From Paludibacteraceae bacterium (lineage in GTDB: Bacteria > Bacteroidota > Bacteroidia > Bacteroidales > Paludibacteraceae): 64,000 bases of DNA. Shown in pieces: positions 1 through 64,000 of the stretch. The notes below the pieces were generated by a model that did not search any database, was not told where the DNA came from, and was given only the letters and a program-made list of their open reading frames with translations. Location: the NCBI GenBank assembly GCA_016283095.1, contig JAEEMG010000082.1:1-64000 (forward strand), in the 5' to 3' direction. The position numbers and the translations under genes were made by a program. The first letter of the stretch is position 1, and each line of letters opens with the position of its first letter.

Positions 1-1131
1 CACGTAGACCATGGTAAGACAACTCTTACAGCTGCAATCACTACTGTATTGGCTAAGAAGGGTCTTTCAGAGTTGAGATCTTTTGATTCAATTGATAATG
101 CTCCTGAGGAGAAAGAGCGTGGTATCACTATCAACACTTCACACGTTGAGTACCAGACTGCTAACCGTCACTACGCACACGTTGACTGTCCAGGTCACGC
201 TGACTACGTAAAGAACATGGTTACTGGTGCTGCTCAGATGGACGGTGCTATCATCGTAGTTGCTGCAACTGATGGTCCTATGCCTCAGACTCGTGAGCAC
301 ATTCTTTTGGCTCGTCAGGTAAACGTACCAAGACTTGTTGTATTCATGAACAAGTGTGATATGGTTGACGACCCAGAGATGCTAGAGCTAGTTGAGATGG
401 AGATGCGTGAGCTTCTTTCATTCTACGAGTTCGACGGAGACAACACTCCATTCATCAAGGGATCTGCACTAGGTGCTCTTAACGGAGTTCCTGAGTGGGA
501 GGATAAGATTATGGAGCTTATGGATGCTGTTGATACTTGGATCGAGCTTCCAAAGCGTGATATCGATAAGCCATTCTTGATGCCAATCGAGGACGTATTC
601 TCAATCACAGGTCGTGGTACAGTTGCTACAGGTCGTGTTGAGACTGGTATTGTTCACGTAGGTGACCCAGTTGAGATCATCGGTCTTGGTGCTGAGAAGT
701 TGACTTCTACAATTACAGGTGTTGAGATGTTCCGTAAACTTCTTGATCAGGGAGAGGCTGGTGACAACGTAGGTTTGTTGCTTCGTGGTATCGATAAGGA
801 TCAGATCAAGAGAGGTATGGTAATCTGTAAGCCAGGTTCTGTAACTCCTCACTCTGAGTTCAAGGCTTCAGTTTATATCTTGAAGAAAGAGGAAGGTGGT
901 CGTCACACTCCATTCCACAACAAGTACCGTCCTCAGTTCTACATCCGTACATTGGACGTAACTGGTGAGATCACTCTACCAGAAGGAACTGAAATGGTTA
1001 TGCCAGGTGATAACTTGGAGATCAAGGTTAAGTTGATCAACCCAGTTGCATGTTCAGAGGGACTTCGTTTCGCTATCCGTGAGGGTGGTAGAACAGTAGG
1101 TTCTGGTCAGATCACTGCAATTCTTGACTAA
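1..1131 (+). CDS. tuf: Elongation factor Tu, 5'-truncated by window edge
   Basis: Frame opens at base 1 with [14 protein letters not shown] (G1 motif), then [12 protein letters not shown] and NKCD; ends ...SGQITAILD stop. Confidence 0.98.
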
Positions 1132-1139
1132 TAAAATTA

Positions 1140-1163
1140 GTTCTCTTGCTTCGGCAAGGGAAC
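1140..1163 (+). terminator. Hairpin after tuf (gttctcttgc-ttcg-gcaagggaac)
   Basis: 10-bp stem with one wobble and TTCG tetraloop, followed by an A/T stretch; weak or no U-run. Confidence 0.45.
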
Positions 1164-1170
1164 TATATAT

Positions 1171-1243
1171 ACGGAATTAGCTCAGTTGGTAGAGCACTGG
1201 TCTCCAAAACCAGGTGTCGGGAGTTCGAGCCTCTCATTCCGTG
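1171..1243 (+). tRNA. trnW: tRNA-Trp(CCA)
   Basis: Cloverleaf: acceptor ACGGAAT/ATTCCGT, anticodon stem-loop CTGGT-CTCCAAA-ACCAG, T-loop GTTCGAG. Confidence 0.95.
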
Positions 1244-1258
1244 CTAAAAGAGATTAAG

Positions 1259-1447
1259 ATGAAATTAGTAAATTATCTTGAAGAATCTAAAGACGAGCTT
1301 GTTAAAAAAGTTTCGTGGCCAACTTTGTCCGAAGTGACCTCTAGCGCAGTAGTTGTTTTAGTTGCTTCCCTATTGATAGCAGGGGTTGTTTGGGTAATGG
1401 ATTTTTGCTTCGACAAAGCGATGAATTTTATCTATAATCTTCTGTAA
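1259..1447 (+). CDS. secE: Preprotein translocase subunit SecE (ORF track start at 1214 lies within the tRNA; ATG at 1259 preferred)
   Basis: [26 protein letters not shown]...; position between tRNA-Trp and nusG. Confidence 0.93.
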
Positions 1448-1470
1448 TCGTTATCTTTATAAGTTATACC

Positions 1471-2016
1471 ATGGCTGAAATTGAAAAGAAGTGGTACGTT
1501 TTGCGTGCCATTAGTGGAAAAGAAAAGTCTGTACGCGATTATCTTGAAAAAGAGATCAAGAACACTAATCTTGGAAAATATGTTTCACAGGTTGTGGTTC
1601 CAACTGAGAAGGTAATGGGAGCGAAGAAGAAGATAATAGAGAGAATGTATCTTCCTGGATATGTTCTTGTAGAAGCTGCTTTGGTTGGTGAGGTGCCTCA
1701 TACACTTAGCAACACTCCTAATGTTATCGGTTTCTTGACTGATAATCCAAAGAAAAGAGATGAGTATGTTTCTCTACGTCAGAATGAGGTGAACAGAATT
1801 CTATCTAAGATGGAAGAAGTTCCTGATTTTTGCAATGAGGCATCTTATGACTTTATCATTGGAGAGAGTGTTAAGGTGAATGATGGTCCTTTTACTGGTT
1901 TTAGCGGTACCATCGAAGAGGTGAATGCAGAAAGGCAGAAACTTAAAGTAATGGTTAAGATCTTCGGACGTAAGACTCCGTTGGAACTTGACTTTTCACA
2001 AGTTGAAAAAGAATAA
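1471..2016 (+). CDS. nusG: Transcription termination/antitermination factor NusG
   Basis: [16 protein letters not shown]..., KOW region [15 protein letters not shown]. Confidence 0.97.
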
Positions 2017-2054
2017 TCTTGTGATTGTTCTTAACTAATTATAATTAAAAAACA

Positions 2055-2498
2055 ATGGCTAAAGAAGTTGCTGGACTTATCAAATTGCAGATTAAGGGTG
2101 GCGCGGCTAATCCATCACCACCAGTAGGACCTGCTCTAGGTTCTAAGGGTATTAACATTATGGATTTCTGTAAGCAGTTTAATGCTAGAACTCAGGATAA
2201 AGCTGGAAAGGTTTTGCCTGTTGTCATCACTTACTATGCTGATAAGTCTTTTGATTTTGTAATCAAGACTCCTCCAGTAGCAATACAGTTGAAGGAGTTG
2301 ACTAAGCAAAAGAGTGGATCTGCTGAGCCAAACAGAAAGAAGATAGCTGAGATCACTTGGGATCAAGTGAAAGTTATCGCAGAAGACAAGATGAAAGATT
2401 TGAATTGTTTTACTGTGGAGTCAGCTATGTCTATGGTTGCTGGTACAGCTAGAAGTATGGGTATTTCAGTAAAGGGAGATTTTCCCGGTAATAATTAA
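2055..2498 (+). CDS. rplK: Ribosomal protein L11
   Basis: [36 protein letters not shown]. Confidence 0.98.
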
Positions 2499-2509
2499 TC
2501 TTCTATCAA

Positions 2510-3208
2510 ATGAGTAAACTTACAAAGAATCAAAAGTTAGCTGCAGAGAAGATTGAAGAAGGAAAATCTTACTCTCTAAAGGAGGCTTCTGCTTTAGTAA
2601 AGGAAATCACAACAACAAAGTTTGACGCTTCAGTTGATATTGATGTTCGTCTAGGTGTTGATCCTCGTAAGGCTAACCAGATGGTTAGAGGCGTTGTGTC
2701 ATTGCCAAACGGTACAGGTAAGCAGGTAAGAGTGCTTGTATTGTGTACATCAGATGTAGAAGCTGCTGCAAAAGAGGCTGGTGCTGATTACGTTGGTCTT
2801 GACGAGTTCATCGAGAAGATCAAGGGTGGTTGGACAGACTTTGATGTGATGATTACTATGCCTTCAATCATGGGTAAAATTGGTGCTCTAGGACGTGTGC
2901 TAGGACCTCGTGGTTTGATGCCAAATCCAAAGAGTGGTACAGTTACTAATGATGTAGCAAAAGCAGTTAAGGAAGTAAAGCAGGGAAAGATTGATTTCAA
3001 GGTTGATAAGTTTGGTATCGTCCACACTTCAATCGGTAAGGTTTCTTTCACTCCAGACCAGATCTATGGAAATGCGAAGGAGTTCATGGCAACAATCATG
3101 AAGTTGAAGCCATCTTCAGCTAAGGGAACTTACGTGAAGAGCATCTATCTTTCAAGCACAATGAGTCAGGGTATCAAGATTGATCCTAAATCAATTGACG
3201 AAATTTAA
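2510..3208 (+). CDS. rplA: Ribosomal protein L1
   Basis: [46 protein letters not shown]. Confidence 0.98.
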
Positions 3209-3222
3209 TATTAAGATCAGAC

Positions 3223-3741
3223 ATGAAAAAGGAAGATAAAGTAGCTGTAATTGAGCAGTTGTCTAATACTCTATCTGAGTATAGTCACTTTTATGTTGCC
3301 GATGCGTCAGATCTTAATGCGGAGCAGACAAGCGCACTTCGTCGTGCATGTTTTGAGCAGCAGATCAAGATGATTGTTGTTAAGAACACATTGATGAAGA
3401 AGGCTCTTGATCAGAAGGACGCTGATTTCTCTCAGTTGTATCCATCTCTAAAGGGATCATCTGCTATTATGTTTACTAACACTGGTAATGCACCAGCAAA
3501 GTTGATTAAGAGCTTCTCAGCAAACAATCCTTTGAAGAAGCCTGTATTGAAGGCAGCTTATGTAGAGGAGAGCTTCTATGGAGCAGATCAGCTTGAGGCA
3601 TTGGTAAGCATCAAGAGCAAGAACGAACTTATTGGCGACGTTATCGCTTTGTTGCAATCTCCTGCGAAGAATGTTATTTCTTCTTTGCAGTCAGGTGCAA
3701 ACACATTGCATGGTCTTCTTAAGACTCTTGCAGAGAAATAA
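3223..3741 (+). CDS. rplJ: Ribosomal protein L10
   Basis: MKKEDKVAVIEQLSNTLSEYSHFYVADASDLNAEQTSALRR...VKNTLMKKAL; operon position. Confidence 0.96.
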   Translation: MKKEDKVAVIEQLSNTLSEYSHFYVADASDLNAEQTSALRRACFEQQIKMIVVKNTLMKKALDQKDADFSQLYPSLKGSSAIMFTNTGNAPAKLIKSFSANNPLKKPVLKAAYVEESFYGADQLEALVSIKSKNELIGDVIALLQSPAKNVISSLQSGANTLHGLLKTLAEK

Positions 3742-3777
3742 TTTTTTAATTCAAACAATCTTAAAAAAAGAAATAAA

Positions 3778-4152
3778 ATGGCAGATTTGAAAGCATTTGC
3801 AGAACAGTTGGTTAACTTGTCAGTTAAGGAAGTAAACGAGTTGGCTGAGATCTTGAAGAACGAGTACGGTATCGAGCCAGCTGCAGCTGCAGTAGCAGTA
3901 GCAGCAGGTCCTGCAGCAGCAGGTGCAGCAGCTGAGGAGAAAACTTCTTTCGACGTAGTTTTGAAGTCAGCAGGCGCTAACAAGCTTCAGGTTGTAAAGG
4001 CTGTTAAGGAGTCTTGCGGTCTTGGTCTTAAGGAGGCTAAGGAGATCGTAGACGGTGCTCCAGCTACAGTTAAGGAAGGTGTTGCTAAGGACGAGGCTGA
4101 GTCATTGAAGAAGACTCTAGAAGAGGCTGGTGCTGAAGTTGAGCTTAAGTAA
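3778..4152 (+). CDS. rplL: Ribosomal protein L7/L12
   Basis: Ala-rich hinge and C-terminal [25 protein letters not shown]-type domain. Confidence 0.98.
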
Positions 4153-4174
4153 TATCGCCTGATTTCAGGTTTAT

Positions 4175-4211
4175 AGTTTAGAACCACGAAGGTGTGGTTC
4201 TAAACTTTTTT
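4175..4211 (+). terminator. Intrinsic terminator/attenuator between rplL and rpoB
   Basis: AGTTTAGAACCAC-gaag-GTGGTTCTAAACT-type 13-bp stem followed by TTTTTT. Confidence 0.8.
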
Positions 4212-4249
4212 GTGTCTTAACAATTTTACTTCATTAAAACATCAGCAAA

Positions 4250-7200
4250 ATGTCTCAACAGTTAAATAATAAGAGGGTAAGTTTCGCATCTGTTAAAAAC
4301 CAGATGGAATATCCTGATTTCCTTGAGGTTCAGTTGAAATCCTTCAGGGAGTTTTTCCAGATTGATACTCCACCTGAGCAGAGAAAGAATGAGGGAATGT
4401 ATAAGGTTTTCTCAGAGAATTTCCCTATTGCAGACACTCGAAATAACTTCGTATTAGAGTTTTTGGATTACTACATCGATCCATGCAAATATAGTATTGA
4501 CGAATGTATTGAGCGTGGTCTAACATACAATGTGCCTTTGAAGGCTAAGTTGAAATTGTATTGTACAGACCCTGAGCACGAAGATTTTGAGACTATTATT
4601 CAAGATGTTTATCTTGGAAATATTCCGTACATGACGGAGAAAGGCACTTTCGTTATCAATGGTGCTGAGCGCGTTGTTGTGTCTCAGTTGCACAGATCTC
4701 CAGGTGTATTCTTCGGTCAGAGCATGCATGCTAATGGAACAAAGTTGTATTCTGCTCGTATCATTCCATTCAAGGGTTCTTGGATTGAGTTTGCTACAGA
4801 TATCAATAATGTAATGTATGCTTACATCGACCGTAAGAAAAAGTTGCCTGTGACTACTTTGTTGCGTGCAATCGGTTTCGAAAGCGATAAGGATATTCTT
4901 GAAATTTTCGGGCTTGCTGAAGAGGTTGAGGTAAAGGCTAAGACTATTAACAAATATATCGGTAGAAAGCTTGCTGCTCGTGTCTTGAAGGCATGGACAG
5001 AGGATTTCGTTGATGAGGATACTGGTGAGGTTATCTCTGTCGAGAGAAACAAGGTCCTTATCGAGCGTGAAACTATTCTTGAGGAGGAGAACATCGACGC
5101 TATCCTTGAGTCTGGAGCTTCTACTATCCTATTGCATAAGGAAGACGTTTCTTCTTCTGACTACAGCATTATCTTCAACACTTTGCAGAAGGATGATACT
5201 AACTCGGAGAAGGAAGCTGTCAATTATATATATCGTCAGTTGCGTAATGCTGAGCCTGCTGATGACGCTGCAGCTCGCGAAATCATCCAGAACTTGTTCT
5301 TCTCTGAAAAGAGATATGATTTGGGTGATGTAGGTCGTTACAGAATCAACAAGAAGCTTGACCTTTCTATCGACCCTACTATTAAGGTGTTGACTAAGGA
5401 GGATATCATTGAGATCATCAAGTATCTAATCGAGCTTATCAACTCTAAGGCTGAGGTTGATGATATCGACCACTTGAGCAACAGACGTGTACGTACTGTA
5501 GGTGAGCAGCTTTACAACCAGTTCGGTGTAGGTCTTGCACGTATGGCTCGTACAATCCGTGAGAGAATGAACGTTCGCGACAATGAGGTGTTCACTCCAA
5601 TTGATTTGATCAACGCTAAGACTATCACTTCGGTAATCAATAGCTTCTTTGGAACTAACGCCCTTTCTCAGTTTATGGACCAGACTAACCCATTGGCTGA
5701 GATCACTCACAAACGTCGTCTATCTGCCCTTGGTCCTGGTGGTTTGTCTCGTGATAGAGCCGGATTTGAGGTGCGTGACGTTCACTATACTCACTATGGT
5801 CGTCTATGTCCTATCGAGACTCCAGAAGGTCCAAACATCGGTTTGATTTCTTCATTATGTGTACACGCTAAGATCAATGATCTTGGATTTATCGCAACTC
5901 CTTACCGTAAGATCAATAACGGTATCGCAGATATGTCTGAGACTGGTATCGAGTACATGACTGCTGAGGAAGAGGAAGGAAAGATCATCGGTCAGGGTAA
6001 CGCTCAAATCGATGAGAACGGTAATTTCTTGACAGACAAGGTTAAGGCTCGTCGTCAGGGTGACTTCCCAGTTGTGGATCCTACTGAGCTTGAGTTGATG
6101 GATATCGCTCCAAACCAGATCGCGTCTATCGCTGCATCTTTGATTCCATTTATTGAGCATGATGACGCCAACCGTGCGTTGATGGGATCTAACATGATGC
6201 GCCAGGCTGTTCCATTGTTGACTACTGAGTCTCCTATCGTAGGAACTGGTATCGAGGCACAGCTTGCAAGAGATTCTCGTACTCAGATTTCTGCTGAGGG
6301 TGACGGTGTCGTTGAATATGTAGACGCATCTGTTATTAAGATTAAGTATGACCGTTCAGAAGAGGAGGAGTTCACAAGCTTCGTCTCTGCGGTTAAAGAA
6401 TATAAACTGCCTAAGTTCAGAAGAACTAACCAGAATACAACAATTGACTTGCGTCCGCTTGTTCGTCGTGGCGACCGTGTGACTAAGGGCCAGATCCTTA
6501 CACAGGGATACTCTACAGATAATGGAGAACTTGCTATCGGAAAGAACTTGCTAGTTGCATTCATGCCTTGGAAGGGTTACAACTATGAGGATGCTATCGT
6601 TATCAACGAGAAGGTTGTAAAATGGGATATGTTTACATCAGTTCACGTTGAGGAGGATACTCTAGAGGTTCGTGAGACTAAGCGTGGTATGGAGGAGTTG
6701 ACTGCTGATATTCCAAATGTCAGTGAGGAGGCTACTCGTAATCTTGACGAGAATGGTGTTATCCGTATCGGTGCTCCAGTAGAGCCAGGTGATATCATCA
6801 TCGGTAAGATCACTCCTAAGGGTGAGTCGGATCCTTCTCCAGAAGAGAAGTTGCTTCGCGCTATCTTTGGTGACAAGGCTGGTGACGTTAAGGATGCTTC
6901 TTTGAAGGCTACTCCATCACTTCACGGTGTTGTTATCGGCAAGAGAACATTCGCTCGCGCTATCAAGAACCGTAAGTCAAGACAGTCTGATAAGGAACTT
7001 TTGGAGGCAGTAGATGCTAAATTCGAGCAGGCAGCTGCAGAGTTGAAGAAGATTTTGGTAGACAAGCTTCTTGTCCTTACAAAGGGTAAGACATCTAAGG
7101 GTGTTAAGGATTGTATGGATATCGAGGTAATCGGTAAGGGCGACGTCTTCACAAACAAACTATTCAACAGCATCGACTACAATTCTATCCACTGGAATGA

Positions 7201-8062
7201 TTGGACAGAGGATGAGAAGACAAACAGAATGATCAGCGAGCTTATCTCTAACTACTTGGCTCAGCACAAGGAACTTGAGGCTGGCGTTAAGAGAGACAAG
7301 TTTGCAATCAATATCGGTGATGAACTTCCAAACGGCATCATGCAGTTGGTTAAGGTTTACATCGCTAAGAAGCGTAAGATTCGTGTAGGTGACAAGATGG
7401 CCGGACGTCACGGTAACAAGGGTATCGTATCAAGAATCGTCCGTCAGGAGGATATGCCTTTCTTGGCCGACGGTACTCCAGTCGACATCTGTCTAAACCC
7501 ACTAGGTGTGCCTTCTCGTATGAACCTTGGACAGATCTTCGAGACTGTGCTTGGTTGGGCAGGTTTGAAACTTGGTGTTAAGTTCGCTACTCCTATCTTC
7601 GACGGTGCTTCTCTAGATGATTTGAATGAGTGGACAGACAAAGCAGGTCTTCCAAGATATGGTAAGACATATTTGTACGACGGTGGAACAGGAGAGCGTT
7701 TCGACCAGCCTGCAACAGTAGGTGTGATCTATATGCTTAAGCTTGGTCACATGGTCGACGATAAGATGCACGCTCGTTCAATCGGACCTTACTCATTGAT
7801 TACTCAGCAGCCTCTTGGAGGTAAGGCTCAGTTCGGTGGTCAGCGTTTCGGAGAGATGGAGGTCTGGGCAATCGAGGCATTCGGTGCTTCTCACGTATTG
7901 CAGGAAATCCTAACTATTAAGTCTGATGACGTTAAGGGCCGTGCTCGTGCTTACGAGGCTATCGTTAAGGGTGAGCCAATGCCAACACCAGGTATTCCAG
8001 AGTCTCTAAACGTGTTGCTACACGAGTTGAGAGGTTTGGGCTTGAGTATTACTTTGGATTAA
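4250..8062 (+). CDS. rpoB: RNA polymerase beta subunit
   Basis: 1270 aa; [57 protein letters not shown]. Confidence 0.99.
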
Positions 8063-8074
8063 ATTGTAGAAGAT

Positions 8075-11000
8075 ATGGCTTTCAGAAAAGATAATAAAGT
8101 AAAAAATACATTCTCAAGAATTTCTATCGCTCTTGCTTCTCCAGAGGAAATCTTGGAGCAGTCTAGCGGTGAGGTACTAAAGCCTGAGACTATCAACTAT
8201 CGTACTTACAAGCCAGAAAGAGACGGTTTGTTCTGCGAGAAGATCTTTGGTCCAGTAAAGGATTTTGAGTGCCACTGTGGAAAGTATAAGAGAATCAGAT
8301 ATAAAGGTATTGTCTGCGACCGTTGTGGTGTTGAGGTGACTGAGAAGAAAGTCCGCCGTGAAAGAATGGGTCACATCCATTTAGTTGTGCCTGTTGCTCA
8401 CAACTGGTATTTCAGATCTACTCCTAATAAAATCGGTTATCTTCTTGGTCTTCCTTCAAAGACTCTTGATGCAATCATCTACTATGAGAAGTATGTTGTG
8501 TTGCAGCCAGGTATTTTGGCAAGCGAGGGTGTCACAACTCGTCAGCTTTTGACAGAGGAGGAATACCTTGATTTGATGGATAAACTTCCTGTAGAGAACC
8601 TTCATCTAGAAGATTCAGATCCTAACAAGTTTATCGCTAAGATGGGTGCCGAGGCTGTTTACGACATGCTAAAGGAGGTTGACTTGGATTCTCTATCATA
8701 CGAATTGAGAAACAAGGCAAGCCAGGAGACATCTCAGCAGAGAAAGAACGAGGCTTTGAAGCGTCTTCAGGTGGTAGAGGCATTCCGTGCATCTCACGGA
8801 AAGAGCCGCCCTGAGTGGATGATCGTTAAGGTTGTCCCTGTTATTCCGCCTGAATTGCGTCCTTTGGTTCCATTGGATGGTGGACGTTTCGCGACTTCGG
8901 ATTTGAATGATCTTTACAGACGTGTTATCATCCGTAACAACCGTCTTAAGAGATTAATCGAGATCCACGCACCAGAGGTTATCCTTCGTAATGAGAAGCG
9001 TATGTTGCAGGAGGCTGTCGATTCATTGTTCGACAACTCAAAGAAGGCAACAGCCGTTAAGTCTGAGGCTAACAGAGCATTGAAGTCTTTGTCAGACAGC
9101 TTGAAGGGTAAGCAGGGTCGTTTCCGTCAGAACTTGTTGGGTAAGCGTGTTGACTACTCAGCTCGTTCCGTAATCGTCGTTGGACCAGAATTGAAGATGC
9201 ACGAGTGTGGTCTTCCTAAATATATGGCAGCTGAGCTTTATAAACCATTTATCATCCGTAAACTTATTGAGCGTGGTATTGTAAAGACAGTTAAGTCAGC
9301 AAAGAAGATTGTCGACCGCAAGGATCCAATCGTTTGGGATATCCTTGAGTACGTGATGAAGGGTCACCCAGTGCTATTGAACCGTGCCCCTACTTTGCAC
9401 CGTCTTGGTATCCAGGCATTCCAGCCTAAGATGATCGAGGGTAAGGCAATCCAGTTGCACCCACTTGCATGTACAGCGTTCAACGCCGACTTCGATGGTG
9501 ACCAGATGGCCGTTCACTTGCCACTAGGTAATGAGGCTATTCTTGAGGCACAGATGTTGATGCTTGGATCTCACAATATCCTTAATCCTGCTAACGGTGC
9601 ACCTATCACAGTGCCAGCACAGGACATGGTTCTTGGACTTTACTACATCACTAAGGAACGTCCAGGTACTAAGGGTGAGGGATTGAAGTTCTACGGTATG
9701 GAAGAGGCTCAGGTGGCTTACAACGAGCAGAAGGTTGACCTTCACGCTCCAATTCAGGTTATCGTGGATGATGTAGACGAGAATGGTGCTCCAATCCGTC
9801 ACATGATTCAGACTACTGTAGGTAAGCTCATCTTCAACCAGAATGTTCCAAAGGCTGTAGGTTTCATCAACGACCTTATCACTAAGAAGTCTTTGAAGAG
9901 CATTATCAGCAAGGTAATCAAGACTTGTGGTGTTGCTCGTACAGCTCAGTTCTTGGATGATATCAAGAATCTAGGTTACTACATGGCCTTCAAGGGTTGT
10001 TTGTCATTTAACCTTGAGAATGTTATCATTCCAAAGGAGAAAGAGCAGTTTATCAATGAGGGTTACGCTCAGGTAGAGGAGATCATGGCTAACTATAACA
10101 TGGGTCTTATCACTCCAAATGAGCGATACAATAATATCATTAATATTTGGACAGAGGTTAACAAGAAGTTGGCTGATGTCTTGATGGATACAATTAAGAA
10201 GGACGATCAGGGATTCAACTCAGTATACATGATGCTTGACTCTGGAGCCCGTGGATCTAAGGAGCAGATTCGTCAGCTTTCTGGTATGCGTGGTTTGATG
10301 GCCAAGCCTCAGAAATCTGGAGCCGTTGGTGGCCAGATCATTGAGAACCCTATCCTTTCTAACTTTAAGGAAGGTTTGTCAGTCCTTGAGTACTTTATCT
10401 CTACTCACGGTGCTCGTAAGGGTCTTGCCGATACAGCATTGAAGACTGCCGACGCAGGTTACTTGACTCGTCGTCTTGTTGACGTATCTCACGATGTGAT
10501 CATCAATGAAGAGGATTGTGGAACATTGCGTGGACTTGTCTGCACAGATATCAAGAAGAACGATGAGGTCGTTGCTTCATTGGGCGAGAGAATCCTAGGA
10601 CGTGTGTCTGTTCACGATGTTGTCAACCCAGCTACTGGTGAGGTTATCGTGATGGCAGGACAGGAGATCAGAGAGGATCAGGTGGCTGCAATCAACGCTG
10701 CTAAGATCGAGAAAGTTGAGATCCGTTCAGTGCTTACTTGTGAGTCTAAGAGAGGTGTTTGTGCTAAATGTTATGGACGTAACTTGGCTACTGGCCGTAT
10801 GGTTCAGGAAGGTGAGGCAGTCGGAGTTATCGCAGCTCAGTCAATCGGTGAGCCAGGAACTCAGTTGACACTTCGTACATTCCACGTCGGTGGTGTTGCC
10901 GGTAACGTCGCTACAAACAATGGATTCAGATCTAAATATGATGGTATCATCGAGTTTGAGGAGTTGAAGACAGTCGACACTACAGATGAGAACGACCAGC

Positions 11001-12382
11001 CAGTTCAGGTTGTTGTCGGACGTCTTGGTGAGGCAAGAATCATCAACCCAACAACAAAGATTGAGCTTACTCGTGCAGAAATCCCTTATGGATCTAAACT
11101 ATTCTTCAAGAATGGTCAGGAAGTTCACGTAGATGACTTGATCTGTGAGTGGGACCCATACAATGCCGTTATCGTGACTGAGGTTGCTGGTAAGGTAGAG
11201 TTTGAGAGCTTGATCGAGGGTGTTACTTGCCGTTCGGATCACGACGAGACTACAGGACACGAGGAGAAGGTCATCATCGAATCTAAGGATAAGACAAAAT
11301 CTCCAGTATGTAATATCGTAAATGAAGACGGTAGCATCGAGAAGTCATACAACTTGCCTGTGGGCGCTACAGTTGTTGTTTCTGAGGGCGACCGTTTGAA
11401 GAAAGGTCAGCTTTTGGTTAAGATCCCAAGATCTTCAAGCAAGGCAGGCGATATCACAGGAGGTCTTCCACGAGTACAGGAGTTGTTCGAGGCTCGTAAC
11501 CCATCTAATCCAGCTATCGTTGCTGAAATCGATGGTGAGGTATCGTTCGGTAAGATCAAGAGAGGTAACCGTGAAATCTCCGTTACATCTAAGTTTGGCG
11601 AGGTTAAGAAATATCTAGTTTCTTTGTCTAAGCAGATCTTGGTACAGGAGGGTGATTATGTACGTGCAGGAAATGCAATCTCTGACGGTGCAATCTGTCC
11701 ATCAGATATCCTTGCAATCCTAGGTCCTACAGCTGTTCAGGAATATATTGTGAACGAGGTTCAGGATGTGTACCGTCTACAGGGTGTAGGTATCAACGAC
11801 AAGCACTTCGAGGTTATCGTACGTCAGATGATGCGTAAGGTTCAGATTTCTGATCCAGGTGATACATTGTTCTTGGAGAACGACTTGGTTGACAAGATCG
11901 AGTTTATGGAGGAGAACGACAAATTGTTCGATAAGAAGATCGTTGTAGACGCAGGTGGTTCTACAAACTTCAAGCCAGGACAGGTTGTTACAGCTCGTAA
12001 CCTTCGTGCAGAGAACAGTATGCTTAAGCGTCGTGACTTGAAGACAGTCACAGTTCGTGATGCTATCCCTGCAACTGCAACTCAGATTCTTCAGGGTATC
12101 ACAGGTGCTGCACTTCAGACTCGTAGCTTCATGTCATCTGCATCATTCCAGCAGACAACTAAGGTGCTTAACGATGCTGCTCTTCGCGGTAAGACAGATA
12201 ATCTTGAGGGTATGAAGGAGAACGTTATCTGCGGTCACTTGATCCCAGCAGGTACAGGTCTTTCTAAGTGGCAGCAGCTTGTTGTCGGACCAAAGGATGA
12301 GATGGAGAAGGCATACGCAAAGTCATCTTACGACTATGAGGATGGTGATTTCGCAGTAGAGTTCCCTTCTGAGAACGAATAA
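8075..12382 (+). CDS. rpoC: RNA polymerase beta' subunit
   Basis: 1435 aa; [23 protein letters not shown] zinc finger; [15 protein letters not shown] catalytic motif. Confidence 0.99.
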
Positions 12383-12429
12383 TGCAAATGGAAACACACG
12401 TTAATGTGTGAATCTAAATACGAATAAGA

Positions 12430-12462
12430 CAGACCGCAATTTCTTGCGGTCTGTTTTGTTTT
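12430..12462 (+). terminator. Terminator after rpoC
   Basis: CAGACCGCAA-tttc-TTGCGGTCTG then TTTTGTTTTT. Confidence 0.9.
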
Positions 12463-12526
12463 TACATTGTAATGGATTATTTCATGTATATAATGCAGAT
12501 TGCGAAATGTGTGTTCAACAAACAAA

Positions 12527-12558
12527 TTTGTAAGAATAATTTTTAAATTGTAATTTTG
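12527..12558 (+). promoter_or_regulatory. Bacteroidetes-type promoter TTTG-N20-TAATTTTG upstream of DUF3467 gene
   Basis: Matches TTTG/TAnnTTTG consensus ~24 nt before the ATG. Confidence 0.6.
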
Positions 12559-12581
12559 CCTAAAATCAAAAAACTAAGAAT

Positions 12582-12938
12582 ATGGATAACGAAAACAACG
12601 ATAAAGAACAGCGTCGTGGTTTCCCTGTTGAAATCACAGAAGATATAGCAGAGGGTGTATATGCCAATTTTGCCCTTGTAGGACACTCTCAGACAGAATT
12701 CCTTTTGGACTTTGCCAAGACTATACCTGGACAGCAGAAGGCTAAAATAAAGAGCCGTGTGATAATGTCTCCGATTCAGGCTAAACGTCTTCTTCGTGCT
12801 TTGCAGGACAACATCGCAAAATATGAGCAGGATTTTGGCGAAATCAATATCCAACCTATAGCTCCTCGTGGAAATGGCAATGACAATGGTTCTATTCCTC
12901 CTTCATTTATGGGCTTCAACGGTACTGGAGAGGCATAG
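12582..12938 (+). CDS. DUF3467 family protein
   Basis: ADNNNAxx...GVYANFALVGHSQTEFLLDFAKTIPGQQKAKIKSRVIMSPIQAKRLLRALQDNIAKYE; conserved position after rpoC. Confidence 0.85.
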   Translation: MDNENNDKEQRRGFPVEITEDIAEGVYANFALVGHSQTEFLLDFAKTIPGQQKAKIKSRVIMSPIQAKRLLRALQDNIAKYEQDFGEINIQPIAPRGNGNDNGSIPPSFMGFNGTGEA

Positions 12939-12973
12939 TGGAAATGCAAAATTTGTAATGCGAAATTCAACAT

Positions 12974-13002
12974 AAAAAGACGAGATTTATTCTCGTCTTT
13001 TT
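12974..13002. terminator. Symmetrical hairpin terminator AAAAAGACGAGA/TCTCGTCTTTTT
   Basis: 12-bp stem with U-tract. Confidence 0.85.
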
Positions 13003-13114
13003 ATGTTTATATCAAATTGTACGCATGTACATAATAGAAAGACATAATGTACATCTGTATTTAGACATATAGATATGGATGTTTGTGGATTTAGTGGATT
13101 TATTATGTCTTGAA

Positions 13115-13151
13115 TTTGCTAAATCTTATCTAAAAAATAAGATTTAGCAAA
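13115..13151. promoter_or_regulatory. Perfect 15-bp inverted repeat TTTGCTAAATCTTAT-N7-ATAAGATTTAGCAAA upstream of ATPase gene
   Basis: Direct reading; half-site GATTTAGC recurs at ~13193. Confidence 0.6.
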
Positions 13152-13219
13152 GAAATGATAATTACACAAGGCTAAAAGTGTGAAAATATTTGAGATTTAG
13201 CGTAAAATTTAGGCTTTGA

Positions 13220-13252
13220 TTTGTCTAAATCGGCGAAAATGTGTTAGCTTTG
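13220..13252 (+). promoter_or_regulatory. Candidate promoter TTTG-N21-TAGCTTTG
   Basis: Matches Bacteroidetes consensus just upstream of ATG at 13270. Confidence 0.5.
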
Positions 13253-13269
13253 TGAAAAAATCGAAGAAT

Positions 13270-14733
13270 ATGTTGATGTTGCATGAAGATACATTCCCTT
13301 ATGGAAAAAAACGTTTTGTCGGAAGAAACTTTGAACAGAATCTTCTGAATGAATGTATGTATTCGGAGCAATCTGAGTTTGTTGCAGTCTATGGTAGACG
13401 AAGAGTTGGCAAGACGTTTTTGATTCGCTATGTTTTGGAACGACATTTTTCCTTTTATGCGACGGGACTGCCAGGAGGCTCGTATCGTGAGCAAATCAAC
13501 AATTTCTGTATGGCTATAGTGCAAGGATTCAATGTCGATTATAGGGAGTGCGAAAATTGGATGGAGGTGATGCGTTATTTGGCAGACACCATTACCAACG
13601 ATGTCAACTATAAAAATAGAAAGAAAGTCCTTTTTATTGACGAAATGCCGTGGATGGACACTCCTAAATCCGATTTCCTGATGTCTATAGAATGGTTTTG
13701 GAATGCATATGCGTCGGCCAGAACAGACATCTTCTTGATCGTGTGTGGTTCCGCCACTACATGGATTACAAGCAACATTCTCAGAAACCGGGGAGGCTTG
13801 TATGGCAGACTTACAAACCAAATCTATTTGGAGCCATTTACATTGAGTGAGTGTGCGGAATTCTATGACTTGAAACAGATCTCCATGAGCAGGGAAGAAC
13901 AACTTCAGGCATACATGATTTTTGGTGGGGTCCCATACTATCTGCAATATCTTCGTAAGGATCTAAGTGTGGCTCAGAATGTAGATTTGATGTGTTTTGC
14001 TAAAAAAGGAATCCTTTCGAAAGAGTATGATAATCTTTATCGTTCCATGTTTAAGAATTACTCTTCCCATATAAAGGTAGTGGAGGCGTTGGCAACCAAA
14101 AGTATGGGGATGACAAAGAAAGATCTCTGTGTGAAGACGGGATTGCCTGAGTCTGGAAGCACTACAACTGTATTGCAGGAGTTGGTGGATTGTGGAATCC
14201 TGAATGAATACAATCAGGTTGGTAAGAAAGCAAAAGGCAAGATGTACCAACTGGTGGATTTCTTCACGTTGTTCTACCTTCGTTTTGTGAAGAAGAATCA
14301 AGGGGAAGAGAATTTTTGGACTAAGAATCTAAATACACCGACAGTCAACACTTGGGAAGGATACGCATTTGAGCAAGTTTGTTTCTCCCATCTGCCTCAA
14401 ATAAAAAAAGCTTTGGGTATAGTTGGCATATCCACTAAGGTCTCAAGTTGGAAAAGTTCCGATAAAGAGAATGGAGCACAGATAGATATGGTGATTGAAC
14501 GTTCGGATAAGGTGATTAATATTTGTGAGATAAAATATGCTGGATCACAATACACAATCACTTCAGATTATGCAAATAAACTACGCAACAAACTTGCCTC
14601 TTTTAAAGAAGAAACAAAAACTAAATCTGCTCTCCACCTTACGATGATAACAACTTACGGCTTGAAAAAAAATTCTGAGAACAGTAGTATGGCACAATCA
14701 GAAGTGACATCAGATTGTTTGTTTGTGAAATAA
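13270..14733 (+). CDS. AAA ATPase, DUF234/archaeal-ATPase-like
   Basis: RRRVGKTFLIRYVL Walker A; KKVLFIDEMPWMDT Walker B; C-terminal nuclease-like EICEIKYAG region. Confidence 0.85.
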   Translation: MLMLHEDTFPYGKKRFVGRNFEQNLLNECMYSEQSEFVAVYGRRRVGKTFLIRYVLERHFSFYATGLPGGSYREQINNFCMAIVQGFNVDYRECENWMEVMRYLADTITNDVNYKNRKKVLFIDEMPWMDTPKSDFLMSIEWFWNAYASARTDIFLIVCGSATTWITSNILRNRGGLYGRLTNQIYLEPFTLSECAEFYDLKQISMSREEQLQAYMIFGGVPYYLQYLRKDLSVAQNVDLMCFAKKGILSKEYDNLYRSMFKNYSSHIKVVEALATKSMGMTKKDLCVKTGLPESGSTTTVLQELVDCGILNEYNQVGKKAKGKMYQLVDFFTLFYLRFVKKNQGEENFWTKNLNTPTVNTWEGYAFEQVCFSHLPQIKKALGIVGISTKVSSWKSSDKENGAQIDMVIERSDKVINICEIKYAGSQYTITSDYANKLRNKLASFKEETKTKSALHLTMITTYGLKKNSENSSMAQSEVTSDCLFVK

Positions 14734-14938
14734 TCAGAAACTGTTTATGTTTATTTTTGAGGAATGTTAAGGTCGGAACATCCTAACTTTCCAATCTCTC
14801 TGCGACTTCGTAAGAATGATTATTCAATCAAAAAAATGATATTATTCCATATGATGACTGATTTCAATCTCTTTTTCTCATAAAATTATCTTAAGAACTC
14901 CGAGTCTCTGTGTTTATACTATATGCTAATGATTCGAT

Positions 14939-14963
14939 AGAGACGCGAATCTTTCGCGTCTCT
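14939..14963. terminator. Palindrome AGAGACGCGA-atctt-TCGCGTCTCT between convergent genes
   Basis: 10-bp stem; resembles the REP-like family but with a different core. Confidence 0.6.
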
Positions 14964-14976
14964 GCTTGTTATAGAT

Positions 14977-15660
14977 TTAGTCTTTTATTTCCGCTCCAAT
15001 AGTTGAGTCAAATTTCGCCATTTCTATCGTGTCAACAGCTATTACTTCAACTTCTTCTATGTATCCTACTTCGTTGTCGATGTGGAATTCTCCATTTTTG
15101 ACTAAATCCTTGATGCTGACTCCATCCACCTCTACATCTTTAAGTGCACCGTCGCCATTCTTAATCGAAACCAATGCATATACATGCTTGTTTCTAAATA
15201 AGGCGTCGTTGACGATTTTTTCCGCGATTGGACATTCTTTTTGATTCATCCAAAGCCTGTCGAATGGGTATTTGATTCTGACGTGAGTCATTTCTGATGA
15301 AAAGTAGTCTCTCGTCACTTCAACTTTCAAGGCATTATCTGATATGCTCTGTGATAATGACATTGGCATAGCAAATCCTTCGTCGTCGACTGAAAACTTT
15401 GCATATACTTCTAAGGCATTAATAATGGTCATTGCTTCGTCCTCGTTCTGCATCTCCATGATGTTGTCCTTGAACTGAAAACGTAGGTATTTGCCACGAA
15501 ATGGGTCGTATGGATCATAGCCCTGTAACCTGAATTTATAAATAGTCCCATTCTCTAGAGTGTCGTTGGATCTCAACACCCATAAAAACATGACTATGAA
15601 TTGTGCTAATATAGTGGCTGCAAAGAACCACCATTTTTTATTTATTTTCTGTGATTTCAT
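14977..15660 (-). CDS. GDYXXLXY domain protein
   Basis: YKFRLQGYDPYDPFRGKYLRFQFKDN; partner of DUF2157. Confidence 0.8.
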   Translation of the reverse strand: MKSQKINKKWWFFAATILAQFIVMFLWVLRSNDTLENGTIYKFRLQGYDPYDPFRGKYLRFQFKDNIMEMQNEDEAMTIINALEVYAKFSVDDEGFAMPMSLSQSISDNALKVEVTRDYFSSEMTHVRIKYPFDRLWMNQKECPIAEKIVNDALFRNKHVYALVSIKNGDGALKDVEVDGVSIKDLVKNGEFHIDNEVGYIEEVEVIAVDTIEMAKFDSTIGAEIKD

Positions 15661-17395
15661 CGCCTTTTTTCTTTTTGATGATGTATTTGTTCATTATTAT
15701 CAATGCCACGCCTAAAAGAATTAAAATGAGTCCATAGATGAAGAACGGTAATTCAAAGTGGCTCAGTACGATAAATGCCCATGCTAACAGTGCTATTATG
15801 CTGAAGTTCATTTTCAGCTGGTCGTAGTCTCTAGCACTTGAGTAGAGACAATACACGATGATTGACAATGATGCAAAGCTGATGATGAAACAGTATTTTC
15901 CAAACAAAACAATAATGAATGCGGACAAAATTCCCATCCAAGTCTGCATGTCTGTAAACTTCTTTTTAGTGAAAATAAATGAAGCTAATCCAGTCATCGC
16001 AATGCCAACGATGATTGGAATCAAATATTCCATGGACTCTGCATCATATTTGATCCCTTCATTAGAGTAGTAGAGAATTGTTGGAAAAAACACAAGATAG
16101 AATGCAATTCTGGATAATTTTCTTTTTCTTGTGCTTTTTTCATTCTTGTTGTTAAGGTCATAAATAGCATAGAATATGGATGACATGATAAGCAATAGAC
16201 ATCCAAAGATTTCATTTATAAGATCTAATAAATTTCTGCTAAAATGTATGTAGTTGCTCAATATGATGATTGTCCAGGCGGATAACAACAATATGCTGTA
16301 TTTTAACTGTCTTATGTTGTCGTTTTTATAACTTAAGAATAGACTTCCAGCAATGATTGCTAAGAAGAATAGGCTTGTGATCAACGGATCTTTTCCGCTT
16401 ATCAGAATAATGATGGTTGCTAATACTCCAGCGTATGTTTGCCATTGAAGTTTCTCTTTCTTCATCGTTTTCAATCCGACATACACTAAGATAGGAATCG
16501 TTACGATGACAAGTTTCATATAGTCGGAATTCTCAAATTTATATTCTATTCCTGTTCTGGAGAAAACTAGAAGAGATATGAAGAAAAGTAGGTAGAAATA
16601 TGTTTTCAATATTTTGCCATTACTTTGTATCTTGTCGTTCCCGTTTATCCATTGTTGGAGTATATATAAGTATGATGCGAAGATTGGAATGGCACATCCG
16701 AATGTTTCAGGGTGCATTATCTCAAGTTTTAATATGACCACAAAGATGTAATGAATGATAAATATCAAGAAAATTGGTAACAACCCAATTCGTAAACTGC
16801 ACAAAAAAGATTGCGATTTACGATAGTAGTAATGGTAAAGAAATGCGATATCTGCGAGTAAGATTGCGGATATGGATATAAACATATCAGATTCTAAACA
16901 CGCTAAACAACTAAAAGATATTGAAATTGAAGATAATACAGCAGACTGAAATATGAAAATGAATGGTAGGTTCGCTAAAATCAGCACTAGTATGAACTCT
17001 GATCCATCCAATTGTACTTGATAAATTTGGTTGATGAGGGAGACACTTGAGGTGAATCCTGCGGCATGTAAAACGGCCATGGATTCAGTCCAACTCTTGC
17101 TGTCTGCTTTGTTCTTCAATGTATAGTAACATCCGAATGATGTTGCCAACCATGGAATTAATCCGATGATCAGACGAAGGAAAAAAGGCAAGTAATCCCA
17201 ATTGTAGGCAATCATGGAAATCATTCCGAATCCGACAAGAATAGCTGCCACAACACTTATTGTGGTTGTGACGTTGATGTTGGATAAGTTTATTCTCCTT
17301 TCCCTTGTCTGATAATAGTTGGAAATCCTGTCTGCGGTCTGTTGGTCGATAATTTTATTATCCACTAATTCCCTGATGTCTTTTTTTATGCTCAT
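15638..17395 (-). CDS. DUF2157 multi-TM membrane protein
   Basis: LVDNKIIDQQTADRISNYYQ N-terminus, many TM segments; overlaps the GDYXXLXY start by 23 bp. Confidence 0.8.
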   Translation of the reverse strand: MSIKKDIRELVDNKIIDQQTADRISNYYQTRERRINLSNINVTTTISVVAAILVGFGMISMIAYNWDYLPFFLRLIIGLIPWLATSFGCYYTLKNKADSKSWTESMAVLHAAGFTSSVSLINQIYQVQLDGSEFILVLILANLPFIFIFQSAVLSSISISFSCLACLESDMFISISAILLADIAFLYHYYYRKSQSFLCSLRIGLLPIFLIFIIHYIFVVILKLEIMHPETFGCAIPIFASYLYILQQWINGNDKIQSNGKILKTYFYLLFFISLLVFSRTGIEYKFENSDYMKLVIVTIPILVYVGLKTMKKEKLQWQTYAGVLATIIILISGKDPLITSLFFLAIIAGSLFLSYKNDNIRQLKYSILLLSAWTIIILSNYIHFSRNLLDLINEIFGCLLLIMSSIFYAIYDLNNKNEKSTRKRKLSRIAFYLVFFPTILYYSNEGIKYDAESMEYLIPIIVGIAMTGLASFIFTKKKFTDMQTWMGILSAFIIVLFGKYCFIISFASLSIIVYCLYSSARDYDQLKMNFSIIALLAWAFIVLSHFELPFFIYGLILILLGVALIIMNKYIIKKKKGDEITENK

Positions 17396-17507
17396 AGATT
17401 TCTTATTCTTCGGTTACCATCTGTTTCTAATAATTTTGACTTGATGCAAAATTAAGTAAAATATTTATTATTATCTTTGTGTATATTTAATTTAGGAAAA
17501 CTGGGAT

Positions 17508-18470
17508 ATGAAAAAATACTCGCACGCTTGGCTAGCTTTTATGGCTATAAAGAGACTTGAAGTGATCGCTACTACTACTGATGATGCAGTTGTGAAAGGT
17601 GTGTCGGATGATGTGCGTCAACATGCTAAAACTTTGTGGAAATGGTTTAAAAACTACCGTGATTTTGTGATCGAGGGTGCGTGGTATCCTGACGATGTAT
17701 TCAAAGATATGAGCACCAGCCATATTGTGAAATTCGAGCCTGGTGGCAATTATACGGAGTTTCGCAATATGCCGAGCACTCACACCATCAGCTCTATGAT
17801 GAAGAAATCTTCACCTCTTTACGGAAAATCATATTCTATAGTGAAGGGTAACTGTGCCGACCGTTGCGAGTCTATCGCCCACAGCATCGTCGACAATTTT
17901 AAGATGCTGCAGAAGGAAGACCGTGGATGTCCGATAACTACCACCAACAACCATATTGCGATGCGTTTTTTCATCCTCAGCCATTATGTCGCCGACTGTC
18001 ACATGCCGTTCCATTGCGACAACCGCCCGTTTAGCGATGAGAAGGGTATGCATGGCATAATAGAGAAGAAGTGGGAAGATCAAATAAAAAAGTCTTATAA
18101 AATCGACACTGATAACAACCGTTTCTTTTACGACCCTGATGGCTATCCGTTGCCATTGAAGGAGTCTCCTTTTTTGGAAGACGTGAAGAATGAGATTACA
18201 AAACGTCAGTATGTCCATGGATGGGGAAACGGGAACTCCAGCACATGGGATTATATGAGCGGGGTGTCGCAACATTCATATTTGTTCTCTCGTTTCTTGG
18301 TGCCAGAATCTTTTACCACTGACCAGAATTTCAATGATTTCACGAAGTTCACAGAATGGGGCGGAAATTTCGACTTCTACAACAAAATGATATTCGCCGA
18401 CGCAATTGATTCCATCGCCCGTATCTGGCTACATGTGTGGATCAAATACAGAAGCTGGTTGAAGGAATAA
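17508..18470 (+). CDS. Zinc-dependent phospholipase C / S1-P1 nuclease-like protein
   Basis: HAWLAFMAIKRL N-terminus and HYVADCHMPFHCDNRP metal-binding motif. Confidence 0.65.
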   Translation: MKKYSHAWLAFMAIKRLEVIATTTDDAVVKGVSDDVRQHAKTLWKWFKNYRDFVIEGAWYPDDVFKDMSTSHIVKFEPGGNYTEFRNMPSTHTISSMMKKSSPLYGKSYSIVKGNCADRCESIAHSIVDNFKMLQKEDRGCPITTTNNHIAMRFFILSHYVADCHMPFHCDNRPFSDEKGMHGIIEKKWEDQIKKSYKIDTDNNRFFYDPDGYPLPLKESPFLEDVKNEITKRQYVHGWGNGNSSTWDYMSGVSQHSYLFSRFLVPESFTTDQNFNDFTKFTEWGGNFDFYNKMIFADAIDSIARIWLHVWIKYRSWLKE

Positions 18471-18473
18471 CTT

Positions 18474-18560
18474 GTAGAGACGCACGGATGTGCGTCTCAG
18501 GAACGGACATGTGTCCCTTTTGAATAAACGGATGTGCATCTCACTGATATGCACGTCCTT
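18474..18560. repeat. REP-like palindrome cluster (GTAGAGACGCACGGATGTGCGTCTC plus degenerate copies)
   Basis: Palindrome plus two decayed half copies ACGGACATGTGTCC and GATGTGCATCTC..GATATGCACGTCC. Confidence 0.75.
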
Positions 18561-18714
18561 TTTTTATGTGCATATATCAATAGGGTATACATGATGTCAT
18601 TGATTTTCATTCGAGAAGAATCTCTATCTGTCTGTTTCATGAAAAATTAATACGTTTTTACATAGTCCCACTCTTTATTTTGTTATATTTGCGTGTCGAA
18701 CTAATTTAAAATAT

Positions 18715-21183
18715 ATGCTGAAAAAACAAATATTTTCCCTTTTGCTTTTAATTGTTACCTGTTTTGTGACGCAGAACCTTTTTGCGGACACACTGACCGT
18801 CAATTCGACGATCGAGAAGGTGACTGTATATAAACAGGGGGCTTTGGTGAGCCGTAAAGCACATGTGAAAATACCTGCCGGTGTGACGGTGGTGAAGGTG
18901 CCTATGCTCAGCCCTATGTTCAATCAGAAATCGATTCAGGTCGGGGTGACCAATGCCGATATCTCTTTGGGTAAGGTAGATTTGGAGATGGAGATGCCTA
19001 ACCGTGATTCCGTCGCAAAGATTAATGATTCGCTCGTGAAGCGGACAAAGATTCTCACCGATTCTATCGATTTGATACATTCCTACAAAAATGTGCTGGA
19101 TCATGAACGTGTTATTCTGTTGGAAAATAACAATATCGGTGGCGATAAAGGGTTCGACGCGGATAGGTTGAGCGACGTCGCTGCTTTCCTACGTAAGGAT
19201 CTATCTGAGATTGTCGACCTCCAACTTGGCTATGACCAATGCCAGAAACGTTTGGATCTGGAGAAGCGGAACCTTAGTCAGCAGATCAAACTTTTGGATG
19301 AGAGGTCAATGATCCCTAAGGCTGCACTCTACGTCACTTTGGTCGCAAAGTCGTCGGCTGAGACAATCCTTGATTTCTCTTATGTCGTGGATCAGGCGAA
19401 GTGGACTCCTTTCTATGAGTTGCGTATATCGGAGAATTCTCCATCAATCAATGTCACAAAGAAGGTGATGGTTAACCAAAAGTCAAAGGAGGATTGGAAC
19501 GACGTGAAGATGACCGTCACCACAACTAATCCTTCCAACAACAATGCACGTCCTGAATTGAAACGCTACACTCTTCCTAAGAGCTACAGCGGATCTTCTT
19601 CTGCGTCGACGGAAAGGAAGATGGTGAAGGTGATGGGTACGGTGCGTGATAATCGAGGCAGTATTGACGGTGTTTTGGTGAATTGCTTAAGCGCGAATGT
19701 CTCAGCACAAACTGACGCTTCTGGTTTCTACGAAATATTGGTTCCTGAAAACAGCAGTTTGAAATTCACTCATTCCAGCCATAAGACAGTGGACAAGAGT
19801 GTACGTGGCGACAATGTCGTGATGATGAATGTCGTTATGGACGAGGATGCTTCCGCCATCTATGGAAATAATGTGAGAATAAAAGGTGTGGTGAGAGATG
19901 CGATGGAACCTCTTCCTTTTGCGAATGTTGTTGTAAAAGGCACATCAACAGGCACAAACACTGATATGGATGGAAACTATGAGATTGTTGTGCCGTTGGG
20001 TGCTGTGTTGGAATTCTCGTATGCTGGATATGAGACTCAAACTAGAAAAATCACGAATAAGACATCTTCTATTTTGAATGTGACTTTGAGTGGAGAGATG
20101 TTGAACGAAACTGTTGTGGCTGGATATGGAGTTCAAAAGAAGAGTGATGTTACAGGTGCGGTATGCTCTCTAAGCGAGGAAAAACTTAAGAAAGCGACGT
20201 TTGCTTCAATTGACGAGGCTATGGCAGGTCGGGTTTCAGGAGTCGCTGTCAGTAGCTCTTCTGATAAGCCTATACGTGTGCGTGGAGTATCTTCGTTGAA
20301 GCCTATACGTGTGCGTGGAGTATCTTCGTTGTCTGGTGCCGAACCATTGTATATTGTCGACGGAGTGCCAATGGGTGATGGCACTTCAAATCCGTTGGCT
20401 TCAATCAATCCAGAGGATATCTTAGATATGGAGGTCTTGAAAGATGCTTCAGCAACATCTATTTATGGATCACGAGCAAGCAGTGGAGTAGTGATATTGG
20501 TCACTACAAAAAAAGGAGCTGTAGGTTCAGATTTATATTTGTCTAAATTCTCCAAACTGCAGGATTACACGGCAGAATCCACTACGCTTAACTCAATTCC
20601 GTCGGACGGATCAGAACATGAGGCGACGTTGAGCAAACTGAGCATTCCTGTAAAGTTCAGCTATTATGCTGCTCCTAAGATCACTCCAAACGTCTACATG
20701 CTTGCTGAGGTGCCTAATTGGCGCGACTATGAGTTGCAGAAGGGTAAACTACGTGTTTTCTTGAATAATACCTACGTCGGAGACTCTTATTGGACTCCGA
20801 TAGAGATTCAAGACACTCTGCATTTTTCAGTTGGCATTGAAAAGAACATAGGTGTGGAGCGTATTTTGAAGGTTACTAAAGAACGTAATAATCTTTTGAG
20901 AACATCAAAGAAAGTGACACGAAACTGGTTGATCGTTGTGAAGAACAACAAGGAGACAGCTGTGGACGTAGTTGTTGAGGATCAGATTCCTGTTTCTACA
21001 AAATCGGATGTGAAGGTTAATCTGTTGGAGTCGAGTGGTGCGGTTGTGATTGGAAATGAGGGCAGACTAAAGTGGAATCTTCATCTAGCTCCTGGAGAAA
21101 AACGTGAACTGAATGTAAACTATGAGGTGACTGTAAAAGATGAGTATCTTTTTGAGAAACTGATGAAAGACGATAATTTATAA
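18715..21183 (+). CDS. DUF4139 (MuiA-like) protein with inserted carboxypeptidase-regulatory-like and TonB plug/SusC-signature domains
   Basis: N-terminal TVNSTIEKVTVYKQGALVSRKA and C-terminal DUF4139 core; internal VVKGTSTGTNTDMDGNYEI and LYIVDGVPMGDG..INPEDILDMEVLKDASATSIYGSRASSGVVILVTTKKG. Confidence 0.88.
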   Translation: MLKKQIFSLLLLIVTCFVTQNLFADTLTVNSTIEKVTVYKQGALVSRKAHVKIPAGVTVVKVPMLSPMFNQKSIQVGVTNADISLGKVDLEMEMPNRDSVAKINDSLVKRTKILTDSIDLIHSYKNVLDHERVILLENNNIGGDKGFDADRLSDVAAFLRKDLSEIVDLQLGYDQCQKRLDLEKRNLSQQIKLLDERSMIPKAALYVTLVAKSSAETILDFSYVVDQAKWTPFYELRISENSPSINVTKKVMVNQKSKEDWNDVKMTVTTTNPSNNNARPELKRYTLPKSYSGSSSASTERKMVKVMGTVRDNRGSIDGVLVNCLSANVSAQTDASGFYEILVPENSSLKFTHSSHKTVDKSVRGDNVVMMNVVMDEDASAIYGNNVRIKGVVRDAMEPLPFANVVVKGTSTGTNTDMDGNYEIVVPLGAVLEFSYAGYETQTRKITNKTSSILNVTLSGEMLNETVVAGYGVQKKSDVTGAVCSLSEEKLKKATFASIDEAMAGRVSGVAVSSSSDKPIRVRGVSSLKPIRVRGVSSLSGAEPLYIVDGVPMGDGTSNPLASINPEDILDMEVLKDASATSIYGSRASSGVVILVTTKKGAVGSDLYLSKFSKLQDYTAESTTLNSIPSDGSEHEATLSKLSIPVKFSYYAAPKITPNVYMLAEVPNWRDYELQKGKLRVFLNNTYVGDSYWTPIEIQDTLHFSVGIEKNIGVERILKVTKERNNLLRTSKKVTRNWLIVVKNNKETAVDVVVEDQIPVSTKSDVKVNLLESSGAVVIGNEGRLKWNLHLAPGEKRELNVNYEVTVKDEYLFEKLMKDDNL
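20266..20331 (+). repeat. Tandem duplication, 2 x 33 bp
   Basis: AAGCCTATACGTGTGCGTGGAGTATCTTCGTTG twice, exact; encodes KPIRVRGVSSL x2. Confidence 0.98.
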
Positions 21184-21201
21184 ACTGTGAATACGATATA
21201 T

Positions 21202-23061
21202 ATGAAACTTCAAACTATATTGACAGGTTGCCTCTCTTTAGGCATAATGACAGCATCTGCTGCCCCTGTGGAGACGCAGTCGAAAATCAATGAGGTGATG
21301 GTGTATGCCACGGGTGCCATGGTGACGCGCACTGCTAAAGTGAATGTCAAGAGTGGGGTGACGGAGGTGAAAATCCCGTTGCTGACTCCTTTGTTGGAAC
21401 AGAATTCCGTGCAGGTCGGTGTGAAGGGAGGAAATGTGGTACTTTCCTCAATTAGTTATGACGTGGAGGTGCCCGGACAGAAACAGATAGGCAATGAGGT
21501 GGCAACATTGACGAAAAGAGCAAATGTATTGCGTGATTCAATTGATATGTTGCAGGGTAAGAGCGAGGTGCTTGACAGGGAGCGTGACTTGGTGTTGAAA
21601 AGCAATAATATTGGTGGTGACAATGGCTTTACCGCTCCTACATTGCAGGGCGTGGCATCATACGTGCGTAACGACTTGAATGAGATCATCAAACTGCAGT
21701 ATGGCTACCAGAAGCAGATGAAAAAATATCAGGATGAACTCACGTTGAATGAGCAGAAGGTGAATTTGCTGTATGACAAACAGATGGAGCCAATGAGTTT
21801 TCTTCTGGTCAAACTGGAGTCGCCGACTGCCTCAAATTGTGATTTGGAGATCAACTATTTTGTGAAGAATGCGGCGTGGATGCCATTCTACGAGGCTCGT
21901 ATCGCAAGGAATGACACCAAACTTCATTTGGTGCAGAAGGCATACGTAAGCCAGGCCACAAAAGAGAAGTGGAATAATGTACAGGTGAAACTTTCCCAGA
22001 ATGATCCGAGTGTGAGCAATGAGAAACCGGAATTGGGCAGATACGTCGTCCCTGACGGCAGATATTATGAAAGACCAACCCATACTAATGACAATGGTAA
22101 TCCATATGTGAAGGTGATGGGTGTGGTGCGTGATTGGAGAGGTCCGTTGAAGGGGGCTTTGATCACTTGTGACGACGATGATCGCAAGACACAGTCGGAT
22201 GAGAATGGTTACTATGAGTTGCTGGTCCCAGTCAACAATGATGTCAAATTCAGTTACTCAGGATACCGTTCTACATCCTGCAAGGCAAAAGGACAGAACG
22301 TGATGATCAGAAACGTGCGTATGGAGAGCGGATCATCAAAGATCAGCGATTCTAATATCGATAAGCATTTTGTAAATTATATCGGACAGCACAGAGTGAG
22401 CCTTGCAAAGTCAGCCATGAGCAGTGATATGGAATCTAATATACCGCAGATGGTCATCCGCAATTCCGTCGCAACAATCGGAGGAAAGAATACTATCCCT
22501 GACGACGGTGCTGATCATGAGGTTGTGGTGAAGGATATGTCTGTCGACGCGGAGTATAACTATTATGCGGTGCCTAAATTGTCGAAGGATGTCTATTTGG
22601 TGGCATCTATTCCTAATTGGAAACGCTTGGATCTGCTCGACGGTACTGTTAAACTATTCTTGAACAATATGTATATGGGCGAGAGCTTCATCAATGCCCG
22701 TCAGACAGAAGACACGTTGAATCTGTCAATCGGAAAAGATAAGGATCTTGCTGTCGACAGAAAGGATATGCGTACATACTCGTCGAAGAATCTGATCAAG
22801 ACATCCGACAAGGTGGAGCGTGAATGGATGATCACAGTGAAAAACAATAAGACGGAGTCTGTTAAGGTGACGGTGGAGGATCAGTTCCCTGTCTCTACAA
22901 TGGATGATATCAAGGTCGTTTTGGTTGACAATGGTGGAGCTGAGGTAGACGAGAAGGAGGGTAAGCTTACTTGGAAACTTAATCTGAAACCTGGAGAAAA
23001 GAAAGAGTTGAAATTCTCTTATTCAGTGAAATCGAAGAGATCGAATATCACTGTGGAATGA
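21202..23061 (+). CDS. DUF4139 domain protein, paralog of preceding gene without plug
   Basis: INEVMVYATGAMVTRTAKVNVKSGVTEVKIPLL; same overall fold; ATG at 21202 preferred over GTG 21187. Confidence 0.88.
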   Translation: MKLQTILTGCLSLGIMTASAAPVETQSKINEVMVYATGAMVTRTAKVNVKSGVTEVKIPLLTPLLEQNSVQVGVKGGNVVLSSISYDVEVPGQKQIGNEVATLTKRANVLRDSIDMLQGKSEVLDRERDLVLKSNNIGGDNGFTAPTLQGVASYVRNDLNEIIKLQYGYQKQMKKYQDELTLNEQKVNLLYDKQMEPMSFLLVKLESPTASNCDLEINYFVKNAAWMPFYEARIARNDTKLHLVQKAYVSQATKEKWNNVQVKLSQNDPSVSNEKPELGRYVVPDGRYYERPTHTNDNGNPYVKVMGVVRDWRGPLKGALITCDDDDRKTQSDENGYYELLVPVNNDVKFSYSGYRSTSCKAKGQNVMIRNVRMESGSSKISDSNIDKHFVNYIGQHRVSLAKSAMSSDMESNIPQMVIRNSVATIGGKNTIPDDGADHEVVVKDMSVDAEYNYYAVPKLSKDVYLVASIPNWKRLDLLDGTVKLFLNNMYMGESFINARQTEDTLNLSIGKDKDLAVDRKDMRTYSSKNLIKTSDKVEREWMITVKNNKTESVKVTVEDQFPVSTMDDIKVVLVDNGGAEVDEKEGKLTWKLNLKPGEKKELKFSYSVKSKRSNITVE

Positions 23062-23082
23062 TAAAAAATCGGAATTGTAAAT

Positions 23083-23124
23083 GTAAAAATGCCGTGGCGA
23101 AGATTTTCACCACGGCATTTTTAC
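23083..23124. terminator. Bidirectional terminator between convergent genes
   Basis: GTAAAAATGCCGTGG-N12-CCACGGCATTTTTAC 15-bp perfect stem. Confidence 0.9.
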
Positions 23125-23140
23125 ACGCATATTCTGAATT

Positions 23141-23156
23141 GCACGGACGTCCGTGC
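23141..23156. repeat. REP-like core palindrome GCACGGACGTCCGTGC
   Basis: Perfect 16-nt palindrome. Confidence 0.7.
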
Positions 23157-23167
23157 CTGGGTTAATG

Positions 23168-25498
23168 TTATTTCAAAGTCAATTTTTTGCAGACCACGTT
23201 GCTGTCAGTAACGATTCTGATTGTGTAGACACCGGATGCGATTCCTGATGTGGAAATCTCTGTTTTGTCTGACACACACACTGTTTTTCCTTCTGCGTTG
23301 ATTATTTCTGCCTTGTATCCACGGGCAGGTTTGAAACCTGCCCCTACGGTTTGGCAATCGTGTGGCACTATGCCCTCAATTCCTAAAATCTTGATTGCAG
23401 ACGGTGTTGCGACGACGGTGATCTTGTCTGCTTCTGTCTCCTCGACATCAGACGGATCCCATTTCGTGAATGTCAAGCGATCGATGTTGACCCAAGATTT
23501 CTTGATTGTCAATTTGATTGTTGATTCACCAGCAGGAAGGGAAATCCTGTTTTTCTGGACGTATTCGTCATACACATCCCATGCTCCTGTGCTGCCAACC
23601 TCTATGTCAATCGCGTCGCCAGCCTCATTTGAAAGAGATGCGTGGACGGTGCCGGCCTCAACTTCTCCCTCCTCACTTGCTCTCACCGACACTGTGTATT
23701 CACCTTCCTCTGCCACATTCACTGTGTAGTTCATCCACTCGTCTGCCTCGCAATATCCTATCGCAAAACCGTTAGCCTCATCTGACGCGTAAACGTCTAC
23801 ACCGTCTTTTCTATACTCACCACCACGATTGCTTCTGTCTTTATCGTAGTATGAGACGTTGTTTCCACCAGTGTTATAGTTTTCTGCCTCCAATACGCCA
23901 GGAATATTGGCTGCCATTTCATTGTATGGACCTACTACCTCAGGCTCTTTGATCAGTCCAAGATAAATCTCGTCGTATACATCTTCTCCAACTTTGAACC
24001 AATCAAAATCTGCATATCCTCCTGCTTGCGACGTTGCGTAATTGAACAATCCGAATTTATATCCTGCAAACATACCAAGAGTGTATGGAAGAGGAATGTC
24101 TTTTCCGATGGCATTCCATTTCTGATTGTCTGTGCTATAATAGAAATAAGCTCTGTCTTTAGTGAAGTCAAAATCGATTCGTAGATATACTGTCTCTCCG
24201 TCAAACGGTACTGATGCATTTCTGACCACAGTCTTGTTCTGGACGATGTTTAGTTTGCCCCACTGCTTCTCCACACCGACAAAACCGAATGAATCCTGTA
24301 GTGCAACAAGTCCGGCTACATCACCGTCTTTCATACCTCTTACATCAAGAGCCACACGACCTGAACATTTAGGTCCGAAAGTCTTTTGTGTCAATGTGTT
24401 TTTAGCCCAGTAAAGACTTTTGTCTGTACGTCCGGTTGTGATACGCAAATATCCTGGGCGTGCTGACAATGACCAATGGGCATCGTCAGGATTATGGTTC
24501 CACTGCCATTCGAGAGGCAGGGTAGTCGACTCGAAATCATCCGATGTCGCCATACTGTATGCTGGCTCCACTGGGTTTGGCAAGTCGACGCTACGAACCG
24601 CCTGATTACCCATTGTTGGCCACCCGTTCTGCCAAGTGACAGGGATAAGCCAAGGAATACGTCCCACACCACCTGAGTCGCGGAAAAGCATAGCATACCA
24701 TTTGCCGTCGGGAGTGTCGAAGATTCCACCCTGAGCCACACCGTTTTCCTGCAATGCGATCTTGCCTTCATAGTTGCCCTTCAAACTGCTTGAGCGGAAC
24801 ACCAGTTCAGTACGGCATTTGCCGTTTGGCCAAGAGATAGCGAAAAGATAGTATCTGCCGTCGACTTTCTCCATGTGCGCACCCTCACACTTCACGATAT
24901 AGCCGTTAGTGCCGGTAGTCTGGTCGATAGGAATGTTAAGTTTTGAAGCTCCACCCTTCACACTTTTAAGGTCACTGTTGAGTTCTATGATGTTAAACTC
25001 ACCGCTGCCGAAAATGATGTAGGCACGGTCATCGTCGTCGAAGAAAAGAGAAGGGTCGTGATAGAATGGCAGACGAACCTCATCCCAAGTGCCATTTTCG
25101 ATATCGTCAGTAGAGAAAAGATGGGTCTTTCCTGTTGTGTACGACGGAGTGAGAATATAATATTTGTTTTTATGCTTGCGAAGAGAAGATGCCCACGAAC
25201 CCTTTCCATAGGCATGTTTGCCGCCATTAAGACTCTGGTTGTCTCCGTTGTCGAGCGTCTGGTAGGCATAGTTGACGGTACGCCAATTCGATAAATCTTC
25301 CGACATCATGATAGGGACACCAGGCGCACAGTGCATAGTTGTGCTCACCATATAATATTTGTTTCCATCACGGATGACGGAAGGGTCTGGCACATCTGAG
25401 TAGATGAGCGGATTAGATACGGAGACACCCAAGGATTGGAGAGTGGCACCGAAAAAAGTTGCAACTGAAGCAACGATAGATAGTAGTGTTTTCTTCAT
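23168..25498 (-). CDS. GH43 glycosidase with CBM6-like module and C-terminal sorting-like domain
   Basis: NPLIYSDVPDPSVIRDGNKYYMVSTT; EAENYNTGGNNVSYYDKD...CBM6; ending SGIASGVYTIRIVTDSNVVCKKLTLK. Confidence 0.88.
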   Translation of the reverse strand: MKKTLLSIVASVATFFGATLQSLGVSVSNPLIYSDVPDPSVIRDGNKYYMVSTTMHCAPGVPIMMSEDLSNWRTVNYAYQTLDNGDNQSLNGGKHAYGKGSWASSLRKHKNKYYILTPSYTTGKTHLFSTDDIENGTWDEVRLPFYHDPSLFFDDDDRAYIIFGSGEFNIIELNSDLKSVKGGASKLNIPIDQTTGTNGYIVKCEGAHMEKVDGRYYLFAISWPNGKCRTELVFRSSSLKGNYEGKIALQENGVAQGGIFDTPDGKWYAMLFRDSGGVGRIPWLIPVTWQNGWPTMGNQAVRSVDLPNPVEPAYSMATSDDFESTTLPLEWQWNHNPDDAHWSLSARPGYLRITTGRTDKSLYWAKNTLTQKTFGPKCSGRVALDVRGMKDGDVAGLVALQDSFGFVGVEKQWGKLNIVQNKTVVRNASVPFDGETVYLRIDFDFTKDRAYFYYSTDNQKWNAIGKDIPLPYTLGMFAGYKFGLFNYATSQAGGYADFDWFKVGEDVYDEIYLGLIKEPEVVGPYNEMAANIPGVLEAENYNTGGNNVSYYDKDRSNRGGEYRKDGVDVYASDEANGFAIGYCEADEWMNYTVNVAEEGEYTVSVRASEEGEVEAGTVHASLSNEAGDAIDIEVGSTGAWDVYDEYVQKNRISLPAGESTIKLTIKKSWVNIDRLTFTKWDPSDVEETEADKITVVATPSAIKILGIEGIVPHDCQTVGAGFKPARGYKAEIINAEGKTVCVSDKTEISTSGIASGVYTIRIVTDSNVVCKKLTLK
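23323..23349. repeat. Second palindromic repeat family (GGGCAGGTTTGAAACCTGCCCCTACGG) inside the GH43 CDS
   Basis: Palindrome GGGCAGGTTT-G-AAACCTGCCC; also found at 51283. Confidence 0.85.
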
Positions 25499-25547
25499 GG
25501 TCTGTTATGTATGGTAATATAATTCTACAGTTTTGGAAACCCATCTT

Positions 25548-25592
25548 GTAGAGACGCACGGACGTGCGTCTCTTCTCGGACGTACGTCTGAC
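25548..25592. repeat. REP-like palindrome GTAGAGACGCACGGACGTGCGTCTC + half copy
   Basis: Direct reading. Confidence 0.85.
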
Positions 25593-25776
25593 AATGCATC
25601 ATCAAACAAATCATCATGTGTCTCCAATTTTTTCGAACACTAAAATAAAAAAATCATAATTCAAGATATTTTCAGATGAAGATAAATGCTTGATAAATAT
25701 TTATGTGCATGCTGTTTGGTACATTTGACACGGATGGAGACGAATGTCATTGGGCAGGATTGCATGCATGTTTTGC

Positions 25777-25862
25777 AAATATTAATCAGAATCTTTATTC
25801 CATGAACCAAAACATGTAGAGACGCACGGACGTGCTTGTAACCATCTGGACGTGCGTGTAAC
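25777..25862. repeat. Left flanking repeat of RAYT gene, including REP-like palindrome pair
   Basis: AAATATTAATCAGAATCTTTATTCCATGAACC..GTAGAGACGCACGGACGTGCTTGTAACCATCTGGACGTGCGTGTAAC; matches 26569-26650. Confidence 0.88.
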
Positions 25863-25995
25863 ATAGACATTCATTTTTTGTGTGAACATTGCCAACCCAT
25901 TATCTGTCCAATCTAAATCAATTTAATATTTGCATCATATTTTGTGAATTTCGGGAAAGGTTTATAATTTTGTTCAAAAATTAGTAACAGGAAAA

Positions 25996-26577
25996 ATGGA
26001 AGATTTATTCAAAAACAAATATCGTATTTCTTCAAATAGAATGCGAAAATGGGATTATGCAGGCAATGGCCATTATTTCATTACATCAGTGACGGCATCC
26101 CGACAAGAATTATTCGGAGAAATCGTAAACAACAGAATGGTATTGAATGATTTTGGCAAGATTGTTTACAATGAATTTTTCAAATCTTTTGAAATCCGAA
26201 AAGAATTGTATTTGGGTGAATTTATCCTTATGCCCAACCATTGGCATGCAATAATCATATTGGATAAATCAATATGCACCGATTTATATCAGAAAATTCA
26301 TTCATCTCAAAAACAGAATGAATATTTCCCATTAATAAGGAAACCAAAATCAATATCTACATTTGTGAGCGGATTCAAATCTTCTGCAATCACTCAAATT
26401 GACAATTTCATTGACAAAAATAACTTGGCAATACCAAAATTCAATAAGTTGAATCCATTGTGGCAGCCAAATTATTACGACCATATAATTCGTGACAGTG
26501 ACGAATACAATAAAATTGCCGATTATATTATTAACAATCCACAAAACTGGGAGAATGACATGTTTTCCAAACATTAA
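25996..26577 (+). mobile_element. REP-associated tyrosine transposase (RAYT/Y1_Tnp, HUH type)
   Basis: YFITSVTASRQELFGEI...GEFILMPNHWHAIIILD (HWH motif), YNKIADYIINNPQNWENDMF C-terminus. Confidence 0.9.
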
Positions 26578-26650
26578 TCAGAATCGTTATCCCATGAACC
26601 CAAAACCCGTAGAGACGCACGGACGTGCGTGTCGCCATCTGGACATGTGA
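26569..26650. repeat. Right flanking repeat of RAYT gene, including REP-like palindrome
   Basis: AAACATTAATCAGAATCGTTATCCCATGAACCC..GTAGAGACGCACGGACGTGCGTGTCGCCATCTGGACATGTG. Confidence 0.88.
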
Positions 26651-26737
26651 TTATGATTAATGATGTATTTTGTGAATCTGTATTCGTTTAATTTGCACGA
26701 TTGATTATATACACGATTGAAATGCCGCACGATTGTT

Positions 26738-26763
26738 GTTACACGCACGGACGTGCGTGTAAC
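26738..26763. repeat. REP-like perfect palindrome GTTACACGCACGGACGTGCGTGTAAC
   Basis: 12-bp stem with 2-nt centre, nested in outer ACGATTGT/ACAATCGT inverted repeat. Confidence 0.85.
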
Positions 26764-26883
26764 CGTTTTTGACGACAATCGTTTTTGATGATGTTAAAAC
26801 ATGATATTTCCCATATTCCCCAACATTAAAATCCAAATCTCGTATCTTTTCAAAATTAGTTTTATCTTTGTAGGATAGGAGAA

Positions 26884-27942
26884 ATGTGTATGTATATAAT
26901 TAGGGTATTATTGTGTATTTTGATGTTCACAGAGGTATCTGTGGCATTAGCGGAAACAGTGGATTTTATCACAGTTTCTGAACTCAACAAGGCTCGTAAG
27001 AAAAAGAGTTTTGTTGATGTGGATCATATGCTCAACCGTAAGGGATGGCTTGCTGTGTCTCCAGAGAAACTTGGTGACAATAATGTGTCTGAGTTGGAGT
27101 GGACTTATGGCATTGATTATAAGATCTCTTTTGAACGTTCTTGGAAGCGTCTTTGCAATGTTGTCATGACCACTACAAAGTTTAATGCGGACAGATTCAT
27201 CAATAAAAATCTGTCGAAATATCGTTTGGTATTACAGACTCGCACCAAAACTTTCTATCGCAACGGTAATGAGATGGTGATGCTGAAGACGATGGACAAC
27301 TCTCATTTTGTGACGCTTACATTTGCGACCAAAGATGATGACTATTGGCGTATGATGGTGGCTACAAAGTCTGATCCAGATGTGCGTCGTCTTGACACAT
27401 ATCAGATTGGTGACTATATTGAGAGTGAGGGAGGAATCCTTTTCTATGTGTCGGAAGACTATGAATATGGCTATATACTTGCCATGACTGATGTCGGCTT
27501 TGGAAAAAACTATTCGTGGGGAGCTGACAGAGTGGATATCAATGGCAAATTCCCATACACTACGCGTGAGTGGCATGAGGCTAATTTTGATATGCAAGGA
27601 GCAGAAAACACTGCGGCTATCTGCAATTATATAGAGGAGACGATGGATAATGCAGAGTATGCGGCTCAGGCTGCCAAATCATATACTGCGGCTGGCAAAA
27701 CAGATTGGTATCTGCCTAGTGAAGGCCAGTTGCGTACTATTAAGGATGATATCCAGCGAATCAACCGCAGACTGAAGGCGGAGGGTGGTGTGAGCATGGC
27801 CAACGCGTGGTATTGGAGCAGCACGGAGTATGATTATGTGTTCGCATGGGCAATCAATTTTAAGAACAACACCGTCGGACGCAGTTCAAAAAGCAGTGCC
27901 GACCGTGTCAGAGCCGTCCGCACAATCCGTATAGAGGATTAA
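26884..27942 (+). CDS. Secreted protein with DUF1566/Lcl-like C-terminal domain
   Basis: WYLPSEGQLRTIKDDIQRINR..ANAWYWSSTEYDYVFAWAINFKNNTVGRSSKSSADRVRAVRTI. Confidence 0.65.
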   Translation: MCMYIIRVLLCILMFTEVSVALAETVDFITVSELNKARKKKSFVDVDHMLNRKGWLAVSPEKLGDNNVSELEWTYGIDYKISFERSWKRLCNVVMTTTKFNADRFINKNLSKYRLVLQTRTKTFYRNGNEMVMLKTMDNSHFVTLTFATKDDDYWRMMVATKSDPDVRRLDTYQIGDYIESEGGILFYVSEDYEYGYILAMTDVGFGKNYSWGADRVDINGKFPYTTREWHEANFDMQGAENTAAICNYIEETMDNAEYAAQAAKSYTAAGKTDWYLPSEGQLRTIKDDIQRINRRLKAEGGVSMANAWYWSSTEYDYVFAWAINFKNNTVGRSSKSSADRVRAVRTIRIED

Positions 27943-27948
27943 TCGCAC

Positions 27949-28027
27949 GTAGAGACGCACGGTCGTGCGTCTAATCGATCCCCGTGATGCCGTGCGTCTC
28001 ATGAAGTGATGCCGTACGTCTCATGAA
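27949..28027. repeat. REP-like palindrome followed by 2 x 22-bp tandem repeat
   Basis: GTAGAGACGCACGGTCGTGCGTCTA, then GTGATGCCGTGCGTCTCATGAA / GTGATGCCGTACGTCTCATGAA. Confidence 0.85.
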
Positions 28028-28067
28028 GTTTATAGAAAAATATATACGTTTTCGTAAATAATAATAG

Positions 28068-31000
28068 ATGGAGAATAAATTCGTTCACCTTCATGTCCAT
28101 TCTCATTATTCTATTTTGGATGGAATGAGCAAGGTGCCTGACTTGATTGACAAATGTCTGAGAACAGGTATGAATGCTATGGCTTTGACAGACCATGGCA
28201 ACATGTTTGGTATCAAGGAGTTGACAGACTATGCGATCAAGGTAAACAAGAAAACTAAAGGTGCTATTGGTGAACAACAGGCTATCTTGGATAATCCGGA
28301 ATCTACAGATGAGGCTAAAGCCGCCGCTACGGAGGAGATCGCCAAACTGAAGAATAAGATTTTCAAACCGATTATCGGTTGCGAGTGTTATTGCGCGCGT
28401 AGAAAACACACTGATCACGACAATACATTCCGTATTGATGAGGCTGGCAAAAGTATTATTGCTGACTCCAGCGGTTGGCACTTGATCTTGATTGCCAAAA
28501 ATAAGCATGGTTATCAGAATCTTTGTAAAATTGTATCCAAGGCTTGGGTCGACGGTTATTACAACCGTCCTCGTATCGACAAGGATCTGCTTGTGCAGTA
28601 TCATGAGGATCTGATTGTCTGCTCCGCATGTCTGGGAGGTGAACTTCCAAAGAAGATCATGTCTGATGATCTGGAAGCAGCTGAGGCTACTGCTAAATGG
28701 TTCAAGGATCTGTTTGGCGACGACTACTACATAGAAATCCAACGTCATAAGACGGATAAACCTAATGGCAACACAAGTGTGTATGAGGCTGAGCAGAGAG
28801 TGAATCCGCAACTGGTGGCTATCGCACAGAAACTTGGCATTAAGGTGGTCTGCACCAACGACGTGCATTTCGTGGAGGAGGAACACTCTGAGGCCCATGA
28901 AAGATTGGTATGCTTGTCGACGGGAAAACTGTTGAGCGATCCGCAGCGTATGACATATACTAAGCAGGAGTGGCTGAAAACTCCCGATGAAATGGCTGAA
29001 ATATTCAGTGATATTCCTGAAGCTCTTGAAAACACTCTTGAAGTCGCAGACAAAGTTGAAGTCTACAGTATCGAGTCTGACCCTATCATGCCTAAGTTCC
29101 CAATTCCAGAGGATTTCGGAACGGAGGAGGAGTACCGTCAACGCATCACTGAGAAAGAACTGTTTGATGAATTCACTCAGGATGAGAACCATAATGTTGT
29201 GTTGAGTCAGGAAGACGCGGAGAAGAAAATCAAAAAACTCGGTGGATACGACAAACTTTACCGTATCAAACTCGAAGCCGACTATCTTAACAAACTTGCG
29301 TGGGAGGGTGCTCACATGCGTTACGGAGAAAATCTGACTGAAGAGCAGACCGAACGTATCGTGTTTGAACTTCATATCATGAAGACGATGGGATTCCCAG
29401 GCTACTTCTTGATTGTGATGGACTATATTCGCGCCGCACGTGAAGAGTTGGGTGTCAGTGTGGGACCGGGACGTGGATCCGCCGCTGGTTCGGTGGTGGC
29501 ATACTGCTTGAAGATCACCGACGTCGATCCTCTGAAATATGACCTTCTATTTGAGCGTTTCTTGAATCCGGACCGTATCTCATTGCCCGATATCGACGTC
29601 GACTTCGATGATGATGGACGAGGCAAGGTGCTCGACTGGGTTACAGAGAAATATGGAAAAGAGAAGGTGGCGCATATCATCACATACGGAACAATGGCGA
29701 CGAAGAGTTCCATTGCCGACGTTGCTCGTGTGCAGGATGTGCCGTTGAGTCTGTCCAACCAGATGAAGAAATGGGTGCCCGACGCATTCGACGATAGTCT
29801 TGCCGATCCTAAAACGGGAAAAGTGCCGAAGGTGAACTTGAAAAACTGTTTCAAGTATGTGCCTGAAATGCGTGATGCGGTGGAAGGAAATGATGAGCAG
29901 ATTAAGTCGACTCTTATCTATGCGTCGCAGCTTGAAAACACTATCCGCCAGACAGGTATCCATGCGTGTGGTGTGATCATCGGTGCCGGCGACCTTACCA
30001 ACTGGGCTCCGATCTCAACTGTGGAGGATAAGGAAACCAAAACCAAGGTGATGGTTACTCAGTACGACGGACATGTGATTGAGTCGGTCGGACTGATCAA
30101 GATGGACTTCTTGGGTTTGAAAACTCTTTCGATCATCAAGGAGGCTTTGAAGAATATAAAGAAATCACATGGAATAGATCTTGATATAGACAAGATTCCA
30201 ATCGATGATAAAGAGACTTACGAACTCTATTCGCGTGGCGACACAATCGGAACATTCCAGTTTGAGTCGGCAGGTATGCAAAAGTATTTGCGTGAACTTC
30301 AGCCTACTGTGTTTGAAGACTTGATCGCCATGAACGCATTGTATCGTCCAGGTCCGCTTCAGTATATTCCTAAGTTTATCAACCGTAAGTTAGGAAAAGA
30401 GAAGATCGAATATGATATCCCTTGTATGGAAAAGTACTTGAAGGATACTTACGGAGTCACGGTGTACCAGGAGCAGGTGATGCTTCTTTCCCGTCAGCTT
30501 GCCAACTTCACTCGTGGAGAGAGTGATGCCTTGCGTAAGGCTATGGGTAAGAAACTGATTGAGAAGATGAACGAGCTAAAGGCAAAGTTCATGAAGCAGG
30601 GAGTGGAGAACGGACACGATGCAAAAACGTTGGATAAAATCTGGGGTGACTGGGAGGAGTTCGCAAAATATGCCTTCAACAAATCCCACGCCACTTGCTA
30701 TTCTTGGGTGGCATACCAGACTGCATATCTTAAAGCTCATTATCCAGCCGACTATATGGCTGCCAACCTTACCCGTTCAATGGATAAGATTGAGGATGTG
30801 CGTAAGTTTATGGACGAGTGCAAGCGTATGGGAATCGAAGTGTTGAGCCCCGACGTGAATGAATCCGACAGTTTCTTCAGCACCAACGCCAACGGCAATA
30901 TCCGATTCGGTCTGCAGGGAATAAAAGGAATGTCTCGTGCAGTGGTGGAAGAGTTGATTGCAGAACGAGAGAAAAATGGCAAATACACAGATATATATGA

Positions 31001-32069
31001 TTTTGTGAGCCGTGTCAACTGTGGTGCTAAAGATTTGGAGTGCCTTGCTATGTCGGGAGCGTTCGACTCATTGAAAGGAATCGAGCGTGAACATTTCTTC
31101 TCTTTCAACAACAAGGAGATACAGTTCAGTGTGGTGCTTGCAGACTTTGGAAAGAAGGTGAAACTCGCCAACAATTCGTCTCGCAACTCACTGTTTGATG
31201 ACATGGAAGTGTCGCAGTCTATCGCATTGCCACCATTGCCAAAATTTGAGAAGTGGACAGCGTTGGAACGTCTGCAGAAAGAGAAAGACTTGGTGGGAAT
31301 CTATTTGTCGGCCCATCCTCTCGACGACTATTATATCCTGTTGAAGTATATCTGCAACACCCGCGTCACCGAGCTTGAAGATATTGAGAAGATACAGGGA
31401 CGCAATAAGATTGTGGCTGGAGGAATCATCACCGCCATCACGCATAAGACGTCGCAGAAAGGAACTCCAGGCGTCATCCTTAAGATAGAGGATTACTCAG
31501 GAGCGAAGGAGATAGCGTTGTGGGGTAGAGACGTGGGTATGGTCAACTATCTGCAGGTCAACAACTGTGTTGTCTTCTCTGCAACTATCGGACAAGACCG
31601 TTTCCGTCCAGATCAGGTACGTATCACATACAATGATTTCAAACTGATGAGTGAGGCGAAAGAGGTGTTGAAGATGCATTTGAGTCTTGTGTTGGAGGAA
31701 AAAGCGTTGACTGAGGATTTTATCAAGGGAGTAAGTCAATTCTTGTTGCCAGATGATAATGGATCAACGTTCAATATCGATTTGATACAAACCAATGAAG
31801 GCATACATACACGTCTTGATTTCAAGACAATGCATAGGATTCTCATCTCACGACAGTTGATGGATTTCTTGGAGGAATACAGGAAGAAAGCGGCTACGTC
31901 AGTCTCTACTTCTGTAGAGATAAGTGAGGCAGCGGATGATGACGCTCCGGCTCCGGAAGTGATTGTTGATGGCGACGGTGAGATTGTGGAAGAAGAGGAA
32001 AATGATGCCCCAATCCATTCAGGACTTGATTTCAAACTGATTGGAGATCCATTTGCCAAGGCAGGATAA
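28068..32069 (+). CDS. dnaE: DNA polymerase III subunit alpha
   Basis: FVHLHVHSHYSILDGMSK PHP domain; GPGRGSAAGSVVAYCLKITDVDPL; PDIDVDFDDDGR; 1333 aa. Confidence 0.98.
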   Translation: MENKFVHLHVHSHYSILDGMSKVPDLIDKCLRTGMNAMALTDHGNMFGIKELTDYAIKVNKKTKGAIGEQQAILDNPESTDEAKAAATEEIAKLKNKIFKPIIGCECYCARRKHTDHDNTFRIDEAGKSIIADSSGWHLILIAKNKHGYQNLCKIVSKAWVDGYYNRPRIDKDLLVQYHEDLIVCSACLGGELPKKIMSDDLEAAEATAKWFKDLFGDDYYIEIQRHKTDKPNGNTSVYEAEQRVNPQLVAIAQKLGIKVVCTNDVHFVEEEHSEAHERLVCLSTGKLLSDPQRMTYTKQEWLKTPDEMAEIFSDIPEALENTLEVADKVEVYSIESDPIMPKFPIPEDFGTEEEYRQRITEKELFDEFTQDENHNVVLSQEDAEKKIKKLGGYDKLYRIKLEADYLNKLAWEGAHMRYGENLTEEQTERIVFELHIMKTMGFPGYFLIVMDYIRAAREELGVSVGPGRGSAAGSVVAYCLKITDVDPLKYDLLFERFLNPDRISLPDIDVDFDDDGRGKVLDWVTEKYGKEKVAHIITYGTMATKSSIADVARVQDVPLSLSNQMKKWVPDAFDDSLADPKTGKVPKVNLKNCFKYVPEMRDAVEGNDEQIKSTLIYASQLENTIRQTGIHACGVIIGAGDLTNWAPISTVEDKETKTKVMVTQYDGHVIESVGLIKMDFLGLKTLSIIKEALKNIKKSHGIDLDIDKIPIDDKETYELYSRGDTIGTFQFESAGMQKYLRELQPTVFEDLIAMNALYRPGPLQYIPKFINRKLGKEKIEYDIPCMEKYLKDTYGVTVYQEQVMLLSRQLANFTRGESDALRKAMGKKLIEKMNELKAKFMKQGVENGHDAKTLDKIWGDWEEFAKYAFNKSHATCYSWVAYQTAYLKAHYPADYMAANLTRSMDKIEDVRKFMDECKRMGIEVLSPDVNESDSFFSTNANGNIRFGLQGIKGMSRAVVEELIAEREKNGKYTDIYDFVSRVNCGAKDLECLAMSGAFDSLKGIEREHFFSFNNKEIQFSVVLADFGKKVKLANNSSRNSLFDDMEVSQSIALPPLPKFEKWTALERLQKEKDLVGIYLSAHPLDDYYILLKYICNTRVTELEDIEKIQGRNKIVAGGIITAITHKTSQKGTPGVILKIEDYSGAKEIALWGRDVGMVNYLQVNNCVVFSATIGQDRFRPDQVRITYNDFKLMSEAKEVLKMHLSLVLEEKALTEDFIKGVSQFLLPDDNGSTFNIDLIQTNEGIHTRLDFKTMHRILISRQLMDFLEEYRKKAATSVSTSVEISEAADDDAPAPEVIVDGDGEIVEEEENDAPIHSGLDFKLIGDPFAKAG

Positions 32070-32097
32070 TGTATAAATTGAAGATAAAACGAAAATG

Positions 32098-32127
32098 TAG
32101 AGACGTACGGATGTGCGTCTCTTTTTT
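32098..32127. repeat. REP-like palindrome followed by T-run, downstream of dnaE
   Basis: GTAGAGACGTACGGATGTGCGTCTCTTTTTT. Confidence 0.75.
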
Positions 32128-32142
32128 GTGATAGAAAAAAAA

Positions 32143-32169
32143 TCGCTTGCAGTATTATGCTGCAAGCGA
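32143..32169 (-). terminator. Terminator of protease cassette copy 1
   Basis: TCGCTTGCAG-tattatg-CTGCAAGCGA with A-run on + strand (T-run on - strand). Confidence 0.85.
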
Positions 32170-32202
32170 CTTCTTTTAGAGAGTTTATATCAAAGCTGTT
32201 TG

Positions 32203-34845
32203 TTATTTCAACACAACTTTCTTAACATAGAAATCATTCTCCGTTACAACATTTAGCAAGTACATGCCTTGTGCATTCGACGATAGATCAATCTCAACAT
32301 CATTCGATCCACCAATCTCATCCATGATAACCTTTCCTGTCAAATCAGTCACAATCACCTTGTTGATTGTGTTGTTAGAACGGATATAAAGCAATCCGTC
32401 AGTTGGGTTAGGATAGATCTCAATGCCGTTGGCATCAGAAACTGCGTCGTCAAGATCTGTGATTTCTGGATCGATTTCGAATTCCTCGTCGTCATATTCA
32501 AGATCAATGTCAGCAGAACGCAATGAACGCGGACCATTACCTGAATAGCTACATGATCTAGCCTGCTTCTTGCCCAAGAACTTAGCACCGCTTTTTACGA
32601 TGAAACCAGTCTTTAGTTTCAAAGAAGAAGTAGCAAGCAAAGTGGTCTTTCCACTTCTCACGTAAACATTGCCTTGAGTCAAATCAGAAGTCACGTTCTT
32701 ACCAGCAGTAATGTTTACACCGTGGATAGATCTGTCTTCTGTGAAGCTCATGTTCTGTAGGTACAAATCTCTTACAACTCCAACGTAAGGGATATAGTTG
32801 CGCTTTGTGATAGTTACATAGCAAGGAGCGTTTCCTACATTGAAAATATCTTCAGAGCCAGATACTGTGCGTGTAGTCAATATAGTCATGTCACTGATTC
32901 TGCAGATAGTGACCTTACATCCGCTCACACCACCGGTCTTTACTCTGATGTTCGAACCTTCTTTTGTGATTGTTGGATTGAAGCAAGTAGGAACGTCTGT
33001 CCAGATCTCCATGCTTGGGTCGCCAAAATAGTGAGTCACTTTGTGCATATGTTCGTCGTATGTAGAGCTAGATCCCATTGTTAACAAACCACGCGTTAAA
33101 GCATCTCCTACAGAACTGATTTTATCGTTGTAAATCGAAGAGAAAACTCCTTTTGCAAGAGACTCAGTAGTAGGACTCCAACCTACAGCCGAATTACCTG
33201 ATACACCAACTGCACCCGCATTGCTCATGCGAAGTAGATATTCAGAAAAACAAGGGTTTGTATTTGCATGTTCAGCAAATGTTCCTGTTAGACATGTGAA
33301 GTTGAAGAAAACAGGATATTTATTGGCGTTCCTTAGGTTTTGAGCTTGATCTTTTTCGAAACCAACGCTACCCAATCCATAGAAGCTACCATGTCCGCGA
33401 TAATAGACAATAGAACGTCCATTGTTAACAGAGTTAATCAAATTCGAAATATCCCTGTTCCAATTAGAAGAACAATTCAACAACTCCGATGGAAGAGATG
33501 TTCCATTGTTCATTTCTGCAGGACAAACTCCATCCGCATAATCCTTTGTATAGAATCTGTCGACAGTATAACTTCTAGATTCCAAATCTTTCTTTATGTA
33601 TTCCGCTGTCTCAACAAACCATCTGTCCTCCTTGCCATCATAAGTGTTGGTGCTTTTGTCCTTCTCGTCTTGAAAATATGCAAGAGACAATATCTTGTTA
33701 TAAAAAGAAGCGTCTGTTGTCGGATTCTTTTCGTAGTTGATGATTTTGTTGACAACTGAATTAGCTTCAGAGAGTGAACTTACAGAAATTCTTCCCTTGG
33801 CTACATCCTCGATGTAATCTCTATCATCCGCACAAGCGTATACATTGTCAGAATAGAATCTTACAACTTTATAAGAATCGGTTCTGTCGTGTCTTACTGT
33901 CATATATGTGGCAGGTACATCCTGATGATCTCCAATGATAAGCAAGTAATCAGGGATATGAGATGCGTAAATATTGCGTAATATCGATTTGATTCTTGTC
34001 GTATCACTTTCCTCCCATGTGTCGACTATTGTTGTACAACGATATCCACACATGGTTTTCCAATCACTCATCTTCTTTGCAGCTTCTGTGTAAGTTGGTG
34101 TCGTGACTATGACATAATCATAAGCAGATGTTGTCGCTCTTAAATTAGAATCTGATTCTCCAAACACATCCAAAGTTTTAGGGTTAGATACGACTTCACG
34201 TAATGGAGCTAAAGAATTTAAGGATGATTTTAATGATTTGCTGACATCTGCAGATTTATAAGACAAACGGTATGTGATGGATGAATAGCATCTGACTTTG
34301 TTTGTCACAGGATTTACTCTTACAGGATATACCGCAACTGATGCAAAAGGAACATTCTTAAACGAATTTATATTTTCAATTTTTGCGATCGCTGATGGGT
34401 ATAGACTGTTCACAGAATATTGTTTTGACTCGCTAAGTTTGGGCATTTCACTGGCTCCTGTGAAATTACCCAAAGATGGCAACACTGTGTTAGAAACACT
34501 ATATTCCTTGTAGTTCGACTTTACAATAGAAACAGACACATTCTTATCTGAAGAAATTGCCAACAAATCCTTGTAGTAAGGCAATGCAGGCTCTCCCTTG
34601 ATATCAAGAACTCGTGCGTCTGGCATATCAATCCTTGCGTAAGTCTTTCCATTCTCAACCTGATTGTACATGTATGCACCAGTGAAGTTGTAGGTGACGT
34701 CGATGTACGAATCTCCTTCAGTGACTGATTTAGTCACCTTGAATTTTCCGGAATTCACATAACCGTTGGAAAACGATAGAAGTTTGTCCTGTGCAAACGT
34801 CGTTCCAACGAGAAATATGAAAACACCTAATAATAATCTTTTCAT
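32203..34845 (-). CDS. C25 family (gingipain-like) cysteine peptidase with T9SS type A sorting domain, copy 1
   Basis: YYRGHGSFYGLGSVGF (His) ... PVFFNFTCLTGTF (Cys); EIYPNPTDGLLYIRSN...KKVVLK CTD. Confidence 0.88.
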   Translation of the reverse strand: MKRLLLGVFIFLVGTTFAQDKLLSFSNGYVNSGKFKVTKSVTEGDSYIDVTYNFTGAYMYNQVENGKTYARIDMPDARVLDIKGEPALPYYKDLLAISSDKNVSVSIVKSNYKEYSVSNTVLPSLGNFTGASEMPKLSESKQYSVNSLYPSAIAKIENINSFKNVPFASVAVYPVRVNPVTNKVRCYSSITYRLSYKSADVSKSLKSSLNSLAPLREVVSNPKTLDVFGESDSNLRATTSAYDYVIVTTPTYTEAAKKMSDWKTMCGYRCTTIVDTWEESDTTRIKSILRNIYASHIPDYLLIIGDHQDVPATYMTVRHDRTDSYKVVRFYSDNVYACADDRDYIEDVAKGRISVSSLSEANSVVNKIINYEKNPTTDASFYNKILSLAYFQDEKDKSTNTYDGKEDRWFVETAEYIKKDLESRSYTVDRFYTKDYADGVCPAEMNNGTSLPSELLNCSSNWNRDISNLINSVNNGRSIVYYRGHGSFYGLGSVGFEKDQAQNLRNANKYPVFFNFTCLTGTFAEHANTNPCFSEYLLRMSNAGAVGVSGNSAVGWSPTTESLAKGVFSSIYNDKISSVGDALTRGLLTMGSSSTYDEHMHKVTHYFGDPSMEIWTDVPTCFNPTITKEGSNIRVKTGGVSGCKVTICRISDMTILTTRTVSGSEDIFNVGNAPCYVTITKRNYIPYVGVVRDLYLQNMSFTEDRSIHGVNITAGKNVTSDLTQGNVYVRSGKTTLLATSSLKLKTGFIVKSGAKFLGKKQARSCSYSGNGPRSLRSADIDLEYDDEEFEIDPEITDLDDAVSDANGIEIYPNPTDGLLYIRSNNTINKVIVTDLTGKVIMDEIGGSNDVEIDLSSNAQGMYLLNVVTENDFYVKKVVLK

Positions 34846-34855
34846 ATTTCTTTAG

Positions 34856-36226
34856 TTATTTCTCCAATTCCTGAAATTTAGCCTTCAAAGCCTCATTCTC
34901 TTTTTTCAACTCAATCATGTGAAGAGTCAACTCCTCAACCTTCTCCAAAAGTAGGTTGCTTATCTTTGATACGCTTACACCGTTAGCGTCCATCTCTGCA
35001 GCTGATGGCATGCCTGGAAGGTGCTTGTGCTCGTTGACGTAGCTCTCAATCTCAGAAAGAGACTTCAAATTGTAGTTCTCATCAAATACGTAGTCGGCAG
35101 CTCCGTGCATATCCATCTGGATGTCCTTTGCGTTCAATGAGTTAACATTGATTGAATTTGAGTTCAAATCAGCAACCTCGATCTCACCAGAACATAAGAT
35201 CTTGCCATCAACGTGTAGCTTAGCAGCTGGATCCTCTACTCCGATACCAACGTTTCCGTTTTGGAAAATGTAATTTTTTGCATCGAAATACAAATCCTTT
35301 GGACATGCTGGCTTGTAACCACAGAATTCACTTGCTTTGATAGTAGCCTTTTCTGTTCCTCCAATAGAGATTGATCCTGGATAACCTGGGTGGTCAGTCA
35401 AAGAAGCTACAATACCACCTTTTACAATTGCTCCTCCATTCAATATTGCACGTCCAGTAGCTTCAATGTCACCTTTCGCATATGTTATGCCATTAAGTGT
35501 TGTATTGCCTGTAACATTCAAAGTGTTTTTCAATGTTGCTGCACCAGTTAATGTTGTAGCACCAGTAACATTCAATGAACTCTTCAATGTTGCAGCACCT
35601 GTCGATGTCAATGAACTAGCTGTTAGAGATGCAAGAGTTGTTGCACCAGTTACCTTCAATGCACCAGCCAAAGTAGATGCACCAACTACTGTAATTCCAC
35701 TGTTGAATGTCGCAGTTCCGCTTGTTACCATTGTACTGTTCATAGAAACAGGACCATCAAACTTAGCCAAACCAGAAGATACGATCAATCCACTCTTTGT
35801 TGTCACACCGCTGTTGAATGTTGCTGAATTTGAAAATGTAGAAGTTCCTGTAACTGCAAGGTTGCCAGCAATTGTTACATTACCTCTTAGATTACTAGCT
35901 CCTGCAACGTAAAGACCATTAGCAGGAGCTGTAGATGCTCCACCTACAGTCAAACCACCGTTTGATCCTTGTAGCAATCTTGTGTTGCCTTTGTAATCGT
36001 AGATTCTTAGACCGTTCTTCGCAGAGTCTGCCTTGATTGTTAGTCTGTTGCCTTGGTAGCTATTTGATGCTGCTACTCCGATTGCAACGTTGCCTTTGAT
36101 ACCTGTCTGTGGATTGACATACAAACCGTAAGTAGAATTAGAAACCCATGACTGTGCGTTCACACCTGCACATGTCAACACTAGGGATGCTGCTGCACCC
36201 GCTTTCAATAACTTTGAAAATAACAT
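34856..36226 (-). CDS. Secreted repeat-rich fibre-like protein with coiled-coil C-terminus, copy 1
   Basis: Signal peptide; tandem TL-V-GATTL repeats; NVGIGVEDPAAKLHVDGKI; DYVFDENYNLKSLSEIESYVNEHKHLPGMPSAAEM...LLLEKVEELTLHMI. Confidence 0.75.
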   Translation of the reverse strand: MLFSKLLKAGAAASLVLTCAGVNAQSWVSNSTYGLYVNPQTGIKGNVAIGVAASNSYQGNRLTIKADSAKNGLRIYDYKGNTRLLQGSNGGLTVGGASTAPANGLYVAGASNLRGNVTIAGNLAVTGTSTFSNSATFNSGVTTKSGLIVSSGLAKFDGPVSMNSTMVTSGTATFNSGITVVGASTLAGALKVTGATTLASLTASSLTSTGAATLKSSLNVTGATTLTGAATLKNTLNVTGNTTLNGITYAKGDIEATGRAILNGGAIVKGGIVASLTDHPGYPGSISIGGTEKATIKASEFCGYKPACPKDLYFDAKNYIFQNGNVGIGVEDPAAKLHVDGKILCSGEIEVADLNSNSINVNSLNAKDIQMDMHGAADYVFDENYNLKSLSEIESYVNEHKHLPGMPSAAEMDANGVSVSKISNLLLEKVEELTLHMIELKKENEALKAKFQELEK

Positions 36227-36243
36227 AGATAATAAGTTTTCAT

Positions 36244-36394
36244 GGAGAGTTCAAAAATAACATAAAAACACACGCAGGAAGAAAGAACTCTCCCTAGTTC
36301 TTCCTGATATGCTCGCAAACACATGGTAATTATTAGAGAAAACATTCATTCATTTGGACTACTCTAAATACTCTCTACTCTAAATGAATGTTTT
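36244..36394 (-). promoter_or_regulatory. Conserved structured 5' leader of cassette copy 1
   Basis: Hairpins at 36339-36350/36383-36394 and overlapping alternatives at 36244-36302; near-identical in copy 2. Confidence 0.5.
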
Positions 36395-36499
36395 TTAATT
36401 AAATAACATCATACTAATTAAATAACATCTACGTCTATAGACTCGCATTCGTCATTAATCTCGCATTTATTATCTAATATCCATCTTGATTTGCATATA

Positions 36500-36530
36500 C
36501 AAAATTAAATGCAATATTTAGTAAATCAAA
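36500..36530 (-). promoter_or_regulatory. Promoter TTTG-N19-TAATTTTG for cassette copy 1
   Basis: Bacteroidetes consensus on minus strand; conserved in copy 2. Confidence 0.65.
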
Positions 36531-36770
36531 AGGTTTTTAGTTTTTCTTTGTGAGAAAATTATAATATGCATGAATGTTAAATATTTACGAAAAAGTTGTA
36601 TTAATATAACGTGAGTTTGACGAATTGCAATCTGTGAATTCGAAATGACGATTTTCACTTTCTGATTGAATTTTCACCTCTTTTTCTCATAAAAAAGACG
36701 TAGCCTTTCTCTGTAAACTTTATGTCTCTGTGGTTTTTATTAAATTGTACTCGCCTACGGCTCGCACTTG

Positions 36771-36795
36771 GGGCGGGGTTAGGGCGTTCCGCCCT
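36771..36795. repeat. GC-rich inverted repeat GGGCGGGGTTAGGGCGTTCCGCCCT
   Basis: GGGCGG/CCGCCC in an otherwise AT-rich intergenic region. Confidence 0.6.
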
Positions 36796-36877
36796 TAACA
36801 ATCCTCATTTTTGACACTCCAACTATCGCTTTCCCTCTTACTATAATATTTTTAATTTCGAATTGACGTTAAAAAAA

Positions 36878-36904
36878 TCGCTTGCGGCATTATGCCACAA
36901 GCGA
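36878..36904 (-). terminator. Terminator of protease cassette copy 2
   Basis: TCGCTTGCGGCATTATGCCACAAGCGA, homologous to 32143-32169. Confidence 0.85.
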
Positions 36905-36933
36905 CCTTTTAAGTTGATGTCAAAAAGAATTGT

Positions 36934-39531
36934 TTACTTCAAAACAATCTTCTCAACATAGAAATCATTCTCCGTTACAACATTCAGCAAGTACATGCCT
37001 TGTGCGTTTGACGACAAATCAATCTCGACTTCATCCGAACCTCCGATCACATCCAAGATAACCTTTCCTGTCAAATCAGTCACAATCACCTTGTTGATTG
37101 TGTTGTTTGAACGGATGTAAAGCAATCCGTCAGTAGGGTTAGGATAGATCTCAATGCCGTTAGCATCAGAAACAGCATCGTCAAGATCTGTGATTTCAGG
37201 ATCGATTTCGTATTCCTCATCGTCATATTCAAGATCAACATCAGCTGAACGCAATGAGCGAGGTGCAGATGTAGAATAATTACATGAACGAGACTGCTTC
37301 TTTCCAACGAACTTGGCACCGCTTCTTACGATGAATCCAGTTTTTAGTTTCAATGAAGAAGTAGCAAGCAAAGTTGTCTTTCCACTTCTCACGTAAACAT
37401 TGCCCTGAGACAAGTCTGAAGTCACATTCTTACCAGCAGTTACGTTGACACCGTGGATAGTTCTGTCTTCAGTGAAGCTCATGTTCTGTAGGTACAAGTC
37501 TCTTGCTACTCCAACATAAGGGATGTAGTTGTGCTTTGTGATAGTCACATAGCAAGGAGCACTTCCTACATTGAAAAGATCTTCTGATCCAGACATTGTT
37601 CTTGTGGCCAAAATCGCCATGTCGCTGATTCTGCAAATAGAAACCTTACATCCGCTCACACCACCAGTCTTTACTCTGATGTTTGAACCTTCTTTTGTGA
37701 TTGTAGGAGAGAAGCAAGTAGGAAAGTCTGTCCATGGATGCATGCTTGGATCTCCGAAATAATGTGCGATTTTGTGCATGTATTCATCAGCCGAAATGGC
37801 GATCAAACTTGAACATAACATTTTGCCTATTGCACGATTGGATTCAGTAAACAATCTAGACATTAAAGTCTTTGATAAATTTGTAGATGGAGTTGTGTAC
37901 ACAGATTCAGCATTGCCGTATGATCCTACAGCACCACCACCTGATTTCCTTAGCAAACATTCGGTAAAACAAGGGTCATTTTGGGCTCCAGACCAGAACA
38001 TTCCTGTTGAACATGTGAAGTTAAAGAAGATTGGCAACTTGTTACCGTTGCTTAGACTTTGAACTTGTGTATTAAAGAATCCAACACTATGTAATCCATA
38101 TTTTTCGCCATGTCCTCTATAATATGCAAACACACGTCCATTGTTAATTGCACTTACTGCCTCAGAAATGTTGCGGTTCCAGACAGACGAACATCTTAAC
38201 AACTCACTAGGTAATGTGATACCAGTGTATCCTTTTTCTGGACATGTTGAAATTTTACTGTTTACATAATAACGGTCGACAGTATATCCTTTTGAAATCA
38301 GATTATTTCTTATGTCTTCAGCACTCTGGGTGAAGTTCATGTCCTCTTTACCATCTCCATTATCTTGGAAATAAGCAAAATCTAACACCTTGTTGTAGAA
38401 GGCACTGCTTGTTGGAGGATTCTTCTCGTAGTTTATAATCTTGTCAACAATCAAGTTGGCTTGTGTGGCATTTTCAGGAGAAATTCTACCTGTGGCAACG
38501 TCTGATGCATAGTGCCCACTTCCATTGCTTTCAGTGTCTTTAACTCTTGAATACGGATTGTCTGAATAAAAAGTAGTTGAACTAAGTGTTGTCTTGACAC
38601 CTGGAACATCCTGATGGTCTCCTAATATTAAAAGATAATCAGGCAAAATAGACTGGGATTTATAGATGTTTCGTACAGAATTCAAGACTTCAGTTTCTGT
38701 CCATGAACTTTTTACTACAGTTGTACATCTGTATCCTAGCATTGTCTTCCAATCTGCCAACTTCTTCGCTGCTGCTGTGTATGTATTTGTAGTGACTATC
38801 ACGTAGTCGTATGATGAATACGAGGCACGCAGATCAGAACTCTCATCCTTAAGATTGTCAATAGACTTAGGGTTACTCAAAATTTCTTTGAATGATTCTA
38901 GAGATTCTTTTTTTGATTTAAGACTCTTTAGCCCATCTTTAGAATCATAAGTCAAACGATATGTTATTTTTGAGTAACATCTTGCTTTCTTTGTGACTGG
39001 GTTTATCTGAATAGGATACACAGCTACACTAGCATATGGCAAGCTTCTGTATGTGTTCACACCTTCCACTTGTGTTGTAAATGCAGGATAGAAGCTGTTT
39101 GTTGTATAAACCTTAGATTCTGAAACAGCTGGCTTTTTGCTATTCGCAAGGTATGGACCAACTGCAGGCAAAACAGCAGATGCAGAATACTCTTTGTAAC
39201 TTGAACTTACAACTTTAACAGACACATTCTTCTCAGAAGAGATTGCCAACAAATCATTGTAGTAAGGCAATGCAGGCTCTCCCTTGATGTCAAGAACTTG
39301 TGCGTCTGGCATATCAATTCTTGTGTAAGTCTTACCATTCTCAACCTGATTGTACATGTATGCACCTGTGAAATTGTAGGTGACGTCGATGTACGAATCT
39401 CCTTCAGTGACTGATTTAGTCACCTTGAATTTTCCGGAATTCACATATCCGTTGGAAAACGATAGTCGTTTGTCTTGCGCAAACGTCGTTCCAACGAGAA
39501 ATATGAAAACACCTAATAATAATCTTTTCAT
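36934..39531 (-). CDS. C25 family (gingipain-like) cysteine peptidase with T9SS type A sorting domain, copy 2
   Basis: YYRGHGEKYGLHSVGF...PIFFNFTCSTGMF; N- and C-terminal regions near-identical to copy 1. Confidence 0.88.
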   Translation of the reverse strand: MKRLLLGVFIFLVGTTFAQDKRLSFSNGYVNSGKFKVTKSVTEGDSYIDVTYNFTGAYMYNQVENGKTYTRIDMPDAQVLDIKGEPALPYYNDLLAISSEKNVSVKVVSSSYKEYSASAVLPAVGPYLANSKKPAVSESKVYTTNSFYPAFTTQVEGVNTYRSLPYASVAVYPIQINPVTKKARCYSKITYRLTYDSKDGLKSLKSKKESLESFKEILSNPKSIDNLKDESSDLRASYSSYDYVIVTTNTYTAAAKKLADWKTMLGYRCTTVVKSSWTETEVLNSVRNIYKSQSILPDYLLILGDHQDVPGVKTTLSSTTFYSDNPYSRVKDTESNGSGHYASDVATGRISPENATQANLIVDKIINYEKNPPTSSAFYNKVLDFAYFQDNGDGKEDMNFTQSAEDIRNNLISKGYTVDRYYVNSKISTCPEKGYTGITLPSELLRCSSVWNRNISEAVSAINNGRVFAYYRGHGEKYGLHSVGFFNTQVQSLSNGNKLPIFFNFTCSTGMFWSGAQNDPCFTECLLRKSGGGAVGSYGNAESVYTTPSTNLSKTLMSRLFTESNRAIGKMLCSSLIAISADEYMHKIAHYFGDPSMHPWTDFPTCFSPTITKEGSNIRVKTGGVSGCKVSICRISDMAILATRTMSGSEDLFNVGSAPCYVTITKHNYIPYVGVARDLYLQNMSFTEDRTIHGVNVTAGKNVTSDLSQGNVYVRSGKTTLLATSSLKLKTGFIVRSGAKFVGKKQSRSCNYSTSAPRSLRSADVDLEYDDEEYEIDPEITDLDDAVSDANGIEIYPNPTDGLLYIRSNNTINKVIVTDLTGKVILDVIGGSDEVEIDLSSNAQGMYLLNVVTENDFYVEKIVLK

Positions 39532-39541
39532 ATCTCTTTAA

Positions 39542-40777
39542 TTATTTCTCCAATTCCTGAACTCTTGCCTTCAATGCGGCGTTCTCCTTCTCAAGATTGA
39601 TCATGTGAAGAGTCAACTCCTCAACCTTCTCCAATAGTAGGTTGCTCATCTTTGATACGCTTACACCGTTAGCGTCCATCTCTGCTGCTGATGGCATACC
39701 AGGAAGGTGCTTGTGCTCGTTGACGTAGCTCTCAACCTCTGAAAGAGACTTCAAATTGTAGTTCTCATCAAATACGTAGTCGGCAGCTCCGTGCATATCC
39801 ATCTGGATGTCCTTTGCGTTCAATTTGTCTACGTTGATATCAGCAACCTCGATCTCTCCTGTACAAAGGATCTTACCTGCAACGTGAAGCTTAGCCTGTG
39901 GATCCTCAACACCGATACCAACGTTTCCGTATGTAAAGTTGTACTTAGAAGCAAGGAATGCCAATGGATCGTAGTTCTTAGAACCATAAGCTGAAATCAA
40001 TTCCCAATTGTTCTCTCTTGTGAATCGAATTGAATTGTAGATTGTACTTGTTGTGTTAACCTGCAAGCCGTTATAGAATGTGTTTGATGAACCTTTTCCG
40101 ACAAAGCTGCTGTTGAATGTAGCTGCTCCGTTGAATGTTGCAGAACTGTTGAATGTAGAAGCATTCTGAGCTTTGAATGAATTAACTGTTAGTGCAGAAA
40201 TTGTAGTTGTTGCTAGAGATGTAGTTCCAGTAACACTCAAACCTCCAGGCATGTTAGTTCTTCCACTAACAGTCAATGAACCTTGCATTACAGCAGCACC
40301 AGTTGATGTCAATGTGCCAGCTGTTAGTGAACTTGCTGTTGTTCCTGCCAATGTTGTGGCTCCTGTAACTTTCAATGAGCTGTTTAATGTAGCTGCACCA
40401 TTAAGTGTTGAAGTTCCAGCAACATACAATGTGCTTCTTAGATTACTTGCTCCAGCAACGTAAAGTCCATTAGCAGGAGCTGTTGAAGCAGCACCTACTG
40501 TCAAACCACCGTTTGATCCCTGTAGCAATCTTGTGTTGCCTTTGTAATCGTAGATTCTTAGACCGTTCTTCGCAGAGTCAGCCTTGATTGTAAGTTTGTT
40601 GCCTTGATAGCTTGATGATGCAGCCACACCGATGGCAACATTGCCTTTGTTTCCTGTCAAAGGATTTGCATACAAACCATAAGTTGAGTTAGATGTCCAT
40701 GACTGTGCGTTCACACCTGCACATGTCAACACTAGGGATGCTGCTGCACCCGCCTTCAATAATTTTGAAAATAACAT
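39542..40777 (-). CDS. Secreted repeat-rich fibre-like protein, copy 2
   Basis: Same signal peptide and C-terminal domain as copy 1; different central repeats. Confidence 0.75.
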   Translation of the reverse strand: MLFSKLLKAGAAASLVLTCAGVNAQSWTSNSTYGLYANPLTGNKGNVAIGVAASSSYQGNKLTIKADSAKNGLRIYDYKGNTRLLQGSNGGLTVGAASTAPANGLYVAGASNLRSTLYVAGTSTLNGAATLNSSLKVTGATTLAGTTASSLTAGTLTSTGAAVMQGSLTVSGRTNMPGGLSVTGTTSLATTTISALTVNSFKAQNASTFNSSATFNGAATFNSSFVGKGSSNTFYNGLQVNTTSTIYNSIRFTRENNWELISAYGSKNYDPLAFLASKYNFTYGNVGIGVEDPQAKLHVAGKILCTGEIEVADINVDKLNAKDIQMDMHGAADYVFDENYNLKSLSEVESYVNEHKHLPGMPSAAEMDANGVSVSKMSNLLLEKVEELTLHMINLEKENAALKARVQELEK

Positions 40778-41051
40778 AGATAAAAATTTTTCATGGAGAG
40801 TTCAAAAATAACATAAAAACACACGCAGGAAGAAAGAACTCTCCCCGGTTCTTCCTCATATGTTCGCAAACACTTGGTGTTTATTAGAGAAAACATTCAT
40901 TCATTTGGACTACTCTAAATACTCTCTGTTCTAAATGAATGTTTTTTTAATTAAATAACATCATACTAATTAAATAACATCTACGTCTATAGACTCGCAT
41001 TCGTCATTAATCTCGCATTTATTATCTAATATCCATCTTGATTTGCATATA

Positions 41052-41082
41052 CAAAGTTAAAAGCAATATTTGGCAAAACAAA
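41052..41082 (-). promoter_or_regulatory. Promoter TTTG-N19-TAACTTTG for cassette copy 2
   Basis: Same spacing as copy 1. Confidence 0.65.
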
Positions 41083-41422
41083 AGAAAAATCAGATTTATT
41101 TGTAATAAAATTATAATGTATATGAAAATTAAATATTTATGGGATATATCGAGTTTAATTATCTTTTATTTTTATTTTGTTTGGATAAAATATTGGATTT
41201 GCATACTATTGGGGCTGAATTGATTTTTCCTCTTTAGATGCCCAAAAATTGTCAGATAATAATGCAAGTACGTGTTTTTCAGTTTTCTGCTTATATGGCT
41301 TGCTTTTGTCTCTTGCCGAAATATAAAACATTATAGATATGTTAAGTTTGGTTAATTTATGAGGACGAATGATGTTTTGTGTTATATTTGTCATGTGAGA
41401 TAAGTAAGTAAAAACGTTAAAT

Positions 41423-42406
41423 TTGAATGAAATGAAAAAAATGAGATCTTTATTAGTCGCTTGTGTATCAATCTTGTCTGCAATGACAATCTCTGCACAA
41501 TCGGTTTCTTTTTCGCCTAATTGGAAATCAGGCGATAAGGTCACGTACAGTTTTGCTCAGAAAGAAGTAAGAAAGTCTGGAGCAGAGTCGTCGACGGTAG
41601 AAAAGGCTGTTGTGCTTAATCTTAAAGTTGTGAGTAAGTCTGCTGATGGCTACATAATGAATGCAACTTACGAGAATCCTGTAGAGAAGGGATCGGATGA
41701 GATGTCTGCGGCTTTGTTTAAGCTTAACGATGGACTTTCATTTGACTATAAACTGGATGCATCGGGAAAGTTGATAGGCCTTGTGGATAGCGCAAAGGTG
41801 GTTTCTGATATGAAGGAGTTGATGGAAAAAGCAGCAAAGGTGGATCAATCGCTTGCTCTTGCCCTTCTGTTTGCTGGAGCATCCTTGTCTGATGACATGT
41901 ATTTGGCTGGCTTATTGGATGAAGTTTGTTATATCCATTCTCTGAATAACTTGACATTAGAGCCAAAGAAGACGGTGGAGAAAAAAAACAATAAGACTAC
42001 AATTTTTGGATTCAGCGTCCTTGCTCCATATCAATACACACTACAATCAGTAAATGGTAATGTGGTAAATGTGAAGAGTTCTGCTGTAGTCAACAATGAT
42101 GTCATCATGCCTGCATTCGTGGATTTCTCAATTCAGATGATGTCGGGTGTAATGAATAATATGTCCGCTATGTTCGCAAAAGAAGGAGAGCAGAAAGTGG
42201 ACATGAATGAGATTATGAAACAACGCACTGAGATCGAAAAGAAATTCAAGGAGACTTTTGATATGAAAATCACGGATAACTTCACTTATTCGTATGACAA
42301 ATCAACTCACTGGATGACTTCTGTTAGTGGATCAAGTGTTGTCAAAGGAAAGGCAGAGGATAAAAATATAGATGTCACCACAGAGACTAAAATAACAAAG
42401 AAGTAA
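41423..42406 (+). CDS. Secreted hypothetical protein (DUF6263-like)
   Basis: Signal peptide ...LSAMTISAQ; NWKSGDKVTYSFAQKEVRKSGAESSTVEKAVVLNLKVVSKSADGYIMNATYENP. Confidence 0.55.
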   Translation: MNEMKKMRSLLVACVSILSAMTISAQSVSFSPNWKSGDKVTYSFAQKEVRKSGAESSTVEKAVVLNLKVVSKSADGYIMNATYENPVEKGSDEMSAALFKLNDGLSFDYKLDASGKLIGLVDSAKVVSDMKELMEKAAKVDQSLALALLFAGASLSDDMYLAGLLDEVCYIHSLNNLTLEPKKTVEKKNNKTTIFGFSVLAPYQYTLQSVNGNVVNVKSSAVVNNDVIMPAFVDFSIQMMSGVMNNMSAMFAKEGEQKVDMNEIMKQRTEIEKKFKETFDMKITDNFTYSYDKSTHWMTSVSGSSVVKGKAEDKNIDVTTETKITKK

Positions 42407-42412
42407 TTGATT

Positions 42413-42440
42413 CTAGAGACGCACGGACGTGTGTCTCTAG
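42413..42440. repeat. REP-like palindrome CTAGAGACGCACGGACGTGTGTCTCTAG
   Basis: Direct reading. Confidence 0.8.
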
Positions 42441-42454
42441 GGATTTGAATAAAA

Positions 42455-42486
42455 CAAATAAAGACGGATTATTCCGTCTTTATTTG
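42455..42486. terminator. Bidirectional terminator CAAATAAAGACGG/CCGTCTTTATTTG
   Basis: 13-bp perfect stem. Confidence 0.88.
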
Positions 42487-42509
42487 TTTGTATTTAGCAT
42501 TCTGCATTT

Positions 42510-45500
42510 TTAATTCATCATTTTTACCTGTCTTGCCAGGAAGTGCAGACGGTTGAGCACATTCACTTCACTTACACCACCGTCGAAATCAAGGAACAAC
42601 AGATTCATATCCGGGTAGAGCTTCTTCACTTTTCTCTCCACTCCCTTGCTTATCACATGGTTGGCGATGCATCCGAATGGCTGTAGGCTGACGGCTGCGT
42701 TGATGCCTCGTTGGGCAAACGAAATAAACTCGGCTGGAATCAACCATCCTTCTCCAAACTGAGCCGCTGGACAAACAATCTTGGCCGCATTCTCCATCTC
42801 GTGGTTGATATCCGCACTCTTCTCGTAGTATCTGAATGCTGACGCGGCTTTGTCGAATTCGTTTAGCATGCTGACAAGTTTCTTCTCAAATACGTTGTTG
42901 AGCATGCGTCGCCAGATCGACACTTTCTCTAGGTTGTTTTTCCTGTTGAACTTCGCGTTAGGGAAGTATTGGCTGAAAAACTCGATTATGCTTGGGATAA
43001 CCGGCTCGATGCCTTCGCTCACCAACCAATCCACCACGTGCTGGTTTCCAAAACTGTTGTATTTGATGAAGATCTCTCCGACGACTCCGATGCGTGGCAC
43101 TTTTTTGTCTGATGCGGCAGCGTTGAATTCATTGGCGGCCTCACGCAAAAGTTTTAATGTGGCTCTTTTGTCTCCTTCTTTTGAAATGGCGACATACAAG
43201 TCCATATATTTGTTTTTCAATTCTTTTGCTTTGCCTTCCTCTTTTTCTCTTACCGCTGTGGCATAATACATCTTTGCAATTGCCTCGACAAATAGGACAG
43301 AATAGAGGATCGGATAGATGGCTTTCTTGATGTTTGGTGTGAATCCACTCTGCTCGTTGATTGTGTTCATCACCGAAATAGACACCACTGGAATGTTGTC
43401 GTATCCAGCAGCCAACAAAGCTTTCTTAATTAGTGCTATATAGTTTGTGGCACGACACTGTCCTCCTGTCTGTGTGATTGCGAATGCGATGTTGTTGGGG
43501 TCGTATTTGCCACTTCGCAATGCTGTTATCATATCTCCCACGACAAGTGTTGCTGGATAGCAAACCTCATTGTTGGCATATTGTAAACCGGCTTTCACAC
43601 TCTCTGGAGTGCCAGGTGGCAGACATTCTATCTCGTATCCCATCAGCTCAAACATTGGTGGCATGATAGGGGTGTGAAATTCTGAGAAATATGGCAACAA
43701 CACCTTTTTCTTCTTGTCGAGGACGGTGAACTCAGGAGTTGTCTTGAACTCTTTCTTTATGGCATCTGTGTGACGTTTGAATTTGATGCTTTCCACCAAA
43801 CTGCGGATTCTCAAGCGTAGAGATCCTGCATTGTTCACGTCGTCTACTTTAAGGATTGTGTGGTTCTTTCCGTAGCGACGCAATACGTCTCCAACTTCGT
43901 CAAGTATGAACGCATCCGGACCGCAGCCAAAGTTTGTGAGCTGCACAAAATGTATGTTGTCTTTGCTCTCTGCCACCATCTTTGCGGCGCGGATGATGCG
44001 GTTCACGTAACTCCACTGAGGGATGATATGTGAATCTTTTGTGGATTCATCCACACCTCTTGCCACATCCTCCGTCACCACATCTATTCCGAATGATGTC
44101 ATGATCTCCGACACCTTGTGCTGGATGAGAGGGTCGTTGTGATATGGTCGGCCGGCAAGCAGAATCACCATACGGTCGTTTTGCTTTGCTTTCTGAAGCG
44201 TTTGCTGTGCCTTTTCTGCTAATGTGTTTTCAAATGCATTCTCTGCGTTGATAGCCGCGGTGAATGCCTCTTTGAATGTCTTTTCTGAAAAATCTTTTCC
44301 TAAAATCTCCTTCAAATATGATTTCAAAGCCTTTTTCAAAAGCTTTTCATCCTTAAAGGAGACGACGGGACTATCCACCGGAATATTGCTTTTCTCTGCT
44401 GGGTCGATGGCTGATTTGATCACATCACTATATCCAGCCACAATAGGGCAGTTGTATGTGTTGTTCTCGTTTTTGCCATCTCTCTTTTCATATACCACGT
44501 ATGGATAGAATATTCTGTCGACCTTCTTCTCCATCAGGTCGAAGATGTGGCCGTGCACAAGTTTGGCAGGGAAACAGATGTTGTCTGCCATGATTGTGTT
44601 AAGTCCCTTCTCATACATCTTGAATGATGATCGTGGGCTTGTCACTACTTTGATTCCACACAATGTAAAGAGAGTGTACCAAAACTGGTAGTCTTCAAAC
44701 ATGCCAAGTACTCGAGGAATACCGATTGTCAAAGGCTTCTCAGACGCATGTCCGTGTGACTCTGCAAGACGTATGTTCTTCTTGAATGCCAACTCGCTCT
44801 TGTATAGGCTCATGTTGAATCCGGTGACTCTTTCGTCCTCACCTTTGTTGGTGTAGACTTTTTCACATTTGTTGCCGGAGTAGAACACTTTGCCGTTGGC
44901 GAATATGTTTTTCAATACGTGACAGTTGTTTTCGCAGCCCACACATCTGAATGGCTCTACTGTGTATTCACAAGCTTCTGCCATTTTCGATAATTCACGA
45001 CGGTTGTCCGCTCCCATGTGTTTGGCATACAGCGCCGCACCATACGCACCCATCAGTTCAGGGTAGTTGGATACAGCCACCGTCTTCTTTATGCTATTCT
45101 CGAACGCTCTCACAACAGCTTTGTTGCGCATCGTTCCTCCTTGAAGCACAATATGGTCGCCTAATTCACTTGCATCTTTGAGTTTCAGCACTTTATACAG
45201 ACAGTTGCCTACCACAGAATATGCCAAACCTGCGGAAATGTCTTCGATTGTGGCTCCTTCACGTACGCACTGACGCACTTTGGAGTTCATGAAGACGGTG
45301 CATCGTGTGCCTAAATCTTGCGGATTTGTGCTCTGCAGTGCTTTTTCCACGAATTGTTCGATAGGATATCCGAGTGATGCGGCGAAACTGTCGATGAATG
45401 ATCCGCATCCGCTCGAACAGGCTTCGTTGATCTCAAGTCTGTTGATTGTTCCGTTCTCCACGAAGATGGCCTTCATGTCCTGGCCGCCGATGTCGAGAAT

Positions 45501-46781
45501 AAACGAAACGTTTGGATTCAGTTTGTGTGCGGCTGTGTAATGAGCAATAGTCTCCACCATACCGTAGTCGAGACCATAGGCGGTCTTTACCAGGTCTTCT
45601 CCATATCCTGTAGAACAGGCTGCCTTGACAACAAGGTTTTTGCCTGCGGATTTAGCCTCAGCCTCCAACTTTTGCAGTCCTTCGCACACCGTCTCCAACG
45701 GACGACCTGAACTTTTCTTATAGAATGTGAAGAAAATTTTCTCGTCCTCATCCATTGCCACAACCTTTGTCGTGGTACTTCCTGAGTCGATTCCTATATA
45801 GCATACATCGTCCTTGATGTCGGCGATTGCTGCGTTTTCGATTTTGTTTTGGCTCTTCTCTTTTTCCCATTCGTCTCGTTCTTTTTGCGACGCGAATAGA
45901 GGCTGCAGACCAGATTGTTTTATCTTGATCGCAGTCTTGTCGGAATTATTTAGAAGAGTTATATAATCGTTTAGACTCTTGAATGGAACGTCGTCTTTGA
46001 TAGAAAGACTTGCTCCGAGAGCAGGAATCACATTAGAGTATTCTGAGTAGATGACATCATCATCAGTCATGCCCATCTTCTTTTGGAAGATGTTTCTCAA
46101 TGCTGGTATATAGGCGAACGGACCTCCACACAAGAATACTTTAGGGAGAATGTCCATGCCACGAGACAGAGTGGAGAGCACCTGCGTCGCAACGGCATTG
46201 AATATGCTTGCTGCGATCTCTTCGCGGCAGACATTGAGTGCTATCAAGTTTTGAATGTCAGTCTTCGAGAATACACCGCAACGGCTTGCGATAGGATGTA
46301 TCGCTTTGGCGCGGAGAGCCATGTCGCTCAATTCCGCAACAGATACGCCAAGGATCATAGCCATTTGGTCGATGAACGCTCCAGTGCCACCGGCACAGTT
46401 GCCGTTCATACGGATATCTGCCTGCATATTGTGGTTGAAGAAGATCATCTTAGTGTCTTCTCCTCCGATATCCACAAGTGTCTTTGTCTCAGGATATTTT
46501 TTCAGTACTACTTCTGTCGCTGCTACAACTTCTTGAATAAAAGGTAAACCAAGACGCTCGCACAATCCCATTCCTGCACTACCTGTCGCTTGGAATCGGA
46601 CCGTAGCGTCTGCACCAATTTTCGCTTTTAATCGTTCCAGCGAGTCAGCAAGCGCTTTGGGTATGTCTGCGTTATGTCGGTTATAGTCAGTGAACAATAC
46701 TTCATTCTCATCATTGGTCGCCACAATTTTCAGTGTTGTGCTACCTGCATCCAGCCCGACATTTATCTTTTTAATCTGCAT
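42510..46781 (-). CDS. Acyl-CoA dehydratase activase (BadF/BadG/BcrA/BcrD ATPase, duplicated) with DUF2229 / dehydratase-like C-terminal region
   Basis: Two ASKHA repeats (GLDAGSTTLKIVATN; GIDSGSTTTKVVAMD); GNCAGGTGAFIDQMA; EACSSGCGSFIDSFA; 1423 aa. Confidence 0.88.
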   Translation of the reverse strand: MQIKKINVGLDAGSTTLKIVATNDENEVLFTDYNRHNADIPKALADSLERLKAKIGADATVRFQATGSAGMGLCERLGLPFIQEVVAATEVVLKKYPETKTLVDIGGEDTKMIFFNHNMQADIRMNGNCAGGTGAFIDQMAMILGVSVAELSDMALRAKAIHPIASRCGVFSKTDIQNLIALNVCREEIAASIFNAVATQVLSTLSRGMDILPKVFLCGGPFAYIPALRNIFQKKMGMTDDDVIYSEYSNVIPALGASLSIKDDVPFKSLNDYITLLNNSDKTAIKIKQSGLQPLFASQKERDEWEKEKSQNKIENAAIADIKDDVCYIGIDSGSTTTKVVAMDEDEKIFFTFYKKSSGRPLETVCEGLQKLEAEAKSAGKNLVVKAACSTGYGEDLVKTAYGLDYGMVETIAHYTAAHKLNPNVSFILDIGGQDMKAIFVENGTINRLEINEACSSGCGSFIDSFAASLGYPIEQFVEKALQSTNPQDLGTRCTVFMNSKVRQCVREGATIEDISAGLAYSVVGNCLYKVLKLKDASELGDHIVLQGGTMRNKAVVRAFENSIKKTVAVSNYPELMGAYGAALYAKHMGADNRRELSKMAEACEYTVEPFRCVGCENNCHVLKNIFANGKVFYSGNKCEKVYTNKGEDERVTGFNMSLYKSELAFKKNIRLAESHGHASEKPLTIGIPRVLGMFEDYQFWYTLFTLCGIKVVTSPRSSFKMYEKGLNTIMADNICFPAKLVHGHIFDLMEKKVDRIFYPYVVYEKRDGKNENNTYNCPIVAGYSDVIKSAIDPAEKSNIPVDSPVVSFKDEKLLKKALKSYLKEILGKDFSEKTFKEAFTAAINAENAFENTLAEKAQQTLQKAKQNDRMVILLAGRPYHNDPLIQHKVSEIMTSFGIDVVTEDVARGVDESTKDSHIIPQWSYVNRIIRAAKMVAESKDNIHFVQLTNFGCGPDAFILDEVGDVLRRYGKNHTILKVDDVNNAGSLRLRIRSLVESIKFKRHTDAIKKEFKTTPEFTVLDKKKKVLLPYFSEFHTPIMPPMFELMGYEIECLPPGTPESVKAGLQYANNEVCYPATLVVGDMITALRSGKYDPNNIAFAITQTGGQCRATNYIALIKKALLAAGYDNIPVVSISVMNTINEQSGFTPNIKKAIYPILYSVLFVEAIAKMYYATAVREKEEGKAKELKNKYMDLYVAISKEGDKRATLKLLREAANEFNAAASDKKVPRIGVVGEIFIKYNSFGNQHVVDWLVSEGIEPVIPSIIEFFSQYFPNAKFNRKNNLEKVSIWRRMLNNVFEKKLVSMLNEFDKAASAFRYYEKSADINHEMENAAKIVCPAAQFGEGWLIPAEFISFAQRGINAAVSLQPFGCIANHVISKGVERKVKKLYPDMNLLFLDFDGGVSEVNVLNRLHFLARQVKMMN

Positions 46782-46903
46782 ATTAAAATCATTTCAGCCG
46801 CAAAGATACGATATTTTTGCTACATCTTAAGTCTTTCCACAATCAAAATCTCATTTTGTCACATTTATGACATCATTTCTTGTCTTACATTCAGCTTTTA
46901 TTG

Positions 46904-48088
46904 TTATTTCCTAACCCAACCTTTCGCTGTCTTGCTGCCCAACTTTTCTGCTTTCCTGAAAAATTCTTGGGCTTTGGAATTGTCTTCCAGACGATGATAG
47001 CACAGGCCTATCTGGTAGTAGGCTTCGTGGTCTGTTTTGTCGATCAGAATCGCTTTTGAGAAAAAGTCGATGGCATTTTCATATTGTTTCAGGTTTTTAT
47101 GAGTAGATGCGATTTTGCACAGCAACCATTCGTCGTCTTTGTCGAGTTCGTACGCTTTCTCATACAATGGAAGGGCTTTGTTGAATTTGCCTTGCTCGTA
47201 GTAGACGTTGCCGAGGTTTTTGTATGGCGACGCATATTTGGGGGCTGCCTCAATTGCCATATCGAGATATTTTATGCAAGAGTCCACTTGTCCGAGTTCG
47301 TAATGGGTGCAAGCCATGCCGTTATATGTGCGTGCTGGATTCTTGCTGTATTTCAGCGATTTCCTGTATTCCACCAATGCGTTGCTGTGTTCGCCGGCCA
47401 TTGTAAGAGTCAGTCCGATATTGTTGTAGACCCAAGCTTTTGACGGTTGGTAGAAACGGAAGTTTTTAGCGGAGACGAAATTCTTGTCTGCCATGAATTT
47501 CTTCAAACTTTTCTGATAAAGTTTGATAGCCTCTTCATAGTTTTTCGATGAACGTTCTGCGTTGGCAAGGTTGAATTTTATGGCATTGTATTTTTTCTTC
47601 TTGATCTTCAAAGCATGATTGAAATGGTAGATCGCCTTGGCGTTCTCTCCTTTCTCTTGAGCTATAATGCCAAGAATATTGTAGGCATCCGCAAGTTTCG
47701 GATCTCGGCTCAACGCAATCTGACATATTTTTTCGAGATCATCATACTGATGGTTGTGCAAAAGGATCGCTCCGGCCATGTTGATGAGATCTTTATTGGT
47801 AGGGTTGGCTCGCATTGCCTGTTTGATTGCGTCTACAGCCTCATCGTGTCGTTCTTCGCGTTTCAACTTATAGCACAGCTGCATGTAGGCAGACGAATTG
47901 CCAGGCATACGGTCGGTGATGTCCATAAGTTCTTCTATCGATGCGTCTGCCGATTTGAAATAGTCATCGTTCAACTCTGGCAGATGTAGAAGCTGAGTCT
48001 CGTCCTGTATGCGGAATATCGTTTGTGCCGACGTCGCTGATACAAATATCAGTAGAAATATATATAAAAATGTTTGTTTCATAGCCAT
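46904..48088 (-). CDS. TPR repeat protein
   Basis: Repeated ~34-aa units, e.g. YASPYKNLGNVYYEQGKFNKALPLYEKAYELDKDD. Confidence 0.85.
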   Translation of the reverse strand: MAMKQTFLYIFLLIFVSATSAQTIFRIQDETQLLHLPELNDDYFKSADASIEELMDITDRMPGNSSAYMQLCYKLKREERHDEAVDAIKQAMRANPTNKDLINMAGAILLHNHQYDDLEKICQIALSRDPKLADAYNILGIIAQEKGENAKAIYHFNHALKIKKKKYNAIKFNLANAERSSKNYEEAIKLYQKSLKKFMADKNFVSAKNFRFYQPSKAWVYNNIGLTLTMAGEHSNALVEYRKSLKYSKNPARTYNGMACTHYELGQVDSCIKYLDMAIEAAPKYASPYKNLGNVYYEQGKFNKALPLYEKAYELDKDDEWLLCKIASTHKNLKQYENAIDFFSKAILIDKTDHEAYYQIGLCYHRLEDNSKAQEFFRKAEKLGSKTAKGWVRK

Positions 48089-48356
48089 TTAGTCTTTGTT
48101 GTAAGATGGTTTAGCAAAGATAATTTATTTTATATGATTTGATGCTTATGAAACAGAATTTATTTGATCATGACATCATCATTGCTATTTGATTCTCCAC
48201 TGCTTTTTTGATGAATGCATTTATGGAAACACCTGTCTTTTTCACTAAAAGCGACGCTGCCTAAAAATCCTTTATAACTCATTGTGTTCATACGCTTTGA
48301 CTTTTTACAGATAGTTAATGATTTTTTTGTTCTGTCTCGTTTTTTTCGTTATCGCA

Positions 48357-49274
48357 TTATTTGCAGTGCGGATGATACTGCATAATCTGGTCGCGCAGAT
48401 GGTCAACATTGATATGCGTGTATATTTCTGTAGTCAGAATCGACTCATGGCCAAGCATTTCCTGGATGCTGCGCAGATCAGCTCCTCCTTCTAGCAGGTG
48501 AGTGGCGAATGAGTGGCGGAAAGTGTGTGGACTGATGTTTTTTGTTATGCCGGCTTTTTCTGCCAAATCTTTGATTAATACAAAAATAGTTATGCGTGAG
48601 ATGTGTTTGCCTCGGTTGGAAAGAAACAGGTAGTCTCGTTCACTGTCTTTCACATTATCCATCTCCATACGGTCGTTTATCCAATCTTTCACAATGTCTA
48701 TACTGCTTTCTCCGATTGGCACCAGACGTTGTTTGTCTCCCTTTCCGAAGACACATATAAACTCTTGTTCAAGAGCGAGGTTGGAGATTTTCAGGTTGGA
48801 AAGCTCACTCACACGTAATCCGCAGCTGTAGAGCATCTCTATGATCGCAAGATTGCGTCTGCCTGTCGGAGTGGAGGTGTCTATCTGGGCTTCAATCGCG
48901 TCGATCTCCTCAATGGAAAGCACTTCCGGAAGATGACGGCCGAGCGATGGACATTCAAGCAGTTCAGTAGGGTCGTCAGATATCGCGTCTTCAAGAATGA
49001 GAAATTTATAGAATGATTTGATTCCGGATATTATTCTTGCTTGTGAACGGGCGGAAATACCCAATTCTACCAACGATGTCACGAAACATTCCAGGTCAGT
49101 GAGTGTCGCGGTTTCTGCCTCTATGTTCTCCGTTGTGAAATATGAAAGCAACTTCGCCAGATCCTCAAGGTACGCATCTTTTGTGTTGCCACTCAGAGAC
49201 CGCTCGACGATAAGGTATTGCTCATAGTCGCGCACCATAGGAAGATGACGAAATTTATCTATATTCATAAACAA
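48357..49274 (-). CDS. xerD: Tyrosine recombinase XerD
   Basis: YSCGLRVSELSNL...HTFRHSFATHLLEGGADLRSIQEMLGHESILTTEIYTHI. Confidence 0.92.
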   Translation of the reverse strand: MFMNIDKFRHLPMVRDYEQYLIVERSLSGNTKDAYLEDLAKLLSYFTTENIEAETATLTDLECFVTSLVELGISARSQARIISGIKSFYKFLILEDAISDDPTELLECPSLGRHLPEVLSIEEIDAIEAQIDTSTPTGRRNLAIIEMLYSCGLRVSELSNLKISNLALEQEFICVFGKGDKQRLVPIGESSIDIVKDWINDRMEMDNVKDSERDYLFLSNRGKHISRITIFVLIKDLAEKAGITKNISPHTFRHSFATHLLEGGADLRSIQEMLGHESILTTEIYTHINVDHLRDQIMQYHPHCK

Positions 49275-49300
49275 TATTTTTCACAAATATAAGATGATTT

Positions 49301-49331
49301 TTTGTCACTTGGATAAAAAAGCGTAATTTTG
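49301..49331 (+). promoter_or_regulatory. Promoter TTTG-N19-TAATTTTG upstream of aroQ
   Basis: Bacteroidetes consensus. Confidence 0.6.
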
Positions 49332-49361
49332 CGACGTTTTGTAACACATCATAAACAAGGA

Positions 49362-49808
49362 ATGAATATCATTATTATCAATGGACCCAATCTTAATCTT
49401 TTGGGCAAGAGAGAACCAACAATTTACGGAAGTCAGTCGTTTGAAGACTATTTGGATGTGTTGAAATCACGTTATCCTGATGTAAACATCGAATATTATC
49501 AGTCGAATGTTGAGGGAGAACTTATCGACACTATTCAAGAGACAGGATTTATTTCAGACGGAATTGTGCTGAATGCGGGTGCTTATACTCACACTTCAGT
49601 GGCTATTCCAGACGCGATCCGTGCCATCAAATGTCCCGTGATTGAGGTGCATATCTCCAATACACACAAGAGAGAGGAGTTTCGTCATAAGTCATTCCTT
49701 ACTGCTGCATGCTGGGGTACGATCCTTGGATTCGGTATGGATTCATACAGACTTGCTATTGAGGCTCTGATAGAGTATAACAAATCGAAGGAAGAAGACA
49801 AAGAATAA
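49362..49808 (+). CDS. aroQ: 3-dehydroquinate dehydratase, type II
   Basis: MNIIIINGPNLNLLGKREPTIYG; VEVHISNTHKREEFRHKS; ATG 49362 preferred over TTG 49329. Confidence 0.96.
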   Translation: MNIIIINGPNLNLLGKREPTIYGSQSFEDYLDVLKSRYPDVNIEYYQSNVEGELIDTIQETGFISDGIVLNAGAYTHTSVAIPDAIRAIKCPVIEVHISNTHKREEFRHKSFLTAACWGTILGFGMDSYRLAIEALIEYNKSKEEDKE

Positions 49809-49823
49809 CCCCAACATCAGAAA

Positions 49824-51281
49824 ATGGCAAAAAAAACGAAAATCATAGCCACTGTTTCCGACAAGCGTTGCGACGTTGATTTTATCCGTCAGTTGTGGGA
49901 GAACGGAATGAATGTGGTGAGAATGAACTCAGCCCACCTTAGTGACGAGGGATTCCTCAGCATCATCAATAATGTGCGAGCTGTTTCGCCTGAAATAGGT
50001 ATCCTTATGGACACAAAGGGTCCAGAGGTACGTACTACTATTATTGAAGGCGAGGCTGGTAATGAAAAGATCCAGATCAAGAGTGGCGATATAATAAAGA
50101 TTGCTGGAGACGCTGCAAAAAAGAGCAGACCAGGAGAGGTTTACGTGACATATCCCGACTTTGTTAAGGATGTGAAGGTCGGCGACCATATCCTTTTTGA
50201 TGACGGAGAGATAGATGTCATGGTGTTGAGCAAGAATGACACTTGTCTTACTTGCGAGGCTCAGAATGAGGGTGAACTTGGATCACGTAAGAGTGTGAAT
50301 GTGCCTGGAGTGAGAATTAATCTTCCGTCGCTCACTGAGAGAGACAAACATAATATTCTTTTCGCAATTGAGAATGATGTCGATTTCATCGCTCATTCTT
50401 TCGTCCGCTCAAAACAGGATGTCCTTGATATCCAGCAGATTCTTGATGAACATAACAGCCCTATCAAAATAATCGCAAAGATTGAGAATCAGGAGGGTGT
50501 TGACAATATAGATGAAATACTTGAAGCTGCCTACGGTGTGATGATTGCCCGTGGAGACTTGGGTATTGAGGTGCCACAGGAGAAAATACCAGGAATCCAG
50601 CGTGTGCTTATACGTAAGTGTGTAGTGGCGCGTAAACCGGTGATTGTGGCTACTCAGATGCTTCACTCAATGATCAAGAATCCTCGTCCGACTCGTGCAG
50701 AGGTGACTGATATCGCAAATGCGATCTTCTACCGCACAGACGCATTGATGCTAAGCGGTGAGACTGCATACGGCAAATATCCGGTTGAGGCGGTCTCTAC
50801 AATGAGCAAGATTGCAGAGGAGTCTGAGAAGACAAAGTTGAAAGACAATGATATCAAAGTGCCGTTGGCAACAGGTCCTGATGATATCACTTCATATCTT
50901 ACAGAGCAGGCTGCCCGTTCAGCCGAATTGCTTCACACTAAAGCGATTGTGACAGACAGTATAACAGGACGTACCGCACGTTTCATCGCAGCCTACCGTG
51001 GTGACATCACAGTGTTGGCGATATGTTATAAGGAACGACTAATACGTCAGTTGGCGTTGTCGTACGGAGTTATTCCGATCTATCTTGCTCCAAGAGAGGA
51101 TAATCGCCATTATTTCTTTGCGGCTCTTAAATTGCTGATAGAAGACGGATTCTTGAGATTTGACGACCGTGTCGTTTATATCAGCGGAAGTCAAGAGGGC
51201 GGTGGAAATACATTCCTTGAAATCAACAGCATTGATAATATCTTTGCTAACCAAAAAGGATATCTCCTTCCGAATTTTTAG
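49824..51281 (+). CDS. pyk: Pyruvate kinase
   Basis: MNVVRMNSAHLSDEG; IMIARGDLGIEVP; TDIANAIFYRTDALMLSGETAYGKYP. Confidence 0.96.
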   Translation: MAKKTKIIATVSDKRCDVDFIRQLWENGMNVVRMNSAHLSDEGFLSIINNVRAVSPEIGILMDTKGPEVRTTIIEGEAGNEKIQIKSGDIIKIAGDAAKKSRPGEVYVTYPDFVKDVKVGDHILFDDGEIDVMVLSKNDTCLTCEAQNEGELGSRKSVNVPGVRINLPSLTERDKHNILFAIENDVDFIAHSFVRSKQDVLDIQQILDEHNSPIKIIAKIENQEGVDNIDEILEAAYGVMIARGDLGIEVPQEKIPGIQRVLIRKCVVARKPVIVATQMLHSMIKNPRPTRAEVTDIANAIFYRTDALMLSGETAYGKYPVEAVSTMSKIAEESEKTKLKDNDIKVPLATGPDDITSYLTEQAARSAELLHTKAIVTDSITGRTARFIAAYRGDITVLAICYKERLIRQLALSYGVIPIYLAPREDNRHYFFAALKLLIEDGFLRFDDRVVYISGSQEGGGNTFLEINSIDNIFANQKGYLLPNF

Positions 51282-51282
51282 T

Positions 51283-51309
51283 GTAGGGGCAGGTTTCTAA
51301 CCTGCCCAC
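51283..51309. repeat. Second palindromic repeat family GTAGGGGCAGGTTTCTAACCTGCCCAC immediately after the pyk stop
   Basis: Same sequence as 23323-23349 (reverse orientation). Confidence 0.85.
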
Positions 51310-51345
51310 TTTTAATATAATACATACCTGCCCATTTAATATAAT

Positions 51346-52266
51346 ATGACAAACGTAATCGACATATTCAATTCCAAAATCGAACAACCATTGGCTCTCA
51401 CAATCGGTTTTTTCGACGGTGTGCATCTTGGCCATCGTTATTTGGTGTCTGAATTGTCGGATTGTGCGAAAAAAAGAGGCCTTGCAACCGCTGTGCTGAC
51501 TTTCCGAACTCATCCTCGTCAGGTGCTGCATTCGGATTATATTCCATCTCTGCTTACGACCACAGATGAAAAAATAGCTCTGTTGAAGGAGACTGGAGTC
51601 GATTATGTGGTGTTGACGGAATTTACACAGGAACTTTCTCTGCTTTCTGCACAGGAGTTTATGCGTCTGCTACACGACAAACTGAATGTTCGTTGCCTTA
51701 TGATTGGCTACGATCACCGTTTCGGACATAATCGCAGTGAGAAATTTGAGGATTATGTTGAGTTTGGAAAAGAGATTGGTATTGAAGTGGTACAATCGTC
51801 TCCTTTGGAGATCGACCGATTGAATGTCAGTTCATCGGCGGTGAGAAAAACGATCTCGGAAGGAGACGTTGCGAAAGCGGCGAAATTGTTAGGCAGAGAA
51901 TATTCATTGACAGGAAATGTGGTGGAGGGTTTTCACCTTGGCAGAACAATAGGTTTCCCGACTGCAAATATCGCTTATGATGATTGTCGTATGCTTCCAA
52001 AGGATGGGGTGTATGCCGTACGTGTGAATGTTGATTCACGTACATATCCGGCGATGCTCTACATAGGCTCACGCCCCACCGTCAACACGGGAAAAATAAG
52101 TGTTGAGGCTTATCTTTTTGACTTTTCTGGCGATATTTACGGAAAAGATTTGAATGTGAGTTTTGTCGACAGAATCAGGGATAGCGTAAAGTTTGATTCC
52201 GTTGAGGAATTGAAGACGCAATTGAAAAGAGACGAGGTTACAGCGAAATCCAAAATGCAAATTTAG
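51346..52266 (+). CDS. ribF: Bifunctional riboflavin kinase/FAD synthetase
   Basis: ALTIGFFDGVHLGHRYLV; GRTIGFPTANIAYDD..LPKDGVYAVRV. Confidence 0.95.
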   Translation: MTNVIDIFNSKIEQPLALTIGFFDGVHLGHRYLVSELSDCAKKRGLATAVLTFRTHPRQVLHSDYIPSLLTTTDEKIALLKETGVDYVVLTEFTQELSLLSAQEFMRLLHDKLNVRCLMIGYDHRFGHNRSEKFEDYVEFGKEIGIEVVQSSPLEIDRLNVSSSAVRKTISEGDVAKAAKLLGREYSLTGNVVEGFHLGRTIGFPTANIAYDDCRMLPKDGVYAVRVNVDSRTYPAMLYIGSRPTVNTGKISVEAYLFDFSGDIYGKDLNVSFVDRIRDSVKFDSVEELKTQLKRDEVTAKSKMQI

Positions 52267-52272
52267 CATTCA

Positions 52273-53259
52273 TTATTTCTTCAACGCATCTATATCAACC
52301 AAACCATTTACGATGGCATAGATAGTCAATCCGGCTGGACTATGGATCTGCAGTTTTCTTGCGATATTCTTTCTATGGGTGATAGCCGTGTTTACTGATA
52401 TGCAAAGATGGTCGGCGATCTCCTTGTTGCTCATGCCCTGGACAACAGCCACGATGACCTCTTTCTCTCGTTCTGAAATTGTTTCATTGGATGTTTCTGG
52501 GTCAGCGTTGGCAAAAACTGAAATCGCATTGCTTATGCGGGCAGATTTCAGATCGTTTTCTATCTTACGGATCAACGGAACGAAAATCTTGTCTTCTACC
52601 TCTTGGTGGTTTGCAAGCCAATCCTCGTTGTTGTAGATGAAATATAGAGCAGAAGTCAGACGGTTGCTGTTTGCCGCATCTGTCGGAAGGTATTTGATGA
52701 TAAGACTTTTTAGCTCTTTAAGACTCTTGTCTGCCTCTGTGTGATGCTTGGCGAACGTGTCTATATTATATGTAGTAGAGGCTTCTCCCTGCAACAGTTT
52801 CTCAATGTATGGGAATAATGTCTTTTCCTCATAATTCATGTGCTTATGAATTTCACGGGAATACTGATCGTAGAGTTGTAGGATTAGTTCTCCTACGTTG
52901 TCGTTGTTGCGGCCGGAGTCATTAAAGTCAAAGTTGTCGTTTATCGCATCGGCAAGCTCACGTCGCACGAATGGTAATTGATAATCCAGGTAGTAGCGGT
53001 GACCTGCAGCAAGATAGTGGAGCAGCGTGGAGGCGGATAACTTGCTAAGGTCATATTCGTTAGTTCCGTTTATGGTGAAGTTTACCACAGCAAGGAAAGT
53101 AGAAGTGTCGACCTTATTGGCTCGACATGTCTCATCAACGGTTTTGTCTCCAAATCCAAGAGATATGCCAAACGAGTTTAGCGACTGTAGGATATTGTAG
53201 TTGTCGCGTATGAGACTGATCATCTTGTCTCCTGCTTCGTACATTTTCAACGCCTTCAT
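52273..53259 (-). CDS. ScdA_N-like + hemerythrin-like domains fused to LuxR-type HTH
   Basis: HMNYEEKTLFPYIEKL, FAKHHTEAD, LANHQEVEDKIFVPLI; ISEREKEVIVAVVQGMSNKEIADHLCISVNTAITHRKNIARKL. Confidence 0.85.
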   Translation of the reverse strand: MKALKMYEAGDKMISLIRDNYNILQSLNSFGISLGFGDKTVDETCRANKVDTSTFLAVVNFTINGTNEYDLSKLSASTLLHYLAAGHRYYLDYQLPFVRRELADAINDNFDFNDSGRNNDNVGELILQLYDQYSREIHKHMNYEEKTLFPYIEKLLQGEASTTYNIDTFAKHHTEADKSLKELKSLIIKYLPTDAANSNRLTSALYFIYNNEDWLANHQEVEDKIFVPLIRKIENDLKSARISNAISVFANADPETSNETISEREKEVIVAVVQGMSNKEIADHLCISVNTAITHRKNIARKLQIHSPAGLTIYAIVNGLVDIDALKK

Positions 53260-53400
53260 AATCCACTTTATTTTTATGCAAAGATAGCGGTTTTCGGAAA
53301 ATTATATGATACCCAAATTTGGGTATTTGATTTTGAGCCTTTGTTGTTGGGGTCATTGACAATAGTTCTTATATTGTCGGTTCAGATTATAAAATGGTTT

Positions 53401-53432
53401 AAAACAAAAAAAAGCTTGTGTTAAACAAGCTT
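53401..53432 (-). terminator. Terminator downstream of tRNA-Ser
   Basis: AAGCTTG-ttaaaca-CAAGCTT-type stem with T-run on minus strand. Confidence 0.75.
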
Positions 53433-53435
53433 CAG

Positions 53436-53522
53436 CGGAGAGAGAGGGATTCGAACCCCCGGTACCCTTACGAGTACACCGGTTTTCAAGACCGGCTCAT
53501 TCGACCACTCTGACATCTCTCC
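53436..53522 (-). tRNA. tRNA-Ser(TGA)
   Basis: GGAGAGA..TCTCTCC acceptor, CCGGT-CTTGAAA-ACCGG anticodon arm, long variable arm. Confidence 0.94.
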
Positions 53523-53541
53523 AAGACTTTCGTCCCTTTAG

Positions 53542-53614
53542 TGAACCGGGTGGGGGTCGAACCCACGACCCACAGATTAAGAGTCTGTTGCTCTACCAAC
53601 TGAGCTACCGATCC
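53542..53614 (-). tRNA. tRNA-Lys(CTT)
   Basis: GGATCGG..CCGGTTC acceptor, ACAGA-CTCTTAA-TCTGT anticodon arm, GTTCGAC T-loop. Confidence 0.92.
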
Positions 53615-53912
53615 ATTATTTTTTTGGTCGTTTTTCAAAAACGATGCAAAGGTACGGCTTTTTTTGATATTTGCAAATGTTTTGACGGTTTTTGTGAAAA
53701 TATTATGATTTTTCTTTTGCATGACGTATAATCGTACATGTATAAAACCATGGCTGTTCTGCCAAAATGTCGCATAATAAGCCAAAAAGAACATATAAAT
53801 TGGACTTTTTGTCACGCTTGCAATTATTTTCTTCTTATTTTTTATGCTGGCACGCATTTTGAACATTCTCTGGTGTAACGATATTAATGTATAACTCTAA
53901 AAACTGACGATT

Positions 53913-56498
53913 ATGGATTTTAAGAATTTCACATTAAAAGCACAAGAAGTCGTTAAGGAATCTATTAAAATAGTGCAAATCTCCGGTCAACAGGTTATCG
54001 AACCGGAACATATATTCAAGGCGGCTCTCAAAGTGAGCGATAATATTGTAAACTTCCTGATGAGTAAAACCGGAGCTAATGCTAAAAATATTGCGTTGGC
54101 TATAGATAGAATGGTGGATCAGGGACCAAAAGTCAGAGGCGGTGAACCATATTTCAGCCACATGACTAATGAAATGCTGTTGAAGGCGGAAACTTTGAGC
54201 CGTGAGGCCGGCGATGATTTCGTCACTGTGGAATATATGATCCTTGGTTTGCTAAACACTGATTGTGCTGCGGCGATTGTGTTGAAGAAATTCGGCATGA
54301 CTGCTGAAGACACAGCTAAGGCAATTAAGGAATTGAGAAAAGGAAATAGTGTAAAATCAGATAGTGCGGAGGAATCATACCAGGCTCTTGAAAGATTCGC
54401 AATAAATTTGAATGAGCGTGCACGTTCAGGAAAACTTGATCCGGTGATTGGCCGTGATGAAGAGATCCGACGTGTGCTTCAGATTCTTTCACGTCGTACT
54501 AAAAACAATCCTATTCTTATCGGTGAGCCAGGTACAGGTAAGACAGCGATAGCTGAGGGTCTTGCTCACAGAATAGTGCGTGGTGATGTGCCTGAAAACC
54601 TAAAGACAAAGCAATTGTATTCATTGGATATGGGTGCTCTTGTCGCAGGTGCTAAATATAAAGGAGAATTTGAGGAACGTTTGAAATCGGTGGTCAATGA
54701 GGTGTCGAAATCCGACGGTGAGATCATCCTGTTCATTGATGAGATCCATACTCTGGTAGGCGCAGGTAAGGGAGACGGTGCTATGGATGCCGCAAATATT
54801 TTGAAACCAGCTCTTGCCCGTGGTGAGTTGAGATCTATCGGTGCGACTACACTTGATGAATATCAAAAATATTTCGAGCAGGATAAGGCTCTTGAACGTC
54901 GTTTCCAGAAGGTTATGGTTGAGGAGCCAGACAAGGAGAGCACAATCTCTATCCTTCGTGGATTGAAAGAGAAATATGAGACTCACCACAAGGTGCGTAT
55001 CAAGGATGATGCCATCATCGCTGCTGTTGAACTTTCTAGCCGATATATCACAGACCGTTTCTTGCCAGACAAGGCGATCGACCTGATAGATGAGGCTGCT
55101 TCACGTCTACGTATACAGATTGATTCTGTGCCTGAGGCTCTTGATACTTTGCAGCGTGACATCATGCAGCTTGAGATTGAGCGTGAGGCGATCAAGAGAG
55201 AGAACGATGAGAAGAAACTTGCCGCTTTGAACGCTGAAATTGCAGAGAAGAGAGACGAATGTTCGGCAATGAAGGCTAAATGGGGAAGCGAGAAGGAACT
55301 TGTCAACCAGGTACAGGCGGAGAAGGCTAAGATTGAGGATTATAAATTCAAAGCGGAGAAGGCAGAGCGAGAGGGTGATTATGCTCTTGTGGCTGAACTT
55401 CGTTATGGTAAGATAAAAGACTCAGAGGAGGCTATCAAATCGTTGGAGAAGCAACTTGAGGACAACGGTATGGGCCGAATGATCAAAGAGGAGGTCGACG
55501 AGGATGATATCGCATTCATCGTAAGCCGTTGGACGGGAATTCCAGTGACGAAGATGCGTCAGAGTGAACGTGAGAAACTTCTTCATTTGGAGGAAGAGTT
55601 GCACAAGAGAATTGTAGGTCAGGATGATGCGATCGCTGCTATTTCAGATGCGGTGCGTCGTTCACGTGCTGGATTGTCTGATCCAAAGAGACCTATCGGT
55701 TCATTCTTGTTCCTTGGTACAACAGGTGTCGGTAAGACGGAGTTGAGCAAGGCGTTGGCTGAGTTCTTGTTCGACGACGAGACTATGATGACACGTATCG
55801 ATATGAGTGAGTATCAGGAGAAACATTCTGTCTCACGTCTAGTCGGAGCGCCTCCGGGATACGTAGGATACGATGAGGGTGGTCAGTTGACAGAGGCTGT
55901 ACGTCGTAAACCATACAGCGTAGTATTGTTTGATGAGATTGAGAAAGCCCATCCGGACACATTCAATATCTTGCTTCAGGTGTTGGATGACGGACGATTG
56001 ACTGACAACAAGGGTCGTGTCGTCGACTTCAAGAACACTATCATCATCATGACTTCTAATATGGGTTCACACGAGATCCGTGAGAAGTTTGAGAAGATGA
56101 CTCCAGAAAATAAAGAGCAGACTGTAGAGTCGGCAAAGAACGCTGTCATGGATATGTTGAAGGTGACAATCCGACCAGAGTTCTTGAACCGTATCGACGA
56201 GATTGTGATGTTCACTCCACTTAACAAGGATGAGATCGGCAAGATCGTAGGATTGCATGTTGCAAAAATCAAGAAGATGCTTGCCGACGTGGATGTTGAT
56301 ATACAGCTTACTCAAAAAGCTATGGACTTCATCACAACTGAGGGCTACGATCCTGAGTTCGGAGCACGTCCTGTGAAGAGAGTTTTGCAGCGTTACCTAC
56401 TAAATGAATTGTCAAAGAAATTGTTGGCAGGTAGCGTAAACAAGGAGAAACCTATCATCGTTGACGCAAACGACGAAGGCTTGGTATTTGATAATTAA
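53913..56498 (+). CDS. clpB: Chaperone ClpB (ATP-dependent Clp/Hsp100)
   Basis: GEPGTGKTAIAEGLA; GTTGVGKTELSKALAEFLF; M-domain between the two AAA modules. Confidence 0.9.
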   Translation: MDFKNFTLKAQEVVKESIKIVQISGQQVIEPEHIFKAALKVSDNIVNFLMSKTGANAKNIALAIDRMVDQGPKVRGGEPYFSHMTNEMLLKAETLSREAGDDFVTVEYMILGLLNTDCAAAIVLKKFGMTAEDTAKAIKELRKGNSVKSDSAEESYQALERFAINLNERARSGKLDPVIGRDEEIRRVLQILSRRTKNNPILIGEPGTGKTAIAEGLAHRIVRGDVPENLKTKQLYSLDMGALVAGAKYKGEFEERLKSVVNEVSKSDGEIILFIDEIHTLVGAGKGDGAMDAANILKPALARGELRSIGATTLDEYQKYFEQDKALERRFQKVMVEEPDKESTISILRGLKEKYETHHKVRIKDDAIIAAVELSSRYITDRFLPDKAIDLIDEAASRLRIQIDSVPEALDTLQRDIMQLEIEREAIKRENDEKKLAALNAEIAEKRDECSAMKAKWGSEKELVNQVQAEKAKIEDYKFKAEKAEREGDYALVAELRYGKIKDSEEAIKSLEKQLEDNGMGRMIKEEVDEDDIAFIVSRWTGIPVTKMRQSEREKLLHLEEELHKRIVGQDDAIAAISDAVRRSRAGLSDPKRPIGSFLFLGTTGVGKTELSKALAEFLFDDETMMTRIDMSEYQEKHSVSRLVGAPPGYVGYDEGGQLTEAVRRKPYSVVLFDEIEKAHPDTFNILLQVLDDGRLTDNKGRVVDFKNTIIIMTSNMGSHEIREKFEKMTPENKEQTVESAKNAVMDMLKVTIRPEFLNRIDEIVMFTPLNKDEIGKIVGLHVAKIKKMLADVDVDIQLTQKAMDFITTEGYDPEFGARPVKRVLQRYLLNELSKKLLAGSVNKEKPIIVDANDEGLVFDN
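56463..56498 (+). repeat. clpB 3'-end segment duplicated at 60301-60336
   Basis: GACGCAAACGACGAAGGCTTGGTATTTGA identical in both. Confidence 0.95.
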
Positions 56499-56551
56499 CA
56501 ATAGCTAATGGCAGAAGGCTAATAACAAAAAGCCATAAGCTAAAAATTAAA

Positions 56552-56603
56552 TGGTATTTGAGGTTGAGAAGGCTGGATCCAGTGGTTGGATTCAGCCTTT
56601 TTT
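56552..56603 (+). terminator. clpB terminator copy 1
   Basis: AAGGCTGgATCCA..TGGATtCAGCCTTTTTT; 52-nt block repeated at 60390. Confidence 0.85.
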
Positions 56604-56664
56604 ATTTATGTCCAGCGTACGATTTGCAACAAATTGTTTATCTTTGCAACAAATTAATTTGTAT

Positions 56665-59600
56665 ATGTGTAAATTTTATTATTGTCTATTCATGTGTCTT
56701 CCATTGTTTAGCATTCAATCTCAAGCAATGGAAGGATCAGGAACATCAGAAGATCCTTATCAAATTGCCACAGTTGAAGATTTTATCGAATATTGTTCGC
56801 TAGCAGGTGATACGTTTAATGCCAAGTTGGTAGCAGATATTTCCCTAAATACAAATGTGCTTGACGAGAACTACAAGTTGAACAAAGACTCATTTACATT
56901 TTGGGACAAAGACATTTCCATAAACGCAACATTCGATGGAAACGGGCATAGTATCTCTGGTTTATATATGTTCGAATCAAAATCCACAAAGAAATATTAT
57001 TCCCTTTTCAATAAAGTCGGAGAAAATGGAATCATAAAAAATCTTACTGTCAAGGATGCTTATTTGGGATGCGAAATCAAGGAAAACTATTCCAGCAAGT
57101 ATTTCGGAGGTATATGTTATGAGATGTACGGACAAATCGACAACTGTCATTTCGACGGATGCATCATGGATAGTGTAGTCAACTACGTTTCTTATGCAGG
57201 AGGTATTTGTGCTCAATCATATGGAGGTAGCATTTCGAATTGTAGCTTCAACGGAGTCATGGACTGCAGCAATATTGCAGGAGGTATAGTAGGTGTAGCT
57301 TCAAATGGAACAAAAATTTCAAAATGTTCATCCAAAGGATATATATATAGCGATGCAATTGCTTCCGGAATCATTGGAAGTACCAATGACAATGGGCTAT
57401 TTGTTGACAGTTGTATCAACTATGCCAAAGTCAGTGGCCACACCAGTGCTGCCGGAATCTTAGCATACAATAATTTAGGGGGCTATAGCAGTTTCGATCA
57501 TTGCTTTAATTATGGAGACATCGAGGCCAAAACAAACTCGTCTGCGGGAATTACTGCTGATGATGCAAAAAGCGTAAAAAACTGTGGAAACGAAGGATCC
57601 ATTATCGGACACAATTATTGCACATATGGTATCGCATACAGTTGCGATAGCATTATCAGTTGCTACAACACAGGAACAATAAAAGGGCATGACAATGTTG
57701 CTGGCATCTGTGGCTCAGTTTACAAACAAATGCGATATTGTGTCAATTCTGGAACAATCGTTGCAACAGGAGAAAATGTAGCCGGAGTATGTGTCTATTA
57801 CGGCATTGACAATGATTATTCACTTAGTGCGTTGAGCTACAATACTGGAGACGTGACAGGACGAAAAAATGTAGCAGGGTTTACAGCAGAAGCAAAAGAT
57901 GGAATAGCGGAATGTTTTAACACCGGCAACATCACCGCGGATACATGTGCTGCAGGAATTGTCCCAGATATCAGCAGCGACCATGTCAGCACTTCTTTTA
58001 ACACTGGAACTATCACTGCAAAATATAAGGCATACGGAATTGCCAGTAGAGCTTACCCTATGTCATGCTTTAACGCAGGTGTTGTAAAGGCAGACACTCT
58101 GTACGAGCCACTCGTATCTTCAGGTTCACACCAAGTGAGATGCGTTTACAATAAAGATATCTATCCCTTGTATTCAGACGATTATTATTACAAAGGTGAA
58201 GGTTTAAGTACTGAAGAGATTCTCGACATCAAAGTTGTTCTTTCTAAATTAGGAGGAACAGGATGGTGTATGAATGTGAACCAAAATGCGAAAATGTACT
58301 ATCCTCACATAGAAGCATTATCAGGTATAGTAGAAGCGGTTTCATACAAAGATGTCGAGTTTGATGAAAATGGATTTTGCAAAGAACATCCAAGTATCTA
58401 TCAGCCTGCTCCAATTGTAGACGGAGTTGTCCAAATTTCTAATGGAGGACAGCTTTTTTGGTTTCAGGAGAAAGTAAACTACGACAAATGGTCTGTAGAT
58501 GCGATATTGATGAATGATATTATCATAGAAAGCGACACTAACATCCTTAATATCAAAATGTTGTCTGATGTTGCATATACTCCATCAGAAGGGTTTCATG
58601 AATGGCGTCCTATCGGATACACGACAAATGGATACAGTGCCACTTTCGATGGCAGGGGACATAGTATCAGTAGACTTGTCAGCTATACAGAAGGGCATTA
58701 TACATCAACAGAATATAACGCAGGATTGTTTAGCAACCTTAACGCAGGAGGCTGCATTAAAAATCTAACCATTGAAAATTCATATATTTCGACATTATAT
58801 TCATTTACTGCGGGCATAGTTGCCACAAATAGAGGCGAGGTGAAAAATTGCATACTCAAGAATTCTCTCCTAAAGGGGTCTCTTGGTGGGCATACCGGAA
58901 CGAGCAGACTCACAGCTGGTATTTGTTGTAAAAACCATGGTTTGGTCGACTCTGTAGAAGTGATAAGTTCTGTAGTATTCGGACTATCTGATAATGGAGG
59001 TATAGTATCAGAAAACTTCGGCACTGTTTCCAACAGTTCATTTTCTGGAACCGTCATCAGTAAAGACAACGATGCTGCAGGTGTAGTATGTGTTAATTAT
59101 GGATCAATTTCTGGTTGTGCTAACCATGGTGCAGTCTCAGGCTATTCTGTAGGAGGGGTATGTTACTATAATGGTGACAGTGCAATAATTGAAAATTGTG
59201 TAAACACAAACGCCAATTTTCATTACGTGAATGACCCACACACAGCCATTCAGGCAGGAGGCATCTGTACATACAACTCATCTTATTTTGACAAATACGG
59301 ACTAATCATCAACTGTCACAACACTGCCTCGGCAGACTCAATATCATTCACCGGAGTATGCCATTATAATCGGGGACATATTGTCAAGTGTTGGAACGAA
59401 GGAAATATCACAAATGCATCAGGCATAGGTGGAATTTCCGGGACAAACAATGGGACAATAGAATATTGCTATAACTTAGGCAACATTAAGGGCATCCAAT
59501 ATGTCGGTGGAATAACTGCCAGTATGGGCTTTGATGCAATAACCAGAAAATGTATGAATTTCGGTGAAATTTCAGGAACCGAAACATACATTGGAGGAAT

Positions 59601-60243
59601 AGTTGGAAGTTCATCTACTAGTAAAGTGTCAAATTGTGCCAATTGGGGACGTGTAAGTGGAGCTGATAATGTTGGTGGTATAATTGGAGGTGGCTTTTAT
59701 ATTGACTCATGTTATTCTGTAGGAAGTGTGACAGGAGCTGGGGAAAATATAGGATGTATTTTCGGAAAAAATGAAAGTACATACGCTAAAAAAGACTATA
59801 TTACGACCTGCTATGCCAATGAAGATTCTTGCAACACATCAAATGGACATGACATAAGTATTGAAGAAGTTACCGTCTATTTGCCAACATCAGAGATGCT
59901 TGGGGAAAAAGCCAAAGATAATATGACCGTCCTTGACTTTAACAGTATATGGTGCACTGTAGATGGAGGATTCCCTATGCTGATTGAATTAAAAGATTAT
60001 GAAAAAGGTCCTATCTGTGATTACATTGAGATAGAGAACAATGTGGATTCTGAAAATGAACTAAAATATTATTCAAATAATGGAATAGTCTACATAATGT
60101 CACCATCAGAGATGTGTGTATCTCTTTTCTGTTTCAATGGAACACTTGTAAGATATATCACTCTTCAAGAAGGCATGAATGAGGTTACCGGCATTGAACC
60201 CGGATTCTATATCTTAGACGACAAAAAAATCTTCATCCGCTAA
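56665..60243 (+). CDS. Secreted GLUG-motif repeat protein
   Basis: Signal-peptide-like MCKFYYCLFMCLPLFSIQSQAMEGSGTSEDPYQIATVEDF; dozens of ~20-30-aa GGI-G.-..G.I..C.N.G.I repeats. ORF-track start at 56551 lies in the terminator. Confidence 0.85.
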   Translation: MCKFYYCLFMCLPLFSIQSQAMEGSGTSEDPYQIATVEDFIEYCSLAGDTFNAKLVADISLNTNVLDENYKLNKDSFTFWDKDISINATFDGNGHSISGLYMFESKSTKKYYSLFNKVGENGIIKNLTVKDAYLGCEIKENYSSKYFGGICYEMYGQIDNCHFDGCIMDSVVNYVSYAGGICAQSYGGSISNCSFNGVMDCSNIAGGIVGVASNGTKISKCSSKGYIYSDAIASGIIGSTNDNGLFVDSCINYAKVSGHTSAAGILAYNNLGGYSSFDHCFNYGDIEAKTNSSAGITADDAKSVKNCGNEGSIIGHNYCTYGIAYSCDSIISCYNTGTIKGHDNVAGICGSVYKQMRYCVNSGTIVATGENVAGVCVYYGIDNDYSLSALSYNTGDVTGRKNVAGFTAEAKDGIAECFNTGNITADTCAAGIVPDISSDHVSTSFNTGTITAKYKAYGIASRAYPMSCFNAGVVKADTLYEPLVSSGSHQVRCVYNKDIYPLYSDDYYYKGEGLSTEEILDIKVVLSKLGGTGWCMNVNQNAKMYYPHIEALSGIVEAVSYKDVEFDENGFCKEHPSIYQPAPIVDGVVQISNGGQLFWFQEKVNYDKWSVDAILMNDIIIESDTNILNIKMLSDVAYTPSEGFHEWRPIGYTTNGYSATFDGRGHSISRLVSYTEGHYTSTEYNAGLFSNLNAGGCIKNLTIENSYISTLYSFTAGIVATNRGEVKNCILKNSLLKGSLGGHTGTSRLTAGICCKNHGLVDSVEVISSVVFGLSDNGGIVSENFGTVSNSSFSGTVISKDNDAAGVVCVNYGSISGCANHGAVSGYSVGGVCYYNGDSAIIENCVNTNANFHYVNDPHTAIQAGGICTYNSSYFDKYGLIINCHNTASADSISFTGVCHYNRGHIVKCWNEGNITNASGIGGISGTNNGTIEYCYNLGNIKGIQYVGGITASMGFDAITRKCMNFGEISGTETYIGGIVGSSSTSKVSNCANWGRVSGADNVGGIIGGGFYIDSCYSVGSVTGAGENIGCIFGKNESTYAKKDYITTCYANEDSCNTSNGHDISIEEVTVYLPTSEMLGEKAKDNMTVLDFNSIWCTVDGGFPMLIELKDYEKGPICDYIEIENNVDSENELKYYSNNGIVYIMSPSEMCVSLFCFNGTLVRYITLQEGMNEVTGIEPGFYILDDKKIFIR

Positions 60244-60300
60244 TTATTCAACTGAATAGACAATGAAAACATAAAGGAGCTCGGTTATGCGTCTATATAG

Positions 60301-60336
60301 GACGCAAACGACGAAGGCTTGGTATTTGAAAATTAA
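60301..60336 (+). repeat. Duplicate of clpB 3' end
   Basis: GACGCAAACGACGAAGGCTTGGTATTTGAaAATTAA, matches 56463-56498. Confidence 0.95.
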
Positions 60337-60389
60337 TGATCGACGAAGACGCGTGGTTTTCCCACGATGTTATTCGCCATCAAAACAAT

Positions 60390-60441
60390 TGGTATTTAAG
60401 GTTGAGAAGGCTGTATCCAGTGGTTGGATTCAGCCTTTTTT
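60390..60441 (+). terminator. clpB terminator copy 2
   Basis: TGGTATTTAAGGTTGAGAAGGCTGTATCCAGTGGTTGGATTCAGCCTTTTTT; 2 differences from copy 1. Confidence 0.85.
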
Positions 60442-60544
60442 GTTGGGAACAATTCAAATTGTCCATCAAACAGACACTATTTTGCAATAAATTCAATGTC
60501 TTTTCACGTCGAAACATATCAAATATCAATCTTTCAGGGTAAGA

Positions 60545-60575
60545 TTTGGTTGCAAATATTTTTATCGTAACTTTG
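60545..60575 (+). promoter_or_regulatory. Promoter TTTG-N19-TAACTTTG upstream of yitT-like gene
   Basis: Bacteroidetes consensus, ~20 nt before ATG. Confidence 0.6.
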
Positions 60576-60595
60576 TGGTCCTTTATCTAATAAGC

Positions 60596-61465
60596 ATGGA
60601 AACAAAAATATTCGATTTGAAGAAGGATTCAAAAAGGATTCTTTTCATCATTATAGCTGCCCTTCTAATGGCGGTCAACATCAAGACATTTGTGCAGGCA
60701 GGCAATCTTCTGCCTGGTGGTGCTACTGGTCTGACTCTCCTTATACAACGTATATTCAAACTTTTTTTTGATCTGGACATACCTTATTCTCCAATCAACA
60801 TCCTGCTGAATGCCGTCCCTGCATTTATCGGATTCAAGTTTATTGGAAAAAAGTTCACAATATACTCATGTCTGATGATCTTGCTTGTCGGTCTATTTGC
60901 AGATATGATACCTGCTTATACCATAACGGATGATGTTTTGCTTGTCTCTGTCTTCGGTGGTATCATCAACGGAGCCGCCATCAGTATTTGTCTGTCGGTC
61001 GAGTCGACGTCGGGTGGTACAGATTTCATTGCCATCTACATGTCTGAAAAGAAACATGTGGATTCATGGAATTTTGTGCTTGGCATCAACGCTGTCATCC
61101 TATCTGTCGCCGGACTTCTCTTCGGATGGGATAAGGCTCTCTATTCCATCATTTTCCAATATGCGTCTACTCAGATGATACACATACTTTTTCAGCATTA
61201 TCAGAAAGAGACATTGCTTATTGTCACCAAACAGCCTGAGTTAGTTTGTGGAATTATCGATTCTATGTGCCATCACGGAGCCACGATTATCAAAGCGGAA
61301 GGATCACATGAACATAAAGAGACTTCCATTGTATACTCTGTCGTCGGTAAAGATCAATATATTTCCATTGTCAGAGCCATAAAGAGAGAGGAACCAAACG
61401 CTTTTATTAATACAATAGATACTGAAAGCCTTACAGGAAGATTCTTTCAAAAGAAGACGGAATGA
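60596..61465 (+). CDS. YitT family membrane protein (DUF161/DUF2179)
   Basis: FVQAGNLLPGGATGLTLLIQRIF; STSGGTDFIAIYMS; C-terminal TKQPELVCGIIDSMCHHGATIIKAEGSHEHKE. Confidence 0.9.
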   Translation: METKIFDLKKDSKRILFIIIAALLMAVNIKTFVQAGNLLPGGATGLTLLIQRIFKLFFDLDIPYSPINILLNAVPAFIGFKFIGKKFTIYSCLMILLVGLFADMIPAYTITDDVLLVSVFGGIINGAAISICLSVESTSGGTDFIAIYMSEKKHVDSWNFVLGINAVILSVAGLLFGWDKALYSIIFQYASTQMIHILFQHYQKETLLIVTKQPELVCGIIDSMCHHGATIIKAEGSHEHKETSIVYSVVGKDQYISIVRAIKREEPNAFINTIDTESLTGRFFQKKTE

Positions 61466-61578
61466 TGTGAGCCAAAATCATTTGACAAAACAAACCAACT
61501 GCATTTTACGAGTTTGACAATATATAAAAAGGGACACTCATGTGAGTGCCCCTAATTAAAGTTGTATGTATTCAAGCA

Positions 61579-62244
61579 TTAGAAGTGTTTACACTTGAAT
61601 GTTTTTGGATTGTCCACAACACCATAAGTCAAATCGGGAGTAAATTGGATTTTATCCAACGATTCATACATATATTGGGTGTTGGCATTCCAATAACGGA
61701 ACACGACAGGCTCTGACTCATTACCTGTGCCGATGACTGTCAATAGAAAAACTCCATTGATGGATTTTCCTACTGCTCTACATTCATCGCCCACAAATGC
61801 GGCAAAGAGGTCGTTGCTTGTGGCGTCACCTTTCATGTCGGAAGGAAGTTGGTAAACCACAGTCATTGAATAAGCAAAGTCTCCATCAAATGCTACTGAT
61901 GTCCAACCAGGATTCTCAAATTTTTTGAAGACGGTGCTGGTATCTGGATCCCCTCCATCATCCCCTCCATCATCCCCTCCGTCATCACCTCCATCAGGAT
62001 CATCAACCTTTTTGTTGAGCTCCTCTTGCTTCTTGTTCAATTCCTCCTGCTTTTTATTTAAATCCTCTTGTTTCTTGTCCAAATCCTTTTGGGCTTTGGA
62101 AAGAGAGTCGAGCTTGGCAGACAAATCTCCTTGCATCTTTTTGATTTCTGCAAGGTCGTCGCTGTAATCCTCAGGATCGTCGCTACAAGAGAACAATCCT
62201 GAAGACAACATAGCGGCTGATATTATAAACAACCAATGTTTCAT
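61579..62244 (-). CDS. Lipoprotein with coiled-coil heptads, GGDD linker and C-terminal domain shared with neighbouring T9SS protein
   Basis: MKHWLFIISAAMLSSGLFSCSDD lipobox; KKQEDLNKKQEELNKKQEELNKK; GGDDGGDDGGDDGG. Confidence 0.8.
   Translation of the reverse strand: MKHWLFIISAAMLSSGLFSCSDDPEDYSDDLAEIKKMQGDLSAKLDSLSKAQKDLDKKQEDLNKKQEELNKKQEELNKKVDDPDGGDDGGDDGGDDGGDPDTSTVFKKFENPGWTSVAFDGDFAYSMTVVYQLPSDMKGDATSNDLFAAFVGDECRAVGKSINGVFLLTVIGTGNESEPVVFRYWNANTQYMYESLDKIQFTPDLTYGVVDNPKTFKCKHF
61950..62005. repeat. Tandem 12-nt repeats encoding GGDD
   Basis: ccctccatcatc units x ~4. Confidence 0.85.
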
Positions 62245-62258
62245 TCTCGTTAATTAAT

Positions 62259-64000
62259 TTATTTCTTTACTATTTTGAATGTCTTTGACTCACCGTTTTG
62301 AGTCACCTTCAACATGTATGAACCTGATGTGAACTTAGTCATGTTGACAAGTGCTTCCAATTTGTAGTCTGAAACCGACTCTTCAGTTGAATAAACAAGT
62401 TTACCAGTCAGATCAAAGATTTCGATTGTTACATCTTCTGCTTTGTCCATCATACCTGTTATGTTCAACATGTCTTCGACTGGGTTTGGATAAACTGCCA
62501 AAGCATCACCGATTCCATCAACATTGAAGTTCAGAATCACTGGACTCTTTGGAGTACCACAAACTTCATCGCCGACAAAAGAAAGTTGGTTAGAAGCAAC
62601 GTAAGTCACACCATCACGTTCCAAAGTGAAGCGGATGTTGTCGCCTGCATTAGCTGCAACATTGATGAATTGAAGAGCGTAGCCGTCTGTCAACTCGATT
62701 TCCTCAACGTCGTTCTCAACATTGCCAACGATTGCTCGTACGATATCGCCATCCATTTTCTCTGGAGCATAAGCGATGATGTTCATGTTCATCTCGAAGT
62801 CGGAAGCCTTTGTCTCAACAGGAGTAGCTGAACGTAAAGAAGACGATGTTGTAGGATACTTGAACTTCTTCGCGTCGCCTGCATTCTTCAACATATAACC
62901 ACTGTTTGGCATCATGCTCTTAAGTGAGCCGATCCAATTGTTTCCGTAATACATCGCGAATCCTTCGTTCGACTTGATTACATCACCCTCAGTAGCTTCA
63001 TAGTCAGCCAATGCCTCTTTTACAGTCATGCTGTAAGTTGGCAAGTAAGAAATGTAATTCCAAGACTTTCCGTTTACAGGGATTTCAGTAGAAGCCAAAT
63101 CTATGTCAGAACCAGATACAAACAATGTCTGATCATACTCTGAGTAGATCTTGAACATGCCTGTGTTGTTAAGAGTAACGCCTTCATTTACCCATGCTTT
63201 CATAGATGACGAGTAGTTTGCTGACTTGTTTTTGCTCTTCACAAAACTGTTGGCACCCCAGTTGCCATTTCCAAGATATGTATCCATGTCAGACATGCTT
63301 TCGTTCTTCAAATTGAATGAAACCCAGTTCCATCCCTTGTTCAATTGGATGTTCTGATACTTCAACGAATCGTTAGAGAATACAATCGGTTTGTCTGGTC
63401 TTCCCAAAACACTGTTGTTTACAAACATTGTAGACTCTGTTGCTTTAGCTCGTGACATAAGTCCCTTGCTTGCATCCCAGATGCGATACTCAACACTGTG
63501 AGATCTTGAGACTGAAGAATAAACAGTCATCAACGCATACCACATATCCAGTGTCTTGTCGTAGCTCATGTTTGCCATGCCGACACACTCTCCCTGATAG
63601 AATGCGGCCAACATATCCTTCTCGTCGTTAGAGAACTGACCGTCTACCTTGATCTGTGCGAATACAGCCATGCTGAACTCATATTTGCTTGGGTCAACGT
63701 TCCAGTCTGGTGTGCTGCCCTCTACTGTTACATTGAGAGCAAGTGGTTCAGTCACATTGTTAGAGTTAGTCAAATATACCACCTCATTGTATGTGCCGAC
63801 TGCCAATGATGGATCAACTTCAAACTTGATAGTCTGCTTCTCCAAAGGTTTGATTGAACCTGACTCAGAAGATGCATTCAACCATGAAGGCATGTTGTTG
63901 AGTCTGTAGTTGATGATAGAACCGCCATTGTTGACGATTGGCATCTCAAACTCGTAAGACTCACCCTCTTTCTTTTCGATTGTCACAGCATCGTCCATCC
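62259..64000 (-). CDS. T9SS-secreted protein with type A sorting domain; N-terminus beyond window
   Basis: BACON-like ..VNNGGSIINYRLNNMPSWLNAS; LAVYPNPVEDMLNITGMM...GSYMLKVTQNGESKTFKIVKK; frame open to window end. Confidence 0.82.
   Translation of the reverse strand, partial: MDDAVTIEKKEGESYEFEMPIVNNGGSIINYRLNNMPSWLNASSESGSIKPLEKQTIKFEVDPSLAVGTYNEVVYLTNSNNVTEPLALNVTVEGSTPDWNVDPSKYEFSMAVFAQIKVDGQFSNDEKDMLAAFYQGECVGMANMSYDKTLDMWYALMTVYSSVSRSHSVEYRIWDASKGLMSRAKATESTMFVNNSVLGRPDKPIVFSNDSLKYQNIQLNKGWNWVSFNLKNESMSDMDTYLGNGNWGANSFVKSKNKSANYSSSMKAWVNEGVTLNNTGMFKIYSEYDQTLFVSGSDIDLASTEIPVNGKSWNYISYLPTYSMTVKEALADYEATEGDVIKSNEGFAMYYGNNWIGSLKSMMPNSGYMLKNAGDAKKFKYPTTSSSLRSATPVETKASDFEMNMNIIAYAPEKMDGDIVRAIVGNVENDVEEIELTDGYALQFINVAANAGDNIRFTLERDGVTYVASNQLSFVGDEVCGTPKSPVILNFNVDGIGDALAVYPNPVEDMLNITGMMDKAEDVTIEIFDLTGKLVYSTEESVSDYKLEALVNMTKFTSGSYMLKVTQNGESKTFKIVKK

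What the first reader, a model, noticed from the sequence alone, without database searches (positions are those of the whole stretch)
25777..26650. RAYT transposase flanked by ~80-nt direct repeats that carry its REP-like palindromes
The HUH/Y1 transposase gene (HWH motif at MPNHWH) sits between two direct repeats. Both begin AAA(T/C)ATTAATCAGAATC(T/G)TTAT(T/C)CCATGAACC and end in the palindrome GTAGAGACGCACGGACGTGC..., followed by CCATCTGGAC(G/A)TG(C/T)G. The right repeat starts inside the last codons of the transposase. This is the layout of a self-contained RAYT/REP mobilisation unit. Single-stranded REP processing by RAYTs is established for enterobacterial TnpA-REP; this Bacteroidetes unit and its repeat are inferred to work analogously.
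Basis: partly seen in the sequence, partly recalled or inferred. Interest (0 to 1): 0.7.

Follow-up and report, generated by a model that had tools for sequence, protein, structure and literature searches.

The report
Domesticated RAYT transposase between deletable repeats
A gut-bacterium gene for a 'domesticated' single-strand-DNA transposase sits between two copies of a short repeat that ends in its own palindrome; related species suggest that the gene stays in one place and is lost precisely between the repeats rather than jumping, so it is a well-preserved example of a known system.

Summary
A 193-aa RAYT (TnpA-REP; window 25996-26577) lies between two 88%-identical direct repeats (25767-25855 and 26559-26648). 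Each carries the last RAYT codons, TAATCAGAATC, 22-23 nt and the REP GTAGAGACGCACGGACGTGC. The RAYT/REP assignment holds: the REP has 87 strand hits in the 3.7-Mb genome, the genome's two other RAYTs carry different palindromes, and 53-58%-identical RAYTs in other genera carry this palindrome inside the gene.

'Self-contained mobilisation unit' is not supported. In nine genomes of the genus the extended repeat occurs only at this locus. The RAYT occupies the same interval in three species and diverges like its neighbours. G008 (98% identical in dnaE) and G001 have exactly one repeat and no RAYT. The G008 copy switches from left-repeat to right-repeat diagnostic bases at one point, as a crossover between the window's repeats would produce. 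REPs remain abundant in four species without this RAYT.

Best reading: a vertically inherited REPtron close to TnpA-REP subclass 2.4, whose direct repeats, probably a duplicated RAYT 3' end, act as a deletion trap. New details are the direct rather than inverted flanks and a locus-restricted repeat overlapping the stop codon. Cleavage and REP mobilisation are untested.

The parts
25767..25855 (+). Left direct repeat (L): copy of the RAYT 3'-end codons/hairpin, TAATCAGAATC, 22-nt spacer, GTAG-REP (imperfect right arm), CCATCTGGAC
25816..25840 (+). REP in the left repeat (GTAG foot, degenerate right arm)
25996..26577 (+). RAYT / TnpA-REP gene, 193 aa, HUH (H82-W-H84), WQ at 156-157, Y177 in YIINNP
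26559..26648 (+). Right direct repeat (R): begins in the last codons of the RAYT, ends after its 3' REP
26609..26633 (+). REP in the right repeat
25548..25573 (+). Further REP of the same family upstream; perfect 10-bp stem; also in G001 and G002, not in G007 or G008
26738..26763 (.). Symmetric GTTACACGCACG/CGTGCGTGTAAC palindrome, same core without the GTAG foot
27949..27973 (+). REP of the same family just after the ORF352 stop codon; a REP is at the same place in G003 and G007

Best explanation
A resident REPtron. A domesticated Y1/HUH single-strand endonuclease (RAYT, TnpA-REP, closest to subclass 2.4) is encoded next to copies of its own GTAG-tagged REP. By analogy with E. coli TnpA-REP (inferred, not shown here) it recognises the GTAG foot of single-stranded REP hairpins, cleaves and rejoins them, and so spreads or reshuffles REPs. 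The gene is inherited vertically at one locus. The two flanking repeats are direct copies of the RAYT's own 3' end plus its 3' REP. They probably arose by partial or tandem duplication of the gene (G006 carries a tandem RAYT pair) and now act as an 88-bp substrate for homologous deletion, which removes the RAYT cleanly and leaves one repeat, while the dispersed REPs persist.
For: RAYT identity: Pfam Y1_Tnp just above its cut-off; NCBIfam REP_Tyr_transpos 2.3e-18 but below its cut-off; the best fold match in the PDB is TnpA-REP bound to a REP hairpin, 4er8; W, Q and R of the GTAG-reading segment are conserved. Cognate REP: 87 strand hits; the other two RAYTs of the genome carry other palindromes; RAYTs 53% and 58% identical in other genera (G040, G012), and one in G049, carry the same palindrome within the ORF. 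Residence: the same GH43-ORF352-dnaE interval in G000 and G006, with G004 fitting; RAYT DNA 83-84% identical against 78-85% for the neighbours. Deletion: one-repeat sites in G001 and G008; G008 switches from L-type to R-type bases; the extended repeat is found only at this locus in nine genomes.
Against: Nuclease activity and REP movement were not tested. A one-repeat site is also what a pre-insertion site would look like, so direction rests on parsimony. Sequence upstream of the left repeat shows no significant RAYT homology beyond the last codons, so its origin from a former RAYT copy is only inferred. REP numbers do not fall in species lacking the RAYT.
Confidence: 0.72

Rival explanations
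1. The RAYT plus one repeat moves as a circle or single-strand intermediate and re-integrates at a resident repeat (the one-repeat sites are pre-insertion sites), so the layout is a genuine mobile unit with a preferred attachment site.
For: One-crossover relationship between the G008 site and the window's L and R fits integration as well as excision; the left half of R and the right half of L both adjoin the gene; some relatives keep the repeat without the gene.
Against: No extended repeat and no close RAYT copy elsewhere in any genome of the genus; RAYT divergence matches vertical descent at this locus; the literature describes RAYTs as single-copy and vertically inherited (PMC8049555) and REPtrons as not appearing to transpose as a unit (PMC6006769).
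Confidence: 0.15
2. The RAYT is an ordinary IS200/IS605-type insertion sequence and the repeats are its ends or a target duplication.
For: Y1 fold and small dyads near both ends.
Against: Single copy at one locus; NF047646 and TnpA-REP are the closest matches; IS200/IS605 elements make no large target duplications and lack terminal inverted repeats (stated in PMC2817692).
Confidence: 0.03
3. The palindromes are maintained for another reason (transcription termination, mRNA stability) and their link with this RAYT is only historical.
For: REPs persist in G001, G002, G003 and G007 without this RAYT; some lie at gene ends, for example 27949 right after a stop codon.
Against: The same REP family sits in or beside this RAYT clade across genera; RAYT loss is recent on the tree, so persistence is expected (compare PMC3686654).
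Confidence: 0.1

Closest known systems
TnpA-REP / RAYT subclass 2.4 (PMC6006769), REPtron
   Same: WQ and YIxNNP motifs, GTAG-tagged long REPs, Bacteroidetes host, palindrome inside the RAYT ORF in relatives G012, G040 and G049
   Different: HUH reads NHWH rather than NH[IFV]H; the window's gene has no internal REP; its flanking REPs are direct, not inverted
Escherichia coli-type TnpA-REP (structure 4er8) and its REPtron
   Same: Fold, HUH plus one Tyr, WQ...(E/D)H..R segment that reads GTAG, single chromosomal gene, loss by deletion reported for E. coli strains (PMC3733652)
   Different: About 18% identity in the structural match; different REP; E. coli REPtron has inverted REP pairs (PMC6006769)
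TIRtron / TIRYT (PMC3733652)
   Same: Longer-than-REP terminal repeats, some overlapping the 3' end of the gene ('3'ov'); G004 has them inverted
   Different: Here the terminal repeat contains a standard GTAG REP, and in the window it is direct

Membership tests
RAYT / TnpA-REP | Y1 transposase fold with HUH and one catalytic Tyr | tested here: met
   HWH at 82-84, Y177; AlphaFold model (pLDDT 81) best matches 4er8, then ISDra2 and IS608 TnpA
RAYT / TnpA-REP | Trusted score for NCBIfam NF047646 | tested here: not met
   66.5 bits against a cut-off of 80, E = 2.3e-18: a divergent member of the broader group, not the named equivalog. This is a database threshold, not a biological criterion
RAYT / TnpA-REP | Gene flanked by GTAG-tagged palindromes dispersed in the genome | tested here: met
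RAYT / TnpA-REP | Flanking REPs in inverted orientation (Nunvar 2010, PMC2817692; later papers report variable arrangement) | tested here: not met
   Direct in the window; inverted in G004 and at the second G006 copy
RAYT / TnpA-REP | Single-copy, vertically inherited | tested here: met
   the G006 tandem pair is the exception
RAYT / TnpA-REP | Binds and cleaves single-stranded REP | not testable with these tools
   needs a nuclease assay
TnpA-REP subclass 2.4 | NH[IFV]H, WQ and YIxNNP motifs | tested here: inconclusive
   WQ and YIINNP met; NHWH differs at one site
TnpA-REP subclass 2.4 | REP inserted in the gene between HUH and Tyr (predominant in the subclass, not universal) | tested here: inconclusive
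   Absent in the window's gene; present in relatives G012, G040 and G049
Autonomous IS200/IS605 element | Copies at more than one locus, moving as a unit | tested here: not met
   One close copy in the genome; extended repeat at one locus in the genus

The most novel reading that the evidence does not exclude
The locus-restricted extended repeat is an attachment site: the RAYT excises and re-enters through it as a single-repeat circle, so this REPtron can cycle between occupied and empty states under its own enzyme, unlike the usual view that REPtrons do not move as units.
Probability: 0.1. Interest if true: 0.65.

Novelty: new member of a known kind. Interest (0 to 1): 0.3.

Why it matters
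It gives a clean comparative series at one locus: intact RAYT in G000 and G004, frameshifted tandem RAYT in G006, one-repeat sites without RAYT in G001 and G008, replacement in G003 and G007, with REP populations still present. That is a natural setting for testing how fast REPs decay once their transposase is gone. It also suggests how a domesticated transposase can be lost repeatedly and precisely through a repeat made from its own 3' end.

Tried and rejected
A first pattern for the extended repeat used too long a spacer and found nothing; the corrected one found the copies. Tested whether sequence upstream of the left repeat is a decayed RAYT beyond the last codons: no significant similarity (z = 1.0). 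Tested whether the upstream part of the window's 5' spacer (25856-25925) keeps a remnant of the inverted unit seen in G004: not significant (z = 0.5). Considered a target-site duplication: rejected as the main reading because the repeat contains RAYT coding sequence and the one-repeat sites hold that coding tail as well. Considered assembly collapse at the direct repeats for the empty sites: unlikely, because G008 and G001 carry private substitutions within the repeat, but not excluded for G002, whose contig ends in the REP.

Full report
OBSERVATION. The sequence is as described. A 193-codon ORF at 25996-26577 encodes MPNHWH and YIINNP. It is bounded by direct repeats at 25767-25855 and 26559-26648, 88% identical (E = 1.5e-24). 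The right copy begins in the last codons (MFSKH-stop). The left palindrome is imperfect. The palindrome core is found 13 times in the window against 0.02 expected, and 87 times counting both strands in the genome, with 0 for the reversed control (near-perfect palindromes can be counted on both strands, so the number of elements is somewhat lower).

PROTEIN. Pfam Y1_Tnp just passes its cut-off (23.2 against 23). NCBIfam REP-associated tyrosine transposase gives E = 2.3e-18 but 66.5 bits against a cut-off of 80. A model built on 12 sequences (pLDDT 81) matches TnpA-REP with its REP hairpin (4er8) first, then ISDra2 and IS608 TnpA. The WQ...DH..R segment corresponds to the residues that read GTAG in E. 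coli. The nearest published class is subclass 2.4 of PMC6006769 (WQ, YIxNNP, Bacteroidetes, long GTAG REPs, REPs inserted inside the gene). The HUH here is NHWH, not the published NH[IFV]H.

COGNATE REP. The genome has two other RAYTs, on C9 and C39 (36% and 30% identical to this one in the alignment). They carry other palindromes (GGGCAGGTTTGAAACCTGCCC; GGACGCATGCGATG...). RAYTs 58% and 53% identical in other genera (G012, G040), and one in G049, contain this REP (GTAGAGACGCACGG or GTTGAGACGCACGG) inside the reading frame, translated as VETHGRAS or VETHARAS. This ties the palindrome to this RAYT clade.

LOCUS HISTORY. Named relatives of the RAYT are in Candidatus Scybalocola fimicaballi and a Paludibacteraceae horse-faeces MAG, so the genus is a gut Bacteroidales. 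The interval between a GH43-type gene and ORF352-dnaE was compared across the genus. G000 has the RAYT with a direct repeat on each side. G004 has an intact RAYT with an inverted 5' unit and a 3' unit; its contig ends upstream of the RAYT, so only the downstream side of the synteny is seen. G006 has two RAYT copies, identical over 670 nt and 1159 bp apart, both with the same 8-nt deletion and frameshift after codon 17. G001 has no RAYT and exactly one repeat. G002 appears the same, but its contig ends in the REP. G008 has no RAYT at the site and one repeat. G003 and G007 have a 974-aa ORF with a J-domain-like C-terminus instead. RAYT DNA differs between G000 and G004/G006 by 16-17%, within the range of its neighbours (15-22%), as expected for descent at this place.

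THE EXTENDED REPEAT. A pattern for TCAGAWTC-N14-34-GTAGAGACGC finds 10 sites in nine genomes, all at this locus; none of the other dispersed REPs inspected in G000 has it. It is therefore specific to the RAYT locus and not part of the dispersed REP. Its left edge ATGTTTTCAAAACATTAA is both a small dyad and the end of the RAYT gene.

DIRECTION OF CHANGE. At sites where the window's left and right repeats differ, the single G008 repeat is left-type on its left side and right-type on its right side, with one switch (one later site reads left-type after the sequences diverge). The G001 repeat is mostly right-type with the left locus flank. This is the product expected of one crossover between L and R, or equally the site before insertion. 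Because the gene is at the same place in more distant species, and because the one-repeat sites carry RAYT coding tail, deletion is more likely than gain. That step is an inference.

REPS. REP hits (both strands): G000 87, G001 107, G002 71, G003 73, G007 54, G006 48, G008 37 (64% complete), G004 32 (77% complete), G005 0. G005 also has no RAYT match. REPs therefore outlast the RAYT. Alignments with G003 and G007 show some REPs conserved in place (L025, L028) and others variable: the L008 pair is absent from both; L013 is in G007 but not G003; L015 is in G003 but not G007. REPs turn over, but whether RAYT causes it was not tested.

KNOWN WORK. Single-copy vertical inheritance of RAYTs is stated in PMC8049555; inverted flanking REPs in PMC2817692; RAYT loss with remaining REPs in PMC3686654; deletion of REPtrons and RAYTs with longer terminal repeats in PMC3733652. 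What differs here is the direct orientation and the locus-restricted repeat that overlaps the stop codon. This is a new member of a known kind.

Noticed in passing
L071 (G006:C6:45400-49700): Two tandem RAYT copies identical over 670 nt, both with the same 8-nt deletion and frameshift, the first with a direct and the second with an inverted 5' repeat.
   Followed up: partly
L068:1459-4383 (G007) and the same place in G003 (L069): A 974-aa ORF with a J-domain-like C-terminus replaces the RAYT segment.
   Followed up: no
L103:1330-1842 and L104:1281-1904 (other contigs of the window's genome): Two further RAYTs, each with its own different palindrome beside or inside the gene.
   Followed up: partly
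L077, L076, L084 (other genera): RAYT ORFs with the same REP inside the frame; in L077 and L084 next to 15-nt in-frame tandem repeats.
   Followed up: partly
L008 (G000 C9 near 12897-13020): An inverted REP pair present in the window's genome; in G003 and G007 only a half-REP stub (CGTCTCTACGAGA) is at the site.
   Followed up: partly
L072:1478-2662 (G004): A 394-aa ATPase-like gene lies between the RAYT and ORF352 in G004 and not in G000 or G006.
   Followed up: no
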